Of a stretch of DNA of 64,000 nt, positions 1 through 64,000 are shown piece by piece. Made by a program: the position numbers and the translations under genes. The notes under the pieces are model-generated. The model ran no database searches. It was not told where the DNA came from and worked only from the letters and a program-made list of their open reading frames with translations. The stretch is from Trichococcus pasteurii (GTDB taxonomy: Bacteria; Bacillota; Bacilli; Lactobacillales; Aerococcaceae): the NCBI RefSeq assembly GCF_900112935.1, contig NZ_FONM01000004.1, positions 1 to 64,000 on the forward strand, read 5' to 3'. Within the stretch, counting starts at the first letter, position 1, and each line of letters begins with the position of its first letter.

Positions 1-2
1 AT

Positions 3-146
3 TACCGTCGTAAATTTACTAGTCGTTCTTCTTTGATTGATATGATTCACAACTATATGGAATATTACAATAATAGACGCATTCAAAGGAAGCTGCATAT
101 CATGACTCCAATGGAGTTTCATGATCAGTATTTCGAGGCAGCCTAA
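3..146 (+). CDS. IS3-family (IS150-like) transposase OrfB, C-terminal fragment
   Basis: The window opens inside a reading frame whose last 47 residues include HNYMEYYNNRRIQ and MTPMEFH. This is the typical end of the rve/DDE integrase domain of IS3-family OrfB proteins: the NxxRxQ segment after the catalytic glutamate, then the TPxEF tail. It would catalyse transposition together with OrfA, which lies outside the window. Only the carboxyl end is visible, so whether the copy is intact cannot be judged. The element probably ends within the following 170 bases, but no terminal repeat could be fixed. Confidence 0.8.
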   Translation, partial: YRRKFTSRSSLIDMIHNYMEYYNNRRIQRKLHIMTPMEFHDQYFEAA

Positions 147-154
147 TGAACCCT

Positions 155-199
155 CACGTTTTATGAGTGAAGCGTTTTGTGCTTCGCTCATAAAACGTG
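155..199. other. 19-bp inverted repeat downstream of the IS3 transposase
   Basis: The arms at 155-173 and 181-199 are complementary over 19 positions with one G-T pair, around a 7-base loop. No T-run follows on the plus strand, so it is not a canonical terminator. It lies 9 bases after the transposase stop and is probably part of the non-coding 3' end of the IS or a structure limiting read-through. Confidence 0.6.
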
Positions 200-230
200 T
201 GGGCCGCCAAGCGTAAGCGCGGCAGGGTTA

Positions 231-268
231 AAAACGAAAAAAACTGCCCCCACATTACGGGGAGCAGT
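231..268 (-). terminator. Rho-independent terminator reading leftward, no gene in front
   Basis: Read on the minus strand, ACTGCTCCCC pairs with GGGGGCAGT around a short loop and runs into seven T. It looks like a genuine intrinsic terminator, yet no minus-strand gene is visible between it and rpiA. It may belong to the IS end, where it would protect the transposase from outside transcription, or be the remnant of a gene lost on IS insertion. The stretch 269-500 holds no convincing gene. Confidence 0.5.
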
Positions 269-502
269 CTGTAAAACTGTTTAAATATTTTACTGTCCTA
301 TTGACGGGTGGCATACCAATGACAGAAGGCCGACATGCTTTTAAGCAGATTCTAATGGCACGGGCACGAATAGTGAGAAAGCAAATTACGTGAACAATCT
401 GTGCGCGACTTTCTGATTCATCCATAAAATGAAATTTCCATGTGGTATTGCAAAAGCTCTCTCATTATCGGCATTCCAGCATAGTAACGCTTCCTTTTCA
501 TA

Positions 503-511
503 TGATATAAT
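503..511 (+). promoter_or_regulatory. Extended -10 promoter of rpiA
   Basis: TGATATAAT forms an extended -10 element about 33 bases before the rpiA start. No good -35 hexamer is seen 17 bases upstream, as often with TGn promoters. The SD sequence GAAAGGA lies just ahead of the ATG. Confidence 0.45.
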
Positions 512-544
512 GACTTCATCATCCTGAAAGGAACGCGTGAGAAA

Positions 545-1222
545 ATGGAACTAAAAGAACTGGTTGGATTAAAAGCTGCAGAATACATCAAAGACGGTAT
601 GACAGTAGGTCTGGGAACAGGCTCGACTGCTTATTATTTTGTGAAGGAAATCGGTAGACGTGTGAACGAGGAAGGATTGAAGATCACTGGGGTGACGACT
701 TCGATCCAAACAAAGGAATTGGCTGAATCGTTAGGGATTCCGTTGAAGAGCGTGGATGAAGTGAGTTGCATCGACATCACAGTGGACGGAGCCGACGAAA
801 TCAGCGAAGATTTCCAAGGGATCAAGGGCGGCGGCGGCGCTTTGCTGTTCGAAAAAATCGTTGCCGACAATTCCAAGAAAGTCATCTGGATCGTTGATGA
901 AAGCAAAATGGTGAAACATCTGGGAGCCTTCCCGCTGCCAGTGGAAGTCGTCTGCTACGGGTCGATCCAACTGTTCAATAAATTCAATGAAAAAGGCTAC
1001 AATCCGGAATTCCGCAAGACAGCAACCGGGGACTATTATTTGACTGATGAGAAGAATAACATCATCGATCTCCACTTGGGTGAAATTTTGGATCCGAAGG
1101 CGCTGGCCGAGGAATTGATCCATCTGACCGGAGTCGTGGAACATGGTTTGTTCCTGGATTGTGTGGATATCGTTTTGGTCGGGACAAAAGACGGCGTGAA
1201 AGTCATCGAAGCGAAAAGATAA
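545..1222 (+). CDS. rpiA: Ribose-5-phosphate isomerase A
   Basis: Interconverts ribose-5-phosphate and ribulose-5-phosphate in the cytosolic non-oxidative pentose phosphate pathway. The 225-residue length is normal for RpiA. The phosphate-binding GLGTGST (22-28), the active-site TVDGADE near 80-86 and KGGGGAL near 93-99 are all present. The ATG is preceded by GAAAGGA at SD distance. It is followed after 79 bases by a pyrimidine nucleoside phosphorylase. The pairing makes sense because nucleoside phosphorolysis yields pentose phosphates that enter this pathway. No terminator separates the two, so co-transcription is likely. Identification is secure from the motifs. Confidence 0.95.
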
Positions 1223-1301
1223 GTTGCAACTTAAGGACACAAAAACGTTTTGCGTTGTGCTTGATAGGTGAAAAAGTCGGATTCAAATGGAGGAACAACC
1301 T

Positions 1302-2603
1302 ATGAGAATGGTAGATTTAATTATCAAGAAACAAGAAGGCAAAGCATTGACGAAAGAAGAAATCCGTTTTATCATCGATGGCTACACGGACGGGTCGATC
1401 CCCGATTATCAGATGAGCGCGTGGGCGATGGCCGTCTTTTTTCAGGATATGACTGATGAGGAACGGATGGAATTGACGATGGCTATGGCTGAATCCGGCG
1501 ATCAGATCGACCTTTCCGCCATCGAAGGCATCAAAGTCGACAAGCATTCAACGGGCGGCGTCGGCGACACGACGACGCTGGTTTTGGCTCCATTGGTTGC
1601 CAGCTGCGGCGTGCCGGTAGCGAAAATGAGCGGACGGGGATTGGGGCATACAGGCGGCACGCTGGATAAGCTGGAATCGATCCCCGGCTTCCATGTCGAG
1701 ATCGATGAAGCGACATTCGCGTCCATCGTGAACGACAATAAAGTCGCCGTCATCGGACAATCCGGCAATCTCTGCCCTGCGGACAAGAAATTGTATGCGC
1801 TGCGGGATGTGACCGGAACCGTGAACTCGTTGCCGCTGATCGCCAGCTCGATCATGTGCAAAAAAATCGCAGCCGGTGCGGATGCAATCGTGCTCGATGT
1901 GAAAATTGGCGCAGGTGCCTTCATGAAGACGGAAGAAGACGCGAGGGCACTTGCCCATGCGATGGTCAAAATCGGCAATCTGGCCGGCCGAAAAACGATG
2001 GCGATCATTTCCGACATGAGCCAGCCTTTGGGTGTGGCGGTCGGCAATGCTCTGGAAGTTGAAGTGGCGATCGAAACGTTGAAGGGCAACGGGCCGAAAG
2101 ACCTGGAGGCGCTCTGCATCGAATTGGGAAGCCAGATGGTCTATCTGGGCGGAAAAGCGGCTGATTTGGCTGAAGCCCGTGCACTTGTGACGGAGAACCT
2201 CCGTAACGGCAAAGCATTGGATAAATTCAAAGTTTTCGTTGCTTCCCAAGGCGGAAATCCGGCAGTCGTAGATGATTATTCATTGATGCCGCACGCCTCG
2301 CGCCAACAGGATGTTTTGGCTGATGCATCGGGCTACGTCACGGAAATTGTTGCGGATGATATCGGCGTCGCTGCTATGCTGCTGGGGGCAGGGCGCGCCA
2401 CGAAAGAAAGCACAATCGATTTGGCTGCCGGACTGAAGATCCTGAAAAAAGTTGGAGACCCGGTCCAAAAAGGCGAAGCAATCGTCAGGATGTTCGCCAA
2501 CAAAGCAGATTTCGGTCAGGCCGAAAAGCTGATCCAGGAAGCCTACTCCATAGGTGAAGAAAGAAAAGAAATTACGCTGATACACGGCGTCATCACAGAT
2601 TGA
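1302..2603 (+). CDS. pdp: Pyrimidine-nucleoside phosphorylase
   Basis: Phosphorolyses uridine, deoxyuridine and thymidine to the free base plus (deoxy)ribose-1-phosphate in the salvage pathway. The start at 1302 (MRMVDLI) has a GGAGG eight bases upstream and gives 433 residues, the standard length of the family. An ATG 15 bases earlier overlaps the SD and is less likely. Visible are the phosphate-binding [10 protein letters not shown] (81-90), [15 protein letters not shown] (111-125) and a K-x8-S/T-type substrate region, followed by the C-terminal mixed alpha/beta domain. It forms a probable unit with rpiA and ends in a strong bidirectional terminator. Confidence 0.95.
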
Positions 2604-2607
2604 ACAC

Positions 2608-2657
2608 AAAAACATCCGAGCCGCACACGATAAAATGTGTGCAGTTCGGATGTTTTT
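2608..2657. terminator. Bidirectional terminator between pdp and the MgtC gene
   Basis: AAAACATCCGA...CCGCACAC pairs with GTGTGCAGTTCGGATGTTTTT around a short loop. There are A-runs on the left and T-runs on the right, so it serves both the rightward pdp transcript and the leftward MgtC transcript. Confidence 0.85.
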
Positions 2658-2658
2658 C

Positions 2659-3363
2659 TCATTGGTCGAAGGTTACGTTTGTGATGTCCTTGCTCATGTT
2701 CAGCAGGTCGTTCACCAGATCCTTTTTCTTGTAGTAATGCGGCAAATCGATCCCATAGATGACGATGTAGTTCGGGTGCTCGGTCTCCGGATTCTCGATC
2801 AGAAACTTCATGTCCGAAGTCTCGATATTATTTTCGGAAAGGAACAATTCGATCGCTTTTTTCAAATCCTGATGCCGGTAATGGATTTCCACATGCAGAC
2901 CGCCTATGGAAGTCCTGAGTTTTTTGATGATATGCAGAACGACATAAAGGATCAGACAGCCGATGAAAGATAGGAAATAATAGCCCATCCCGACGGCAAT
3001 CCCGAGACCGGCGACCGTCCAAATCGTTGCCGCCGAAGTCAGGCCGGTGACCGTATCCCGTTTGGTGATGAGGATTGTGCCGGCTCCCAAAAATCCGATC
3101 CCGCTGACGATCTGGGCGATGATGCGCGTGAAGTCGACCGTGATGCTGGATGCGATATCCGGATTGGCGATTGCCAAGTTCAGACTGTAATAAGCGATTT
3201 CGACCTGGATCAAGGTGATGAGGCAGGCTGAAACAGAAACGATGATGTTCGTCCGCAGACCTGCCGCTTGGCGATTTTCTTCGCGTTCATAGCCGATGAC
3301 GCCACCGACAAATACCGCCGCAAGCAAGCGCATCGTTATTTCCAATGTGCTGATGGAGTACAC
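2659..3363 (-). CDS. MgtC/SapB family membrane protein
   Basis: About 234 residues. The N-terminal membrane domain has four to five hydrophobic segments and carries the family signature (GGVIGYERE, RTN, GFLGAGTI). It is followed by a soluble C-terminal ACT-like domain from about residue 150. Family members are linked to magnesium limitation and membrane energetics, but the biochemical activity is not settled. I chose the GTG at 3363 because AAAGGGGG lies six bases upstream. A TTG at 3381 would overlap that ribosome site. The gene is monocistronic and convergent with pdp. Confidence 0.85.
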   Translation of the reverse strand: MYSISTLEITMRLLAAVFVGGVIGYEREENRQAAGLRTNIIVSVSACLITLIQVEIAYYSLNLAIANPDIASSITVDFTRIIAQIVSGIGFLGAGTILITKRDTVTGLTSAATIWTVAGLGIAVGMGYYFLSFIGCLILYVVLHIIKKLRTSIGGLHVEIHYRHQDLKKAIELFLSENNIETSDMKFLIENPETEHPNYIVIYGIDLPHYYKKKDLVNDLLNMSKDITNVTFDQ

Positions 3364-3597
3364 AGCATTTCCCCCTTTCAAAATAGAGCATTTCTTCTAT
3401 TCTAATGCACCGGCCGTGTTCTGTAAAAGGAAATGACGATTTTCTGAAAATATGCAGAATCACGCCGATTCTTCCGTCAGCGTATGATAAAATGGAAGAT
3501 ATTATGATTTTTTGATGGTAGTGCCAAAAATTCTATGGAACTGCCCCAAATAACGAGGTGATGTGAAAAACCAAGCCCTGCTATTCAAAGTTAGGTG

Positions 3598-3750
3598 AAA
3601 CAAACGCTCTTGACAACCGAGCCAATGGTTTCTTCCTTTGCCGTCAAGGGCGACGGTATACAAAAGGAGCAGCACAAAGTCGCCCTTGGCTTAGAAAATT
3701 TTAAACCATTGGCCTTTCGGATTGTCAAGAGTACGCTCCGCCGTTTGTTT
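3598..3750. repeat. Nested long inverted repeat in the IS 3' region
   Basis: The outer arms 3598-3631 and 3703-3750 are complementary (AAACAAACG, CTCTTGACAA and CCAATGGTTT against their complements, with a few bulges). Inner arms 3643-3654 (GTCAAGGGCGAC) and 3679-3690 (GTCGCCCTTGGC) extend the structure. The whole 150-base segment can therefore fold into a single long hairpin immediately downstream of the transposase stop. There is no clear coding potential. Confidence 0.7.
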
Positions 3751-3794
3751 AGTTTATTGGTTCTCTCTTTTTTAGAGGGCTCTGGTGCCAAAAG

Positions 3795-5315
3795 TTAAGG
3801 GGTTTGGTCCATCAGCCAATCTTGGGATAAAGAGATTAATTTTGTCCATTTACCTGGCATATTGGGAAGCTTATCCAGCTCAGGAATCAGCACAGGGACC
3901 TTCTTTTCTAAGGCGGAGTGCGGTCTCAAAAAGTTGAAATAGACACAAAATAAGGTCACGAAAGAGACTGATCCCTGGTGGGATCCGAACCCGGTGGTCG
4001 CTCTGTAATTGCCTTTGAAAGTCCGGTTCAACCGTTCGATGATTTGTTTTAATGGGCGGTATTCCGCTGAAACCGGGTCGTTGTTGGTAAGCCCGATTAC
4101 TTGTTTTACATCAAACGGAACGCCGTGTTGGGCATAATAGTGTTGGGCCAAAAGGTAAATGGGATTGCCATCGACTATGAAAGTTAGATCCTCAGGCACA
4201 GTGCCCATCTTTTTGAATACTTCGCGCAATGCGTAAATGGCGGATTCTGTATCCCGATTTGGAGAAACATAACTCGATAAAATGATTTTCTTTACGGCAT
4301 CAAAGAAGAAAAATAAGTAATTCCACCGACCGCTTACTCGAATGTAGGTCTCGTCTCCACAAAATTGGTCTGATAACTCGTAAGGATAGTTCTCCAAGAA
4401 CGGCTTCAGAACAACGGAAGCGCTGGATGCGTAATTGAGAATGGTTTGACCTGTAATTTTAACATTATGTACGTCGTACATAAGTGCCGCTGTTTTCCTG
4501 GCGGAAAGACCATAATTCACATGATAAGTAAGTATCAACCCCAACGTGTAAGGGGAACAATGGATATTGGCCAGCTTGACTTTCGGTTGAATGATCGAGT
4601 CCTTCGAGATGGGCTCAAAAACAATGTTGAATTGGCGGAATAGATAATGCATCTTAAATTGGTGCGGTTGCTTTTCGAATAAGTCTTTTTCTTCGGCTGT
4701 TAGTCCCTGTAGTCTTCTCAAATAATAAGGACAATCCGCTCTTTTACATTTATAGACATCAAATCCGTTGCGGTCCTTCACTTTTTCTAACGGATGCGTA
4801 CAATGCGGGCATTTTAAAATGGCTTCTTTGGAGAAATGATTTTTAGGGCTGAATAAAGCATCGCAAACTTTACAGTTGCATTGGCCTTTGGGGCCATTAT
4901 TGGCGTAGAGGTAGTCCGAGGGAGCGTTGCAGCGTGGGCAGGTTGTATTGAGGTCTAGGTTGATTTTAACGCCATTGCGGCGTTGAATAGGCTGGAGAAC
5001 CTTCCCAGTTTTTTCGAAATGAGTTTGAAGAAGCAGATGATAGTCCAACTTTTCAACTTTTTCGATCAAAGGCAGTTCATCGACTTTGAGTTTCTGGTAA
5101 TTTAAATTATCCGGAGCAATTAACTGAGGCATACGGGAATTTTGCGTCAACAGGATTACTAGCTTCATTAACGCAAGAATAATCATTCGTTGACGCTTGA
5201 TAATATCAACTAAATAGGTTAATAATAAAGGTAGCAACTTGTCATCTTCCTTTCTTTTGGGGAAATAGTGCGGTGTCGTTACCATCACTATTAACCAAAA
5301 ATTGGGGGGTGGCAA
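3795..5315 (-). CDS. DDE transposase with two N-terminal zinc ribbons (IS6-like core)
   Basis: An enzyme of up to 506 residues. It has two Cys-rich modules (CPRCNAPSDYLY...CNCKVC and CPHCTHPLE...CKRADC), then a DDE core: D in CGDETYIRVSGRW, D in FIVDGNPIY, and E in IIERLNRTFKGNYR. A final FLRPHSAL motif resembles IS6/IS240-type transposases. The N-terminus is uncertain because the first 25 residues lack a clear ribosome site. An AAAGGAAG lies about 70 bases in, near a TTG. The frame is open to its end with no frameshift, so the element may be active. The subfamily cannot be named from sequence reading alone. Confidence 0.8.
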   Translation of the reverse strand: MPPPNFWLIVMVTTPHYFPKRKEDDKLLPLLLTYLVDIIKRQRMIILALMKLVILLTQNSRMPQLIAPDNLNYQKLKVDELPLIEKVEKLDYHLLLQTHFEKTGKVLQPIQRRNGVKINLDLNTTCPRCNAPSDYLYANNGPKGQCNCKVCDALFSPKNHFSKEAILKCPHCTHPLEKVKDRNGFDVYKCKRADCPYYLRRLQGLTAEEKDLFEKQPHQFKMHYLFRQFNIVFEPISKDSIIQPKVKLANIHCSPYTLGLILTYHVNYGLSARKTAALMYDVHNVKITGQTILNYASSASVVLKPFLENYPYELSDQFCGDETYIRVSGRWNYLFFFFDAVKKIILSSYVSPNRDTESAIYALREVFKKMGTVPEDLTFIVDGNPIYLLAQHYYAQHGVPFDVKQVIGLTNNDPVSAEYRPLKQIIERLNRTFKGNYRATTGFGSHQGSVSFVTLFCVYFNFLRPHSALEKKVPVLIPELDKLPNMPGKWTKLISLSQDWLMDQTP

Positions 5316-5419
5316 GTTGTTTTTGTCGTTAACCCCGTTAAATCAACGAAAAAATACAAAATTGAACGTCTGGCAGAGCTAAACTTTGACAGTACGTTTT
5401 TGATTAAAGGAGGGACAAT

Positions 5420-6124
5420 ATGTCGAAAAAAGAATGGCTGGCTGGGATGAAAGCCATCTATCCGGTTTGTTTCGGTTACATTCCGATGGGGTTGGCCTGC
5501 GGGGTCCTGCTGCAGCAAGCCGGTTATCATTGGTTAGCAGTCATGCTGATGAGCCTGATCATCTACGGGGGTGCTTCGCAGTTCATGATCGCTTCGATGA
5601 CTGTGGCGGGGGCAGGCCTTCTGGAAATGGTGATCATGATTTTTTTCATCAATCTTAGGCATCTCTTGATGAGTTCCAGCCTGGCCCACAGAATCCGCGA
5701 GAAGAGCACGGCTTTCAGCATATTCTTTGCGCAGACGATCACCGATGAATCTTTCGCCGTCAACACACTGTATTTCAAAACCGAGGGCATGTGGAATCCG
5801 ACGAAAGCGATGGCCGCAAATGTGACGGCCTATTCAACCTGGATTTTGAGCACGGGAATCGGGGCGATGGCCGGAAAGAGCATCGCTTTGTCGCCGGTTG
5901 TGATGAATTACATCCTCATTGCGATGTTCATCTTCCTGCTCATTTCCCAAATCGAGAACCGCATCGTGTTCTGGACGGCGGTATTTTCCGGCATCACGGC
6001 GGTCCTATTAATGAACTTGCTGCACCATAACATCGCCATCGTCCTGACGTCGATTCTGGCCTCCGGATTTGGGCTGTACCTGCAGAATAAGAAAGACGAC
6101 AAGGAGGGGATTTTGCGTGGATGA
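5420..6124 (+). CDS. azlC: AzlC-type branched-chain amino acid exporter, large subunit
   Basis: A 234-residue integral membrane protein of the AzlC (LIV-E) family. The family pattern PVCFGYIPMGLACGVL opens the first membrane segment, and the YGGASQF signature lies near residues 51-57. With the small AzlD subunit it exports leucine, isoleucine, valine and analogues. The ATG has AAAGGAGGG upstream. The gene overlaps azlD. Immediately upstream lies the insertion sequence, so any native promoter or leader between 5330 and 5419 has been reduced to about 90 bases. A TTTGACA is visible there but lacks a convincing -10. Confidence 0.9.
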   Translation: MSKKEWLAGMKAIYPVCFGYIPMGLACGVLLQQAGYHWLAVMLMSLIIYGGASQFMIASMTVAGAGLLEMVIMIFFINLRHLLMSSSLAHRIREKSTAFSIFFAQTITDESFAVNTLYFKTEGMWNPTKAMAANVTAYSTWILSTGIGAMAGKSIALSPVVMNYILIAMFIFLLISQIENRIVFWTAVFSGITAVLLMNLLHHNIAIVLTSILASGFGLYLQNKKDDKEGILRG

Positions 6125-6440
6125 TAAAGCATTGTGGCTCATTTTGGGCGGTGGATTGGTGACTTTTTTGCCCAGATGGCTCCCGATCGTTGCTTTGAAG
6201 AATGCGCGGATTCCGATCTGGTTCCAGAAATGGATGAGCTTCCTGCCGGTATCGATTTTTGCAGCCTTGATCGCTTCGGATATTTTTTTCTGGGAGGGAA
6301 CTGTTTCCCTGAATGCATTGGAGAATGCCAAACTGTTGCCGTCGCTTGTGACAGCAGTGGTAGCCTATTATTCAAAAAATATGATTCTCTCTGTCATCGT
6401 CGGCATCTTGGGCATCAGCCTGATGGTGTGGGCACTCTGA
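6117..6440 (+). CDS. azlD: AzlD-type branched-chain amino acid exporter, small subunit
   Basis: A 107-residue hydrophobic protein with four membrane segments and the AzlD pattern TFLPRWLPI near the end of the first segment. The GTG at 6117 has AAGGAGGGG upstream and overlaps the azlC stop by 8 bases, indicating translational coupling. Together the two form the LIV-E exporter. The upstream in-frame ATG at 6069 would extend into azlC without a ribosome site and is rejected. Confidence 0.9.
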   Translation: MDDKALWLILGGGLVTFLPRWLPIVALKNARIPIWFQKWMSFLPVSIFAALIASDIFFWEGTVSLNALENAKLLPSLVTAVVAYYSKNMILSVIVGILGISLMVWAL

Positions 6441-6490
6441 TTTTTCTTGTTTATTTTTAATGTATTAGCCATCAATTTCTCATTATTATG

Positions 6491-6519
6491 TTGACATGCT
6501 TTTGTTTGTTGATTATGAT
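6491..6519 (+). promoter_or_regulatory. Sigma-A promoter of the trpX-like leader
   Basis: TTGACA (6491-6496), a 17-base spacer, then TATGAT (6514-6519). This is close to consensus and lies 300 bases before the lipoprotein gene, so a long leader RNA is transcribed. Confidence 0.8.
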
Positions 6520-6549
6520 GAATGCATAAAAGAAGAGGAGGCAGTCGCG

Positions 6550-6612
6550 ATGCAAACAATCACACGTGTAACAGCAACGAACAGAAAAAGCTGGCAAAGC
6601 CGCATAGTGTAG
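6550..6612 (+). CDS. 20-residue leader peptide with one tryptophan
   Basis: A short frame, MQTITRVTATNRKSWQSRIV, starts eight bases after a perfect AGGAGG (6536-6541) and stops with TAG at 6610. It begins about 24 bases after the predicted transcription start and is followed by mutually exclusive RNA pairings, as in transcription attenuation systems. One Trp codon (6592-6594) sits near the end. The downstream gene belongs to the TrpX-like family of predicted tryptophan transporters, which fits tryptophan sensing. A single Trp is fewer than usual, so the sensed signal is an inference. Confidence 0.6.
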   Translation: MQTITRVTATNRKSWQSRIV

Positions 6613-6634
6613 GTTGATCGTGTGACAGGACTGT

Positions 6635-6685
6635 CCATAGATGCAACCTCAGATTCAGTCTGGATTAGCGTCTATGCGGATTTTT
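6635..6685 (+). terminator. Attenuator terminator 1 in the trpX-like leader
   Basis: CATAGATGC (6636-6644) pairs with GCGTCTATG (6668-6676), extended apically by CAGA/TCTG, and then runs CGGATTTTT. Competing pairings exist. AGGTTG (6611-6616) is complementary to CAACCT (6644-6649). CCGCATAG (6600-6607), at the end of the leader ORF, is an exact complement of CTATGCGG (6672-6679). Confidence 0.65.
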
Positions 6686-6713
6686 CCTTCTTTTTTCTTA
6701 TTCAGGAAACCAT

Positions 6714-6749
6714 CACCGCAAAGACTTTTAGGGTCTCTGCGGTGTTTTT
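6714..6749 (+). terminator. Terminator 2 in the trpX-like leader
   Basis: CACCGCAAAGAC pairs with GTCTCTGCGGTG around a short loop and runs into TTTTT. It comes only 28 bases after the first terminator and 70 bases before the coding start, so two intrinsic terminators act in series ahead of one gene. Confidence 0.75.
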
Positions 6750-6819
6750 GTATCCAAAAACGCTTTTTATCCGGAATGTGATGTGCAGAAAAATCAAATA
6801 TAAAAATGGAGGAATAGTG

Positions 6820-7845
6820 ATGATGAAAAATGGGATGAAAAACATGTTGCGATTGAGCTCGGTAGTAGCGATCGGGTTGTTGGCTGCTTGCGGAAACACA
6901 GCGTCGGAAAGTGACTCTTCAGCAGCGACGACGGAAAGCGAACAGAAACAGGTCTACATCGGTATCCTGCAGCTGACGACGCATCCGGCCTTGGATCAGA
7001 TCACGGAAGGCATCCTGGATGAGTTGGCGGCGGCCGGCTATGTCGACGGCGAGAATGCCACCATCGATTTCCAGAATGCGCAGGGGGATCAGGCGAACAT
7101 GAAATCGATCGCGGAAAGCTTCGTCAGCCATGACGCGGACATCATGATCGGCGTTGCGACGCCTGCCGCGCAAGCGTTGAAGAATGCTTCTGATGAAATT
7201 CCGGTGATCCTTGGAGCGGTCCAGGATCCAGTCGGCGCCGGTTTGGTCGAATCCTTGGAAGCTCCCGGCAGCAATGCAACGGGGCTGTCGAACCGGACAC
7301 CATCAAACGAACAGATGGCATTGATCAAGCAATTCCTGCCGGATGCCACAACGATCGGCGTCATGTACACGACTGCCGAAGACAATGCGATCATCTCAGG
7401 CCAACGCGCCGAGCAGGCGGCAGCAGATCTCGGATTTGAAGTCGTGACGAAAACGATCACCACCACGAACGATATCGCCCAAGCAGCGGAAAGTCTTGCC
7501 AAAGAAGTGGACGCGATCTATGTACCGAATGACAATGTCATCGCGAGCGGAATGGCAACCTTGGTGGATGCGGCCGATGCGTTCGGCATCCCGGTTTTCC
7601 CGGCTGCTGACACGATGGTGAAAGACGGCGGCGTTGCCACCTTCGCGCCTAGCCAATACGGCATGGGTACGCAGATCGGCCAAATCGCGGTCGACATCCT
7701 GAAGGGCGCTGATCCGGCGACTTATCCGGTCCAACTGGTCAAAGAGAATTCCGTTTACATCAACCAAGCCAAAGTGGACGAACTGGGCTTGATGATTCCG
7801 GAAGAAGTCAAAGCCGATGCGGTGTTTGTGGAATTGGCTGAATAA
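6820..7845 (+). CDS. TrpX-like ABC transporter substrate-binding lipoprotein
   Basis: A 341-residue lipoprotein. A basic start is followed by a hydrophobic stretch ending in the lipobox LLAAC near residue 25, and then the ABC_sub_bind fold (IGILQLTTHPALDQITEG, QNAQGD, DIMIGVATPAAQAL, AVQDPVGAGLV). Family members are predicted to bind tryptophan or other aromatic compounds and to feed TrpY/TrpZ. The start has GGAGGA six bases upstream. The larger upstream frame runs through the leader terminators and is not used. No permease or ATPase gene follows: a terminator lies 16 bases after the stop. The partner is therefore elsewhere or absent. Confidence 0.8.
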   Translation: MMKNGMKNMLRLSSVVAIGLLAACGNTASESDSSAATTESEQKQVYIGILQLTTHPALDQITEGILDELAAAGYVDGENATIDFQNAQGDQANMKSIAESFVSHDADIMIGVATPAAQALKNASDEIPVILGAVQDPVGAGLVESLEAPGSNATGLSNRTPSNEQMALIKQFLPDATTIGVMYTTAEDNAIISGQRAEQAAADLGFEVVTKTITTTNDIAQAAESLAKEVDAIYVPNDNVIASGMATLVDAADAFGIPVFPAADTMVKDGGVATFAPSQYGMGTQIGQIAVDILKGADPATYPVQLVKENSVYINQAKVDELGLMIPEEVKADAVFVELAE

Positions 7846-7860
7846 TAACTGTTTAGGGAA

Positions 7861-7895
7861 GAGGCTCATCCAATTGCGGATGGGCCTCTTTTTTT
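7861..7895 (+). terminator. Terminator of the trpX-like gene
   Basis: GAGGCTCATCC pairs with GGATGGGCCTC and is followed by seven T. The next 140 bases (7896-8031) show no gene. Confidence 0.9.
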
Positions 7896-8031
7896 GGTTT
7901 GCGATTGGTAGGGGGTTGCTGAGGTTATCGGATACAGAACAAAGCGGATATGTCGGTCGAACGGATCAAGTGTTGCTGCGAACAGCCGACAACAATCCCG
8001 CCTTCATATGATCATAACTTGCCACACCACC

Positions 8032-8081
8032 AAACAAAAACGCGCCAGCGACCGGTATCATTCTACCGTTCGCTGGCGCGT
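8032..8081 (-). terminator. Terminator of the mevalonate operon
   Basis: Read leftward, CGCGCCAGCGAACGG pairs with CCGGTCGCTGGCGCG around a short loop and ends in TTTTTG. It lies 22 bases after the fni stop. Confidence 0.85.
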
Positions 8082-8102
8082 GCTGTTTCTGTTCATGTCA
8101 GG

Positions 8103-9167
8103 TTACTTCGTTGAACGATTGGCGTACTGTCGGAAATCAATCCCGCGCATCTCGCACCAATCAAGGATATCCCGTTGGAAGAAGAGATCCGTCTGAGCAA
8201 GCTCGGCAACCGATTTTTTGCCAAGCATCGCCATTACCGTCGTGATCTGTTCCTTCCAAGCTTCGACCGTTTCCGCAGTCTTTTCAGGACCATCGCTGAT
8301 GACCATGTGCAGGAATTGGCCGGAAAGGCCGACAGCCTTCGCGCCCAGGCTCAAAGCCTTGACGATGTCCAACGGTGTTTTGATGCCGCCGGATGCAAGG
8401 AACTCCGCTTTGCCGCGGTGAACATCGGCTTCCAACAGCGAGATCAAAGTCGATTGGCCCCAGTTTTCCAGGTCATCGTAGGCAATTGCCGTCCGCCTTG
8501 CGTTTTCGATCGCCGCAAAGTTCGTGCCGCCTTTGCCGGAGACATCGATCGTCCGGACACCGACGTCAATCAGCTGCCCGATCGTTTCCCGGCTCATGCC
8601 GAAGCCTACTTCCTTCACGATGACAGGAATACCGACATGCGTAGTGATTTCCTCGATCTGGCGCAGCCACATCGTGAAATCGCGGTCGCCTTCGGGCATG
8701 ATCATTTCCTGGGGCGCGTTGATGTGGATCTGCAAAGCATCGGCCTCGAGAATATCCACGGCGCGCTTGGCATTCTCGAGCGAATGGTGCGCTCCGATAT
8801 TCGCGAATATCTTTCCGTTCGGGTTCACCTTGCGGATGACCGAAAAGCTGTCGCTCACGCTGGGATCCTTCAACGCCGCGCTGACGGAACCGGAAGCCAT
8901 TGCCAAGCCGGTCATTTTCGCGACCATCGCCAGATCGGCATTGATCTGCTTCGTCCGTTCGCTGCCGCCGGTCATACCGTTGATATAGAAGGGCGCAGCC
9001 AAGCTCATCCCGGCAAGCTCCGTCTGCAGGGAAATATCCGCCAATTTCAGATTGGGCAAAGAGTGATGAACAAAGCGCATCTTCCCGAAATCGGACAGAT
9101 CGGCTGGCTGATATTGCTTTTCGGCCAGATCGACATGTTGGTCTTTTCTGTTTGAATCTAGCGTCAT
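8103..9167 (-). CDS. fni: Type 2 isopentenyl-diphosphate delta-isomerase (FMN-dependent)
   Basis: Converts isopentenyl diphosphate to dimethylallyl diphosphate using FMN and NADPH. The 354-residue protein has the FNI pattern: an N-terminal RKDQHV, the MTGGSERT segment, HINAPQE, the GFGMSRETI stretch, and the flavin phosphate-binding SGKGGTNF and ASGGIKTPLD. The start at 9167 overlaps the pmk stop as ATGA, with AAAGGAG upstream. A longer in-frame extension into pmk was rejected. It is the last gene of the mvk-mvaD-pmk-fni operon and ends at a strong terminator. Confidence 0.95.
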   Translation of the reverse strand: MTLDSNRKDQHVDLAEKQYQPADLSDFGKMRFVHHSLPNLKLADISLQTELAGMSLAAPFYINGMTGGSERTKQINADLAMVAKMTGLAMASGSVSAALKDPSVSDSFSVIRKVNPNGKIFANIGAHHSLENAKRAVDILEADALQIHINAPQEMIMPEGDRDFTMWLRQIEEITTHVGIPVIVKEVGFGMSRETIGQLIDVGVRTIDVSGKGGTNFAAIENARRTAIAYDDLENWGQSTLISLLEADVHRGKAEFLASGGIKTPLDIVKALSLGAKAVGLSGQFLHMVISDGPEKTAETVEAWKEQITTVMAMLGKKSVAELAQTDLFFQRDILDWCEMRGIDFRQYANRSTK

Positions 9168-10279
9168 TCGGATGCTCCTTTCCATTCGATGGTGTTGGCA
9201 GTGCGCACGTAGCTGAAGACGTGCAGCGGCAAGTTCATGATCCCGACTTTTTCCCATTCCGAAATCAAGGGGATGATGCCCGATTGCCTGTCGATGATGA
9301 CGATGCCGCAGTCTCCACCACCGGCACCGGATGATTTTGCCGCACCCAGGTTCTTTTCGGCTAAGTCGCATAATTGCGTCAATGGGGGTGTCTCGATGAC
9401 GACTCCGGTATGCGCAGTCAATTGCTGCAACAGCAAGCGGTTTTCCCGGATGCCTGCCTGAATCGCCTGCAGATCGCCTTTTTCGAAGGCAACGATCATA
9501 GCGTTCACGCACGTTTTGCTGGCTTCCAGAAAAGTTTTGTAAAAGTCATCGATGCCTCCGCGGACATCATTGACGCGATCGACGAGATGGGTGGTCGAAG
9601 CCGGCGAGCCGGTCCAGCCGATCACCAACCGCAGATTGGTTGGGGGTGTCAATGGCCGGATCATCAATTGCGGCCAGGCTGATTCCAACAGTTCGGTAAG
9701 CGTCAGCTCGTTTGCCTTCTGGATTACCCATTCCCTGTCGAAACAGGAATAAGCAATCCAGCCGCCGTATGTGCTTGCGGCAATGTCGCCGAAGGAACCG
9801 TTGCTTTTGACGGACAGATGCGCCAAAGCGGCCAGCTTGTAGACCAATTCGAATTCCGGATCGATCGCATAAAATTTCAACAAAGCTTTGATGGTCGCGA
9901 CCGTCACCGCGCCGCTCGATCCCAGCCCGTATTTTTTCCCGCTGGCATTGTCCAACTCGCTCTTTACGGACAGATGGAAATAGGATAACGGTATCCCGGA
10001 TTCTTTGATGTAGCGTTCCGTAACCTTGACCGCCTCGGTGATGTAGAGGAAAGGATTTTCGCGTTGGTCGATGACCAGCTGATCCTCTTCGCGGGTCCAA
10101 GGTATCGGCAAACCGCCATACTGCGCCGAGCGGATCGTACCGGTCGTATCGGCTTCTTCCAAAGACACTGTGATGAACTGATCCAAGGCGACCAAAATCG
10201 ACGGATGGCCCGGTGTCACTACCGCATACTCTCCGGCAATGAACAATTTACCCGGAGCACTTGCTTCTGTTACAGTCAT
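9164..10279 (-). CDS. Phosphomevalonate kinase
   Basis: A GHMP kinase of 371 residues that phosphorylates mevalonate-5-phosphate to the diphosphate. It has the N-terminal APGKLFIAGEYAV (8-20), the ATP-binding GLGSSGAVTVA (118-128) and the C-terminal SSGAGGGDCGI motif. Its position third in the operon, between the decarboxylase and the isomerase, matches other lactic acid bacteria, where it is named mvaK2. A GAGAGGGG lies upstream of the ATG at 10279. The stop overlaps the fni start by 4 bases. Confidence 0.92.
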   Translation of the reverse strand: MTVTEASAPGKLFIAGEYAVVTPGHPSILVALDQFITVSLEEADTTGTIRSAQYGGLPIPWTREEDQLVIDQRENPFLYITEAVKVTERYIKESGIPLSYFHLSVKSELDNASGKKYGLGSSGAVTVATIKALLKFYAIDPEFELVYKLAALAHLSVKSNGSFGDIAASTYGGWIAYSCFDREWVIQKANELTLTELLESAWPQLMIRPLTPPTNLRLVIGWTGSPASTTHLVDRVNDVRGGIDDFYKTFLEASKTCVNAMIVAFEKGDLQAIQAGIRENRLLLQQLTAHTGVVIETPPLTQLCDLAEKNLGAAKSSGAGGGDCGIVIIDRQSGIIPLISEWEKVGIMNLPLHVFSYVRTANTIEWKGASE

Positions 10280-10303
10280 GCGTTCAACCCTCTCTATTCC
10301 TGA

Positions 10304-11311
10304 TTAATCGTTCCAATTGTAGACAGCGCGTTCGGCTGCAGTCAATTCCCGGATGCCTTTTCCGGGCTTGGTGATGATCAATTTATCCTCTGTGAAATGT
10401 TCCAACAACGCTTCCTTTATCGTTTCGGCTTGTGAAAGACGGCAAAGCACCTTCACGTTCGGACCGGCATCCATCGTTACGTAGCAGGGGATGCCTTGTT
10501 TGCGCAAAGCCTGTGCGGTCTTGATGGCGACGATGCTGTCCGGCTCCCAATAGGAAAAAGGCGGTTCCGCCCCCAACATCGTTCCGTGCATCTTCATGCC
10601 GTTCGCTTCGGTGATCTCGCCCAAGCGGATGAAATCCTTCGTGGCGATGGCTGCTTTGATGTCCAGGATATCTTTTTTCGCCGATTCGACCCAAGCCGGA
10701 TAGAAGGGCGAAGTCTCAACCGTGCGTTTCATGCCGATGCGGCTGGAGACTTCCTTCGCTTTCTGGTTGACGGCAACGATGACCATGCCGATATCCCAGT
10801 TGGCATCGTCGACCGGTACTGCGAAGGAATCGTCGGAACAAGTCCCCATATCCCATTCCACAAAACCGCCGTAGATGCTGCGCGTTGCACTGCCGCTGCC
10901 GCGTCTGGCGAAAGTCGACAATCGCTGAGGATCCAAATCAAGACCCAAAGCCAAGTTGGCTGCTCCTGCCAAAGCAGCGAAGGCCGAGGCTGAGGATGCC
11001 AAGCCGGCTGCGGTAGGGACATGATTGATGCTTTCAACGCGGGCACGCAGGGCTGTCTTTTTTTCTTCGCGGAACAGATCAATAAATTTGGAGATTTTTT
11101 GCGTCTCTTTTTCGCCTTGCTTCTCGCCATTCAAATAGAAAGAATCCTGCGAAAAGGCTTCATCGAAGACGACCATCGTATCTGTGTAGAGTTTGTCCAA
11201 GGTCATGGAAAGACTGCTGTTCATTGGAAGAAAATAGGTTTCGTCCCGCTTCCCCCAATATTTGATCAACGCGATGTTGGTATGCGCTCGGACACAAGCT
11301 TGATTAGGCAT
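10304..11311 (-). CDS. mvaD: Diphosphomevalonate decarboxylase
   Basis: ATP-dependent decarboxylation of mevalonate diphosphate to isopentenyl diphosphate. The 335-residue GHMP-family protein begins with the ANIALIKYWGKRDE-type motif (here TNIALIKYWGKRDE, 11-24). It carries TAAGLASSASA (100-110) and the conserved TMDAGPNVK containing the catalytic-site aspartate. It overlaps the mvk stop by 8 bases, with GGGAGGA upstream. It is the second gene of the mevalonate operon. Confidence 0.95.
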   Translation of the reverse strand: MPNQACVRAHTNIALIKYWGKRDETYFLPMNSSLSMTLDKLYTDTMVVFDEAFSQDSFYLNGEKQGEKETQKISKFIDLFREEKKTALRARVESINHVPTAAGLASSASAFAALAGAANLALGLDLDPQRLSTFARRGSGSATRSIYGGFVEWDMGTCSDDSFAVPVDDANWDIGMVIVAVNQKAKEVSSRIGMKRTVETSPFYPAWVESAKKDILDIKAAIATKDFIRLGEITEANGMKMHGTMLGAEPPFSYWEPDSIVAIKTAQALRKQGIPCYVTMDAGPNVKVLCRLSQAETIKEALLEHFTEDKLIITKPGKGIRELTAAERAVYNWND

Positions 11312-12257
11312 CTTCAGTTCCTCCCATTAGATAGATCCAAGTCCGGATTGCACCGGCTTGGCGTATAGCTTCTTCTATTTTTTCCGCTTCGGAGCGGGTA
11401 CCGGCCAAAGCGATCATACACCCGCCGCGGCCGCCGCCCGTCAATTTAGCGCCCAGCGCTCCTGCAGACCGGGCCGCTGATATGAGTCTGTCCAGATCGG
11501 GACTGGATACATCCAAAAAAGACAATACTTCATGGGCTTGGTTCATCAATAGCCCCAATTGTTGCGGATCATTTGCCTCGATCGCGGATTTTGCTGTTTG
11601 AGCGAAACTGCCCAAACGGATGATGGCGTCCCGGTACGGTTGCGGACTTTCCCCATTCAATTTCGCAGCGATGCTTGCTACTGCTTCCTTTGTCTGCCCG
11701 GTCACCCCTGTATCCCCTACAATCATGTAGGCCTTCAGGTTCAGCGGGAAAGCTTCGAAAGGCTGGCCTTTGATATAAAAGAGCGGTGCGTCGCCGCTTG
11801 CCGTGGCGGCATCGAGACCGCTTGGATTCCCGTGTGCGACCATTTCCGATATGTTGACGAGCCGGAGCAAGGTGGCTTGGTCCAACGGTTTGCCGAAGTA
11901 GGCGAAAAGGGCGCGGGTCAAAGCCACAGAAACGGCTGCACTGGAGCCCATGCCTCTTTCGGCCGGGATGGTGCTCGCGAGCGAAATCGCCAGGTTTTCG
12001 TCCGAAACCTGCAGTTCGGCTAAGGCTGACTGGATGGCGGTCCGCATGCTTTCCAGGATTTCAGGCATTTCTGCAGCGATGCCGTTATAATATGAACAAT
12101 CAATGGTCAAAGGACCTTCCGCTTCGCATACGGTCGCGGTCATTTCGACTGCCGGGAAGGGCAGTGCGATGGATGGCTCTCCATGGACGACGGCATGTTC
12201 ACCCATCAGGATGATTTTGCCGTGTGATTTGCCGGTTGAGCAACGTGTTTTTGTCAT
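11304..12257 (-). CDS. Mevalonate kinase
   Basis: Phosphorylates mevalonate as the first step of the lower mevalonate pathway. The 317-residue GHMP kinase shows GKIILMGEHAVVHG (13-26), PAERGMGSSAAVS (98-110) and the C-terminal KLTGGGRGGC motif. It is the first gene of the operon, with AAAGGACG before the ATG at 12257 and a promoter about 75 bases upstream. HMG-CoA synthase and reductase are not in the window. The usual lactic-acid-bacterial symbol is mvk or mvaK1. Confidence 0.95.
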   Translation of the reverse strand: MTKTRCSTGKSHGKIILMGEHAVVHGEPSIALPFPAVEMTATVCEAEGPLTIDCSYYNGIAAEMPEILESMRTAIQSALAELQVSDENLAISLASTIPAERGMGSSAAVSVALTRALFAYFGKPLDQATLLRLVNISEMVAHGNPSGLDAATASGDAPLFYIKGQPFEAFPLNLKAYMIVGDTGVTGQTKEAVASIAAKLNGESPQPYRDAIIRLGSFAQTAKSAIEANDPQQLGLLMNQAHEVLSFLDVSSPDLDRLISAARSAGALGAKLTGGGRGGCMIALAGTRSEAEKIEEAIRQAGAIRTWIYLMGGTEDA

Positions 12258-12329
12258 ATAGTATCGTCCTTTACTGGTTCTGAATCAAGCGGGAAAACTC
12301 TTACTATCGCTGATTCTTGCGCGTCTTCT

Positions 12330-12358
12330 ATTATGCTTGCTGTACATGGATTTTGCAA
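12330..12358 (-). promoter_or_regulatory. Promoter of the mevalonate operon
   Basis: On the minus strand, TTGCAA, a 17-base spacer, then CATAAT. Each box is one or two bases off consensus. The 12258-12652 gap holds this promoter and, at 12608-12616, the extended -10 TGATACAAT for coaA. Nothing else recognisable was seen in between. Confidence 0.55.
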
Positions 12359-12652
12359 ATCGGCATGATTTATTGAAAGCTTTCCGATTTGTGAAGGTGC
12401 CGCTTATGAAATTCCGACAAATTCAGCACATATTTTTCGCTATTTTCTTTCATCATTTTCATTGTATCGGAGCAAAAATACAAAGTAAATCAATTCTTTG
12501 GGATTTTACGGAAACTTAAAAAGCTATCCCACCGCAGAATGCAAAGATTAGGTTTCAATTAAAATTAAATGTTCGTATTTGATGGGGGTTAAATTTTCAG
12601 AAAAGTGTGATACAATTACCAAAAGTTTGATTATTTCCAGAAGGGAAAAGCT

Positions 12653-13576
12653 ATGATAGAAGATAGAAATTACTACGAAATCCATCGTGAAGAATGGCAA
12701 ACTTTTCATCAAGATTCCATTCCGGCAATCACGGAAGAAGAACTGAAGGAATTGACATCATTGAATGATAGGCTTTCATTGGAAGATGTTAAGGATGTCT
12801 ATGTGCCATTGGTGCATATGTTCGATATTTACTTGCAGCAGTACCGAAATCTTCAACGGGATAAAAGCAGATTTCTTGGCAGACCCTATGAGCCGTCTCC
12901 GCTCATCATCGGCGTAACGGGTAGTGTCGCGGTCGGGAAAAGTACGACAGCACGTGTCCTGCAGAATCTTTTGAAACGGGCCTATCCTACAAAAGCAGTC
13001 GAATTGGTGACGACGGATGGTTTCCTGTATCCGAACCGGATATTGAGGGAACGCAACATCATGGACCGCAAAGGATTCCCGGAAAGCTACGATATGGAGA
13101 ATTTGGTGCAATTCCTGTTGGACGTGAAGACAGGCAAGCCAAATGTCCGGTTTCCGGTCTATTCCCACCGTATCTACGATATTGTCCCTGGCGATTATGA
13201 AGAAGTGAATCATCCGGATATCCTGATTGTTGAAGGGATCAACGTGTTGCAGTTGCCAAGCAAACAACAGATTTACGTCAGCGACTTCTTTGATTTTTCC
13301 ATCTATGTGGATGCAGAGGAAGAGATGATCGAAAAATGGTACATCGAACGTTTCGAAATGCTCATGGACCTGGCGATCGATCAACCGGACAATTATTACT
13401 ACAACTACGCAATCGGCAAACGCGAGGACGCCATCGAGATGGCCAGAGGCGTCTGGAAAAGGGTCAACCTCAAGAACCTTCGGGAGTATATCTATCCCAC
13501 GATCACACGAGCAAATTTAGTGATTCACAAAACGACCAATCACTTTATTGATGAATTGTACATAAAAAAATATTAA
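12653..13576 (+). CDS. coaA: Type I pantothenate kinase
   Basis: Phosphorylates pantothenate in the first step of coenzyme A synthesis. The 307-residue bacterial type I (CoaA) protein has the Walker A GVTGSVAVGKST at 87-98, followed by TTDGFLYPN, the Y/FPESYD segment and the C-terminal NLRxYIxPTRxRA-type region. AGAAGGGA precedes the ATG. It lies 21 bases before guaA, probably as one transcription unit, although the two are not metabolically linked. Confidence 0.95.
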   Translation: MIEDRNYYEIHREEWQTFHQDSIPAITEEELKELTSLNDRLSLEDVKDVYVPLVHMFDIYLQQYRNLQRDKSRFLGRPYEPSPLIIGVTGSVAVGKSTTARVLQNLLKRAYPTKAVELVTTDGFLYPNRILRERNIMDRKGFPESYDMENLVQFLLDVKTGKPNVRFPVYSHRIYDIVPGDYEEVNHPDILIVEGINVLQLPSKQQIYVSDFFDFSIYVDAEEEMIEKWYIERFEMLMDLAIDQPDNYYYNYAIGKREDAIEMARGVWKRVNLKNLREYIYPTITRANLVIHKTTNHFIDELYIKKY

Positions 13577-13597
13577 GGAAATTGGAGAGATTATTAG

Positions 13598-15151
13598 ATG
13601 ATAGAGCAATTTACCGAGTTGGAAAAAATCGTCGTACTGGATTTCGGCAGTCAATACAACCAATTGATTACACGACGCATCCGCGAATTCGGCGTATTCT
13701 CAGAGTTGGTTTCACACCGCACAACTGCTGAAGATATCAAAGCGATGGGGAACGTCAAAGGAGTCATTTTCTCCGGCGGCCCGAACAGCGTCTATGAAGA
13801 CGATGCTTTCAAAGTCGATCCGGCCATTTTCGCTATGGGTATCCCTGTATTGGGAATCTGCTACGGCATGCAATTGATGACTGACCACTTCGGCGGAAAA
13901 GTCATTCCTGCTGAAGAAAGAGAATACGGACGTTCCGACATCCAAATCCTTGATTTGGATACGCCAATGTTCAAAGGCCTTTCCGACATCGAGACTGTTT
14001 GGATGAGCCATGGCGACAAAATCACTGAAATCCCTGCTGGCTTTAAAGTGACTGCGACAAACGACAACTGTCCGGTTGCAGCCTTCGCCAATACAGCAGA
14101 AAAATTCTACGGCGTCCAATTCCACCCGGAAGTGCAGCATTCTGTACACGGTAACGAAATGCTGAAGAACTTCGCCTTCGAAGTCTGCGGCTGCTCAGGC
14201 AACTGGTCGATCGCCAACTTCATCGAAATCGAAACCAAAAAAATCAGAGAAACTGTCGGCGACAAAAAAGTCTTATTGGGACTGTCCGGCGGGGTCGATT
14301 CAAGCGTAGTCGGCGTGTTGCTGCACAAAGCAATCGGTTCGCAATTGACTTGTATTTTTGTTGACCACGGCCTGTTGCGCAAAGGCGAAGGCGATCAAGT
14401 TATGGAAAGCCTGGTAGGCAAATTCGGCTTGAACATCATCCGCGTTGATGCGAAAAAACGTTTCATGGACAAACTGGCTGGCGTCAGCGATCCGGAACAA
14501 AAACGTAAAATCATCGGCAACGAGTTCGTTTACGTATTCGACGATGAAGCTACGAAATTACAAGGCATCGACTTCTTGGCGCAAGGAACGCTTTACACAG
14601 ACGTGATCGAAAGTGGAACAGAGACTGCCCAAACAATCAAATCCCACCACAACGTAGGCGGACTGCCTGAAGATATGCAATTCAAATTGATCGAGCCATT
14701 GAACACGTTGTTCAAAGATGAAGTCCGCGAATTGGGAACACAACTTGGCATGCCTGACAGCATCGTTTGGCGCCAACCGTTCCCAGGCCCTGGTTTGGGT
14801 ATCCGCGTCATCGGCGAAATCACCGAAGAAAAATTGGAGATCGTCCGCGACTCAGACTATATCCTGCGTGAAGAGATCGCAAATGCCGGTTTGGAACGCG
14901 ACGTATGGCAATACTTCACTGTCCTTCCAGGATTCCGCAGCGTTGGCGTAATGGGCGATGGCCGTACGTATGATTACACAATCGGTATCCGCGCCGTGAC
15001 ATCCATCGATGGCATGACCTCCGACTGGGCACGCATCCCTTACGAAGTATTGGACAAGATTTCCCGCCGCATCGTAAATGAAGTGAAGCACGTCAACCGC
15101 ATAGTGTACGACATTACGAGCAAGCCACCATCGACAATCGAGTGGGAGTAA
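13598..15151 (+). CDS. guaA: GMP synthase (glutamine-hydrolysing)
   Basis: Converts XMP to GMP with glutamine and ATP. The 517 residues contain the class I glutamine amidotransferase triad (C88 in GICYGMQ, then H176 and E178 in FHPEV), the PP-loop SGGVDSS (230-236), and the C-terminal dimerisation domain ending [15 protein letters not shown] lies upstream of the ATG. No guanine riboswitch is seen in the 21-base gap to coaA. A long-stem terminator follows. Confidence 0.97.
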
Positions 15152-15211
15152 GAATTGAAAACATAACCCTGTAAATATCGAATGAACAGGATTTATGGTG
15201 TTTTATAAGAG

Positions 15212-15283
15212 AAAATCATCTTTTTAAGTTGTTGTATGAATGGATTTCATTCATATATATGACCTAAAAAGGTGATTTTTTTT
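15212..15283 (+). terminator. Terminator after guaA
   Basis: AAATCATCTTTTTAAG pairs with CTAAAAAGGTGATTTTTTTT. An inner ATGAAT/ATTCAT hairpin makes a long composite stem. The end arm is followed by T-rich sequence. Confidence 0.75.
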
Positions 15284-15341
15284 GCATTCAGCAGGAAGCA
15301 ACTGCAGAACAAGGTATACAAAAATCCATAATACTTGCTCG

Positions 15342-15388
15342 TTTACATTAAATAAGTTAAACTTAAATAAAAAATTAGGCATACCTAA
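15342..15388 (+). promoter_or_regulatory. Promoter and DtxR/MntR-type operator of the Mn ABC operon
   Basis: A TTTACA lies about 16 bases before a TAAATA box. Immediately downstream is the dyad TTAGGCATACCTAA at 15375-15388, which fits the DtxR/MntR/SirR operator class (TTAGG...CCTAA). A second small dyad, TAAGTT-A-AACTTA, overlaps the spacer. Placement over the start region suggests repression of transport when the metal is plentiful. The regulator gene is not in the window. Confidence 0.7.
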
Positions 15389-15474
15389 CGATATGTTTAA
15401 TTCAACCTTATGAGATACCGGTCACTCAACATAAATTCAGAGACAGGAAAATAAGAACGAGAAGGGATCGACAC

Positions 15475-16227
15475 ATGATGGAAAATTTAATAATCCAGAA
15501 TATGAACATAGCCTATCAAGGGCAGTCTGCAATCAAAAATGCAACGCTTGCGTTTGAGCCGAACAAATTAACAGGGATCGTAGGACCAAATGGAGCCGGT
15601 AAATCAACTTTATTGAAAGGGATTATGGGCTTGACGCCGTTAAATACTGGAGCAGTAAGTCTTTACGGCAAACCACTGAAGGAAATGATAAACAAGGTAG
15701 CCTATGTCGAACAGAGACAAGAAATCGACCTCTCATTTCCGATAGATGTTTTCGGAACCGTATTATTTGGCACCTACGCCAAATTAGGTTTTTTCCAGAG
15801 ACCGAAGCAAAAGGAAAAGGATTTGGCGTTGAACGCATTAGAAAAAGTCGGTATGGCAACGTTTAAAGATCGGCATATCAGTGAATTGTCCGGTGGACAG
15901 CTCCAACGTGTGTTCATTGCACGAGCATTGGCGCAGGAAGCTGAATGGTTGCTGCTTGACGAACCTTTTGCCGGAATCGATGCTTCCAGCGAGAAAATCA
16001 TCATTGAGCTGTTGAAACAACTCCGCGATGAAGGCAAATCGATCGTGATTGTGCATCACGATCTGCATAAAGTGCAGTCCTATTTTGATAATATTGTCCT
16101 CATCAATATAGAAGTGGTTGCCTTTGGTACGGTATCCGAGGTATTTACTGCCACTAATATGGGAAGGGCCTATGGGGAAGCGATATCCGAAATGATCAGT
16201 CTAGGGGGTGGAACAAATGTTAAATGA
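15475..16227 (+). CDS. Metal ABC transporter ATP-binding protein (Mn type)
   Basis: ATPase subunit powering uptake of manganese (possibly also iron or zinc). The 250 residues have Walker A GPNGAGKST (38-46), the signature LSGGQLQRV near 138 and Walker B WLLLDEP. GAAGGGA precedes two consecutive ATGs. The gene order ATPase-permease-binding protein equals the streptococcal psaBCA operon. The stop lies 10 bases inside the permease gene, indicating coupling. Control is probably through the palindrome 90 bases upstream. Confidence 0.9.
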   Translation: MMENLIIQNMNIAYQGQSAIKNATLAFEPNKLTGIVGPNGAGKSTLLKGIMGLTPLNTGAVSLYGKPLKEMINKVAYVEQRQEIDLSFPIDVFGTVLFGTYAKLGFFQRPKQKEKDLALNALEKVGMATFKDRHISELSGGQLQRVFIARALAQEAEWLLLDEPFAGIDASSEKIIIELLKQLRDEGKSIVIVHHDLHKVQSYFDNIVLINIEVVAFGTVSEVFTATNMGRAYGEAISEMISLGGGTNVK

Positions 16228-17065
16228 TTTTATACAAGGACTCTTGGATTTCCAATTCCTGCAGAACGCTTTGATCACTTCCGTTATGGTCGGGATATCT
16301 GCCGGAATAATCGGTTCCTTCATCATCTTACGGGGGATGTCTTTGATGGGGGATGCCATCTCGCATGCAGTATTACCAGGAGTGGCCATTTCTTATATGC
16401 TGGGGAGCAGCTATATCATCGGCGCTACGGTTTTTGGGATGGCGTCGGCCGCTCTCATTGGTTTTGTCACGAAACACAGTCGTTTGAAAAACGATACGGC
16501 AATCGGAATCGTCTTCAGCGCATTTTTTGCTCTAGGGATCATCTTGATTTCCTTCGCCAGAAGTTCCACGGATTTGTATCATATCCTTTTCGGGAATGTG
16601 CTCGCTGTCCGGGATTCAGACATGTTGTTGACAGCCGCTGTGCTTATTATCGTCTTGATTTCAGTGCCGCTTTTTTATAAACAACTCAAACTGACTTCTT
16701 TTGCGCCGACTATTGCAAAATCATATGGTTGGAACGTCAGTGCAATCAACTACGGGTTAATGTTTTTGCTGACACTAGTTGCTGTAACTTCGCTGCAAAC
16801 AGTCGGGACGATTTTAGTGATCGCAATGCTGATCACACCGGCTGCGACAGCCTACCAACTGACCGATAAACTGATTGTTATGATTGTCCTGTCGACAGCA
16901 TTTGGAACTCTCAGTTCTATCGTTGGACTTTACTTCAGCTACAGTTACAACTTGCCGTCTGGGGCGACGATTGTCATGGCAGCAGCTGTATTTTTCATTG
17001 TGGCATTTATTTTTGCACCGAGGAAGGGCTTTGTTGGTCAATTAAGAAAGGAGAATTCATTATGA
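16217..17065 (+). CDS. Metal ABC transporter permease (Mn type)
   Basis: A 282-residue ABC-3 family membrane subunit with about eight to nine hydrophobic segments and the family motif MSLMGDAISHAVLPG near residue 40. The ATG at 16217 has AGGGGG eight bases upstream. A GTG nine bases earlier would overlap this site. It overlaps the genes on both sides (the ATPase stop, and ATGA with the binding protein), so the three form a tightly coupled operon. Confidence 0.92.
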   Translation: MLNDFIQGLLDFQFLQNALITSVMVGISAGIIGSFIILRGMSLMGDAISHAVLPGVAISYMLGSSYIIGATVFGMASAALIGFVTKHSRLKNDTAIGIVFSAFFALGIILISFARSSTDLYHILFGNVLAVRDSDMLLTAAVLIIVLISVPLFYKQLKLTSFAPTIAKSYGWNVSAINYGLMFLLTLVAVTSLQTVGTILVIAMLITPAATAYQLTDKLIVMIVLSTAFGTLSSIVGLYFSYSYNLPSGATIVMAAAVFFIVAFIFAPRKGFVGQLRKENSL

Positions 17066-18009
17066 TGAAGAATAAATTATTGCTGCTTGCGGCAGTGCTA
17101 TTTGTAGGTGTTTTGGGAGGATGCGGAAATTCTCCGGAAGACGATAAAGGAAGTACGGATGCAACAGACACAACTGAAACCAAGCTTAAAGTGGTTTCCA
17201 CAAATTCCATTATCGGCGATATGGTAGAAAAAATTGGAGGGAATCTGATCGATGCACACAGTATCGTGCCTGTCGGGACCGATCCGCACGAATACGAACC
17301 CTTGCCGGAAGACATTCGAAAAGCCAGCGAAGCTGATGTCGTGTTTTACAACGGCTTGAATTTGGAAACCGGCAATGGCTGGTTTGATAAATTGATGGAA
17401 ACAGCTGGCAAAGAGGAAAATGAAGACTACTTTGCCGTCAGCAAAGATGTCGAACCAATCAATCTGACAGGAAACAGCTCACAGCAAGATCCGCATGCCT
17501 GGCTAGATATTTCTAACGGCATTCTTTACATCACCGAAATCATTCGCGTCATGAGCGAAAAAGATCCTGAAAATAAGGAAGCATATGAAAAAAATGCGGA
17601 TGCTTACATTGCCGAATTGACGGAACTGGACAGCGAAGCAAAAAAAGAATTTGCTGATATTCCAGAGGAAAAGAAGCTGTTGGTGACCAGCGAAGGAGCT
17701 TTCAAGTATTTCTCAAAAGCATATGAATTACAAGCCGCCTATATTTGGGAAATCAATACCGAAGGGCAAGGTACGCCTGACCAGATGAAGCAAATCATTG
17801 AAAAAGTCCGCAATTCAGAAGTTCGGGTTCTCTTTGTGGAGACGAGTGTCGATCACAGAAGCATGGAACGATTATCAAATGAGGTGGATCTTCCCGTTTA
17901 CAGCAATCTGTTTACGGATTCCATCGCGAATGAAGGGGAAGACGGCGACAGCTATTACGAAATGATGAAATGGAATCTAGAAAAGATTCATGAAGGATTG
18001 AGTCAGTAG
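17062..18009 (+). CDS. Manganese-binding lipoprotein of the ABC transporter (PsaA/MntA type)
   Basis: Cluster A-I zinc/manganese solute-binding protein of 315 residues. The signal peptide ends in the lipobox LGGC (C21). The predicted metal ligands are H76 (GTDPHEYEP), H145 (DPHAWLD), E211 (TSEGAFKYF) and D286 (LFTDSI). This His-His-Glu-Asp set is the one found in Mn-selective PsaA/MntC proteins, and there is no His-rich loop typical of zinc proteins. It is acidic after the lipobox (SPEDDKGSTDATD). The stop is followed by no clear terminator. Confidence 0.93.
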   Translation: MMKNKLLLLAAVLFVGVLGGCGNSPEDDKGSTDATDTTETKLKVVSTNSIIGDMVEKIGGNLIDAHSIVPVGTDPHEYEPLPEDIRKASEADVVFYNGLNLETGNGWFDKLMETAGKEENEDYFAVSKDVEPINLTGNSSQQDPHAWLDISNGILYITEIIRVMSEKDPENKEAYEKNADAYIAELTELDSEAKKEFADIPEEKKLLVTSEGAFKYFSKAYELQAAYIWEINTEGQGTPDQMKQIIEKVRNSEVRVLFVETSVDHRSMERLSNEVDLPVYSNLFTDSIANEGEDGDSYYEMMKWNLEKIHEGLSQ

Positions 18010-18039
18010 AAGCGTTTTGTTGCCCTTCTGTTGTGGTGC

Positions 18040-18068
18040 TTGACATTTTGGACTGGTATCTCTAAATT
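18040..18068 (+). promoter_or_regulatory. Promoter of the alpha/beta hydrolase
   Basis: TTGACA, a 17-base spacer, then TAAATT, 71 bases before the coding start. Confidence 0.6.
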
Positions 18069-18138
18069 GGAGAAAAGTATAGATTATCAATGCTTGTTAA
18101 TCTACTTTATAACTTGATGCCAGAAGAGGGAACCACTC

Positions 18139-19080
18139 ATGACAGCAACATCATTCACTTTCCAATCAAGCGACGGGACAGAAATCTTCGCGATGAAATG
18201 GTCGTCGGAAGACCCGCAGAAACCGAGAGCAGCCGTCCAGATTGCCCATGGCTACGCAGAACATATCGGACGCTATGATGCTTTTGCACATCGACTGGCG
18301 GAAGCGGGAATCGTCGTCTACGGAAACGATCATCGTGGCCATGGCAAAACGAACAGAAATGCCAGCGAAGCGATCTGTTTTTCGGATGAGGCGGGATTCG
18401 ACAAGGTAGTCGCGGACATGCGGGCGCTGACTGAAATCATCCAAGCAGAAAATCCCGATATTCCGCTGTTCTTGTTTGGCCACAGCATGGGCTCTATGTT
18501 GACCCGACGCTACATCCAGTTGTACGGAGACGATCTTGCCGGCGCAATTCTATCCGGTTCTGGAGTGTTTTCGAATGCCTTGCTGAAACTGGGGACAGTC
18601 GTGGCAGCGTCAGAAATCAAAGGAAAGGGTCGCGCCCATCCAAGCCGTTTGCTGGACAAACTGGTCTTCCAAAACTTCAACCGGGGCTTCAAGCCCGCTC
18701 GGACGGATTTGGATTGGCTCAGCCGTGACGGAGCAGAAGTCGATCGGTTCTTGGCGGATCCATTGCGCGGCAAAATTGGCTCAGCCGGCTATTTCCATGA
18801 TTTCTTCAGCGGTTTGCTGGCCATGAACGATTCCGCGAATATCCGATCGATACCGAAGGATCTGCCGCTGCATTTCATTTCTGGAACTGCCGATCCGGTC
18901 GGGGGTAGGGTCGGAAAAGGCATCATCCAGACATGCAGGGTTTACCAACATGTTGGCCTTCAGGATGTGAGCTACAAACTATATGAGGGTGCCCGTCATG
19001 AACTGCTCAATGAGACGAATAAAGATGAAGTAGCGCAAGACATAATCGAGTGGATTTTTGCTCGTTTAGAATCCCTTTGA
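18139..19080 (+). CDS. Alpha/beta hydrolase, lysophospholipase/monoacylglycerol lipase type
   Basis: A 313-residue cytosolic serine hydrolase of the Hydrolase_4 type. The oxyanion segment AHGYAEHIGRY (36-46) and DHRGHGKT (64-71) are followed by the nucleophile elbow GHSMGS with S116, an aspartate near ISGTADPVGG, and the terminal histidine in GARHELLNE. This is the architecture of PldB/YtpA-like lipases. The actual substrate is not evident. GAGGGA precedes the ATG. It has its own promoter and terminator. Confidence 0.85.
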   Translation: MTATSFTFQSSDGTEIFAMKWSSEDPQKPRAAVQIAHGYAEHIGRYDAFAHRLAEAGIVVYGNDHRGHGKTNRNASEAICFSDEAGFDKVVADMRALTEIIQAENPDIPLFLFGHSMGSMLTRRYIQLYGDDLAGAILSGSGVFSNALLKLGTVVAASEIKGKGRAHPSRLLDKLVFQNFNRGFKPARTDLDWLSRDGAEVDRFLADPLRGKIGSAGYFHDFFSGLLAMNDSANIRSIPKDLPLHFISGTADPVGGRVGKGIIQTCRVYQHVGLQDVSYKLYEGARHELLNETNKDEVAQDIIEWIFARLESL

Positions 19081-19096
19081 TCGGCATAAAAATTTT

Positions 19097-19146
19097 AAGC
19101 TTGCCTGATTTTTCCGGAATTGGAGAAACCAGGTAAGTTTTTTTGA
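19097..19146 (+). terminator. Terminator after the hydrolase
   Basis: AAGCTTGCCTG-TTT-TCC pairs with GGA-AAA-CAGGTAAGTT around GGAATT and ends in a run of T. Confidence 0.8.
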
Positions 19147-19171
19147 TTTATATGTGTTAGGAGGTAATTCG

Positions 19172-19226
19172 TTGACAAATACATCGGGAGACGATATATT
19201 ATATATAACGATACCCGATATATCGG
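19172..19226 (+). promoter_or_regulatory. Promoter and probable PadR operator
   Basis: TTGACA (19172-19177), a 17-base spacer, then TATATT (19195-19200). The spacer and downstream region hold ATCGGG (19183) facing CCCGAT (19214-19219), a CGATATATCG palindrome, and repeated CGATATAT blocks around a TATATTATATATAA centre. Such AT-centred dyads over the -10 are usual for auto-regulated PadR genes. Confidence 0.6.
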
Positions 19227-19241
19227 AAGAGGAGATATGTG

Positions 19242-19562
19242 ATGGGAGCACCACTTACGGAATCGATGTTTTATATCCTGCTTTCTCTGCTGCAGCCGAA
19301 CCATGGTTACGGTATCATGCAGCAGGTTGAGGAGCGGACGAAGGGCAGGGTCGCTCTGGGAGCCGGCACGCTTTATGGCGCATTGAACACGCTATTGGAG
19401 AAAAAATGGATTACGCTGCATAGTCAGGATGATACGTCCCGCAAAAAGAAGGAATATCTGATCACGGCACTCGGAAAAGAAGTTCTGAATGAGGAAATCG
19501 CCAGACTGGGCGAACTTTTCGAAAACGGCAGAAAGGCGATGGAAAATGATAAAAAAATTTAA
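19242..19562 (+). CDS. PadR-family transcriptional regulator
   Basis: A 106-residue winged-helix protein with the PadR signature: LLQPNHGYGIMQQVEERT, then GAGTLYGALNTLLEKKWI and the KKEYLITALGKEVL wing. Its length puts it in the short PadR-s2 group. The ATG at 19242 has AGAGGAG seven bases upstream. It overlaps the next gene by 17 bases, which is a standard two-gene PadR/DUF2812 arrangement. The regulator probably controls its own operon through the upstream dyads. Confidence 0.9.
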   Translation: MGAPLTESMFYILLSLLQPNHGYGIMQQVEERTKGRVALGAGTLYGALNTLLEKKWITLHSQDDTSRKKKEYLITALGKEVLNEEIARLGELFENGRKAMENDKKI

Positions 19563-20055
19563 GCTCTACTACGACAAAGACAAGGAAGAAGCATTCCTGA
19601 ATGAGATGTCCGCAAAAGGCTACGCCATGAAACGTTTTTTCTTGGGATTGTATACTTTTGAAAAATGCCGACCCGGTGAATATACTTACAGGGTAGATCT
19701 CATCAGCGATAAGACGGTCGAGCAGCGCAATGAATTGTACGATCTGGTGCAGGATTCGGGTGGGGAACTCGTACAGACCTGGGGCATCTGGGCATTCTTC
19801 CGAAAAAAAGGCAATTTTGAACTCTATACGGATCCGGAAAGCCAAATCAAACAATTCCGACGCATCAGAAAGAAATTTGCCGGGCTAGCCTTGCTGGAAT
19901 TTGCAATTGCGATCCCACAATGGTTCAGTTTTGTTGAGATGAGTGAATCAATGTACCTTTATGCGGCATTGCTGTTGACTTTTCTGGGTGGCGTCATTCT
20001 GAAGCAAGTCGGGACATGCACAAAGAAAATAACCGAACTTGAAAAATTGAGTTAG
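19546..20055 (+). CDS. DUF2812 domain membrane protein
   Basis: 169 residues. A soluble N-terminal domain carries the DUF2812 pattern (KFKLYYDKDKEEAFLNEMSAKGYAM start, FEKCRPGEYTYRVDL). It is followed by two membrane segments at roughly 112-128 and 137-155. The start at 19546 has GAAAGG upstream and lies inside padR. Family members are routinely partnered with PadR regulators and are thought to act in membrane-stress or antibiotic responses. The molecular function is unknown. Confidence 0.8.
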   Translation: MIKKFKLYYDKDKEEAFLNEMSAKGYAMKRFFLGLYTFEKCRPGEYTYRVDLISDKTVEQRNELYDLVQDSGGELVQTWGIWAFFRKKGNFELYTDPESQIKQFRRIRKKFAGLALLEFAIAIPQWFSFVEMSESMYLYAALLLTFLGGVILKQVGTCTKKITELEKLS

Positions 20056-20109
20056 GTACTAATTATTTTCACTATAAGAGTATTGTTACTGCTTATCCTG
20101 AAAATAAGG

Positions 20110-20139
20110 TTGCTTACAATTTTACTCTTGTGCTATGAT
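20110..20139 (+). promoter_or_regulatory. Promoter of putP
   Basis: TTGCTT, an 18-base spacer, then TATGAT preceded by TGC (extended -10). Confidence 0.5.
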
Positions 20140-20214
20140 GGCTGAGTGAATTCATTAAATTTTAATTAAATTAGAATGATGAAACATGTCATTATATATT
20201 TTTGGAGGTAACTT

Positions 20215-21768
20215 ATGGATAAAGCATTAATTTTTATAGCGATGGCCGGCTATATGTCAATCATCATCGGTATCGGTTTTTATTACTACAAGCGATCAAA
20301 CGAAAGCTCCGATAATTTCTTCTTGGGCGGACGCAGTCTGGGCCCTTGGGTCGCCGCAATCAGTGCGGGAGCTTCGGACATGAGCGGTTGGCTCTTGATG
20401 GGACTTCCGGGCGTAGCTTATTGGTCAGGATTGTCCGACGCATTCTGGACAGCGATTGGGTTGGCACTGGGAACAGCGCTGAACTGGATCATCGTCTCGA
20501 AACGGTTGCGTCATTATTCCGAATCAGTAGAAGCAATCACGTTGCCGGAATTCTTCAGCAATCGATTCCATGAGGACAAGCGCGTTATTTTGACGGTATC
20601 GTCGACGTTCATTTTCGTCTTCTTTTCTGTCTATGCAGCTAGCTGTTTTGTAACGGTAGGGAAGCTCTTCGCAACCTTGTTCGAAGTGCCTTACATCCCG
20701 GTTATGATTGCCGGAGCGGTGTTCGTCGTGTTCTACACATTCATCGGCGGATTTTTGGCTGAGAGTGTTTCTGACTTTATGCAGGGCATCATCATGATTG
20801 CGGCTTTGGCTGTTGTTTTGGTCGGAGGCGTCGTGCATGCCGGTGGTCCCGGAGCGGTCATTGATAACCTGAAAGGCATCCCAGGATTTTTGGATTTCTT
20901 CGGTATCGCAACACCGACATTGATTGATGGCGTGCAACAGTCAGATGGCGCGTTGGCTGCCTTTGGACCTGCAGGCAAATATGGACTGATCACGATTGCA
21001 TCAAGCATGGCTTGGGGACTTGGGTACTTCGGTATGCCGCAAGTGCTGTTGCGCTTCATGGCAATCCGTTCGGCCGATGAAATCAAGCAATCACGCCGAA
21101 TCGGCATCATCTGGTCATCGCTTTCATTGACCGCTGCCGTCCTGATCGGTCTGATCGGACGTTCGATGTTCCCGATGGCATTGACGACTGCTTCCACTTC
21201 GGAAACGATCTTTATCGAGATGGCGACTTTATTGTTCCCGCCGCTATTGGCAGGAATCGTCATGTCAGGCATTTTGGCTGCAACAATCAGTTCAGCGGAT
21301 TCTTATCTGCTGATTGCCGCAAGTGCATTTTCAAAAAATATCTACAAAGGCGTTTTGCGCAAGGATGCTTCCGATCAGCAAGTCATGGCGATGACGCGGA
21401 TGATTTTGATCGTTTTGGCGATTCTGGGCATCATCATCGCTTTGGATGAGAACTCCGTCATCTTCACGATCGTATCCTTTGCGTGGGCGGGCTTCGGTGC
21501 GACCTTCGGACCATTGATGCTGTTCTCCTTGTTCTGGGAAAAAACGACACGTCAAGGCGCTATCGCCGGCATGTTGACAGGCGGAATCGCTGTGTTCGTG
21601 TGGAAACTTCTGATCAAACCGATCGGCGGCGTATTCGGCATCTACGAACTTTTGCCGGCATTCATCCTTTCCTGCGTGGCAATCGTGATTTTCTCCCTAA
21701 TCGGTGAAAAACCGTCCGCTGCGATGGAAGAGGAATTCGAAATGGTCAAAAGCCAGTCGAAAGCCTAA
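20215..21768 (+). CDS. putP: Sodium/proline symporter
   Basis: A 517-residue sodium:solute symporter (SSS family) with about 13 membrane segments. The first loop FFLGGRSLGPWVAAISAGAS and DMSGWLLMGLPG are the PutP-specific signature carrying sodium- and proline-site residues. AITLPEFFSNRF and the C-terminal extension also fit PutP. GGAGGT precedes the ATG. It is monocistronic with its own promoter and terminator. No proline catabolic genes are adjacent, so the role may be uptake for osmoprotection or anabolism. Confidence 0.92.
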   Translation: MDKALIFIAMAGYMSIIIGIGFYYYKRSNESSDNFFLGGRSLGPWVAAISAGASDMSGWLLMGLPGVAYWSGLSDAFWTAIGLALGTALNWIIVSKRLRHYSESVEAITLPEFFSNRFHEDKRVILTVSSTFIFVFFSVYAASCFVTVGKLFATLFEVPYIPVMIAGAVFVVFYTFIGGFLAESVSDFMQGIIMIAALAVVLVGGVVHAGGPGAVIDNLKGIPGFLDFFGIATPTLIDGVQQSDGALAAFGPAGKYGLITIASSMAWGLGYFGMPQVLLRFMAIRSADEIKQSRRIGIIWSSLSLTAAVLIGLIGRSMFPMALTTASTSETIFIEMATLLFPPLLAGIVMSGILAATISSADSYLLIAASAFSKNIYKGVLRKDASDQQVMAMTRMILIVLAILGIIIALDENSVIFTIVSFAWAGFGATFGPLMLFSLFWEKTTRQGAIAGMLTGGIAVFVWKLLIKPIGGVFGIYELLPAFILSCVAIVIFSLIGEKPSAAMEEEFEMVKSQSKA

Positions 21769-21787
21769 ATACTGATTTTCAGCTAAT

Positions 21788-21822
21788 GAAAAAAACAATC
21801 CCCAGCGGATTGTTTTTTTTTT
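21788..21822 (+). terminator. Terminator of putP
   Basis: AAAACAATCC-CCAGC-GGATTGTTTTTTTTT, a short perfect stem with a long T-run. Confidence 0.9.
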
Positions 21823-22076
21823 GACTTGTTAAATAGCTTGAACCTCGGAATTTTCGGAAAATTGTCACATAATCGATGTGAACGGTCCTCTTAGTTGTGA
21901 TAAGCTGAAACAGGGACGTTAGGGTAATTTTCTGTAAACAAAAGTCATTTTCGACAAGGCGAACGGAAGTGGCGCTCAAAATATTAATGGGACAGGACCG
22001 AAGCAGCGTTTATGTTTAATAAGCCTGTTTTTTTATTTTTCAAAGTTGAATGAAAGAAAAAAATAAAGGAGTGGGA

Positions 22077-23186
22077 ATTATCAAAAGACACATCAAAGAG
22101 ATGCTGCACATCAGACAAACAGACGATACATTGACGCGGGTGATCGGTTCCGGGCTGAGTACAGCAGTCCCGTTGATCATCGGACTGATGGCGGGGAATA
22201 TGCGCATCGGGACATTCGGGGCTTTAGGAGCATTCGCCTTCCTTTCTTTTCAGCCGTTTACGCCGACGAAGCTAGCGAAACGCATCCTTAAGGCAGGGCT
22301 TGCCATCATGGCTGGATTCTTGGCAGGGGCCATTTCCACATTCATTCCTTGGATGATACCGATCACGATCAGTCTGGTCAGCCTGATCGGATTCTTGGTT
22401 GTCCGTGTGTTGCATATCCCGAATCCAGGCGCTTTCTTTGTCGTCATGGTGACGTCCATGGGTGCAGGCGTGAAATTGGACATTCCGGGCATGCTGCAAG
22501 CGGTCTCCTTCGTAGGCATTGGGGTAGCGGCATCCATCTTCTGGGCTGTTTTGGCGGTCATCTTCAACAACCGCGTCCTGAACCGTCCCTATCGGAACGA
22601 CACCCGGAGTTACCAAGAGCACCTTTATGATGCAGTTGAGAATGACTCGGAATTATTGCTTTCCTCCGTGCATCATGCGGGCATCCTGTTCCTTGCGACG
22701 TATCTGGCCCATTCTTTAGGGATAGGCAACTTCTATTGGGTTGCCGTCTCCTGCGCAGCGGTACTGCAGGGGCGCGAACTGAAGGTCATTTTCCATCGTC
22801 ATGTGCAGCGGATAGTCGGCGGAATGGTGGGGCTGGGCATCGGAATATTTCTTTTCAGTCTGCACTTCAGCACGGTTGAAACGGTCGTTGTGTTGATCAT
22901 TTTGAACTTTTTTGTGGAGTATGCGATGGTGCGCAATTATGGCTTGGCGAACTTCTTTACGAATCCATTGGTTTTGCTGCTTTCTAACCTGTCAAGCAGC
23001 GCGTTCGAAATGGATTTGATCGGATTCCGTTTCTACGGATTGGTGCTGGGCAGCATCGTCGGATTTGCCGGGGCAGCATTGATTTCATTCGCAATGGGTA
23101 TGTATCAAAAAGAATTGAAATTGGCTCATAAGTATCATAAGCGTCAGGAAACGACCTTAGCTTCAAAACAATCAGAACAAGAATAA
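22077..23186 (+). CDS. FUSC-family (aromatic acid exporter-like) membrane protein
   Basis: About 369 residues with two blocks of roughly four to five membrane segments (residues about 25-165 and 210-335) separated by a cytosolic linker. This fits FUSC/ArAE-type proteins predicted to export aromatic acids. Initiation is unusual. The frame has an ATG at 22050 with no SD in front of it. A perfect AAAGGAG (22065-22071) is followed five bases later by an in-frame ATT (22077), which I annotate as the likely start. If ATG is used the protein is 378 residues. A GACAGG...CCTGTTTTTTT element just upstream could be a weak terminator or leader structure. Confidence 0.7.
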   Translation: MIKRHIKEMLHIRQTDDTLTRVIGSGLSTAVPLIIGLMAGNMRIGTFGALGAFAFLSFQPFTPTKLAKRILKAGLAIMAGFLAGAISTFIPWMIPITISLVSLIGFLVVRVLHIPNPGAFFVVMVTSMGAGVKLDIPGMLQAVSFVGIGVAASIFWAVLAVIFNNRVLNRPYRNDTRSYQEHLYDAVENDSELLLSSVHHAGILFLATYLAHSLGIGNFYWVAVSCAAVLQGRELKVIFHRHVQRIVGGMVGLGIGIFLFSLHFSTVETVVVLIILNFFVEYAMVRNYGLANFFTNPLVLLLSNLSSSAFEMDLIGFRFYGLVLGSIVGFAGAALISFAMGMYQKELKLAHKYHKRQETTLASKQSEQE

Positions 23187-23315
23187 CGCCTGTACGAACG
23201 ACTTTTGGGCTATGGGACGGTTAATCCGCGGATTATATGAATGTTCATAAACAAATGTCGATACATCGTTCGGGAAAACCGCGTGAAAAAATTTATAATT
23301 TTATGTCCAAAATCA

Positions 23316-23344
23316 TTGACATATACGCTATATTTGTATAGAAT
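23316..23344 (+). promoter_or_regulatory. Promoter of the speA leader
   Basis: Perfect TTGACA, a 17-base spacer, then TAGAAT. Predicted transcription starts near 23351, giving about 235 bases of untranslated leader. Confidence 0.8.
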
Positions 23345-23350
23345 TTAGCT

Positions 23351-23556
23351 TGCATAAATTGAATATCTCTTATTAATAGCCGTTGAGACGAGGGGTCGAA
23401 GATACGGTGGCAAACCAATCAATCTAATTATTTTGCAGTACAGATTGATATTGGGTGCCCAACCTGAGCGTAGGATTATCCAAGTCCTATGAGCAATAAG
23501 AGGAAAAGCAGCTGATAGATATCGAAGCTTTCCTTTGGTTGGAGAGCTTTTTTTAT
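23351..23556 (+). ncRNA. Structured leader RNA, candidate riboswitch controlling speA-speB
   Basis: A closing stem, CTCTTATT (23367-23374) with AATAAGAG (23495-23502), encloses a multi-stem domain. One arm, CCAAT-CAATCT, pairs with AGATTG-AT-ATTGG. Another is TAGGA/TCCTA. The conserved-looking single-stranded motifs GGCAAACC and GGGTGCCCAACC flank the first arm. A terminator follows: AAGCTTTCC (23525-23533), GGAGAGCTT (23541-23549), then T-run. The 3' side of the closing stem continues as AGAGGAAAAGC, which could pair with GCTTTCCTTT to form an antiterminator. The GGCAA-CC / GGTGC arrangement and the closing stem resemble SAM-clan riboswitches, but the core does not match canonical SAM-I. Confidence 0.65.
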
Positions 23557-23588
23557 GCCCATTTTTTATATCAAAGGGGGAAATCTAT

Positions 23589-25130
23589 TTGGCTGAAAAG
23601 GTTTTATTCAATTCAGACACTTATTTGGAAGGTCATTCTGATAAAATTACTTACCAAATTTCTAACGTTAAACCAAAAAATATTACACATATCAAAATGC
23701 CGCTTTTTGAAGCGCTTGTTAAATATGCGAAACAGGACGTTACGCCTTTCGATGTCCCTGGACATAAAATGGGTGTGCAGATGACGCCATTTAAAATGGC
23801 AGTCGGTGATATGACGATGCAGATGGATGTCAACTCCATGAAAGAATTGGACTTGTTGAGCCATCCGCAATCCGTCATAAAAGAAGCACAGGAATTGGCT
23901 GCAAAAGCATATAATGCCGATCAGGCCTATTTCTTGGTGAACGGTACGACTGTAGGCATCCAAGCGATGATCATGAGCGTGGTGGGGCCGAACGATACGA
24001 TATTGGTTCCCCGCAACTGCCATAAATCAGTGATGAACGGGTTGATCCTGAGCGGCGCAAAGCCGATCTTCATCCAGCCCGAAATGGATTTAGCCTTCGG
24101 AATTTCTCACGGTATCTCCGTGGAACGCATCATCAAAGGCTTGGATGAAAATCCTAAGGCGAAAGCTCTTTTGGTCACTTATCCGACTTATTTCGGTTCT
24201 TTGAACGATCTGGAAACGATCTGTGATATCGCGCATGAACGCGGTGTCGTTGTCATCGTCGACAGTGCGCACGGAGCGCATCTGCCGTTCATGCCCGGAA
24301 AAATGAAGGATCCTATGAAAGCCGGAGCCGATGCGGTGACTTATTCCATGCACAAAACCGGCGGATCCTTGACGCAGAGTTCCTTGATGGTGATGCAAGG
24401 GGATCGCATTTCCGCAACGAAATTACAAAAAGTGCTGAACATGCTGCAATCGACCAGCGCGAATTACCTGTTGATGAGCTCCATCGATGCTGCACGCAGC
24501 GAACTGGCGATGTACGGCAAAGACCGCTACAAAAAACTGCGCCCGATCGTCAGCGAAGCCATTGAAGCGATCGAGGCATTCGGCGACTATGAAGTGTTGA
24601 AAGCCGACTACATCAAAGATAAATTCGACCAGACTTATGACTGGACCAAAATGGTGATCCGTGTCAACGACATCGGCCTGACGGGCTTCGAAGTCTACAC
24701 GATCATGAAGGAAGAATACGGCATCCAATTGGAGCTGGCTGAAGGCTACGTCGTGATGGCGGTCATCAGCACAGCCGATACACGCGAATCGATCGGGAGA
24801 CTGGTCGATGCCTTGCTGGACGTCCGCAGACGCTACAAAAAAGCAAGCCAACATTTCGATGCGCACGTGATGACTTGCAGCATCAACGAATTGGCCTGCA
24901 GCCCGCGTGATGCCTTCTATGCCGACAATGAAGTGGTCAGCATCGACGACGCAATCGGCCGCATCAGTGCCGACTCGATCATGATCTACCCGCCAGGAAT
25001 TCCGTTGATCATCCCTGGTGAAGTGATCTCCGAAGCGGTCGTGCAGCATTACCACTACTACAATGAAACATTAGGCAATGTCCTGACTGAGGAAAAAATG
25101 CCTCATCAGATCAAAGTCCTGAAAGATTAA
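23589..25130 (+). CDS. speA: Orn/Lys/Arg decarboxylase, probably arginine decarboxylase
   Basis: A PLP-dependent fold-type I decarboxylase of 513 residues. It has FDVPGHKMG (54-62), the VNGTTVGIQAMI cofactor pocket, DSAHGAHLPF with D226 and H229, and the PLP-lysine motif SMHKTGGS with K256. The C-terminal decarboxylase domain ends near IPLIIPGEVI. The SpeA-type assignment (arginine to agmatine) rests on the agmatinase that follows. TTG at 23589 is chosen because AAAGGGGG lies eight bases upstream. An ATG at 23697 matches typical SpeA N-termini but lacks an SD. Expression should depend on the structured leader. Confidence 0.85.
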   Translation: MAEKVLFNSDTYLEGHSDKITYQISNVKPKNITHIKMPLFEALVKYAKQDVTPFDVPGHKMGVQMTPFKMAVGDMTMQMDVNSMKELDLLSHPQSVIKEAQELAAKAYNADQAYFLVNGTTVGIQAMIMSVVGPNDTILVPRNCHKSVMNGLILSGAKPIFIQPEMDLAFGISHGISVERIIKGLDENPKAKALLVTYPTYFGSLNDLETICDIAHERGVVVIVDSAHGAHLPFMPGKMKDPMKAGADAVTYSMHKTGGSLTQSSLMVMQGDRISATKLQKVLNMLQSTSANYLLMSSIDAARSELAMYGKDRYKKLRPIVSEAIEAIEAFGDYEVLKADYIKDKFDQTYDWTKMVIRVNDIGLTGFEVYTIMKEEYGIQLELAEGYVVMAVISTADTRESIGRLVDALLDVRRRYKKASQHFDAHVMTCSINELACSPRDAFYADNEVVSIDDAIGRISADSIMIYPPGIPLIIPGEVISEAVVQHYHYYNETLGNVLTEEKMPHQIKVLKD

Positions 25131-25178
25131 GCAATCGGAACAACAATCAAATAGCATACAGTTGGAGGACGGCAGAAA

Positions 25179-26036
25179 GTGAAAAATAACATGAACATCC
25201 AGACATTTATCGGCTGCGAAGCTTCCTTTGAAGAAGCATCCACCGTATTATTCGGGATCCCATTCGACGGAACAACCAGCTTCAGACCAGGCACGCGCTT
25301 TGCGATGCAGGCGATCCGCCAAGATTCATTCGGCTTGGAAAGTTATTCCCCTTATTTGGATCGTGATCTTGAAGAAGAGGCCATCCATGATGGCGGAGAT
25401 CTGGATCTGCCTTTCGGCAACACAGAGCGCGTTTTGAGCGATATCGCAACCTATACAAAAGAAGTTTTGGATAACGGCAAGAAATTCCTGATGGTCGGCG
25501 GCGAGCACCTCGTGAGCCTTCCTACCATCGAAGCAGCTTATGAAAAATACCCGGATCTGCATGTCATCCATATCGATGCCCACACAGATCTGCGTGAAGA
25601 CTACATGGGCGAATCCTTGTCGCATGCTTCGGTCATCCGCCGTTGCTTCGACTTCCTGGGAGACGGCCGCATTTTCCAATTCGGTATCCGTTCCGGCTTG
25701 AAGGAAGAATTCGAATGGGCGAAAGAGCACACTTATATGGAGAAGTTCTCCATCGATACATTGCCGCAGATTGTGCAGCAATTGAAGGATGTTCCCGTTT
25801 ATGTGACGATCGATCTGGACGTATTGGACCCAGGCACTTTCCCTGGAACCGGCACACCTGAACCAGGCGGCATCACCTATAAGGAATTGTTGGCGGGTAT
25901 CGCTGCGTTGCAGGACTTGAACCAGATTGTTGCAGCCGATGTCGTTGAACTTTCTCCGCAATATGATCCGTCAGGCGCTTCGACTGCCATGGCCTGCAAG
26001 ACCATCCGGGAAATGCTTTTGACACTGACTAAATAG
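25179..26036 (+). CDS. speB: Agmatinase
   Basis: Hydrolyses agmatine to putrescine and urea. The 285-residue arginase/agmatinase-family protein has the di-manganese ligand motifs GGEHLV, HIDAHTDLRE and TIDLDVLDPGTFPGTGTPEPGG. The GTG start follows GGAGGA. It lies 48 bases after speA and precedes a strong terminator, so the pair forms a putrescine-producing unit. No SpeE or SpeD gene is adjacent. Confidence 0.93.
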   Translation: MKNNMNIQTFIGCEASFEEASTVLFGIPFDGTTSFRPGTRFAMQAIRQDSFGLESYSPYLDRDLEEEAIHDGGDLDLPFGNTERVLSDIATYTKEVLDNGKKFLMVGGEHLVSLPTIEAAYEKYPDLHVIHIDAHTDLREDYMGESLSHASVIRRCFDFLGDGRIFQFGIRSGLKEEFEWAKEHTYMEKFSIDTLPQIVQQLKDVPVYVTIDLDVLDPGTFPGTGTPEPGGITYKELLAGIAALQDLNQIVAADVVELSPQYDPSGASTAMACKTIREMLLTLTK

Positions 26037-26048
26037 AACGAAATCAAT

Positions 26049-26087
26049 TACCCGACCTTCAAAATAATCAAGGTCGGGTATTTTTTA
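26049..26087 (+). terminator. Terminator of speA-speB
   Basis: ACCCGACCTT pairs with AAGGTCGGGT and is followed by TTTTTT. Confidence 0.9.
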
Positions 26088-26313
26088 ATAAAAATCATCT
26101 ATTCTCATTCAGAAAGTCATGTTGAATCCATCTTGCATTAAAAAGTCATGAAAACGGTAATTGTTTACATGGTGATGTTATGAAATCTATCACGAATCAG
26201 TAATCGGCAAGTATGATGTATAATTGTGTTATATCAAATGTTTTTCCCAAAGTTAATATTGTTACTATCAACAAAAAGATGCAACTAATTGTGAAAAAAT
26301 GAATGAAAATGGA

Positions 26314-26342
26314 TTGTATTTAAATTAGAGTTTGATTATAAT
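26314..26342 (+). promoter_or_regulatory. Promoter of gltBD
   Basis: TTGTAT, a 17-base spacer, then TATAAT, 35 bases before gltB. The AT-rich stretch 26090-26310 contains another TATAAT near 26218 but no gene. Confidence 0.6.
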
Positions 26343-26377
26343 ATCAGAATAACATAATAGAAAGTAGGGACGCCGAA

Positions 26378-29300
26378 ATGAATAGTTACACTCCTCCACA
26401 AAAACAAGGAATGTATGATCCCGCCTACGAGCATGATGCATGCGGTATGGGATTTGTCGTTGATATCAATGGAAATGGCTCTTATAAATTAGTCTCTGAT
26501 GCGTTAGATTTATTGGAAAATATGGAGCATAGGGGTGCTTCCGGCGCTGATGCCAAAACAGGTGACGGAGCAGGTATCATGGTGCAGATTCCTCATCATT
26601 TTTTCAGCAGGGAGTGCGACGTCCTGGGAATCCATTTGCCTAAAAAAGGCGATTATGGAGTAGGGATGCTCTTTGCCCACAAATATGAGGATCTACGTCA
26701 CGAACAAATGAGAATGGTGGAAGAGATCATCACTTCCGAAGGTCAAAAAGTGTTGGGTTGGCGTGAGGTTCCGATCGACAGCTCCGAAATCGGTGTGACT
26801 GCAAAAGCAGCTATCCCGCGTTTCATCCAGGTCTTTGTCGGTAAAGGAAATCCTGAAATGACTGAAATGGATTTCGAACGCAAATTGTTCGTCATCCGTA
26901 AATTAGCAGAAAAACAAATCGTGCCGATGAGTGAAAAAAGAGGCGGCTCGTTCTATTTTGCCAGCTTCTCTTCGAAAACGATCGTCTACAAAGGGATGCT
27001 GACTGCAGAGCAATTGCGCAGCTTCTATCTTGATCTGACGGATTTGGACTTCACATCCGCTTTGGCGATGGTCCATTCCCGTTTCAGTACGAATACTTTC
27101 CCGAGCTGGGAAAGAGCCCATCCGAACCGTTACTTGATCCACAATGGCGAAATCAACACAATCCGCGGCAACATCAACTGGATGCGCGCCCGTCAAGGCA
27201 GCATGTCCCAGGATTTGTTGGATGCCAGCGAAAAAATCTATCCGATCGTCGACGAAACAGGGAGCGACTCTTCCCAATTCGACAACAATCTGGAATTCTT
27301 GTATCTGAACGGCCGCTCATTGCCGGAAGCTGTCATGATGATGGTTCCTGAGCCTTGGGAAAAGAACAAAACAATGTCGAAATCCAAAAAAGATTTCTAT
27401 AACTTCAACAACTTCCTGATGGAACCATGGGATGGCCCTGCAGCAATGGGCTTCACGGATGGCGAAATCGTCGGAGCGGTGTTGGACAGAAACGGTTTGC
27501 GTCCGTCGCGTTACTATGTGACGAAAGATGATCGCGTAATCCTTTCATCTGAAGTAGGTGTCGTAAATGTGCTTCCGGAAGATGTAGCCTATAAAGGCCG
27601 TCTGGAGCCAGGCAAGATGCTGTTGATCGATACGAAGCAAAAACGTATCATTTCGGATGAAGAAATCAAAGAAACGGTCGCTGCTAAGCAGCCGTACGGT
27701 GAATGGGCTGAGAAGCACATTTCAAAAATGAAGGACTTTGCGCCAGCTCCAACGACAGCGACGGTTGCTCCTGAAGAACTGTTGCACCAACAGAAAGCTT
27801 TCGGTTATACGTTCGAGGACATCCAGTTATTGATCAAACCGATGGCCGTTACAGGTGGCGATTCAGTCGGAGCAATGGGGATCGATTCTCCGTTGGCAGT
27901 CCTATCAGACAAACCACAGATGCTTTATCTGTACTTCAAACAATTATTTGCGCAAGTTACGAACCCTCCGATTGATGGAATCCGTGAGGAAATCGTTACT
28001 TCCGATACAATGCTTGTCGGAAATTGCGGTAACCTTTTGGACCCGGACAATGCGGACACGCATGCCATCTACTTGGATAGCCCGATTTTGACGGATTCTG
28101 AACTGGCGAAAATCAAAGCACTGCAGGACGACAAATTCAAAACGGTCACTCTTTCCCTTCTTTACCGCATCGAAGAAGATGCGAAAGGGATGGAAAAAGC
28201 TTTGGAACGTCTTTTCAGCGCGGCTGACAAAGCCATTGCCTCAGGCGCCAACATTTTGGTCCTTTCCGACCGTGGTGTGAACGCTGAATGGGCAGCCATT
28301 CCAGCTTTATTGGCTGTTTCCGGTCTGCACCACCATTTGATCCGCGAAGAAACACGCACGAGCGTCGGCCTTGTGCTGGAATCCGGTGAACCAAGAGAAG
28401 TGCATCACTTCTGTACATTGGTCGGATACGGCTGTAACGCGGTCAATCCTTATTTGACTTTTGCAACCATCCGCGAACTTGCGGAAGAAGATCTATTGGA
28501 CGGACTGGATGCTGAGGCAGCGGAAGCGAACTATATCCACGCTGCTGTCCACGGCATGTCCAAAGTATTGACTAAGATGGGTATTTCAACAATGCGCAGC
28601 TATCACGGTGCACAAATTTTTGAAGCACTGGGAGTCAACAGCGAAGTTGTCGCTAAATACTTCACAGGGACGCCTACCCGCATCGAAGGTATCGGTCTGC
28701 AGGAAATTGCTACCGAAAACAAAATGCGTCATGACAGTGCCTATAAAGCTACAGCGCCTTACAGCGAAACGCTGGGAGTGGGCGGCCATTTCCAATACTC
28801 GGCCATGGGTGAAGAACACTTGTACAATCCGAGCACGATCTACCGTCTGCAGCAAGCGACTCGCCAAGGGGACTATGAGCAATACAAAGAGTTTTCTCGC
28901 GAAATCAATGCTGATACAAACGCGTACACATTGCGTCAACTGATGCAATTCAAGCCAAATGCTCAAGATGCGATTCCGATCGAGGAAGTCGAATCTGCTG
29001 AAAGCATCGTGAAACGCTTCAAGACCGGAGCGATGTCTTACGGTTCGATCAGTATCGAAGCGCACCAAACGTTGGCGATCGCAATGAACCGTCTGGGCGG
29101 CATGAGCAACTCTGGTGAGGGTGGAGAAGATCCGCGCCGCTTCGAGTTGGATGAAAACGGAGATTCCCGCAACAGCGCCATCAAGCAAGTCGCTTCCGGA
29201 CGTTTCGGCGTAACGAGCCACTACTTGGTGAACGCGAAGGAAATCCAGATCAAGATGGCCCAAGGTGCAAAACCGGGTGAAGGCGGACAATTGCCAGGAC

Positions 29301-30955
29301 CGAAAGTATATCCTGAAATCGCCAAAACACGTGGCTCCATCGCGGGTGTAGGCTTGATTTCACCGCCTCCGCATCACGACATCTACTCCATCGAAGATTT
29401 GAAAGAATTGATCTTCGACTTGAAGAATGCCAACCGCGATGCGCGCATCAACGTGAAATTGGTTTCTGAAGCCGGCGTCGGTACGATCGCTGCAGGTGTT
29501 GCAAAAGCAAATGCCGATACAATCCTGATCAGCGGTTATGACGGCGGTACAGGTGCAGCACCTAGAACCAGCATCCGCAATACTGGCTTGCCGTGGGAAC
29601 TGGGCTTGGCTGAAGCGCACCAAACATTGGTGTTGAACAAATTGCGTGACCGCGTCCGCGTCGAAACGGATGGTAAATTATTGACTGGTCGCGATGTTGC
29701 GATCGCATGTATGTTGGGTGCCGAAGAATTCGGCTTTGCGACGACACCGCTAGTGGCTATCGGCTGCATCATGATGCGTGTCTGCCACCTGAATACATGT
29801 CCAGTGGGTATCGCAACGCAGGATGAAACATTGCGCAAAAACTTCCAAGGCAAACCGGAATACGTCGTGAATTTCATGATGTTCGTTGCCGAAGAATTGC
29901 GTGAAATCATGGCTAAATTAGGCTTCCGCACAATCAATGAAATGGTCGGACGCAGCGACAAGCTGAAGATGAAAGAAAATGTGAAGCATTGGAAAGCGAA
30001 GACAGTCGATCTGTCCAGCGTATTGTACCAACCATATGCAGCACCGAATGTCGGCAGATACAACATGACGGAGCAAGACCATGAATTAGAGAAAACATTG
30101 GATATGCGCCGTCTGTTGAGAATCGTGAAACCGGCCATCGAATCGAAGAAACGCATCGTCGCGAAATCAGCTATCCAAAACATCGACCGCGTTGTCGGAA
30201 CCATCATCGGCAGCGAAATATCGAAAAAATATGGTGCTGAAGGCTTGCCTGAAGATACGATCCAATTGACCTTCGTTGGTTCGGCAGGACAAAGTTTCGG
30301 CGCATTCATTCCGAAAGGGATGACATTGACGCTGGAGGGCGATTCGAATGACTACATCGGTAAAGGTTTGTCCGGTGGTAAAATCATCGTACGCGTACCG
30401 AATGAGGCTACATTCGCACCTGAAGAAAACATCATCACCGGTAACGTCGCTTTCTATGGCGCAACCAGTGGTAAAGCATACATCAACGGAATCGCCGGAG
30501 AACGTTTCTGCGTCCGTAACAGTGGCGTGGATACTGTTGTTGAAGGAATCGGCGACCACGGTTGTGAGTACATGACTGGCGGAACGGTTCTGATCATCGG
30601 AAAAACCGGTCGTAACTTCGCTGCCGGGATGTCGGGCGGGGTAGCTTATATCCTTGATTTCGACGAAAACAACCTGAACATGGAAATGGTCAGCGCAACG
30701 ACAGATTTGAATGACACAGAGCATGACACAATCAAGCGCATGCTGCAGGAGCATATGATCTTCACTGGAAGTCCAAAAGCGCAAAGCATCTTGGCTAGTT
30801 GGGATCAAATGAAATCCCGCTTCACTAAAGTCATCTCCAACGACTACAAGTTCATCCTGGAAAACATCGAAATTGCGAACCAGATGGGCATCACCGGTGA
30901 AGACGCAATGCGTTATGCCTTTGATGAGCGCTACAAACCAGTTGTGACAAACTAA
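26378..30955 (+). CDS. gltB: Glutamate synthase large subunit
   Basis: A 1525-residue class II amidotransferase and FMN/3Fe-4S synthase that, with GltD, forms glutamate from glutamine and 2-oxoglutarate. The catalytic cysteine is C22 in HDACGMGF, exposed after removal of a 21-residue propeptide. The glutamine-site [14 protein letters not shown] follows. The synthase domain carries [11 protein letters not shown] and GQLPGPKV, the FMN-binding [13 protein letters not shown], and the iron-sulfur cluster Cys motif within [15 protein letters not shown]. The C-terminal beta-helix has repeated G-rich turns. It lies 14 bases before gltD. Full length, no anomalies. Confidence 0.97.
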
Positions 30956-30969
30956 GGAGGAGGGATAAG

Positions 30970-32451
30970 ATGGGAAAAATTACTGGATTTAAGGAATATA
31001 GCCGTTCCAATTATGAAAAGATTTCTCCGGAAGTCCGCATCAAAAATTGGGGCGAAATGCGTGAAGAAACATCAGAAGAAAAAATTCGGACCCAAGCGGC
31101 CCGTTGTATGAGCTGTGGCATTCCGTTCTGTTCAGCAGGCATCATGCTGCCGAACGGAGCGTCCGGTTGCCCGTTGCACAATCTCATCCCTGAATGGAAT
31201 GACATGGTGTATCGCGGTCAATGGAAAGAAGCTTATGAGCGTTTATCTTTGACCAATCCGTTTCCGGAATTTACAGGACGTGTCTGTCCTGCTCCTTGTG
31301 AAGGATCTTGTACATTGGGGCATATCGATGAACCCGTTACGATCAGCAGCATCGAATACGAAATCATCGAACATGCTTTCCAGAACGGTTGGGTTAAACC
31401 GGCTAAAGCTCCAGCTACCGGCAAACGCGTTGCGGTTGTCGGCTCCGGTCCTGCCGGTCTCGCGACTGCGCACTACTTGACTTCAGTTGGGCATGCGGTC
31501 ACTGTCTTCGAAAGAAGCGACCGTCCGGGTGGTTTATTGATGTATGGTATCCCGAACATGAAATTGGACAAGGATATCATCCAAAGAAGACTGGACATCC
31601 TGGAAGAAGCTGGCGTGGCATTTGTCTGCAATACAGAAGTCGGTAAAGACATCACTGCACAGGAATTGGTTGACACGTACGATGCAGTCGTTCTTTGCGG
31701 CGGCGCAACCCGCGCCCGCGGCATCAATGTCGAAGGCAATGACGCTAAAGGCGTACACATGGCCATGGACTTCCTGACTGCAAACACACAAAATATCCTT
31801 GCAGGCGAAACACAGGAAAGCAAAATCAGCGCCAAAGACAAACACGTCATCGTAATCGGTGGCGGGGATACCGGTACAGACTGTGTCGGCACATCCATCC
31901 GTCATGGCGCGAAAAGCGTGCATCAATTCGAGATCATGCCGGAAGCTCCGGATAAACGTGACACAAACACGAATCCGTGGCCAGAATGGCCTAAAAAGCT
32001 GAAAACGGACTATGGCCAAGAAGAAGCGATCTACTTGACCGGCTCCGATCCGCGCAGCTATGAGATCAACACGACCAAGATCGAAAAGAATGAAGCAGGC
32101 GAAGTTACGGCTGTCCATACTGTACAGATCGAATGGAAACGTGATGCGTTAGGCAGAATGAATCCGGTAGCCATCGAAGGAAGCGAAAAAGTCTGGAAAG
32201 CGGACCTGGTTCTGCTGGCTATGGGCTTCACCGGTCCTGAAGATACCATTCCGGATGAATTAGCTTTGAAACGCGATTTGCGCAGCAATATTCAAGCGAC
32301 AGAAACCGACTACAAAACAAACGTGGAAAAAGTCTTTACCTGCGGCGACATGCGCCGCGGACAAAGCTTGGTCGTATGGGCACTACAAGAAGGAAAACTA
32401 GCAGCAGGCGAAGTGGACCGTTTCTTATCAGGCGATACTGACATCTACTAA
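30970..32451 (+). CDS. gltD: Glutamate synthase small subunit (NADPH)
   Basis: 493 residues. The N-terminal 4Fe-4S-binding region carries CMSCGIPFC, CPLHNLIP and CPAPCEGSC. The FAD Rossmann motif VVGSGPAGLATAHYL lies near 158-172, the NADPH motif VIGGGDTGTDC near 296-306, and the terminal GDMRRGQSLVVWA FAD contact follows. It supplies electrons from NADPH to GltB. GGAGGAGGG precedes the ATG. Confidence 0.96.
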   Translation: MGKITGFKEYSRSNYEKISPEVRIKNWGEMREETSEEKIRTQAARCMSCGIPFCSAGIMLPNGASGCPLHNLIPEWNDMVYRGQWKEAYERLSLTNPFPEFTGRVCPAPCEGSCTLGHIDEPVTISSIEYEIIEHAFQNGWVKPAKAPATGKRVAVVGSGPAGLATAHYLTSVGHAVTVFERSDRPGGLLMYGIPNMKLDKDIIQRRLDILEEAGVAFVCNTEVGKDITAQELVDTYDAVVLCGGATRARGINVEGNDAKGVHMAMDFLTANTQNILAGETQESKISAKDKHVIVIGGGDTGTDCVGTSIRHGAKSVHQFEIMPEAPDKRDTNTNPWPEWPKKLKTDYGQEEAIYLTGSDPRSYEINTTKIEKNEAGEVTAVHTVQIEWKRDALGRMNPVAIEGSEKVWKADLVLLAMGFTGPEDTIPDELALKRDLRSNIQATETDYKTNVEKVFTCGDMRRGQSLVVWALQEGKLAAGEVDRFLSGDTDIY

Positions 32452-32456
32452 TCAAT

Positions 32457-32502
32457 TGAAAAAAACCGAGGCAGCGGGCATTCGCTGCTTCGGTTTTTTT
32501 GT
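32457..32502. terminator. Bidirectional terminator after gltD
   Basis: AAAAAACCGAGGCAGCG pairs with CGCTGCTTCGGTTTTTTT around a 6-base loop. A- and T-runs on both sides allow function on both strands. Confidence 0.9.
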
Positions 32503-32509
32503 CGTTTTT

Positions 32510-32764
32510 TGGTGTCGTGGGCGAGGGAGCGCCTGCTCCTGTGGGGGATGCGTTTGGCCGGAGGAGGGGATCGGCTAGGAGTACCTAACTCCGTCGAAGC
32601 CGTTGCTGCCGGAGGAGGAAGTCGAAAATCTATGCCAACTCAGGTGAGCCTCAGCCTGGCCGGAGCACACGCCCGTCCCGGGGTGCAATCCGCCGGTGAA
32701 CCCGAATTTTCTGCATTCGCAGGAGCATGGATCAAGCGGTCCAATATTTTCCCGATGGCCTAAA
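32510..32764 (+). ncRNA. GC-rich, strongly foldable intergenic island, candidate structured RNA
   Basis: About 250 bases visibly richer in G and C than the flanking AT-rich spacer and unlike the neighbouring genes. Hairpins can be read off along it. GGAGC-GCCT-GCTCC lies near 32526. CGGCT (32572-32576) with AGCCG (32598-32602) encloses GGAGT/ACTCC. CAGGTGA/TCAGCCTG lies at 32641-32658, CTGC-ATTC-GCAG at 32711-32722 and TGGATC-AAGC-GGTCCA at 32728-32743. TTTGGCC (32553-32559) can close the domain with GGCC-T-AAA (32757-32764). GCCGGAGGAGG occurs twice. Frames on both strands look non-protein. Strand is assigned by G-richness. A minus-strand promoter-like TTGAGT-17-TATATG lies to its right. Identity unknown. 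Confidence 0.5.
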
Positions 32765-32806
32765 TAATCCCATATATTGAAAGTCGAAATATAACTCAAA
32801 AAAATG

Positions 32807-32815
32807 GTATAATAC
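32807..32815 (+). promoter_or_regulatory. Extended -10 promoter of the 525-residue exported protein
   Basis: TGGTATAAT is a perfect TGn-TATAAT element about 65 bases before the coding start. No clear -35 was found. Confidence 0.55.
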
Positions 32816-32878
32816 TAGCATCAAATCCTTAAGTGATTTATCAAGGAAGATTCACAGGAAAAGAAAGGGTGCAGAGTT

Positions 32879-34456
32879 GTGAAAAATTGGAAAAGTGTGG
32901 CGATTGCCTATGGCCTGCCGGCAGTCATTCTTTTAGGATATTGGTACTCGGCGTTGACCCCGGTGTCGATCCAGTCGCCGGAGTTTTGGACGAATATGTT
33001 TTTGTATTTGGTCGCAAGTGCGGCATTGATGAACATTTTGGATCGGACGAAAGCCGATAAGGTAAACAAAGTTACCGGAGCCATCATCGGAATCAGTATT
33101 GTCTTCTTGATTGGTGGGATGCTATTTGGTTCCCAAATTTTCAGGGCCAAGGATTATGCCAGCTTGCTTACGCATACGGAAGGTAATTTTGAGGAGGACC
33201 TGACCATCACGGACCCTTCGCAGATACCGACGATCGACCGCGATATGGCGGAGCGTCTGGGAAGCCGTAAGCTTGGCGAAGTCCTCAATTTGGTATCGCA
33301 ATTCGACGTCAGCACGGAATACACGCAGATCGCTTATAAAGGCGATTCTGTCCGCGTTTCGCCATTGGAATACGTCAGCTTTTTCCGGTGGTTGAACAAC
33401 CGCGCCGATGGCATTCCGCATTATGTGACCGTCGACATGGTGACGGGGGATTCTGAATTGGTGAATCTTGAGAAGAACATCCATTATTCCCATTCCGGCT
33501 ATTTCGGGGATGACATCACAAGGCACATCTTTTTCAATTATCCGACTGTGATGTTCGAAAATCCGGTCTTTGAATTGGACGAAGAGGGCAATCCTTATTA
33601 CATCGCGCCCATCGTTGAAAAGAAATTCAGCTTCATGGGGCCCAAGGAAGTCGTCGGCGTGTTCGTCGTGGATGCTTCTTCCGGCGACATCACGCGCTAC
33701 AGCGTTGCCGATGTGCCTGATTGGGTCGATCGCGTGTTCCCTGCGAACATGGTGATGACGCAGATCAATTACAACGGGCAATACCAAGGCGGATACCTGA
33801 ACAGCGTCATCAGCAAGAAGGGTGTCATCCAAAACGCGGATGGCTACAACTACATCGTGCTGAATGACGATCTGTACCTATACACCGGCTTAACTTCCGT
33901 AGCGGCGGATGAATCGAATATCGGTTTTGTGCTGGTCAATTCAAGGACCAAGGAATCGAAACGCTACAACATCAGCACTGCGACCGAATGGAGTGCCATG
34001 GAAAGCGCGCAGGGGTCGGTGCAGGAAAAAGGCTATATCAGCACATTCCCGCTTCTGTTCAACATGGAAAACAAACCCGTCTATCAATTGTCCTTGAAGG
34101 ATGATGCCGGGTTAATCAAAATGTACGCCTTTGTAAATGCGACGAACTATCAGAAAGTCGGGACCGGCAATTCCTTGGCTGCTGCTTGGAACGCCTATAC
34201 CGGCGGCGTCGTTTCCACTACAACCGACGAAGAGGAAGAGGTCGTCGAGACGGAAACCCTCAGCGGTGCCATCACCGCCATGGAATCAGTCGTCATCGAC
34301 GGTGAAACGACCTATTACTTCATGTTGGAAGGCGATGCAGAAACCATTTATGTCGCTAAAGTATCCATCGACAAGCAGTTGCCGTTCATCAAAGCCGGCG
34401 ACACTGTGACGATAGAAGTGGACGGCGCTCGCGTCGTATCCATCATCAAACAGTAA
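32879..34456 (+). CDS. Membrane-anchored protein of unknown function
   Basis: 525 residues. Two or three hydrophobic segments lie near the N-terminus (about 8-25, 38-52 and 64-84), followed by a roughly 430-residue hydrophilic region probably outside the membrane. This has repeated beta-rich blocks (NPYYIAPIVEKKFSFMG, GVFVVDASSGDITRYS, NADGYNYIVLNDDLYLYTG). An acidic linker TTTDEEEEVVETET near 450 precedes a final small beta domain. The GTG start follows AAAGG. No characterised family was recognised. Its layout recalls large conserved Firmicute proteins annotated only as hypothetical or CvpA-like. It is monocistronic. Confidence 0.75.
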   Translation: MKNWKSVAIAYGLPAVILLGYWYSALTPVSIQSPEFWTNMFLYLVASAALMNILDRTKADKVNKVTGAIIGISIVFLIGGMLFGSQIFRAKDYASLLTHTEGNFEEDLTITDPSQIPTIDRDMAERLGSRKLGEVLNLVSQFDVSTEYTQIAYKGDSVRVSPLEYVSFFRWLNNRADGIPHYVTVDMVTGDSELVNLEKNIHYSHSGYFGDDITRHIFFNYPTVMFENPVFELDEEGNPYYIAPIVEKKFSFMGPKEVVGVFVVDASSGDITRYSVADVPDWVDRVFPANMVMTQINYNGQYQGGYLNSVISKKGVIQNADGYNYIVLNDDLYLYTGLTSVAADESNIGFVLVNSRTKESKRYNISTATEWSAMESAQGSVQEKGYISTFPLLFNMENKPVYQLSLKDDAGLIKMYAFVNATNYQKVGTGNSLAAAWNAYTGGVVSTTTDEEEEVVETETLSGAITAMESVVIDGETTYYFMLEGDAETIYVAKVSIDKQLPFIKAGDTVTIEVDGARVVSIIKQ

Positions 34457-34469
34457 AATTTTACAAATG

Positions 34470-34508
34470 AATCAGGCTGCTCCGGTAAATGACGCTGGAG
34501 TGGCTTTT
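34470..34508 (+). terminator. Terminator after the exported protein
   Basis: An imperfect stem, GGCTGCTCC with GGAGTGGCT, is followed by TTTTTT. Confidence 0.55.
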
Positions 34509-34618
34509 TTGCGTATACCGAGAAAAAATGACTGCGCTGCAAATGCAAAAAATTGACGGAACAATGGGTGTTGTTGCATGATAAAGATAAGAATGCATGC
34601 GAAAGGAAGCGCTGCGCC

Positions 34619-35587
34619 ATGGCGAATAAAGTGACCAATTCGATTCTGTTTCAAGGAGACCTGAAAAAGCAAGGCCCTTATTTTGAAGGGTGGTATTTCA
34701 AGAGTGTGTCGGCAGATGAAAAGACCGTGCTCAGCCTGATTCCGGGAATATCCCTTACCGATGAAGATCCACATTGTTTCATCCAATATTCCTATGTCCA
34801 TAGCGGAGAAGCGCTCGAAAAAGAGCTGCGGACCGGCTACATCCGCTACCCATTGTCTGCGTTCATATGCAACCGGAGACCTTTCGTGCTGAAAGTCGGC
34901 AACAGCGTCTTTTCGGAAACGCTCGTCAGTGTGCACCTTGAGGATGCTGATTTCCAGATAGAAGGCATCCTGAAGCTGGGACATTTCCAAACGATCAAAC
35001 GGACACCGGCGTCGCCATCCATCATGGGCTTCTTTGCTTACATCCCGAACATGGAATGCTATCACGGCGTCATCAGCATGAATCATGCTATCGACGGAAC
35101 TGTGGCGATCGGAACCAAGACCCGTGATTTTACAGGCGGCAAAGGCTACCTTGAAAAGGACTGGGGAACGTCTTTCCCGCAGGAGTATGTCTGGATCCAG
35201 TGCAATCATTTCCAGGACGAGGGGACCAGCCTCTTCTTCTCGGTGGCAAAAATCCCTTTTCGCGGATCCTCGTTTGAAGGGTTCATCTGCAGCTTCATCG
35301 TGGATGGGATCGAATATCGTTTTGCTACCTATAACCGCAGCAAATTCACTCTGGGCCTGTTGACAGATGACCGTATCGAAATCGAAGTTTCGCATGCATC
35401 CGCCTCCCTCACGATCTGTGCGGAAGTGCTCCACGGAGGGGCATTGTTGGCGCCGACCGAGAAAGGGATGAACAAAATCGTTAAAGAAGGACTGTCCGGT
35501 ATCGTCACGGTCGACTTCACCGACAAAAAAACCGGGAAAAATTATCATGACGTCGGGAACGTGGCCGGCATTGAAGTAGTGCGTTAA
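34619..35587 (+). CDS. Tocopherol cyclase-like family protein
   Basis: A 322-residue soluble protein with the tocopherol_cycl pattern: GPYFEGWYFKSV near the N-terminus, HCFIQYSYV, the GFFAYIPNMECYHGVISM core, and GYLEKDWGTSFPQEYVWIQCN. These W- and G-rich motifs define the lipocalin-like family that includes plant tocopherol cyclase. In Firmicutes without tocopherols the substrate is unknown. The ATG at 34619 with AAAGGAAG upstream is preferred over the longer frame. It lies 34 bases before a VOC-family gene. Confidence 0.8.
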   Translation: MANKVTNSILFQGDLKKQGPYFEGWYFKSVSADEKTVLSLIPGISLTDEDPHCFIQYSYVHSGEALEKELRTGYIRYPLSAFICNRRPFVLKVGNSVFSETLVSVHLEDADFQIEGILKLGHFQTIKRTPASPSIMGFFAYIPNMECYHGVISMNHAIDGTVAIGTKTRDFTGGKGYLEKDWGTSFPQEYVWIQCNHFQDEGTSLFFSVAKIPFRGSSFEGFICSFIVDGIEYRFATYNRSKFTLGLLTDDRIEIEVSHASASLTICAEVLHGGALLAPTEKGMNKIVKEGLSGIVTVDFTDKKTGKNYHDVGNVAGIEVVR

Positions 35588-35621
35588 TTATAAATAATGA
35601 AAAATGAAAGAAGGAATCCGT

Positions 35622-36062
35622 ATGTTGACAAGCTTATTCCCTTATCTGAATTTCGACGGCAACGCCAAAGAGGCAATGCATTATTATGTTGAGGCCCTTG
35701 ATGGCGAACTGCTTGGCATGACAACTTTCGGGGAAGCCCCGAAGGACGATTCAGCCGCGGCTGAAGAATTTTCCTTGCCGCCGGGTGTGGAGGATCTGGT
35801 CATGAATGCACAGATCAAATTGAAGAATGGCGCCATGCTGATGATTTCCGATGTTTTCCCTGGCATGCATTTCCAACCGGGCAACCACATCTCGTTGACG
35901 CTGACATACGATGATGTGGAGGAAGCACGGACCGTCTTTAATCGCTTGGCTGAGGGAGGATCCATCGGCATGGAGCTCCAACAGACTTTCTGGAGCCCGC
36001 TGTACGGTAGCCTGACTGACCGCTACGGCGTCGAGTGGCAGATTTCGGTCGACGCAGTTTGA
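35622..36062 (+). CDS. VOC-family (PhnB-like glyoxalase fold) protein
   Basis: 146 residues with the PhnB/DUF1338-like pattern PYLNFDGNAKEAMHYYVEAL at the N-terminus and the closing DRYGVEWQIS. It has two beta-alpha-beta-beta-beta modules. Such proteins are metal-binding or metal-free members of the vicinal oxygen chelate superfamily and their substrates are unassigned. AGAAGGA precedes the ATG at 35622. Confidence 0.85.
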   Translation: MLTSLFPYLNFDGNAKEAMHYYVEALDGELLGMTTFGEAPKDDSAAAEEFSLPPGVEDLVMNAQIKLKNGAMLMISDVFPGMHFQPGNHISLTLTYDDVEEARTVFNRLAEGGSIGMELQQTFWSPLYGSLTDRYGVEWQISVDAV

Positions 36063-36113
36063 GTTACTGAGTTTCATGAAACTGTTTGATGTTGCAGAAT
36101 GGAGGGGAAGAGG

Positions 36114-36521
36114 ATGAGCCAAAATCTGTTTACCTACCGTATCCAGACGAGTGGCAAACAGTCGCTGACGAACATCGATGTCTATCTCGAGGACGCTTTG
36201 GCGAAAAGCGGCGTTAAGGACGGCATCATGGTCGTCTTCTGTCCGCACACGACAGCCGCCATCACGATCAATGAAAACGCCGATCCGGATGTTCAGAAGG
36301 ACCTGAATTGGGGTTATACTGACACGTTTCCGAACAAGGGGAGCTACAGGCACGTCGAAGGCAATTCCGATGCCCACATCAAGTCTTCCTTGACAGGCGT
36401 CAGCGAAACGATCATCTTGACGGAAGGAAAGATGCTGTTGGGGACTTGGCAAAGCATATACTTCTGGGATTATGATGGCCCGCGCAACCGCAAATTCCAC
36501 GTGAAGATCATCGCCGGATAG
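36114..36521 (+). CDS. YjbQ family protein (UPF0047)
   Basis: 135 residues, full length for the YjbQ family. It has the diagnostic VVFCPHTTAAITINENADPDV segment, NWGYTDTFPN, and the histidine-bearing HVEGNSDAHIKSSL and GTWQSIYFWDYDGPR. Members form trimers with a bound metal, and some have weak thiamine-phosphate synthase activity. The physiological role is unclear. The start at 36114 has GGAGGGGAAGAGG in front. Confidence 0.9.
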   Translation: MSQNLFTYRIQTSGKQSLTNIDVYLEDALAKSGVKDGIMVVFCPHTTAAITINENADPDVQKDLNWGYTDTFPNKGSYRHVEGNSDAHIKSSLTGVSETIILTEGKMLLGTWQSIYFWDYDGPRNRKFHVKIIAG

Positions 36522-36607
36522 ATTTGAAAAGGATTCGAGCATATTATTTCGAATTCGAGATAATAACGGGTATAATGTAAGAAAAACAAGCGGTAGGTGA
36601 TGGCATA

Positions 36608-37219
36608 ATGCTGGAGGATATAAAAAAAATATTGGCGGAACACGAACCCGAGCCGATCGGGGAACAGCGCTATTTCTCCGTCCTGCTCCCTTTGATCAGG
36701 GTGGACGAGGCGCTTCATGTCCTTTATGAGGTGCGGGGCGAGCATATCTCCCAACCAGGGGATACCTCATTCCCGGGCGGTGCAGTGGAGCCGGGAGAGA
36801 GCTTTGAAGAGACGGCAATCCGGGAAACAATGGAAGAGCTGAACATAAAAAGGGACAATATCAATATTTTGGGGGAAATGGACTATATCATGAATGAGCG
36901 CGCGATCATCCATTGCTATGTCGGGGAAATCGTCGGCGTGGACAAGGATGATATCCGCTTCAATAAAGAAGTTCAGGAAATTTTCACGGTGCCGCTCCAG
37001 TATTTCATGGATAACCGGCCGACTTACTACTCTTCGACGGTCCGGTTGGAGCACCCGGATGATTTCCCGTTCGAACTGATTCCGAACGGCAGGGACTACA
37101 AATTCAGGATCGGCGTACATAGCGTCCCGTTCTACCATCTGGAGACCCATCGACTCTGGGGATTCACCGCGAACCTGACCGACCGTTTCGTGAGCATATT
37201 GGAACAAACTGAAAATTAG
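36608..37219 (+). CDS. NUDIX hydrolase, CoA pyrophosphatase type
   Basis: 203 residues. The NUDIX box lies at residues 58-80 (G-x5-E, then RETMEEL). It is preceded by the CoA-type N-terminal pattern FSVLLPLI and GDTSFPGG. YeaB/NudL-like enzymes cleave coenzyme A or its oxidised forms to phosphopantetheine and adenosine-3',5'-bisphosphate. The C-terminal LWGFTANLTDRF is a family feature. It is probably co-transcribed with the genes upstream and is followed by a clear terminator. Confidence 0.85.
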   Translation: MLEDIKKILAEHEPEPIGEQRYFSVLLPLIRVDEALHVLYEVRGEHISQPGDTSFPGGAVEPGESFEETAIRETMEELNIKRDNINILGEMDYIMNERAIIHCYVGEIVGVDKDDIRFNKEVQEIFTVPLQYFMDNRPTYYSSTVRLEHPDDFPFELIPNGRDYKFRIGVHSVPFYHLETHRLWGFTANLTDRFVSILEQTEN

Positions 37220-37229
37220 AGTGCAGAAT

Positions 37230-37269
37230 AAAAAGCATGAGCCCATTCATTTGAGGGCTCATGCTTTTT
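37230..37269. terminator. Terminator after the NUDIX gene
   Basis: AAAAGCATGAGCCC pairs perfectly with GGGCTCATGCTTTTT. It has A- and T-runs on its two sides. Confidence 0.9.
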
Positions 37270-37425
37270 GCGATAGATAAAGGCACCGTGCTTGCCTGTT
37301 CGGGTGACGAGTACTTCTAGCACATCCACAACAGTTTTCTCCCTTAAAGGCTACTTTTGCGAAGCTGAGGGGCAGACTGGTGATTTGGTCAGGTTATTTC
37401 TTGGCAGAGATCCTATTTCACTAAC

Positions 37426-37863
37426 TCAAACGCTGAAAACATGCTCCCGATAGGTTTCGAAGCTGGCATGCACATGCGGTTGGACTTTCTTCAGTGAAAC
37501 AGGACGGCCTTCTTCATTCAGGAAGCAATGCTTGCTTTTGCCGGTCGTGCGCAACTCACCAGTTGCGACATCAATGACACGGTAGGTTAGGCCCAATTTC
37601 ACACCGCTGTACGAATCGATTTCGGTCAGGACATAGACGGAGTCTCCAAAGCGGACCATCGTTTTGTAATGCGCTTCGACGGAAAGGACTGGGCTGATGA
37701 TGCCGACTTCTTCCAAATTCGCATAATTCGCGCCGATCTGGTCGAGGAAGTCCACGCGGGCTTCCTCAAACCAACGGATGTAATTGGAGTGGTGGATGAT
37801 CTTCATCTGGTCCGTTTCGTAGTATTGGGCGACGTGGATGTAGGGTTTTAATTCATTTTCCAA
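37426..37863 (-). CDS. Acyl-CoA thioesterase, 4HBT/YbgC type
   Basis: A 145-residue single hot-dog-fold protein with the 4HBT pattern: YYETDQMKIIHHSNYIRWFEEARVD contains the catalytic aspartate and the tyrosine/histidine surroundings. It hydrolyses short or aromatic acyl-CoA thioesters. TTG at 37863 follows AAGGAGG at nine bases, and no ATG in this frame has a ribosome site. It lies convergent to the NUDIX gene. Confidence 0.85.
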   Translation of the reverse strand: MENELKPYIHVAQYYETDQMKIIHHSNYIRWFEEARVDFLDQIGANYANLEEVGIISPVLSVEAHYKTMVRFGDSVYVLTEIDSYSGVKLGLTYRVIDVATGELRTTGKSKHCFLNEEGRPVSLKKVQPHVHASFETYREHVFSV

Positions 37864-37883
37864 AAAAATTTTCCTCCTTGCGG

Positions 37884-37925
37884 CAGCTCATTACGGATAG
37901 GAAAGAGCTATCCCGGAATGAGCTG
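37884..37925. other. Inverted repeat upstream of the thioesterase
   Basis: CAGCTCATT-CGGATAG pairs with CTATCC-CGG-AATGAGCTG around a 7-base loop. It overlaps the 5' region of the thioesterase and directly precedes the 52-bp tandem repeats. It could be a further member of the same repetitive family or an mRNA 5' structure. Confidence 0.5.
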
Positions 37926-37950
37926 TCTATCTTCTTGCTAAAAGGTAGTT

Positions 37951-38137
37951 GGTTGTCCGAATCAATGCGGTTATCGGACAACGCTCGAAGCGTGTGGTTG
38001 CTGGATGTCCGATTCGTTGCGGTTATCGGACAACGCTCGAAGCGGTTGGTCACTAGTTGTCCGATTCGTTGCGGTAATCGGACAACGCTCGAAGCGGTTG
38101 GTCGCTGGTTGTCCGATTCATTATGGTTATCGGACAT
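37951..38137. repeat. 52-bp tandem repeat, 3.6 copies, each with two palindromes
   Basis: Three full units start at 37951, 38003 and 38055, and a partial unit at 38107. Each carries TTGTCCGAT...ATCGGACAA around an 11-base centre (ATTCGTTGCGGTT type) and then CGCTCGAAGCG. Units differ by only a few bases, some in the loops. There are no cas genes, and spacers are not unique. The tandem form suggests recent amplification. The 345-base gap between the thioesterase and pyc is largely made of this array. Confidence 0.9.
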
Positions 38138-38167
38138 TTACTGATATGACTCTGGGGAAAGCGGCAC

Positions 38168-38201
38168 GAAAGGGAGGTCTCCTTTGGAGCCTCCCCTTCT
38201 T
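38168..38201 (-). terminator. Probable terminator of pyc
   Basis: Read leftward, GGGGAGGCTCC-AAA-GGAGACCTCCC is followed by a short TTT. It is a strong stem but a poor T-tract, so efficiency is uncertain. Confidence 0.5.
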
Positions 38202-38208
38202 GTGCTTA

Positions 38209-41200
38209 TTATTTTGCTTCGATCTCGATCAGGAGGTCTCCTGCTTCGATCTGGTCGCCGTCGATGACATAGATCTGGTCAACGACACCGCTGATTGTCG
38301 AACGGATCATTGTTTCCATCTTCATCGCTTCAGTGATCACGACTGGATCTCCTTGAGAAACGCGATCGCCGCGTTTGACGAGAACTTCCAATACAGAACC
38401 CGGCATTGTTGCGCCGACGTGTTCTTTGTTGGTAGGTTCCGCTTTTTTGCGGATCGCTTTCGTGCTGGTGATGGACATGTCTTTGACTTCAATCTCACGG
38501 CCTTGGCCATTCAGGTCGAAGTAAAGGGTACGCATCCCGTCCGAATCAGGTTCACCGATTGAGTTCAACTTGATGATCAAGGTTTTTCCTTTTTCGATCT
38601 GGACTTCGATCTGCTCGCCCATACGCATGCCGTGGAAGAAAGTAGGGGTGTCAAGTTTTGTGACGTCGCCGAACTTATCGTAGACTGCGATATAATCCAG
38701 GAAGATTTGTGGGTACATCAGGTAGCTGATGACATCTTCATCGCTGGCTGGACGTTGGATTTTTTCCTCCAACTCAGCCTTCAAAGCAACGAAGTCGATT
38801 GGCTCGCGCAAGCTGCCCGGTCTTTCCGTGATGGCTTTTTTGCCTTTCAGGATGATTTCCTGCAATCTTTCAGGGAATCCGCCTGTCGGTTGGCCTAAAT
38901 CGCCTTTGAAGAAGCTGACGACTGATTCAGGGAAGTCGATCGTTTCGCCTTTTGCGTAGACATCTTCTTCGGTCAATTTATTTTGGACCATGTATAGGGC
39001 CATATCGCCGACAACTTTTGAGGATGGTGTCACTTTGACGATGTCGCCGAACATTTTGTTCACGTCAGCGTACATTTCTTTGACTTTGTCCCACTCGTCG
39101 GTCAAGCCGACAGCGCTCGCCTGTTGTTGCAGGTTCGTGTATTGTCCGCCCGGCATTTGGTGGTCGTAGACTTCTGTTGAAGTCGTCTGGATGCCGCCTT
39201 CGAATTCTTCATAGTAATCACGGATATCTTCCCAATAACGGTTGATTTTGTGCACGTTGTGGATGTTGATTTCCGGCGCGTGCTCAGAACCTTCCAATGC
39301 GTAGTACAAGCTGCTGATGCTTGGTTGGCTGGTAGTACCGCTCATGGCACTCATGGCTACGTCTACGATGTCGACGCCGGCTTTGATTGCTTCTGAGTAC
39401 GTGTAGATGCCGTTTCCGCTTGTATCATGCGTATGCAGATGGATCGGCAGATTTACGGTATCCTTCAACTCGCTGATCAGACGGTAAGCCGCTTGCGGTT
39501 TCAAAAGACCGGCCATATCCTTGATCGCGATGATGTGTGCTCCCAGTGATTCAAGCTCTTTGGCCATCTCTTTGTAGTATTGGATTGTGTATTTTGTTTG
39601 TGTCGGATCATTGATATCGCCTGTGTAGCAGATGGCTGCTTCAGCAATCTTATCGTTGTCGCGCACGTACTGGATGCTTCTTTCCATTTGCTTCGTCCAG
39701 TTCAAGCTGTCGAAGATACGGAAGACGTCGATCCCGTTTTTAGCGGCAAGTCTGATGAACTCTTCCAAACCGTTGTCCGGATAGTTTTGGTATCCGACTG
39801 CATTCGATCCACGGAACAGCATCTGCAATAAAGTATCCGGCATTTGCGAGCGCAGTTTCTTCAATCGTTTCCAAGGATCTTCGCTCAGGAAGCGGTAGGC
39901 AACGTCGAAGGTAGCTCCTCCCCACATTTCGGAAGAGAACAATTGCGGAATTGCTGCTTGCGTTTCGGCTGCGATGGCTTGCATCTCGTTTGTGCGGATA
40001 CGGGTGGCCAACAAACTTTGGTGCGCGTCACGGAAAGTCGTATCCGTCAAGAGCACGCGGTTCTGGTCTTTGATCCATTCGCTCACGGCTGCAGGGCCTT
40101 TTTCATCCAAAATATTTTTGGCAGTAATGATTTTTTGTTCCGGAACGACAATGTCAGTCGGGATTCTAGGCTTATCATAGAATTTCTTGTGGCCTTTTTG
40201 GATGCCCGGGAAGCCATTAACGGTAATGTTTCCGATATACTGCATCGTTTTGTTACCACGGTCGCGCGTTTTAGGGAATTCGAACAGTTCCGGCGTCGTA
40301 TCGATGAAAGTTGTTTTCGCATCGCCTGACACAAAGATTGGGTGCGTAATGACGTTGAACATGAACGGAATGTTCGTTTTCACGCCACGGATACGGAATT
40401 CAATCAGGGAACGTTCCATTTTGCGGACAGCTTGATCGAATGTCGAAGCATGTACGCACAATTTAACTAATAAAGAGTCGAAGAACGGTGTTACGACCGT
40501 GCCTTGGAATCCGTTACCAGCATCCAATCGGATTCCGAAGCCGCCTGGAGAACGGTAAGTATTGATTTTTCCGGTATCAGGGAAGAAGTTGTTCAACGGA
40601 TCTTCCGTCGTGATACGGCATTGGATAGCAGCTCCGATCAACGGGATATTTGCCTGTTGCGGGATGCCGATTTCTTTATGCAGATCTTGTCCTTGAGCAA
40701 TCAGGATCTGTGATTGCACGATATCGATTCCTGTAATCAACTCTGTGATTGTATGCTCCACTTGGACACGCGGATTCACTTCGATGAAGTAGAATTGGTC
40801 GCCTTCCAAAAGGAATTCAACAGTTCCGGCATTCACATAGCCGACGTGTTTCATCAATTGAAGAGCAGCGTTACAGATTTCATGGCGGACTTCATCCGAC
40901 ATGGAAACGCAAGGTGCCACTTCGACTACTTTTTGATGGCGGCGTTGCACGGAGCAGTCACGTTCGTAAAGGTGAACGATGTTGCCATGCTCATCCCCTA
41001 AAATCTGAATTTCGATGTGTTTAGGATCTTGGATGTATTTTTCGACATAAATTTCATCGCTGCCGAATGCGGCCAAAGCTTCACTACGGGCTCTTTCGAA
41101 ACCTTCGCGGGCTTCTTGTTCGTTGAAGGCCATGCGCATGCCGCGTCCGCCGCCGCCTAAAGCCGCTTTGATCATGATCGGGTAGTTGTAGGTTTCCGCA

Positions 41201-41640
41201 AACTCAATGACTTCGTCGATGTTTGCGACTGGACCGTCCGAACCAGGGATTGATTGGATGCCGGCTTCCACAGCTGCAACTTTTGCTTTGATTTTATCGC
41301 CAAAAATGTCCAGATGTTCCAAAGAAGGGCCGATGAATTTGATGCCTTCTTCTTGGCAACGTCTAGCGAAGTCGATATTTTCAGATAAGAAACCATATCC
41401 AGGATGAATGCCGTCTGCACCGGAATCTTTAGCGATGCGGATCAGGTCTTCGATGTCCAGATAGGCGTCGATAGGCTTTTTGCCTTTTCCGACCAAATAG
41501 GCTTCATCTGCTTTAAAACGGTGCACAGAACCTTCATCCTCTTGCGCATAGACGCCAACAGTAGGGATTCCCAGTTCAGTCAGTGCACGAAATACACGTA
41601 TCGCGATTTCGCCGCGATTTGCAACCAAAACTTTTTTCAA
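38209..41640 (-). CDS. pyc: Pyruvate carboxylase
   Basis: A biotin enzyme of 1143 residues that carboxylates pyruvate to oxaloacetate for anaplerosis. Domain order is biotin carboxylase (KKVLVANRGEIAIR start, ATP loop GGGGRGMR, EVNPRVQVEH), then carboxyltransferase (TDTTFRDAHQSLLATR near 540, metal-site HLHTHDTSGNG), and finally the biotinyl domain with EAMKMET, modified lysine about residue 1107. The TTG start at 41640 has GAGGTGG five bases upstream and gives the family N-terminus MKKVLVANRG. An in-frame GTG at 41649 lies inside that SD. Full length. Confidence 0.96.
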   Translation of the reverse strand: MKKVLVANRGEIAIRVFRALTELGIPTVGVYAQEDEGSVHRFKADEAYLVGKGKKPIDAYLDIEDLIRIAKDSGADGIHPGYGFLSENIDFARRCQEEGIKFIGPSLEHLDIFGDKIKAKVAAVEAGIQSIPGSDGPVANIDEVIEFAETYNYPIMIKAALGGGGRGMRMAFNEQEAREGFERARSEALAAFGSDEIYVEKYIQDPKHIEIQILGDEHGNIVHLYERDCSVQRRHQKVVEVAPCVSMSDEVRHEICNAALQLMKHVGYVNAGTVEFLLEGDQFYFIEVNPRVQVEHTITELITGIDIVQSQILIAQGQDLHKEIGIPQQANIPLIGAAIQCRITTEDPLNNFFPDTGKINTYRSPGGFGIRLDAGNGFQGTVVTPFFDSLLVKLCVHASTFDQAVRKMERSLIEFRIRGVKTNIPFMFNVITHPIFVSGDAKTTFIDTTPELFEFPKTRDRGNKTMQYIGNITVNGFPGIQKGHKKFYDKPRIPTDIVVPEQKIITAKNILDEKGPAAVSEWIKDQNRVLLTDTTFRDAHQSLLATRIRTNEMQAIAAETQAAIPQLFSSEMWGGATFDVAYRFLSEDPWKRLKKLRSQMPDTLLQMLFRGSNAVGYQNYPDNGLEEFIRLAAKNGIDVFRIFDSLNWTKQMERSIQYVRDNDKIAEAAICYTGDINDPTQTKYTIQYYKEMAKELESLGAHIIAIKDMAGLLKPQAAYRLISELKDTVNLPIHLHTHDTSGNGIYTYSEAIKAGVDIVDVAMSAMSGTTSQPSISSLYYALEGSEHAPEINIHNVHKINRYWEDIRDYYEEFEGGIQTTSTEVYDHQMPGGQYTNLQQQASAVGLTDEWDKVKEMYADVNKMFGDIVKVTPSSKVVGDMALYMVQNKLTEEDVYAKGETIDFPESVVSFFKGDLGQPTGGFPERLQEIILKGKKAITERPGSLREPIDFVALKAELEEKIQRPASDEDVISYLMYPQIFLDYIAVYDKFGDVTKLDTPTFFHGMRMGEQIEVQIEKGKTLIIKLNSIGEPDSDGMRTLYFDLNGQGREIEVKDMSITSTKAIRKKAEPTNKEHVGATMPGSVLEVLVKRGDRVSQGDPVVITEAMKMETMIRSTISGVVDQIYVIDGDQIEAGDLLIEIEAK

Positions 41641-41982
41641 TATTTCCACCTCGCCAATTTATTAAATTCAGAAACATTTCTTATACAATGATTAAAAATG
41701 ATTCGTGATTTCCGCCAAAGATGAAAATTTGGCGAGAGAAATCAATTATATCTTTTTAATTATTCATTTTACACATTATTCAGCTTGTTTACAACTATCT
41801 TTTTAAGAATCTGTTAATAATTGAGTGAAATGTCATTTTTGGATAAAATCCGAACGTTCGAAAAACATATTCCACATAACGTAAGCATATTTTTCGTGAT
41901 ATAAAATCAAACGTGCTATTATGAGGATGGTTTTGCGTTTAATGCGAACAATCTTTCGTGAGAGTGTTTTACTCATTTTCTA

Positions 41983-41991
41983 TGCTAAAAT
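41983..41991 (+). promoter_or_regulatory. Extended -10 promoter of the gcv operon
   Basis: TGCTAAAAT lies about 100 bases before gcvT. Downstream at 42008 is TGAAACGGTTACA, loosely similar to a catabolite-response element but one base short, so not claimed. The gap 41641-42093 shows no glycine riboswitch core and no gene. Confidence 0.4.
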
Positions 41992-42093
41992 AGATAACAA
42001 AGGGAAGTGAAACGGTTACACGTTAATGTGACGAGAAGTCGAAAAACAGTCGTAAAAAATGCGGAATCCAGGAAAGAAAAGGGGGATTTGTAC

Positions 42094-43212
42094 GTGAGTG
42101 AACCAATGATAGGCAAACGCACGCCATTATTTGAATATTATAAAGCGAACGGCGTGAAGCTGATTGATTTCGGCGGCTGGGAGATGCCGATCCAATTTTC
42201 CGGTATCCTTGCCGAGCATGAGGCTGTCCGTGAACGCGCGGGACTTTTCGATTGTTCGCATATGGGAGAAATCGAAATATCCGGAAATGAATCGGAAAGC
42301 TACCTGAACGGGCTGCTGACGAATGATGTCAGCGTGATGACGATTGGCCAAGCCCAATACAACATCATGTGTTATCCGAATGGCGGGGCAGTGGATGATG
42401 TCATCCTTTTCAAATTGGACAAAGAAAGTTACCTTTTGGTCTGCAATGCATCCAACACGGATAAAGTCTACGCATGGATGGAAAAGAACAATGAACCGGA
42501 AGCGATCCTCAAAAATATTTCCGACAGCATCGGCCTGCTTGCCCTGCAGGGACCGGCAGCCATCAAGATCCTGAAGGAACTGACGGGCGCCGATCTGGAT
42601 GCCATCGGAAATTACCATTTCGTCGAGGACCAGGTAGTGGCGGGCATTCCCCATGTCCTGATTTCAAGGACGGGCTATACCGGTGAAGACGGTTTTGAAT
42701 TGTATGTGGCAAGCGGGCAGACCGCTTCCTTGTGGGAAAAACTGTTGGCAGCCGGGGAAGACTATGGGTTGTTGCCTTGCGGACTCGGTTCCCGGGATAC
42801 GCTGCGCCTGGAAGCGGGGATGCCGCTCTATGGGCATGAATTGTCGGAGGAAATCACTCCGTTGGCTGCCGGTTTGGGATTTGCGGTCAAAACGAATAAA
42901 ACGAGCGATTTTATCGGCAAAGCAGCCTTGACGGCAATCCGCGAAAACGGAGCAACCGAAAAGATCGTCGGTTTCGAAGCCACCGAAAGAGGGATCCCGC
43001 GCGAAGGTTACAAAGTCTTTTCCTCAGATGGAGCGGAAATCGGTGTTGTCACTTCAGGAACGCAGTCTCCGACTTTGAAGAAAAGCATCGGCATGGCCCT
43101 GGTGAAGTCGGAAGCGGCCACCATCGGCACGGAGATCCAAATCGAAATACGCAATAAGCGCATCCAAGCGACGATCATTCCCAAACCATTTTATAAAAGA
43201 ACGAAAAGCTGA
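42094..43212 (+). CDS. gcvT: Glycine cleavage system T protein (aminomethyltransferase)
   Basis: Transfers the methylene unit from aminomethyl-lipoyl GcvH to tetrahydrofolate and releases ammonia. The 372-residue protein has the opening [36 protein letters not shown] and the folate-site [12 protein letters not shown] and [19 protein letters not shown] at 42094 has AAAAGGGGG eight bases upstream. The upstream extension lacks a correctly spaced ribosome site. It is the first gene of gcvT-H-PA-PB. Confidence 0.95.
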
Positions 43213-43318
43213 ACGGGTTCGTTCAGCCATGAAAGCTAGCCATAATTATTGAATAAATAAAAGTTTTATAATTCTCTATAATAATAAACCAGCGCAGTGC
43301 GCGGAAGGATGAATTGAA

Positions 43319-43714
43319 ATGGCAGACCACAAAAATTTTTATTACACAAAAGAGCACGAATGGGTAGAAAAAATCACGGATGAAACGGTTCGCATCGGCA
43401 TTACGGAGCATGCAGCGGAACAATTGGGCGACATCGTGTTCGTGGATTTCGTGGCTGATCTGGATGCGGAACTGGCCAAAGGAGACGAGGCTGTGACGGT
43501 CGAATCCGTAAAATCCGTCTCGGAAGTGTATGCGCCGGTTTCCGGAACAGTGACGAAACAGAATGAAGCTTTGGCTGATGCACCTGAAACCGTCAACGCA
43601 GAACCGTTTGCAGGCGGCTGGATGTACGAAATGAGCTTGAGCGATGCCGGAGAATTGGATGAGTTGTTGAGCTACGATGAATACGAAGCATTCGTGGCCG
43701 AGGAGGAAGCATAA
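43319..43714 (+). CDS. gcvH: Glycine cleavage system H protein
   Basis: A 131-residue lipoyl carrier shuttling the aminomethyl group between P, T and L proteins. The lipoylated lysine is K65 in VESVKSVSEVYAPVSG. The N-terminal KEHEWVE and C-terminal GGWMYEMSL are typical. GGAAGGATG precedes the ATG. It lies 106 bases after gcvT and one base before gcvPA. No lipoate ligase is nearby. Confidence 0.96.
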   Translation: MADHKNFYYTKEHEWVEKITDETVRIGITEHAAEQLGDIVFVDFVADLDAELAKGDEAVTVESVKSVSEVYAPVSGTVTKQNEALADAPETVNAEPFAGGWMYEMSLSDAGELDELLSYDEYEAFVAEEEA

Positions 43715-43715
43715 G

Positions 43716-45071
43716 ATGACTGAGGAGCAATTCCGTTATTTACCGGATACAGCCGAAGACGAAAAAGAAATGCTGGCTGTCATCGGGGTTGAGAGCATGG
43801 AGGACCTGTTTACGGACATCCCTGAAGGAATCCGTCTGAAGGAAGAACTGGCGATTCCGGCTGCCGTCTCTGAATCCGAACTTTTGAAGCAAATGAAGTC
43901 TATAGCCGAAAAAAACGTCAGCGCCGGTCAGATGCCGATTTTCATGGGCGCCGGCACCTACGATCATTACATCCCGAGCGTGGTCGATGCGGTGATTTCG
44001 CGGTCCGAATTCTATACAGCCTATACGCCTTATCAGGCGGAAGCCAGTCAAGGGGAACTGCAGGCGATTTTTGAATTCCAATCGATGATCAGTGAATTGA
44101 CGGGGATGGAAGCGACAAACTCTTCCTTATATGACGGGTTCGCTTCCTTGAGCGAAGCTGTCGGTTTGGCCGCGGCAGTCACAAAACGGAATGAAATCGT
44201 CCTTTCGCAGGCGGTCCATCCGAACGCCCGAGCTGTTATCCACGCCGCTGCAAAAGGCCGTGGACTGGATGTCATCGAAGTGCTGATGGAGAAGGACGTC
44301 ACCAACTTCAATGTGACGCGATGCCTGACGACACCCGATACCGCGGCAATCGTTGTCCAGTATCCGAATTTCTTCGGATCGGTCGAAGATTTGGCTGTCG
44401 TCAAAAAGATCGCCGAAGACAAAGGCGCGCTGTTGATCGTGATGGCCAATCCGTTGGCGCTGGGGATCCTTGAAGCGCCCGGCAACTTGGGTGCGGATAT
44501 CGTTGTCGGCGACACGCAGCCGTTCGGTTTGCCGATGTCATTCGGCGGCCCGCACTGCGGTTATTTCTCCGTGAATCAAAAACATATCCGCAAAGTTCCC
44601 GGCAGGATCGTCGGGGAAACGCTGGATGCCGATGGCGAGCGCGCTTTTGTACTGACCCTCCAGAGCAGGGAACAGCATATCCGCCGCGAAAAAGCGACTT
44701 CCTACATGAGTTCGAACCAAGCCTTGAATGCGTTGGCTTCTGCCGTCTGCATGGCGGCCCTCGGGAAGCAGGGGGTCCAGGAAATGGCCCAACTCAACGT
44801 CGACAAAGCGGCTTATTTTGCCCAAGCTTTGCAGGATAAAGGCTTCGCGATCCTGAATCAATCGCCATTCTTCAATGAGTTCGTCATCGATCTGCCTTTC
44901 CCGGCCGAAGAAGCGAACCGGGCTCTGCTGGAGGCGGGCATCATCGGCGGCTACAGCCTGGCGGAGACTTATCATAAACCGAATCAGCTGTTGGTTTGTG
45001 CCACCGAAAAACGCCCGAAGGAAGAAATCGACCGATTCATTGCGGTATTGGAGGGTATTAAGCATGCGTAA
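43716..45071 (+). CDS. gcvPA: Glycine dehydrogenase (decarboxylating) subunit 1
   Basis: A 451-residue N-terminal half of the split P protein. It decarboxylates glycine together with subunit 2. Motifs are FRYLPDT at the start, [34 protein letters not shown] and the [20 protein letters not shown] region. ATG at 43716 follows AGGAGGAA. The gene overlaps gcvPB by 8 bases, giving coupled synthesis of the two halves. Confidence 0.95.
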
Positions 45072-46512
45072 AACGAAAAATGTGATCTTTGAATTAAGCC
45101 GTCCGGGTCGTGTCGGCTACAGCCTGCCGAAAAGCGATGTCCCCAAAACGGACTTCAAAGCCAAACTGCCGGAGCATCTTGACCGCAAACAGCCTGCCGA
45201 ACTGCCGGAAATCAGCGAACTGCAGTTGATGCGCCATTACACCAACCTTTCCCAGGATAATTTCGGCGTGGAAAACGGCTTCTATCCGCTGGGATCCTGC
45301 ACAATGAAATACAACCCGAAAATCAATGAAGTAACCGCCTGTTTGGACGGTTTCGCCAACATCCACCCGTATCAGCCAGTAGAGACCGTCCAAGGCGCGC
45401 TGCAATTGATGCATGAACTGCAGGAAGATTTGGCGGTCATCACCGGTATGGACGGCGTTTCTTTGCAGCCGGCAGCCGGAGCGCACGGCGAATGGACTGG
45501 ATTGATGATGGTGCGGGCCTACCATGAAAAGAATGGCGATCTCCAGCGCACGAAAGTTTTCGTTCCGGACAGCGCCCATGGCACCAATCCATCCAGCGCG
45601 CATATCGCGGGCTTCGATGTGGTAAGCATCCCGTCGACCGCTGAAGGTTTGGTCGATCTCGAAGCTTTGCGCAATGCAGTCGATGACCAGACTGCCGCCC
45701 TGATGCTGACGAATCCGAATACGCTGGGGCTGTTTGAGCGCGATATCGTCCAGATCGCCGAAATCATCCATGGAGCCGGCGGATTGCTGTATTACGACGG
45801 AGCGAATCTGAACGCGATCCTCAGCAAAACGACGCCGGGCACGATGGGCTTCGATATCGTCCACCTGAACCTGCACAAGACTTTCAGCACGCCGCATGGC
45901 GGCGGCGGACCAGGTGCCGGTCCGGTCGGCGTAAGAGCACATCTCAGGGAGTTCCTGCCGATCCCGAGAGTGGAGAAGACGGAAGAAGGCTATGTGCTGA
46001 ACAGCGATCATCCCGCTTCCATCGGCCCTGTAAAAGGCTATTACGGCAACTTCGGCGTCCTTGTCAGAGCCTATACCTATATCCGCACAATGGGCCCGGT
46101 CGGCTTGCGCAAAGTTTCCGAGAGCGCCGTATTGCATGCCAATTACTTGCGCAAACTTCTCGAAAATGATTTTGATACGCCGTACCCGGTCATCTGCAAG
46201 CACGAATTCGTCCTCTCAGGAAACCGCCAGAAGAAAGGCGGCGTAAGGACTTTAGATATGGCCAAACGCTTGTTGGATTACGGCTATTACGCTCCGACCG
46301 TCTATTTCCCGCTGATCGTCGAAGAGGCCTTGATGATCGAACCGACGGAAACCGAAAGCAAGGAAACGCTCGATGACTTCGCGGATGCATTGATTGCGAT
46401 TGCGCGCGAAGCCGCCGAAACGCCGGAAACCGTCACACAAGCCCCGCATCATACATCGGTCAGAAGACTGGATGAAGTGCGCGCCGCTAGGGTGATCAAG
46501 GTGAAATACTGA
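45064..46512 (+). CDS. gcvPB: Glycine dehydrogenase (decarboxylating) subunit 2
   Basis: A 482-residue C-terminal half of the P protein carrying the PLP lysine K272 in [35 protein letters not shown] and [12 protein letters not shown] are also conserved. The correct start is the ATG at 45064 inside the gcvPA end, with GGAGGG upstream. It closes the gcv operon. No dihydrolipoamide dehydrogenase is adjacent, so the L protein must be encoded elsewhere. A bidirectional terminator follows. Confidence 0.95.
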
Positions 46513-46528
46513 TCTGGTTAAATCAAAA

Positions 46529-46576
46529 GAACAGCCTCCGCCGGTCCATATTGTATGGATTGGCGGAGGCTGTTTG
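46529..46576. terminator. Bidirectional terminator between gcvPB and the HesB-like gene
   Basis: AACAGCCTCCGCC pairs with GGCGGAGGCTGTT. An inner TCCATA/TATGGA extends the stem. T-richness is modest on the plus side. Confidence 0.75.
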
Positions 46577-46590
46577 TTGTATTGTGCTGC

Positions 46591-46920
46591 TTATTGCGCG
46601 ACAGTCTGTTCCAGCAACAGGTTCATGTTCAGGAAGCCGCGCTCGCTCTTCAGTTGGAAGGCGCGCAGGCGTTCATTAAAATCGACGACATTGTCGCTGT
46701 CGAGGAAAACCAAAGCCCATTTTTGGGCAGGCACGGGTCCGATGTTCGTTTCGATCACGGCATCGTATTCCGCCATTCCGGCATCATTGACTTTCAGCAT
46801 GAAAATGCCGGTGGTCGGGCAGCCGCAATCCTCGCCGACCGCATAGAACAGGCTGATGTCCTTGAGGTCGTAGCGTTTTTGGATTTCCGCGATGGCAGAA
46901 TCGGTAAAAGTGAATTTCAT
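46591..46920 (-). CDS. HesB/IscA-like (Fe-S_biosyn) domain protein
   Basis: 109 residues. The fold resembles iron-sulfur carrier proteins of the Fe-S_biosyn family (MKFTFTDSAIAEIQKRY start, FMLKVND, the DAVIETNIGPV core). The canonical C-terminal CxC is missing, and the only cysteines are C33 and C35 in GEDCGCP. It thus belongs to the Firmicute subgroup of unknown role rather than true IscA. AGAAAGGGA precedes the ATG. Monocistronic. Confidence 0.75.
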   Translation of the reverse strand: MKFTFTDSAIAEIQKRYDLKDISLFYAVGEDCGCPTTGIFMLKVNDAGMAEYDAVIETNIGPVPAQKWALVFLDSDNVVDFNERLRAFQLKSERGFLNMNLLLEQTVAQ

Positions 46921-47068
46921 GATTTAATCCCTTTCTTTCTGTATATTAACCGCAAGCGACTGTTCGGGGAAACTGCCTATCCGGTTCTGCTTTCTTACTA
47001 TAAGTATACGATAATTCTGCAGAAAAACAAGAAAAGCCATCTTCCGGATTGGATGATGGCCAGGCTTA

Positions 47069-47689
47069 TCAGTCTGCTTTTACGGTCTGTTTTCGTTTGC
47101 GGATATACCAAATGATGACGGCGATTCCGATAATGCCAAGGATGACGTAGGCGATGTTGGAATAGATGTCCATATAATGGACAATGGTTTCCCATTGCGA
47201 GCCGACCGCCGCGCCCAGGTAAATCAGGACTGTGTTCCAGATGACGGTACCGATCGTAGTGAACAGAAGGAAAAGTCCGAAGTTCATGTTCGCCATTCCG
47301 GCTGGCAAAGAAATCAGGCTGCGGATCAACGGCACAAAGCGGCAGAAGAAGACCGTCCAGAAGCCGTAGCGATCGAACCAGGAATCCGCTTTGTGGATAT
47401 CAGCATGCGTGATGCGCAGAATGTTGCCGTACTTGTCGACGATCTTATCCAGTCTCTCGACATCCAAAAGGGTACCCAGACCATAAAGAATCGCGGCACC
47501 GACTACGGCACCGATTGTTGCGGCGACGATCATCAAGGGGATGTTCAGTTCCGTAGTGGTTGTCATAAAGCCGCCAAAAGTCAAAATGACTTCAGAAGGG
47601 ATCGGCGGAAAAAGATTTTCGATCATAATCAAAAATGCTACACCGAAGTAGCCAAATTGCTCCATAATGCTTTGAATCCAAGCTTCGAT
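47069..47689 (-). CDS. DedA family membrane protein
   Basis: About 206 residues with the DedA/SNARE-associated motifs: EQFGYFGVAFLIMIENLFPPIPSE, the F-R-P/V segment FFCRFVPLIRSLISLPAGMANM, and several membrane helices. DedA proteins are lipid transporters or scramblases tied to membrane energetics. The first ATG (47665) has no SD and would remove the amphipathic N-terminus. GAGGAG at 47699-47704 lies nine bases before an in-frame ATC (47689), giving an EAWIQSIMEQFGY start that matches relatives. I therefore annotate a non-ATG start. A stop lies just upstream. Confidence 0.75.
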   Translation of the reverse strand: MEAWIQSIMEQFGYFGVAFLIMIENLFPPIPSEVILTFGGFMTTTTELNIPLMIVAATIGAVVGAAILYGLGTLLDVERLDKIVDKYGNILRITHADIHKADSWFDRYGFWTVFFCRFVPLIRSLISLPAGMANMNFGLFLLFTTIGTVIWNTVLIYLGAAVGSQWETIVHYMDIYSNIAYVILGIIGIAVIIWYIRKRKQTVKAD

Positions 47690-47741
47690 AGTGATTCACT
47701 CCTCAAAAATTAGTTCTATATTATTCCAATGCTCTTATCTA

Positions 47742-47769
47742 ACTATACACGAAGCACCGGCATTTTCAA
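47742..47769 (-). promoter_or_regulatory. Promoter of the DedA gene
   Basis: On the minus strand, TTGAAA, a 16-base spacer, then TATAGT, about 55 bases ahead of the proposed start. Confidence 0.5.
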
Positions 47770-47841
47770 TTTATTTTGAACATTCTTAAGAAAATCCTAT
47801 GAGAGGGAAGATTGCTTAACCTCATCTGTCGAATCGTTCTT

Positions 47842-47870
47842 TTTACATAAACAGGCAACTTTGGTAGAAT
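47842..47870 (+). promoter_or_regulatory. Promoter of the chromate transporter genes
   Basis: TTTACA, a 17-base spacer, then TAGAAT, 47 bases before the coding start. Confidence 0.6.
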
Positions 47871-47917
47871 CAAAGGTATATGGGTTGAAAATAATCAAGA
47901 GGTGGGGAGAAGCTTTG

Positions 47918-48493
47918 GTGAATAAAGAAAAGTCAGGCCGATTGTTTTGGATGCTGTTCAAATCAACGTTTGTGCTGAGCGCATTCACTTTCGGCGGCGG
48001 GTATGTCATCGTGCCGTTGATGCAAAAGAAATTCGTGGAAGAACTCAAGTGGATCGAGGCAGATGAAATGTTGGACCTGGTGGCCTTGGGGCAGTCCGCG
48101 CCGGGCGCAATCGCCGTCAACACGTCCATTTTGGTCGGCTACCGGATGGCGGGATTGTTGGGGGCATTAGTGACTGTCTTCGGTACGGTTGCGCCGCCGC
48201 TTGCCATCATTACGATCATTTCCTATTTCTACATGAATTTTCGCGAAAATCCGATTGTGGACGCTTTGATGATCGGGATGCAGGCGGGCGTGGCGGCAGT
48301 CATCGTCAATGTCGTCATCGGCATGGTCAGCGGTGTCGTCAAACAACGGGACATTATTAACACACTTTTGTTGCTTGCAGCATTCATAGCTTCTTACTTT
48401 TTCGATGTGCATGTCGTCCTGATCATTTTCCTGGCAGGTCTGGTCGGTTTCATCAATCTGAGCTACCGCGCGAAGATGGGGGTGGGCAAATGA
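47918..48493 (+). CDS. Chromate transporter, half-size subunit 1
   Basis: 191 residues, a short-chain CHR protein with a single CHR domain. The family motif FTFGGGYVIVPLMQKKFVEE lies near 20-40, GQSAPGAIAVNTSILVGYR follows, and there are about six hydrophobic segments. Short CHR proteins work as pairs, and the next gene is the partner. The GTG at 47918 (or TTG at 47915) follows GGGGAG. Chromate or a related oxyanion is the presumed substrate. Confidence 0.85.
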   Translation: MNKEKSGRLFWMLFKSTFVLSAFTFGGGYVIVPLMQKKFVEELKWIEADEMLDLVALGQSAPGAIAVNTSILVGYRMAGLLGALVTVFGTVAPPLAIITIISYFYMNFRENPIVDALMIGMQAGVAAVIVNVVIGMVSGVVKQRDIINTLLLLAAFIASYFFDVHVVLIIFLAGLVGFINLSYRAKMGVGK

Positions 48494-49053
48494 TCTATCT
48501 GCAATTATTCTGGTCTTTTTTCCAGATCGGCTTATTCACAATCGGCGGGGGCTATGCTTCTTTGCCGCTGATCCGGGATGAAATCGTCACGAATAAGGGC
48601 TGGCTGACGATGCAGGAGTACACGGACATCATCACGATTTCGCAGATCACCCCGGGACCGATCGCCATCAATTCGGCGACTTTCGTCGGCACAAAAGTGG
48701 GTGGTTTTGGGGGAGCAATCATAGCGACGCTCGGTACGGTCACGCCTTCGATCATCCTCTCATTGATTTTGGCATGGGCCTACTATAAATACCGCGACAT
48801 CAAAATCATGCAGGGGATTCTCGGCGGGCTCCGTCCGGCAGTCGTGGCTTTGATTGCGGCTGCAGGACTGGCGCTCTTTGTGGCTGCCCTGTTCCAATCC
48901 GGCGGGACAGCAATCGGCGGGATCACCATCAATTTCCTCGCGGTGGCGATCTTCCTTGCGGCACTCTATGCGCTCCGGACCACGAAAATCGACTCGATTT
49001 GGCTGATTTTGGTATCGGGGGCCGTGAGCATCCTCTTCCATCTAATCAGCTGA
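48490..49053 (+). CDS. Chromate transporter, half-size subunit 2
   Basis: 187 residues, the second single-domain CHR protein with FTIGGGYASLPLIRDEIV and SQITPGPIAINSATFVGTKVGG. It overlaps subunit 1 as ATGA, so the two are translationally coupled and probably assemble as an antiparallel heterodimer. Hydrophobic segments cover most of its length. Confidence 0.87.
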   Translation: MIYLQLFWSFFQIGLFTIGGGYASLPLIRDEIVTNKGWLTMQEYTDIITISQITPGPIAINSATFVGTKVGGFGGAIIATLGTVTPSIILSLILAWAYYKYRDIKIMQGILGGLRPAVVALIAAAGLALFVAALFQSGGTAIGGITINFLAVAIFLAALYALRTTKIDSIWLILVSGAVSILFHLIS

Positions 49054-49128
49054 CAGGGTGTATAATGGGAAGATGGCCCATTCGCTTCATTTAGTTTCAT
49101 GCAGCTTCATTTTAGAAAGGAACTTGTC

Positions 49129-49701
49129 ATGACGTCAAATCACAAAGATAGAGAGCTTCAGTCCAAAAAGAATTTGCCGAAAAAGTGGCACGGTCTCAAG
49201 CCATCACGCTTCGCAAAGTACCGCAGCTGGATCAACAGCGGCAGCCCGGGAATCTGCGGAACCTACTGCAGCGCCGTGCTGGTGCATGATGCGGTTCTGC
49301 ATAAATACAAGCATTCCCTGGATAAAGATACGTTGTTGGCGGGCTTGTTGACGGTCGTTGACGAATTTCTGCCCTACAAAGGGACCTTCTTCTGGGATGT
49401 GCAGCACGGCCTGAAAGTTTTGCTGGCGGATATTCCGGATTGGGCCGTAAAATCGGGACTCATCACGGAAAAAATTGTTACGGCGTTGTTGGATCGTCCG
49501 GACCCGGTACCTGTCATTGTCGGAACGACGCGGCTGTTCAACAGCAAGTACAAGAACCATTGGGTGGTCGTCTACGCCTACGGCTACAACGAAGACGGCA
49601 AGCTTTTCTATAAAGCTTACGATAACCACGGCCGCTATCAGGCCATTCTGCCGGCATCGCAGACGATCGGGTGCGTCTGGTTGGAAGAAAGAAAAAAATA
49701 A
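49129..49701 (+). CDS. C39-like cysteine peptidase-fold protein, uncharacterised
   Basis: 190 residues, no signal peptide. GICGTYCSAVLVHD places a cysteine (C47) at a helix start. NHWVVVYAYG holds a histidine (H144), and YKAYDNHGRY holds D165/N166. This Cys-His-Asp/Asn order is that of papain-like C39/BtrH folds. The basic N-terminus (KKNLPKKWHGLKPSRF) would keep it cytosolic or membrane-associated. ATG at 49129 follows AGAAAGGA. An unpaired TGTATAAT promoter-like box lies near 49058. The enzymatic role is unknown. Confidence 0.6.
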   Translation: MTSNHKDRELQSKKNLPKKWHGLKPSRFAKYRSWINSGSPGICGTYCSAVLVHDAVLHKYKHSLDKDTLLAGLLTVVDEFLPYKGTFFWDVQHGLKVLLADIPDWAVKSGLITEKIVTALLDRPDPVPVIVGTTRLFNSKYKNHWVVVYAYGYNEDGKLFYKAYDNHGRYQAILPASQTIGCVWLEERKK

Positions 49702-49731
49702 TTAGAATACATAGCTATTATTGGGAGGAAC

Positions 49732-51084
49732 ATGATGAGGGAATATGATTTTATCGCCATCGGAGGAGGCAGCGGCGGCATCGCAACGATGAACCGTGCG
49801 TCAGAATATGGTGCCAAAACAGCTGTTATTGAAGGGAAGTTATTGGGGGGAACCTGCGTGAACATCGGTTGCGTACCGAAAAAAATCATGTGGTATGCGT
49901 CCCAAATATCCGAGGCAATCCACAAATACGGACCGGATTATGGGTTCGCTACAGGCGCGCACAAAATCGACTTCCCGACCTTATTGAAGAACCGGGATGC
50001 CTATGTCGAGCGCTCCCGCAACTCCTATCAAGCCGGCTTCGAACGCCGCAATGTCGATGTGATCGAAGGCTTCGCCAAATTCGTCGACAACCATACCGTT
50101 GAAGTGAACGGGGAGCTGATCCGCTCCAAGCATATCCTGATCGCGACCGGCGCAAAACCGATCCGTCCGCGGATTCCTGGCGCAAAACTCGGCGACGTTT
50201 CCGACACGTTCTTCGAATGGACTGAATTGCCGGAGAAAGTCGCTGTCGTCGGCGCGGGCTACATCGCCATCGAATTGGCCGGCGTGCTGCACAATCTGGG
50301 CGTGGATACGCATCTCTATGTCCGCTATGACACGCCATTGCGCAAATACGATGACATCATTATTGAAGGCCTGATGCAGGAAATCGAAAAGGACGGTCCG
50401 ATGTTGCACACACATGCTGTCTCAAAAGCTGTCGAAAAGAATGAAGACGGCACTTTGACGCTGCATCTCGAGGACGGCAGATCGGAAGTCTTCGACAAAA
50501 TCATCTGGGCGATCGGACGGACCGCCAATATCGACGGCCTCAACATCGAAGCGACGGATGTGAAAGTCAGCGACAAAAAGTTCATCATCGTCGATGAGTA
50601 CGAGAACAGTTCCGTTGACGGCATTTATGCAGTCGGGGACGTAACCGGCAAGAACATGCTGACGCCGGTAGCGATCGCGGCCGGCCGCAGACTTTCGGAG
50701 CGCCTGTTCAACAACAAACCGAACGAGAAATTGAACTACGACAACATCCCGACCGTGATCTTCAGCCACCCGCCAATCGGCAGCGTCGGATTGAGCGAAA
50801 AAGACGCCATAGAGAAGTTTGGCGCCGATCAGGTGAAAGTATACAAGTCCACTTTTGCATCGATGTACACGGCCGTTACAGCCCATCGCCAGCTTGTTAA
50901 GATGAAACTGGTCTGTGCAGGAGAAGAGGAAAAAGTCATCGGCCTCCACGGCATCGGCTACGGCGTCGATGAAATGATCCAAGGCTTCGCGGTAGCCATC
51001 AAAATGGGCGCAACCAAAGCCGACTTCGACAACACCGTAGCCATCCATCCGACCGGCGCGGAAGAATTTGTGACTATGAGGTAG
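49732..51084 (+). CDS. gor: Glutathione-disulfide reductase
   Basis: A 450-residue flavoprotein disulfide reductase. The FAD motif [13 protein letters not shown] lies at 11-23 and the redox pair at C42 and C47 in [20 protein letters not shown] immediately after is typical of glutathione reductase, not of dihydrolipoamide dehydrogenase. The NADPH motif [13 protein letters not shown] is followed by an arginine-bearing strand. [13 protein letters not shown] and the terminal [12 protein letters not shown] contain the active-site His-Glu. GGGAGGA precedes two ATGs. Confidence 0.9.
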
Positions 51085-51120
51085 AGAGCGTGATGATTCG
51101 CGTTTAAGATAGAGAAAGTA

Positions 51121-51173
51121 AGAAACCAGCTGATCGGCCCTGTTGTGGTGGGCTAATCAGCTGGTTTCTTTTT
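51121..51173. terminator. Bidirectional terminator between gor and the SRPBCC gene
   Basis: GAAACCAGCTGAT-GGCCC pairs with GGGCT-ATCAGCTGGTTTCTTTTT. Confidence 0.9.
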
Positions 51174-51662
51174 CTACTCTTCAGCCAATATTTCGAATTC
51201 ATTTTCGTAGTACTGATAAAGTTCGTCCCAATTTTCCGCAGGACCGGGCCTAACGGGATATCCATCCAGAATAGCAATGATATTTTCCAGGCAAGCGTGC
51301 CAGCCGGCGATATCCCGGGGTGTATGCGGGGTAACCTCGACGATGTCTTCGCTGAGCTTCAGATCAGCTTGACCATCGGCAGTCCCGGACAATTCAAAAC
51401 GCATAATGTTTGTGTCCCATGTAAAGGTGAAGCTTGATGGTTCGGAAACTTTAAGTATCGTCATCTCTTCGTAGGACCCGTTTCCGAAGTCGAATCTGAT
51501 TTTCCCTTCGGGTCGCAACTGTTCGATTTCCAGTTGTGGGAACCATTTTTGCAGCTGCTCGTTTACCGTAAGCATCCGCCAGACAGATTCGATCGGATAG
51601 GGGACGGTTCTGTTGAATTCGGCGATTGTTGGTCCGTTTTGTTTTTTGATTGTTGCGTACAT
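51174..51662 (-). CDS. SRPBCC (AHSA1-like) domain protein
   Basis: 162 residues with the AHA1-like START fold: RTVPYPIESVWRMLTVNEQLQKWFP, then GSYEEMTILKVSEPSSFTFTW and a late GWHACLENIIAILDG. Such proteins bind hydrophobic ligands or assist chaperones, and no specific ligand is apparent. ATG at 51662 follows AAAGGA. Longer in-frame starts lack ribosome sites. Convergent with gor. Confidence 0.85.
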   Translation of the reverse strand: MYATIKKQNGPTIAEFNRTVPYPIESVWRMLTVNEQLQKWFPQLEIEQLRPEGKIRFDFGNGSYEEMTILKVSEPSSFTFTWDTNIMRFELSGTADGQADLKLSEDIVEVTPHTPRDIAGWHACLENIIAILDGYPVRPGPAENWDELYQYYENEFEILAEE

Positions 51663-51870
51663 TCTTCCAGTCCTTTCCGGAGGTGTGGCTTGTATATTCA
51701 TTTTAACTGATACCAGACTGAGGCGCCTACTCTCAGCTCTTGATTTTGCCTGCAATGTGGATATTCAGGTGAAAAAATAAATCCGGATTGTTCAAAGTTC
51801 AAGAATGCGAAAAGCAATCACAGAGTCTGCGCGCATATTATCTTTGAAAACTAATATGGAGCTGATCATT

Positions 51871-52056
51871 ATGGCGTACAAAGAGCGGACGAAACCGAAG
51901 CTTTTGAAAACTTATGAAGTATTGTCTTTACGGATGGATTTGACAAGCGAAGATTACGATTATTTTCTCGAGCTAAAAAACGAATACGAAGGGAAAAAGC
52001 GATTTGATGAATTGATTGAAAAGTTCAATACTGCGGGCACTACGGAACAAGAGTAA
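51871..52056 (+). CDS. Small hypothetical protein, 61 residues
   Basis: A charged, soluble, mostly helical peptide (YKERTKPKLLKTYEVL, SEDYDYFLELKNEYEGKKRFDELIEKF). ATG at 51871 has GGAG nine bases upstream. An upstream ATG at 51805 in the same frame lacks a site. It ends 85 bases before a shared terminator and resembles no family I recognise. It lies alone between two minus-strand genes. It is probably a real gene because the frame is clean and the composition protein-like. Confidence 0.55.
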   Translation: MAYKERTKPKLLKTYEVLSLRMDLTSEDYDYFLELKNEYEGKKRFDELIEKFNTAGTTEQE

Positions 52057-52140
52057 TGTAAAAACCGCAATCAAAACCAGCATTTCGGATTTCCGTTTGT
52101 TGTTTCCGAATGAACCAATAATCTCGTCCCGCGTCAAAAA

Positions 52141-52179
52141 GAAAACCCCGCCACGACCATAAGTCGCGACGGGGTTTTC
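52141..52179. terminator. Bidirectional terminator between the small ORF and the P-type ATPase
   Basis: AAAACCCCG-CGAC pairs with GTCG-CGGGGTTTT around CATAA. Confidence 0.9.
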
Positions 52180-52192
52180 AAACATTCAGTTA

Positions 52193-54865
52193 TTATTCTT
52201 TGATTTGATTTACTTTTTTGTCGTATCCGACAGCGCGCAAGATTGCTTTTACAATCTCTACGAATGGGATTACTGACAATGCAGCTGCGACAACGATCAT
52301 CCATTGCTGGCCAGTCATGTCGTAGATGCCAAAGATTGTGTTCAATCCAGGCGTGAATGCCACCATCAGCATCAATGCTAACGAAAGCAGGATTGCGTAG
52401 TTGAACATTTTGTTGCCGAACGGGTTGACCGAGAACAATGATTTGAAGACTGATTTACAGTTGAAGGCATGCGACAATTGGATGAATCCTAATGTCAAGA
52501 AGGCCATTGCTTCACCGATATGCAGTTCAAAGCCATAGTAGCCAGTTGCCAACCAGAATACGAATAAGGTAATACTACCTTCGTAGATACCTTGGTAGAT
52601 CATGCTGGTGAATACGCCGTTCGAGAAGAAGTTGGAAGAACGGCCACGAGGTGCTTGCTCCATAACATCTTTCTCAGCTTCTTCCAAACCTAAAGCAATA
52701 GCAGGGAATACGTCCGTAACCAAGTTGATCCACAGCAAGTGGATTGGTTCAAGGATCTGCCATCCCAAAACAGTAGCGATGAACAATGTCAATACTTCAC
52801 CCAAGTTAGCGGAAAGCAAGTATTGAACCGCTTTTTGAATGTTTGCGAAAACTTTACGTCCTTCTTCAACCGCGTGAACGATCGTTGCGAAGTTGTCATC
52901 AGCCAATACCATATCAGAAGCGCCTTTGGATACTTCCGTACCTGTGATACCCATACCGATACCGATGTCAGCTTGTTTCAATGAAGGCGCATCGTTTACG
53001 CCGTCACCAGTCATGGCAACCACTTTACCTTGGTCTTGCCAAGCTTTAACGATACGTACTTTGTGTTCAGGAGAAACACGAGCGTATACAGAGTAGTTCT
53101 GAACTGTGCGCAAGAAATCATCATCAGAGATATCATTCAACTCAGCACCAGTGATGACTGCTTTAGCAGAAGAGTTCTCATCCAAAATACCCAAACGCGT
53201 TGCGATTGCAGAAGCAGTGTCTCTGTGGTCACCCGTGATCATGACAGTACGGATACCAGCTTTTTGGGCTTGAGCGATCGCTTGTTTAGCTTCCGGACGC
53301 TCAGGGTCGATCATACCGATCAGACCGGCAAAGACCAAGTCCGTTTCGACTGCTTCAGTCGTCATTTTAGCAGGTACAGCAGCGACGTTTTTGAATGCCA
53401 TCGCCAATACGCGCAATGCTTGGATAGCCAAGCTGTGGTTTGTGTCCAGGATTTCTTTTCTGTCAGCGTCTGTGATTGGAGAAATGACGCCAGCTTTGAT
53501 GATGTGCGTGCAGCGTTTCAACAATTCATCAGGAGCACCTTTTGTAGCGACCATGAATTGGTTGCCTTCAGGATGGATCGTGGACATCAATTTGCGGTCT
53601 GATTCAAAAGGAACTTCAGCAATACGCGGCATGTCGACCAATTTAGCGGACAAGTCGAAACCTTTTTCCAAACCATATTGAACCATTGCTGTTTCAGTAG
53701 GGTCACCGATCAACGATTTGTCGTTGGCGATTTTTGTGTCATTTGCCAAGTTCATGATCTTCATGACAGGCAATTCCAAGTCGATGTTTTCATCAGCATC
53801 GTGGACTTGACCATCGTAGTAAACTTTTTCGATCGTCATTTTGTTTTGAGTCAATGTACCGGTTTTGTCGGAACAGATAACTTCAGTACCACCCAATGTT
53901 TCAACAGCAGGCAACTTGCGGACAAGCGCATTTCTGCTGGCCATTTTTTGCGTACCCAATGCCAAGATGATTGTTGTGATGGCAGGCAAACCTTCAGGAA
54001 TAGCGGCAACGGCAACGGAGATGGAAACCATCAACATATCCAACCAAGGACGGCCATTGAAGCCGAAGCCAATGATGAACATCAATACAGCGATGACCAA
54101 AATCAGAATCGTCAAAGATTTACCCATTTGATCTTGGTTGATCTGCAATGGTGTTTTCTTTTCTTCAGCGTTTTGCAGCATGTTAGCGATATGTCCGACT
54201 TCAGTGTTCATCCCTGTAAGGACGACGACACCTTCCGCGCGGCCATAAGTAACGTTTGTGCTAGAGAATGCCATGTTCTTGCGGTCACCCAAAGCAGCGT
54301 CAGTTTCAACGTCGCGCAAGTCTTTTTCAACCGGTACAGATTCACCAGTCAGGGCAGCTTCTTCGACTTTAAGTGAATTTACATCGTAAAGGCGGATATC
54401 TGCAGGAACAACATCTCCGGCTTCCAAAACGATGATGTCACCAGGCACAAGTAATTCGGACTTGACTTGGATGACTTCTCCGCCGCGTTTTACGTTTGCA
54501 AGTGGTGAAGCCATTTTTTTCAAAGCTTCGATTGCTTCTTCGGCCTTGTTCTCTTGGAAGACACCTAAGAATGCGTTGATGATAACAACAGCCAAGATGA
54601 TGATAGCATCAGCGATTTCATGACCGATAGTACCAGAAATGATAGCTGCAGCTAATAGAACGAGAATCATGAAATCCTTGAATTGATCCAAGAATTTTTG
54701 CAAAGTGGTGCGTTTTTCACCTGCTTCCAGTATGTTCTCGCCATACTCAGCCAATCTCTTCGCGGCTTCCTCTTTGGTAAGTCCATCTCTAGTCGAGTTA
54801 AGTTCAGCTAAGACTTCCTCTTCCGTTTGCGCGAAGAACGCTTTATTCAGTTGTTCTTTTGACAC
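52193..54865 (-). CDS. P-type cation-transporting ATPase (Ca/Mn type, riboswitch-controlled)
   Basis: An 890-residue P2-type ATPase with an N-terminal cation-ATPase domain, the actuator TGES (173-176), the M4 ion-site PEGLP (290-294), and the phosphorylated D333 in CSDKTGTLT. MITGDHRDTA, GDGVNDAPSLKQADIG and the C-terminal transmembrane domain follow. Sequence style is PMCA/SERCA-like. The yybP-ykoY element upstream and the similarity of this arrangement to lactococcal yoaB point to manganese (and calcium) export. The start is a GTG following AGAGGGGA. Confidence 0.92.
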   Translation of the reverse strand: MSKEQLNKAFFAQTEEEVLAELNSTRDGLTKEEAAKRLAEYGENILEAGEKRTTLQKFLDQFKDFMILVLLAAAIISGTIGHEIADAIIILAVVIINAFLGVFQENKAEEAIEALKKMASPLANVKRGGEVIQVKSELLVPGDIIVLEAGDVVPADIRLYDVNSLKVEEAALTGESVPVEKDLRDVETDAALGDRKNMAFSSTNVTYGRAEGVVVLTGMNTEVGHIANMLQNAEEKKTPLQINQDQMGKSLTILILVIAVLMFIIGFGFNGRPWLDMLMVSISVAVAAIPEGLPAITTIILALGTQKMASRNALVRKLPAVETLGGTEVICSDKTGTLTQNKMTIEKVYYDGQVHDADENIDLELPVMKIMNLANDTKIANDKSLIGDPTETAMVQYGLEKGFDLSAKLVDMPRIAEVPFESDRKLMSTIHPEGNQFMVATKGAPDELLKRCTHIIKAGVISPITDADRKEILDTNHSLAIQALRVLAMAFKNVAAVPAKMTTEAVETDLVFAGLIGMIDPERPEAKQAIAQAQKAGIRTVMITGDHRDTASAIATRLGILDENSSAKAVITGAELNDISDDDFLRTVQNYSVYARVSPEHKVRIVKAWQDQGKVVAMTGDGVNDAPSLKQADIGIGMGITGTEVSKGASDMVLADDNFATIVHAVEEGRKVFANIQKAVQYLLSANLGEVLTLFIATVLGWQILEPIHLLWINLVTDVFPAIALGLEEAEKDVMEQAPRGRSSNFFSNGVFTSMIYQGIYEGSITLFVFWLATGYYGFELHIGEAMAFLTLGFIQLSHAFNCKSVFKSLFSVNPFGNKMFNYAILLSLALMLMVAFTPGLNTIFGIYDMTGQQWMIVVAAALSVIPFVEIVKAILRAVGYDKKVNQIKE

Positions 54866-54907
54866 AGTATTTCCCCTCTCTTAACCTGAATGTAGTAGTG
54901 TTAAAAT

Positions 54908-54963
54908 GAAAAGAGACCTATGCATAAAATTGTCTTTCAGACAACACTGTATGCATAAGTCTC
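54908..54963 (-). terminator. Expression-platform terminator of the Mn riboswitch
   Basis: On the minus strand, GAGACTTATGCATACAGTGTTGTCT pairs with AGACAATTTTATGCATAGGTCTC and is followed by TTTT. It lies between the aptamer and the ATPase start. Confidence 0.75.
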
Positions 54964-54967
54964 ACTA

Positions 54968-55068
54968 TTTAAGGTAACACCAGCAGATAGGATTACTCTA
55001 CTTATTGTTGACGTTACCACAGCCTTGTACTGCTAGTTACTCCCCTATGGAGATATTCAGTTTAACAC
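54968..55068 (-). ncRNA. yybP-ykoY manganese riboswitch
   Basis: Read on the minus strand, the leader contains the family hallmarks in order: AGGGGAGTA, a variable stem, then ACGTCAACA and finally CTGGTGTTACC. The two conserved loops bind Mn2+ in this class. Position upstream of a PMCA-type ATPase matches the known lactococcal case. Mn2+ would favour antitermination and so pump synthesis. The exact helix ends were not fixed by eye. Confidence 0.85.
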
Positions 55069-55132
55069 TCGAACTTATTATATCGACAAAATCATGTAAT
55101 CGCAACAATTTATTGCCGAAAACGAAAACAAT

Positions 55133-55173
55133 TAAAAAAACGGACACAATTCCGATTAATCGGAATTGTGTCC
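55133..55173 (-). terminator. Terminator of the NCS2 permease, perfect 32-bp palindrome
   Basis: The 32 bases at 55142-55173 are fully self-complementary (GGACACAATTCCGATT and its inverse) and lead into TTTTTTT on the minus strand. Confidence 0.9.
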
Positions 55174-55180
55174 AGTTGTA

Positions 55181-56644
55181 TTAAAGCAATGCCAGGATGA
55201 TGAAGTTGGCCAGGAATAAAGCCGAAGAGAACCACACGATCGGGTGGATTTCATACGCTTTTCCTCTGACGACTTTCACGATGCAGTAGAAGAAGAAACC
55301 AGCCGCGATACCGTAGGAAATGCTGTAAGAAAGACCCATGAAGATGGATGCGAAGAAAGCAGGGACAGCATCTTCCAGATCATGCCAATTGATTTCCGAG
55401 AAGGAACCCATCATCAAAATGCCGACGATGATCAAAGCAGGAGCCGTTGCGGCAGCAGGAACGACACCGATCAGAGGGGCGAAGAACGCGCTGATGATGA
55501 ACATGCCGGCAACAACAACCGCAGTCAACCCTGTACGTCCGCCAGCACCGATACCGGCAGCACTTTCTACGTAAGTAGTTGTATTGGAAGTACCGAAGAT
55601 CGAACCGATGACCGTACCGACTGAATCGGCGAACAAGGCTTTGTCCATTTTCGAACTGAATCCGGAACTTTCTTCAAGCGCTTTTTCATCTTCAGCAGAG
55701 AAGATGCCAGTGCGACGGCCCGTTCCGATGAACGTACCGATTGTGTCGAAAGTATCGGAAAGGCTGAATGCGAAGATAGTCATCAATACCAAAGGCAATT
55801 GGGAAGCATCTGAGAAAAGGGACAACAGGCCTTCGGAACCGAAAGCGGCACCGAATGTGACGCCCAATTCCGAAATGGCAGTCGCAAGCGAGTTTGCTTG
55901 CAGGCTTGCTGTGGAAATATCAACAACACCCATCGGGATGCCCAACAAAGTCGTAGCAACGATACCGACCAAAATCGCGCCGCGGACATTTTTGACCATC
56001 AGTACAGCCGTAATGACCAAACCAATCAAAGCCAATAATGCAGGCATTTGCGTGAAATTAACCAAGGCAGGGACGATGCCGCCGCCAGTTATGACTGATC
56101 CTACTCCGCCAGTGAAAATCTCAGCTGTTGCGTCATAAGGAGCGCCGTTGATTGCAGTGATGGAGCCAGCGTCGGAAGTGAATTCCAAGAAGCCGGCGTT
56201 TTTGATCCCGATATAAGCGATGAAGATGCCGATACCGCCGCTGATTGCGTGCTGCAGGCTTTCAGGGATCGATTTGATGATCATTTTTCTGATTTTTGTT
56301 ACTGTGATCAGAACGTTGACCATCCCACAGATGAATACCATGGCCAAAGCTTGTTGCCAAGTGAAACCAAGTGAGAAGACGACAGTGAAAGTGAAGAAGG
56401 CGTTCAAGCCCATACCCGGTGCCAAAGCATAAGGTACGTTTGCGAAAAGGCCCATCACCAAAGTGCTGACTGCAGCGGAAATGATTGTTGCCAAGAAGAC
56501 TGCTTGGCTAGGCATCCCAGATAAAGAAAGGATTGCCGGATTGACGAAAATGATATACGACATTGCGAAGAAAGTTGTGATCCCCGCAACAACTTCTGTG
56601 GAAACTGTTGTTCCGTGTTCTTTGAGTTTAAAGAAATTTTCCAT
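55181..56644 (-). CDS. NCS2 family purine permease (guanine/hypoxanthine type)
   Basis: A 487-residue AzgA/PbuG-like nucleobase:cation symporter with around 12-14 membrane segments. Signatures are the start FKLKEHGTTVSTEVVAGITTFF, FANVPYALAPGMGLNAFF, ESLQHAISGGIG and FAFSLSDTFDTIGTFIG. This subgroup carries guanine, hypoxanthine and sometimes adenine. ATG at 56644 is favoured, with GGGAG upstream. An ATG 18 bases earlier has none. No purine riboswitch is seen in its leader. Confidence 0.9.
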   Translation of the reverse strand: MENFFKLKEHGTTVSTEVVAGITTFFAMSYIIFVNPAILSLSGMPSQAVFLATIISAAVSTLVMGLFANVPYALAPGMGLNAFFTFTVVFSLGFTWQQALAMVFICGMVNVLITVTKIRKMIIKSIPESLQHAISGGIGIFIAYIGIKNAGFLEFTSDAGSITAINGAPYDATAEIFTGGVGSVITGGGIVPALVNFTQMPALLALIGLVITAVLMVKNVRGAILVGIVATTLLGIPMGVVDISTASLQANSLATAISELGVTFGAAFGSEGLLSLFSDASQLPLVLMTIFAFSLSDTFDTIGTFIGTGRRTGIFSAEDEKALEESSGFSSKMDKALFADSVGTVIGSIFGTSNTTTYVESAAGIGAGGRTGLTAVVVAGMFIISAFFAPLIGVVPAAATAPALIIVGILMMGSFSEINWHDLEDAVPAFFASIFMGLSYSISYGIAAGFFFYCIVKVVRGKAYEIHPIVWFSSALFLANFIILALL

Positions 56645-56738
56645 TTTGAAAAGATCTCCCATCTGAATTTTTTTCGGCAGCGACAGGAAACAGTAACAAT
56701 AAATGATTTCATATGCTTTCCTTGCTTACCACTCGACT

Positions 56739-56767
56739 ATTATAACCAATCACACAAAAGCTTGCAA
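56739..56767 (-). promoter_or_regulatory. Promoter of the NCS2 permease
   Basis: TTGCAA, a 17-base spacer, then TATAAT on the minus strand, about 95 bases ahead of the start. The rest of the 330-base divergent gap holds a TGCTAAAAT extended -10 for the phosphoesterase and a TGAAAGCGC half-site only. Confidence 0.6.
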
Positions 56768-56982
56768 TAAATAAGTGAATGATTTAATCAATTTATCACT
56801 TTAATGTTCGTGATTTGCTTGAATCGATAATGAAAGCGCATCAAAAATGCCGTCCCTACAACTTAACGTTAGCATTTCAGGAAATTAGGTCCTTTTTTTG
56901 GTGAATCTGCCTGAGCAGGAAAGTGGGTGATATGCTAAAATGATAAGGAGCGAAATAGTCTGAAAGTTAGAAGGTGATGATT

Positions 56983-57693
56983 GTGAAAGACGAAGTGTTT
57001 GTGGTGGGCGATGTCCATGGGGAGATCACCTCACTGAAGAAATTATTGGAAAAGTGGGACCGGGAGAAGCAACAGTTGATTTTTATCGGTGATTTGGGGG
57101 ACCGCGGCGAAAATTCGAAAGCTTGTTTTCTGCTGGCGAAGGAGCTTGTGGAAAAACAAGGTGCGATCTATCTGAAGGGCAATCATGAGGGCATCCTGCT
57201 GAATTTCATCGCAAAGCCGGAGGAATTCGCAGGCAATTATTTCCTGAACGGCGGGTTGGGTTCCTTGGAAAGTTTCCTGCATGAGCACATCAACGAGGAG
57301 TATTCGCCTACCGAAATCGCGCTGATGATGAAACACTATTACAAGGATCTGCTCGCTTTTTTGACCGAGCTTCCTTTGTACTACGAATGGGAACAGTACG
57401 TTTTTGTCCATGCCGGTGTTGATCTGAGCAAAAAAGATTGGCACGACAGCACCGAGGAGGACTTTCTCTGGATCCGCGAACCATTCCACAAAAAGAAGAA
57501 CCGCACCGGCAAAACGATCGTGTTCGGGCATACCCCGACCTTTTACCTGCACGGCGACAACGACCGTTCGGATCTCTGGATTTCGGACGGCAAGATCGGC
57601 ATCGATGGCGGGGCCGTCTACGGCGGCTCGCTGCACGGCGTCGTGTTCGACAAAAACGGCATGAAAGAAGATTATATCGTACAAAAAAGATGA
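56983..57693 (+). CDS. Metallophosphoesterase (bis(5'-nucleosyl)-tetraphosphatase/PrpE-like)
   Basis: 236 residues with the calcineurin-like metal motifs GDVHGE, FIGDLGDRGEN, KGNHEG, FVHAGVD and GHTP. This is the PPP-family arrangement seen in PrpE, ApaH-like and Ser/Thr phosphatases. The substrate cannot be decided from sequence. GTG at 56983 with AGAAGG eight bases upstream is preferred. It lies 48 bases ahead of tex, probably co-transcribed. Confidence 0.85.
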   Translation: MKDEVFVVGDVHGEITSLKKLLEKWDREKQQLIFIGDLGDRGENSKACFLLAKELVEKQGAIYLKGNHEGILLNFIAKPEEFAGNYFLNGGLGSLESFLHEHINEEYSPTEIALMMKHYYKDLLAFLTELPLYYEWEQYVFVHAGVDLSKKDWHDSTEEDFLWIREPFHKKKNRTGKTIVFGHTPTFYLHGDNDRSDLWISDGKIGIDGGAVYGGSLHGVVFDKNGMKEDYIVQKR

Positions 57694-57741
57694 GGGTGCC
57701 GAAACGGCAGCCCCATCCGAAAGGCAGGAGTTTTTAACAAA

Positions 57742-59925
57742 ATGACAGAAACAGCACAACAAATCGTTTTGGACTTGGTGAAAGCCGAACTTAACCAATT
57801 CAGACCCGCACAGATCGAAAAAGTACTGCAACTATTGGAAGAGGGCAATACCGTCCCGTTCATCGCACGCTACCGGAAGGAAGTTACGGGCTCGCTTGAT
57901 GAGGTAGAAATCCGCCAAATCGAAGAGCGCCACCAGTACGCTACGAACCTGCACAAGCGCAAGGAAGAAGTCATCCGCATCATCGAGGAACAAGGCAAGC
58001 TGACGCCGAAGCTCAAAGCGGATATCGAACGCGCCGAAAAGATGCAACGCGTCGAAGACCTGTACCGTCCCTATAAACAGAAGCGCCGCACGAAAGCCGC
58101 AATCGCCCGCGAAAAAGGACTGGCTCCATTTGCCGAGTGGCTAATGAGCGGTCCAATGAACGGATCCTTATCAGTAGAAGCGAAGGCCAAGGAATTCCTG
58201 AACGACGAAATGGAACTTTCTACTATAGAAGACGTTTTGGCAGGAGCCCATGAAATCATCGCCGAAATCATCAGCGACGAGCCAGCCTACCGCGAACATA
58301 TCCGCGAATACACGCGCAAAAACGGACAGATCGTCAGCACGGCCAAGGATACCGAAAAGGATGAAAAGGGCGTCTACGAAATGTACTACGAGTTCTCGCA
58401 AGGCATCTCCTCGCTCGTTTCGCACCGCGTCCTGGCCATGAACCGCGGCGAAAAAGCCGGCATCCTGAAGGTCGCCGTTCTGATCGATGAAGAGAAAATC
58501 TTCGCTTACTTGGCGAAAAAGGTCGTGAAGAATCCCAAGAGCATCGCCGTGCCTTATCTGCAGGCAGCTTATGAAGACAGCTACCGCCGTTTCATCGGGC
58601 CGGCCATCGAACGCGAACTGCGCAACGAACTGACCGAAGCCGCCGATGCGCAAGCGATCGATGTCTTCGGCGACAATCTGCGCAACCTGTTGCTGCAGCC
58701 GCCTTTGAAAGGCAAAGTGGTGCTTGGTTTGGACCCGGCGTACCGCACCGGCTGCAAACTGGCGATCGTGGATGCCACCGGAAAAGTGTTGGCGAAGAGC
58801 GTCATCTACCCGCACAAACCGGCCAACCAGGAAAAACGCGCCGCTGCCGGCCCGGCTTTCCGCAAAATGCTGTCGGATTACAAAGTGGAAATGGTCGCCA
58901 TCGGGAACGGAACCGCAAGCCGTGAATCCGAGCTGTTCGTCTCCGAGCAGCTCAAACAAGTGCCGCATACGGTCTATTACGCCATCGTCAATGAAGCGGG
59001 CGCATCGGTCTATTCAGCCAGTGATATCGCCCGCGAAGAATTCCCGGATTTCCAGGTCGAAGAGCGCAGCGCCGTCAGCATCGCGCGCCGCCTGCAGGAT
59101 CCGCTTGCCGAATTGGTGAAGATCGATCCGAAATCGGTCGGCGTAGGCCAGTACCAGCATGACGTTTCCCAGAAACAATTGGGCGAACGCCTGGACTTCG
59201 TCGTCGAAACGGCAGTCAACCAAGTCGGGGTCAACCTGAACACGGCCAGTGCGCCTTTGCTGCAGCACGTCGCCGGCCTGAACAAAACGATCGCGAACAA
59301 CATCGTCGCTTTCCGCGAAGAGAACGGCGCCTTCGACAGCCGCCAACAACTGAAGAAAGTGCCGCGCCTCGGCCCGAAAGCGTTCGAGCAATCGGTCGGC
59401 TTCATGCGCATCGCCGATGGCAAAAATATCCTCGACAACACCGATATCCATCCGGAATCCTATCCGGCCGCCAAAGAAGTATTGGCACTGGCAGGACTCA
59501 GCCTGAAGGACATCGGCACCGAACAAGCCCGCGAAGCGCTGGGTGCCTTGGACCGCACCAAAACCCGCGAAGCGACCGGACTCGGCAAAGAAACCTTGCA
59601 GGACATCATCGCCGGCCTGACGAAACCGGGCCGCGATCCGCGCGACGACATCGCGCAACCATTGCTGCGCCAGGATGTGCTGTCGATGGAAGACCTGAAA
59701 CCGGGCATGGAACTGCAGGGGACCGTCCGCAACGTCGTGGACTTCGGCGCCTTCATCGACATCGGCGTCAAACAGGACGGCATGGTCCACATCTCCAAAC
59801 TCAGCAACCGCTTCGTCAAGCACCCGTCCGATGTGGTCGCGGTCGGCGATATCGTGACCGTTTGGGTCGATCATGTCGACACGAACAAAGGCCGCGTTGC
59901 CCTGACGATGCTGCCGCAAAAATAA
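57742..59925 (+). CDS. tex: Tex family RNA-binding transcription accessory protein
   Basis: 727 residues in the Tex domain order. The N-terminal HTH-rich region (FIARYRKEVTGSLDE near 37-51) is followed by the YqgF-like RNase H fold (VLGLDPAYRTGCKLAIVD), the tandem HhH region (NTASAPLLQHVAGL), and a C-terminal S1 domain (GMELQGTVRNVVDFGAFIDIGVKQDGMVHIS). Tex binds nucleic acids and modulates transcription and stress tolerance. It is unusually rich in GCC/CGC-type codons relative to the neighbouring TetR gene but otherwise ordinary. AGGAG precedes the ATG. Confidence 0.93.
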   Translation: MTETAQQIVLDLVKAELNQFRPAQIEKVLQLLEEGNTVPFIARYRKEVTGSLDEVEIRQIEERHQYATNLHKRKEEVIRIIEEQGKLTPKLKADIERAEKMQRVEDLYRPYKQKRRTKAAIAREKGLAPFAEWLMSGPMNGSLSVEAKAKEFLNDEMELSTIEDVLAGAHEIIAEIISDEPAYREHIREYTRKNGQIVSTAKDTEKDEKGVYEMYYEFSQGISSLVSHRVLAMNRGEKAGILKVAVLIDEEKIFAYLAKKVVKNPKSIAVPYLQAAYEDSYRRFIGPAIERELRNELTEAADAQAIDVFGDNLRNLLLQPPLKGKVVLGLDPAYRTGCKLAIVDATGKVLAKSVIYPHKPANQEKRAAAGPAFRKMLSDYKVEMVAIGNGTASRESELFVSEQLKQVPHTVYYAIVNEAGASVYSASDIAREEFPDFQVEERSAVSIARRLQDPLAELVKIDPKSVGVGQYQHDVSQKQLGERLDFVVETAVNQVGVNLNTASAPLLQHVAGLNKTIANNIVAFREENGAFDSRQQLKKVPRLGPKAFEQSVGFMRIADGKNILDNTDIHPESYPAAKEVLALAGLSLKDIGTEQAREALGALDRTKTREATGLGKETLQDIIAGLTKPGRDPRDDIAQPLLRQDVLSMEDLKPGMELQGTVRNVVDFGAFIDIGVKQDGMVHISKLSNRFVKHPSDVVAVGDIVTVWVDHVDTNKGRVALTMLPQK

Positions 59926-59935
59926 TGAGGAACAA

Positions 59936-60391
59936 ATGATGAATGAACAAGAACTGCAACAACTGGTGGAGCACATCTCAAATACTGTTTTCCGGAAGCC
60001 GTTCCGCCACAACGCCACCTTCAACCGCCGCCTGCGAACGACAGGAGGGCGCTATCACCTCAACAGCCACAACCTGGATTTCAATCCGTTGGTGCTGGAG
60101 TTGCATGGACCTGAGGAGCTGGAAAAGGTCGTGAAGCATGAACTCTGCCATTACCATCTGCATATTGAGGGTCGGGGCTATCAGCATCGGGATGCCGACT
60201 TCCGGAAGCTGCTGAAGGAGAGCGGCGGGAGCCGGTTTGTGAAGGACATGCGCCAAGCTGGGACTGTGGCGCCGTCGAAATGGCTCTATAGTTGCAATGC
60301 ATGCGGGCAGCTTTATCCCCGCAAGCGAAGGATTGATCTGAAGAAGTATGTTTGTGGGAAGTGCCGTGGGAAGCTTGAGATAGCGGGTTAA
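59936..60391 (+). CDS. SprT-like zinc metalloprotein
   Basis: 151 residues, YdcK/SprT-like. The metallopeptidase motif is HELCH (H68, E69, H72), and a C-terminal zinc ribbon is formed by CNACG and CGKCRG. The N-terminal segment FRKPFRHNATFNRRLRTTGGRY is typical. It lies directly after tex (10 bases), an association common in Firmicutes. Peptidase activity has not been shown for these short forms. Confidence 0.88.
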   Translation: MMNEQELQQLVEHISNTVFRKPFRHNATFNRRLRTTGGRYHLNSHNLDFNPLVLELHGPEELEKVVKHELCHYHLHIEGRGYQHRDADFRKLLKESGGSRFVKDMRQAGTVAPSKWLYSCNACGQLYPRKRRIDLKKYVCGKCRGKLEIAG

Positions 60392-60426
60392 GCTTGTGGC
60401 AATGTGATTCAGAAATATACAAAATA

Positions 60427-60471
60427 AAGATGGGATCGTGTTCGTTGTGAACGCAGTCCCATCTTTTTTGG
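60427..60471 (+). terminator. Terminator after sprT
   Basis: AAAGATGGGA-GTTC pairs with GAAC-TCCCATCTTTTTT, with small internal mismatches. Confidence 0.85.
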
Positions 60472-60501
60472 TTCTATAAAGGTTAAATAATAAGATCATG
60501 A

Positions 60502-61086
60502 TTACTTGTTTATATTTTCGACTTTTAAATTATAGAAATCGACGAAGTCTTGTGTCACCGTTTCAGGAGGAGCGGAAAAATCTTCGGACATCCACCCGGA
60601 AATTGTACCCATCAATCCATAAGTAAATATCTTTGTATATGCCTTCAATCTGTGTTCGGCCATATCAACTTGTGGGGACCAGATGTCCATCAGCTTATCT
60701 TGCACGACCTGTGAACACTTTTGTGAAAAATTCGGCAGAAGTTCGGATTGCTTAAAAATTGAAAGCCCATATCTGTGACGATAAACAAATTCGAAAATGG
60801 TGACATCCGTTTTATTTATCAATATTTTACTGTTTGGATGGTATTTTTGAAAGCTTGTCTGGAGGGCATCACTAAATTCGTCCAGTAGATCTTGAGTCAC
60901 GTCATCCAGTAAATCAAACTTGTCGATGTAGTGGTTGTAGAAGGTTGTGCGGTTAAAGTCGGCAGTCTCAACGATATCCTTGACTGATATATATGCGAAA
61001 CTTTCTGTTTCCAATAATCTCAATAAAGCATCCTTAAATAAATGTTTGGTCCTGCGTGCGCTTCTGCTGTCCGAATCATTTTGCAT
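60502..61086 (-). CDS. TetR family transcriptional regulator
   Basis: 194 residues. An N-terminal TetR HTH (TKHLFKDALLRLLETESFAYISVKDIVETADFNRTTFYNHY) is followed by a TetR_C-type all-helical ligand domain. The ATG at 61086 has AAGGAGG seven bases upstream. The longer frame upstream is AT-rich and untranslated. No divergent partner gene is adjacent, so the target is unknown. The DhaS/YxbF-like subgroup is possible from the HTH style. Confidence 0.88.
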   Translation of the reverse strand: MQNDSDSRSARRTKHLFKDALLRLLETESFAYISVKDIVETADFNRTTFYNHYIDKFDLLDDVTQDLLDEFSDALQTSFQKYHPNSKILINKTDVTIFEFVYRHRYGLSIFKQSELLPNFSQKCSQVVQDKLMDIWSPQVDMAEHRLKAYTKIFTYGLMGTISGWMSEDFSAPPETVTQDFVDFYNLKVENINK

Positions 61087-61275
61087 TAAAAAACCTCCTT
61101 CAATAAAGAAACAATTCCGTTCCGAATGTTGAAAATATGAACAAATCACTCCATAGTGTCTAAAATTTGCACAAAGATCCAGAATCTGTGGATTGAATAT
61201 ACCGAAAAATATTATAAAATAAGGACATAAGTTAAATACACCACGAAATAAGAACGGAACAACATTCCGATGCAA

Positions 61276-61835
61276 CGATTCGTTTCTTCAAACTTCACAC
61301 CTGCAAACAGATCAACTCGGTCTACAACACTTTCAACATCTTCTTAGCCCTTCATCAAATTCAATTCTATTAAAACATTACCTCTAATGTAAAGCACCAT
61401 CAACGGCACAACTCATCTTAGAAATTCACAAAAATTTATTTCAGCTTCTAAATTTTTTCACCGCACGCAAATCTTTTTTTTGAATCCAACAACTACAAAG
61501 CTATTTACCATTAAGTTAGTAAAATGAACATACCATCAAGGGGATTTAAACGTTTATTTAAAAGCGCCGATAAAATGTCAATAATAAAGAATAATATATA
61601 GTTATCATAAATATAACCTTTTTTCGAGAAAATGTAAACAATTACATTGAAATTATTTAATGAAACTGCCATTAACGGATTGTTTCCGATGGCCTCCATT
61701 TTTGAATAGATATACAACGGGAAATATGTCTATTCAAAAATGGTGTTGTTGCTCAATGAAGTGACTTCAACAAACGAAGCCGCCTCATAAACAACAACAA
61801 CATTAAAAAACGGACAGAAAGAGGAGGAAATTATC
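61276..61835. other. AT-rich intergenic region upstream of the Tad pilus locus
   Basis: 560 bases with no convincing gene. A palindrome AATGTAA-ACAA-TTACATT at 61631-61648 is one mismatch from a catabolite-response element. A long inverted repeat sits at 61696-61743. The SD GAGGAGG lies at the right edge. The flp promoter probably sits here but was not fixed. Confidence 0.4.
61696..61743. promoter_or_regulatory. 19-bp inverted repeat upstream of flp
   Basis: CCATTTTTGAATAGATATA and its near-perfect complement TATGTCTATTCAAAAATGG flank a 10-base loop. It is not followed by T-runs in either direction, so it may be an operator or a 5' mRNA stabilising hairpin of the pilus operon. Confidence 0.55.
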
Positions 61836-62003
61836 ATGGAAATCATGAGAAGATTGGTTCAAGAAGAAGAAGGACAAGGTTTGGTAGAGTATGCGTTGAT
61901 TATTGGTTTAATTTCAGTTGCAGCAATCGCCTTCATTCCAGAAATTGGAAAAAGAGTAGCGATAATTTTTAAGAAAATACAAGATGCTCTTCCAGCCGCC
62001 TAA
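61836..62003 (+). CDS. flp: Flp/Fap-type (type IVb) pilin precursor
   Basis: A 55-residue prepilin beginning MEIMRRLVQEEEG. The Flp motif G-x4-EY is satisfied as G-QGLV-EY, with processing predicted after the glycine of EEEG. A 20-residue hydrophobic helix (YALIIGLISVAAIAFI) follows, with a short charged tail. A strong GAGGAGG lies ten bases upstream. It is the major subunit of the Tad pilus and is separated from the assembly genes by a terminator, giving higher expression of the pilin. Confidence 0.9.
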   Translation: MEIMRRLVQEEEGQGLVEYALIIGLISVAAIAFIPEIGKRVAIIFKKIQDALPAA

Positions 62004-62034
62004 TCATATCAAATGGAATGAAAAAATATCTGTT

Positions 62035-62064
62035 AATTCCCGCTGATTCCGGCGGGATTTTTTT
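62035..62064 (+). terminator. Terminator (partial read-through) after flp
   Basis: TCCCGC-TGATTCC-GGCGGGA followed by seven T. It separates flp from the assembly genes and probably lets some transcription pass. Confidence 0.8.
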
Positions 62065-62162
62065 CTAAAAACTCCTGCATGATATCCGTATATAAACCAA
62101 CAATCATAAAATAATGAATTTATTTGAAAATATAACCTGATAATGTGAAGGGGGCAAGTAAT

Positions 62163-62735
62163 ATGGTAACGGCAAACAACGCACTACTGCTGATGCTCGT
62201 CGCGGCTTCGGGATTTTTTGATCTGAAGGAACGGAAAATCCCGAACAAAATCACTTTCACGGGCATTCTCATCGGTATCCTGTTCAATAGCATCACGGGA
62301 GGATGGACTGGTCTGCTGCAAAGCATAATTGGCATGTTCGCCGGCTTGGCGATCTTTTTCATCCCGTTCGTCATGGGCGGCATGGGGGCCGGCGACGTTA
62401 AATTGATGGGAGCCATCGGCGCTTTGATGGGCTGGCGCTTTTCACTGATCACGGCATTGTATTCGGCCATCGTTGGTGGAATCATGGTTCTTCTCCATTT
62501 GCTTTACACCGGAAAATTGCGCGAAACGTTGAAAAAAATGCTGTACACGTTGATCAACTTTCTTCTTCAGTTCGCCATCCGATTGGGCTACAACGAGACA
62601 GTATGCAAAGCCTATGAAAAATTTTCCAGGAACGGCCATGACTACAAAAAAATCTACATCCCGTATGGTGTTGCTATCGCAGGTGGAGCCGTGCTGGTGC
62701 TGATCGCCTACAAGAACGGTTATCCGATTTTTTAG
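62163..62735 (+). CDS. cpaA: A24 prepilin peptidase (CpaA/TadV type)
   Basis: A 190-residue membrane peptidase that processes Flp prepilin. The two catalytic aspartates are D20 (GFFDLKERKIPN) and D78 in GAGD. There are about five hydrophobic segments and an additional C-terminal segment. The N-methylation domain of PilD is absent, as in TadV. ATG at 62163 follows AAGGGGGC. Confidence 0.88.
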   Translation: MVTANNALLLMLVAASGFFDLKERKIPNKITFTGILIGILFNSITGGWTGLLQSIIGMFAGLAIFFIPFVMGGMGAGDVKLMGAIGALMGWRFSLITALYSAIVGGIMVLLHLLYTGKLRETLKKMLYTLINFLLQFAIRLGYNETVCKAYEKFSRNGHDYKKIYIPYGVAIAGGAVLVLIAYKNGYPIF

Positions 62736-62753
62736 ACAAGTGAGGTGAGCGAA

Positions 62754-63149
62754 TTGAAGATTCTTTTAAAACTCAAAAGCAGCCAAAGGGGGCAATCTCT
62801 AGTTGAATTTGCGCTAGTATTACCGATGCTTCTGCTGTTGGTATTAGGTGTTTTGGAATTTGGCTGGATATTGAAAGCTGAAATAGCAGTTTCAGCGGCA
62901 GCCAGAGAAGGAGCTAGATATGCTGCGGCGGGAAAAACTGAAGCACAAGCTGAAGCATATGCTATGGTTCATGTGCCTGGTACATTAGTTAATGTCACCA
63001 TCAATGAAACTTCAGTAATTGCCACAGCTGAGTCTGCAGAGAATTCCTTGGTTGGATTCCACATCGATTCAAGCAGACCATTGGGTTTTTATCTTTCTAC
63101 AGCTGATGCAATCGATGCTACTGCAAGTGTCACTATGAGATTAGAGTAA
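62754..63149 (+). CDS. TadE-like minor pilin
   Basis: 131 residues. The N-terminal pseudopilin motif QRGQSLVEFALVLPMLLLLVLG and the conserved AAREGARYAA follow the TadE/TadG family pattern. The processing site precedes QSLVEF. The proposed start is TTG at 62754 with GAGGTGA five bases upstream. A GTG at 62745 lies within that SD. It is a minor pilus subunit anchored in the membrane. Confidence 0.85.
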   Translation: MKILLKLKSSQRGQSLVEFALVLPMLLLLVLGVLEFGWILKAEIAVSAAAREGARYAAAGKTEAQAEAYAMVHVPGTLVNVTINETSVIATAESAENSLVGFHIDSSRPLGFYLSTADAIDATASVTMRLE

Positions 63150-63230
63150 AAAATAAAAAAAAAAGGCGAATAATATTGTACATATAGTGTTCTCAGTATT
63201 ATTTAACAAAATCAGAAGGGGTGAAACAAT

Positions 63231-63944
63231 GTGAAGGCAAAAAAAAGAGTTTGGATCATTACAGGCATCTTGGCACTGCTCACAACGGGTATGATATATG
63301 TGTATCTGAAGCAAGTTGAAGCATCCGCCCAAGAGAATCAAGTCGAAATGAGTGAAGTTGTTGTGGCACTCACTGCCATTCCGTCACATGTGAAGGTCAC
63401 TGAGGATATGTTGGAAATCAAAGAAATCCCGAGCGAAGCGGTGCATGCCGACACTTATACAGCAATAGCTGATGTGGTGGGAGGAACGACAACAACCGAA
63501 CTGATTGCAGGCGAACAAGTCTTGACGGAACGGATCGTCGCAACGGATGAAGAAGCGGAACTTTCTTACCGCATTCCGGAAACCATGCGTGCAATCACAG
63601 TAGCAACAAGTGAAGTGGATGGTGTCGGAGGATATGTGATGACAGGTGATAAGCTGGATATCCTCGTAAGTTACACGCCATCGGAAGGGGCGCAGGTCGC
63701 TTACACCCAACTGCAGAATATCGAAGTGTTGGAACGCGGTCCGAACGCCGATACGGCGGACAGTTCCGCTTCAGGCGTACCTACTTCATTGACGCTGTTG
63801 GTGACACCGGCTCAGGCAGAAGTCATTGCCTTTGGTAGCCTGAATGGTACTATCTACTTTACATTGCGCAACCCTGTAGATACTGCTTGGCAGGACCTGG
63901 GTGGCTACGGAACAGATAACTTTGATTCTTGGAGAGAGCGGTGA
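63231..63944 (+). CDS. cpaB: Flp pilus assembly protein CpaB/RcpC-like
   Basis: 237 residues. One N-terminal membrane helix (about 8-25) is followed by a SAF domain (VVVALTAIPSHVKVTEDMLEIKEIP, then GGTTTTELIAGEQVLTERIV) and the RcpC/CpaB-type beta region (RAITVATSEVDGVGGYVMTGDKLDILV). It is an assembly factor at the cell surface. GTG start after AGAAGGGG. The next gene follows by five bases. Confidence 0.87.
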   Translation: MKAKKRVWIITGILALLTTGMIYVYLKQVEASAQENQVEMSEVVVALTAIPSHVKVTEDMLEIKEIPSEAVHADTYTAIADVVGGTTTTELIAGEQVLTERIVATDEEAELSYRIPETMRAITVATSEVDGVGGYVMTGDKLDILVSYTPSEGAQVAYTQLQNIEVLERGPNADTADSSASGVPTSLTLLVTPAQAEVIAFGSLNGTIYFTLRNPVDTAWQDLGGYGTDNFDSWRER

Positions 63945-63949
63945 GAAAT

Positions 63950-64000
63950 GTGAATAAGATGAAATTATTATTATTGGCGGACTCGGAAACCGAACGTCTG
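63950..64000 (+). CDS. N-terminus of CpaE/TadZ-like protein (cut by window end)
   Basis: A GTG at 63950 begins VNKMKLLLLADSETERL, an N-terminal beta strand and acidic turn like the receiver-like domain of CpaE/TadZ. Only 17 codons are present. The assignment rests mainly on the position after cpaB in the Tad gene order. Confidence 0.5.
   Translation, partial: MNKMKLLLLADSETERL

Follow-up and report, generated by a model that had tools for sequence, protein, structure and literature searches.

Leader and gene content of the speA-speB locus

The window, by which we mean the whole 64-kb stretch of Trichococcus pasteurii DNA that was analysed, contains a structured leader followed by a gene for a speA-type decarboxylase and by speB (Table 1); Trichococcus belongs to the Carnobacteriaceae within the Lactobacillales. 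A scan of the window returned both a promoter-like site ahead of the leader and an intrinsic terminator at its end. The promoter site is not significant by itself, since two such sites were found in the stretch and a mean of 2.4 in shuffled sequences, and both of its hexamers are conserved across the aligned Trichococcus leaders except the cut leader of L009. The terminator hairpin (-13.6 kcal/mol) was the one example in the stretch, against 0.3 in shuffles, and the antiterminator fold of 23495-23536 was computed at -9.4 kcal/mol. The folding energy of the leader as a whole is modest (z -1.9; 9 of 200 shuffles were equally low). As a preliminary description of this DNA had claimed, the leader follows a near-consensus promoter, is closed by an 8-bp stem, carries conserved motifs on the two sides of a long arm (GGCAAACC at 23409-23416 and GGGTGCC at 23453-23459) and has a 3′ closing strand able to pair with the terminator.

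Table 1. Coordinates of the leader elements and genes in the window, and of a spermidine gene pair elsewhere in the same genome
Feature	Position	Strand	Details and evidence
Promoter, sigma-70 type	23316..23344	+	TTGACA-17-TAGAAT; 11/12 consensus positions; promoter scan
Aptamer, very probably of a spermidine riboswitch (SAM-I variant)	23367..23502	+	RF00162 44.4 bits; 40-sequence alignment A2
P1 5′ strand	23367..23374	+	partner 23495-23502; 8-bp closing stem
J1/2 AATA	23375..23378	+	SAM-I consensus aAGA, its G being U here; RF00162 alignment
P2	23379..23408	+	helix 23379-23383/23404-23408; 3-bp inner helix 23387-23389/23395-23397; loop GAGGG 23390-23394
Candidate pseudoknot	23391-23393 with 23463-23465	+	AGG with CCU; pairing possible
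P3	23409..23459	+	23409-23412/23456-23459, 23415-23416/23453-23454, 23418-23425/23442-23449
P4	23469..23491	+	23469-23474/23486-23491; two-sided changes in 3/6 pairs
P1 3′ strand	23495..23502	+	common to antiterminator
Predicted antiterminator	23499..23536	+	23499-23509 (AGAGGAAAAGC) opposite 23527-23536 (GCTTTCCTTT)
Intrinsic terminator	23524..23554	+	hairpin 23524-23550, T run through 23554
Likely ribosome-binding site	23573..23580	+	AAAGGGGG; from location, 8 bases ahead of TTG start
speA-type Orn/Lys/Arg decarboxylase, 513 aa, TTG start	23589..25130	+	PF01276 and PF03711 above cut-off; operon context
metK-start remnant, first 26 codons of speA, in-frame	23589..23666	+	15/26 residues shared with MetK of G240
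speB, agmatinase, 285 aa	25179..26036	+	TIGR01230 291.8 bits, cut-off 174.3
Carboxyspermidine dehydrogenase and decarboxylase pair	L062:244-2613 (G000:C26, about 450,100-452,500)		

In L009, which its contig coordinates identify as G011, a Trichococcus metagenome bin that has speA and is one of the two incomplete genomes without a variant match (see below), the leader (4600-4830) lacks the promoter and the P1 5′ strand: a stretch resembling the final part of putP (window 21628-21769, 90%) precedes bases that match from window position 23381, inside P2. This is either an assembly error or a real deletion, which would release speA from control.

The NCBIfam decarboxylase matches of the window SpeA all fell far below their cut-offs, and its nearest solved structure, 2x3l, is an Orn/Lys/Arg decarboxylase for which no particular substrate is specified. 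The gene shares an operon with agmatinase and, in relatives, is flanked by metK and speD-speE (see below), which argues that it encodes an arginine decarboxylase rather than the lysine decarboxylase that the name ldcC implies. Elsewhere in the genome (G000:C30:117931-119289; L119) lies a gene for another, distant member of this decarboxylase family, 31% identical, which is a candidate lysine or ornithine decarboxylase; 11 of 13 Trichococcus genomes carry such a gene (29-33%).

The leader contains a divergent SAM-I aptamer

A cmscan search of the whole 64-kb window with 4227 Rfam families gave a single match above cut-off, to the SAM family RF00162 at 23367-23502. The match spans the full model (1-108), and its score of 44.4 bits equals the cut-off of 44.4; an ordinary SAM-I copy elsewhere in the genome scored 78.5 bits. 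The variant leader was found in 11 of the 13 Trichococcus genomes searched, with RF00162 scores of 43.7-45.0 bits (9 above cut-off, 2 below), the two genomes without a match being incomplete (63% and 51%). Ordinary SAM-I riboswitches were present in 12 of the 13 (13 copies, 71.4-87 bits). The one strong relative outside Trichococcus that was scored, L067, reached 39.5 bits, below cut-off. Because the scored variants lie near or below the SAM-I cut-off, annotation will label them SAM riboswitches or miss them, and no family in Rfam 15 outscored SAM-I on the window leader. SAM-IV (RF00634) and the SAM-I/IV variant (RF01725) have related cores; both are absent from the cmscan listing, which retains only the best member of a clan. 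Of the resemblance to the SAM-I/IV clan that had been proposed earlier, it is the one to SAM-I that the match supports.

The aptamer resembles SAM-I (the S box, RF00162) in stems P1 to P4, its kink-turn-like P2, the positions of the pseudoknot and the logic of its terminator. P2, whose inner helix has 3 bp and carries the loop GAGGG, can be aligned to SAM-I, so the earlier statement that the L2/P2 part does not match was mistaken. In the SAM-I crystal structure, SAM is contacted by the conserved J1/2 G and the AA/U internal loop of P3. In the window this G is replaced by U and the internal loop is enlarged, having gained an A in its 5′ strand and a G in its 3′ strand; other forms of the loop occur in relatives. 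Among 40 variants the J1/2 contact column holds U in 39, A in one and G in none, with a G one place earlier in 13. Besides these changes and the score at the cut-off, the window differs from SAM-I in bearing its GAGGG loop on the 3-bp inner P2, and the variant class is reported to be unresponsive to SAM (PMC10853860). GAGACGAGGGGTC and CCTGAG are present in all 40 aptamers, and because the GAGGG loop and CCTGAG are identical in 40/40, the candidate pseudoknot lies beyond a test by covariation.

Eight aptamers (L071-L076, L083 and L084) have a second form of P3 pocket within the class, with GGCCAAAC on the 5′ side and GTGGGCC opposite instead of GGCAAACC. We also considered low-scoring SAM matches from the window's family (L052-L057) as variants and rejected them, since five of the six match RF00162 at 46.5-58.6 bits and four of these five have the J1/2 G; L052 gave no RF00162 match at E 0.05. 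The remaining one, L055:83-182, from another genus, scores 46.5 bits and has C for the J1/2 G and an ordinary P3 loop. In the window's genome, the ordinary SAM-I riboswitch (L001:1501-1611, minus strand) precedes a 110-aa protein (1142-1474) with no Pfam or NCBIfam match, and is perhaps the same site as the T. ilyis control construct called 'conshypo' in PMC10853860; genome G006 has two identical copies of it on different contigs. Nearby, L001:2144-2222 is a 79-base palindrome, matched through its hairpin shape to a microRNA family far below cut-off, that looks like a small inverted-repeat element.

Relatives in a second family support the structure

A covariance model (R1) built from nine Trichococcus aptamers was run over 398 genomes, an even sample of the class under strict filters, and matched five of them; besides the window's genome these were G240, with a strong match, and three with weak ones. 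Over 261 genomes of G240's family, R1 matched 45: in 29 the match was strong, at 83.6-109.5 bits, and in the other 16 it was weak, at 32.9-45.8 bits. The weak matches were left out; the three examined (L068-L070) are ordinary SAM-I riboswitches, scoring 61.7-65.2 bits against RF00162 and having G in J1/2. The match in G693 lies at 679805-679927 on the minus strand, and Salvail et al. list Viridibacillus arvi NZ_LILB01000001.1/679934-679798 (PMC10853860); from these coordinates we infer that G693 is Viridibacillus arvi. Thus at least one of the 29 strong relatives is probably already among the 13 examples given there, and the family of G240 would be that of Viridibacillus (Caryophanaceae in the NCBI taxonomy).

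The 29 strong relatives and the 11 Trichococcus copies were combined in an alignment (A2) of 40 aptamers with 36 distinct rows. In A2, which was fitted to a model of our own and therefore leans towards the structure, 98.0% of pair cells were kept and 15 of 36 pairs had two-sided changes, as had 8/8 pairs of distal P3. The covariation score was 0.382, against which shuffling gave 0.173 and sliding no more than 0.088; none of 500 shuffles reached the pairing, two-sided or covariation values, and 10 reached the count of further pair types. Weak spots were the first P1 pair, non-standard in 7/36 rows, and pair 23412/23456, an A-U in the internal loop of P3, which is non-standard in 9/36 and gapped in 8/36. 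Within Trichococcus covariation was slight (2/39 pairs) because the aptamer is almost invariant there. The 29 strong relatives from one family supply an alignment with real covariation. Comparison of the 40 aptamers shows that the leader structure is real.

The window leader very probably belongs to the published spermidine riboswitch class

Salvail, Balaji, Roth and Breaker (2023; PMC10853860) described a rare group of SAM-I variants whose ligand is spermidine and which do not accept SAM, with 13 examples and with Trichococcus among the named genera. As they report, termination in vitro of their main construct, the T. ilyis ldcC leader, increased with spermidine (T50 about 214 µM) and not with SAM or MTA, an analogue of decarboxylated SAM (dcSAM) had no effect, and a B. 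subtilis reporter dropped upon addition of spermidine. They give a weak affinity for the class, in the hundreds of µM, and used an Oceanobacillus metK copy, not a Trichococcus one, for in-line probing.

We compared the leader of T. ilyis DSM 22150 (L011) with that of the window and found 3 differences in 249 positions over 23340-23588, two of which (23425 and 23442) form one compensated P3 pair (U-A to C-G) while the third (23430) lies in the P3 loop. Compared in this way, through genome L011 (the T. ilyis record in PMC10853860 is another accession) rather than the printed construct, the window RNA appears to be to all intents the RNA assayed by Salvail et al., and the window leader would be expected to behave like the T. 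ilyis leader. With the class as published (PMC10853860) it shares the four-stem SAM-I fold, the changes from SAM-I in J1/2 and the P3 internal loop (features taken from the wording of the figure 1 legend), the polyamine genes downstream and the terminator/antiterminator arrangement of an off switch, and as an RNA it differs from the published account in nothing of substance. The RNA class is therefore already published and the window leader is no new class, which makes the leader itself ordinary for a specialist. The earlier suggestion that putrescine synthesis is under the control of a SAM-clan variant whose ligand may have changed was well founded, given the RF00162 score at the cut-off, the reported response of the class, the speA-speB genes downstream and the assayed T. 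ilyis leader of the same gene (PMC10853860). Of the two signals then considered, the polyamine one holds, as spermidine, and SAM does not, the T. ilyis leader having shown no response to it. Where the window departs from the published account, which describes the SAM-dependent route (SpeD/SpeE) and names the gene ldcC, is in its context of a putative arginine decarboxylase, agmatinase and a probable SAM-independent spermidine route.

Operon order and a probable metK remnant at the start of speA

Polyamine genes follow the riboswitch in all 29 strong relatives outside Trichococcus. The order is riboswitch-metK-speA-speD-speE-speB in 19 loci and riboswitch-metK-speA-speD-speE in 7, with no speB within the stretch, and riboswitch-speA-speB in the 3 of one genus (G590, G591 and G593). 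Gene identities rest on curated models at one locus, L134 (metK, speD, speE and agmatinase above their cut-offs), and on tblastn at the others. By tblastn at E 1e-15, nine Trichococcus speA loci held speA and speB and none of metK, speD or speE. Eight of the nine named loci with a close SpeA bear a Trichococcus label, and the ninth is titled Sedimentibacter sp. SX930; the speA of this last record (L003) is 98% identical to the window's, and the record appears to be mislabelled Trichococcus.

The window SpeA is 56-67% identical to the SpeA of the 29 operons and 41-44% identical to the SpeA of its own family, which is present in 5 of 63 other genomes. We relied on these identities because a SpeA tree leaves the origin unsettled: it was midpoint-rooted, the branch bearing the two further sequences from the window's family is very long (2.9), and support is weak (85/88) for the fork that unites them with Trichococcus. 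The tree left out L113 (shortened to 5 aa) and L111 and L114 (in-frame stops). Transfer and differential loss are both possible origins of the gene.

When the window leader was compared with L067 by blastn, 23352-23663 aligned to the leader and the first metK codons of that locus (71% over 324 columns), the alignment running through speA codon 25; both genes start with TTG. A query of the 36 N-terminal SpeA residues, run against 18 loci, matched the start of metK in all 16 that bear this gene (52-63% identity) and matched no speA, and the Pfam decarboxylase domain begins at SpeA residue 38. The same query gave no match at E 10 in G590, G591 and G593, the short-operon genomes outside Trichococcus, where speA has its own ATG start, so that among the loci compared the fusion is confined to Trichococcus. 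The remnant is retained in the ten Trichococcus sequences compared, with a pN/pS of 0.17 against 0.07 for the rest of speA, from pooled pairs that are not independent. As judged from these ratios it is under purifying selection, weaker than that on the remaining gene, and is apparently kept as coding sequence; because the pairs are not independent, we draw nothing further from it. This is most simply explained by a deletion that began near codon 27 of metK and ended in the first part of speA, after which the fused gene would use the start of metK; speA would thus be the fusion left once metK was deleted from a metK-speA-speD-speE-speB operon. The words chimer-, horizontal, operon and carboxyspermidine do not occur in the main text of PMC10853860, and a literature search for a riboswitch with carboxyspermidine found no paper.

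Operon form agrees with the probable route to spermidine

The pair of carboxyspermidine dehydrogenase and decarboxylase constitutes a SAM-independent route from putrescine to spermidine. We searched for AdoMet decarboxylase (SpeD) in the window's genome and beside nine speA loci; neither it (PF02675) nor spermidine synthase (PF01564) gave a match at E 0.001 in the window's genome. The PF01564 cut-off was reached in none of the 13 Trichococcus genomes, 12 of which gave weak speE-like matches of 11-17 bits. nspC (carboxynorspermidine decarboxylase) was above cut-off in 12 of the 13, the miss being the 51% complete genome. In the window's genome it adjoins a saccharopine-dehydrogenase-like carboxynorspermidine synthase (431 bits, below the strict cut-off of 800), and the dehydrogenase/decarboxylase pair is adjacent in all seven loci compared (L062-L065 and L164-L166). 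From this gene content, Trichococcus would make spermidine from putrescine by carboxyspermidine dehydrogenase and decarboxylase.

We surveyed the routes in 31 riboswitch genomes, namely two of the 11 Trichococcus and the 29 strong relatives. speE was absent in exactly five (G000, G006, G590, G591 and G593), all of which have the short speA-speB operon and nspC above cut-off. Both speE and nspC are present in the seven genomes with a speB-less operon. In the nineteen whose operon is complete, speE is present and nspC does not reach its cut-off. Operon form and spermidine route thus agree without exception in the 31 genomes, which, being related, are not independent cases. The speB-less operons are those of L130-L133, L139, L153 and L156, and no other genome of the second family has both speE and nspC above cut-off.

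Proposed switch and the signal it reads

Taken together, these data make it very likely that the leader is the spermidine riboswitch of Trichococcus, in which an aptamer derived from SAM-I is joined to a transcription terminator and turns putrescine synthesis off. At low spermidine, the P1 3′ strand and the bases that follow would pair with the left half of the terminator to form the antiterminator, RNA polymerase would continue into speA-speB, and arginine would be converted through agmatine to putrescine. When spermidine is abundant, it would bind in the altered former SAM pocket and hold P1 closed, leaving the terminator free to form, and transcription would halt ahead of speA-speB.

We weighed three other readings of the leader. 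A structured leader that lacks ligand-dependent control, for instance a simple attenuator, would fit a folding energy just modestly better than that of shuffles, but has next to no probability given the near-invariant core in Trichococcus, the two-sided pair changes over 36 distinct sequences and the reported response of the assayed T. ilyis leader to spermidine (PMC10853860). That the leader is a divergent but ordinary SAM-I riboswitch, in which SAM binding terminates speA-speB transcription, is slightly less remote and still very improbable. RF00162 is the sole family above cut-off, nine of eleven Trichococcus copies pass it, and the four-stem fold and terminator are SAM-I-like; however, the variant scores 26-43 bits under the ordinary SAM-I copies of the same genus, the J1/2 consensus G is absent from all 40 relatives and the P3 internal loop is altered, and the downstream pathway in Trichococcus appears to be SAM-free. 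SAM is also reported not to trigger the T. ilyis copy (PMC10853860).

A small chance, somewhat greater than for either of these and low all the same, attaches to another ligand in Trichococcus, SAM-derived or polyamine, such as dcSAM, MTA or the route intermediate carboxyspermidine. The genus has the carboxyspermidine route, and that compound is never mentioned in the main text of PMC10853860; yet the same aptamer core occurs in 19 genomes with speE and without nspC above cut-off, where carboxyspermidine would be unexpected. dcSAM, and MTA from spermidine synthesis, require SpeD/SpeE, which were not found here, and MTA and the dcSAM analogue are reported to be without effect (PMC10853860). dcSAM, which the absent J1/2 G had suggested, was dropped because the genome has no SpeD/SpeE match and because of the result with this analogue. 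Spermidine as the signal has a further argument in its favour, which is independent of the assays in PMC10853860: in genomes that no longer have the SAM route, speA-speB keep the riboswitch and the SAM-free route is present, and therefore spermidine, not SAM, is favoured.

The history that we consider probable is one of operon stripping, in which metK-speA-speD-speE-speB lost its SAM-making and SAM-using genes, 26 codons of metK became fused to speA, and the riboswitch was kept in control of putrescine for the carboxyspermidine route. In the second genus, three of the four carriers have the same short operon, there lacking the fusion. What is added to the published class is the wider family, the fused metK start and the pathway swap, and the swap indicates strains suited to testing the ligand. 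If operon stripping is true, the riboswitch has been retained through replacement of the pathway that it served, and this would be natural evidence that the aptamer reads spermidine itself and not SAM flux.
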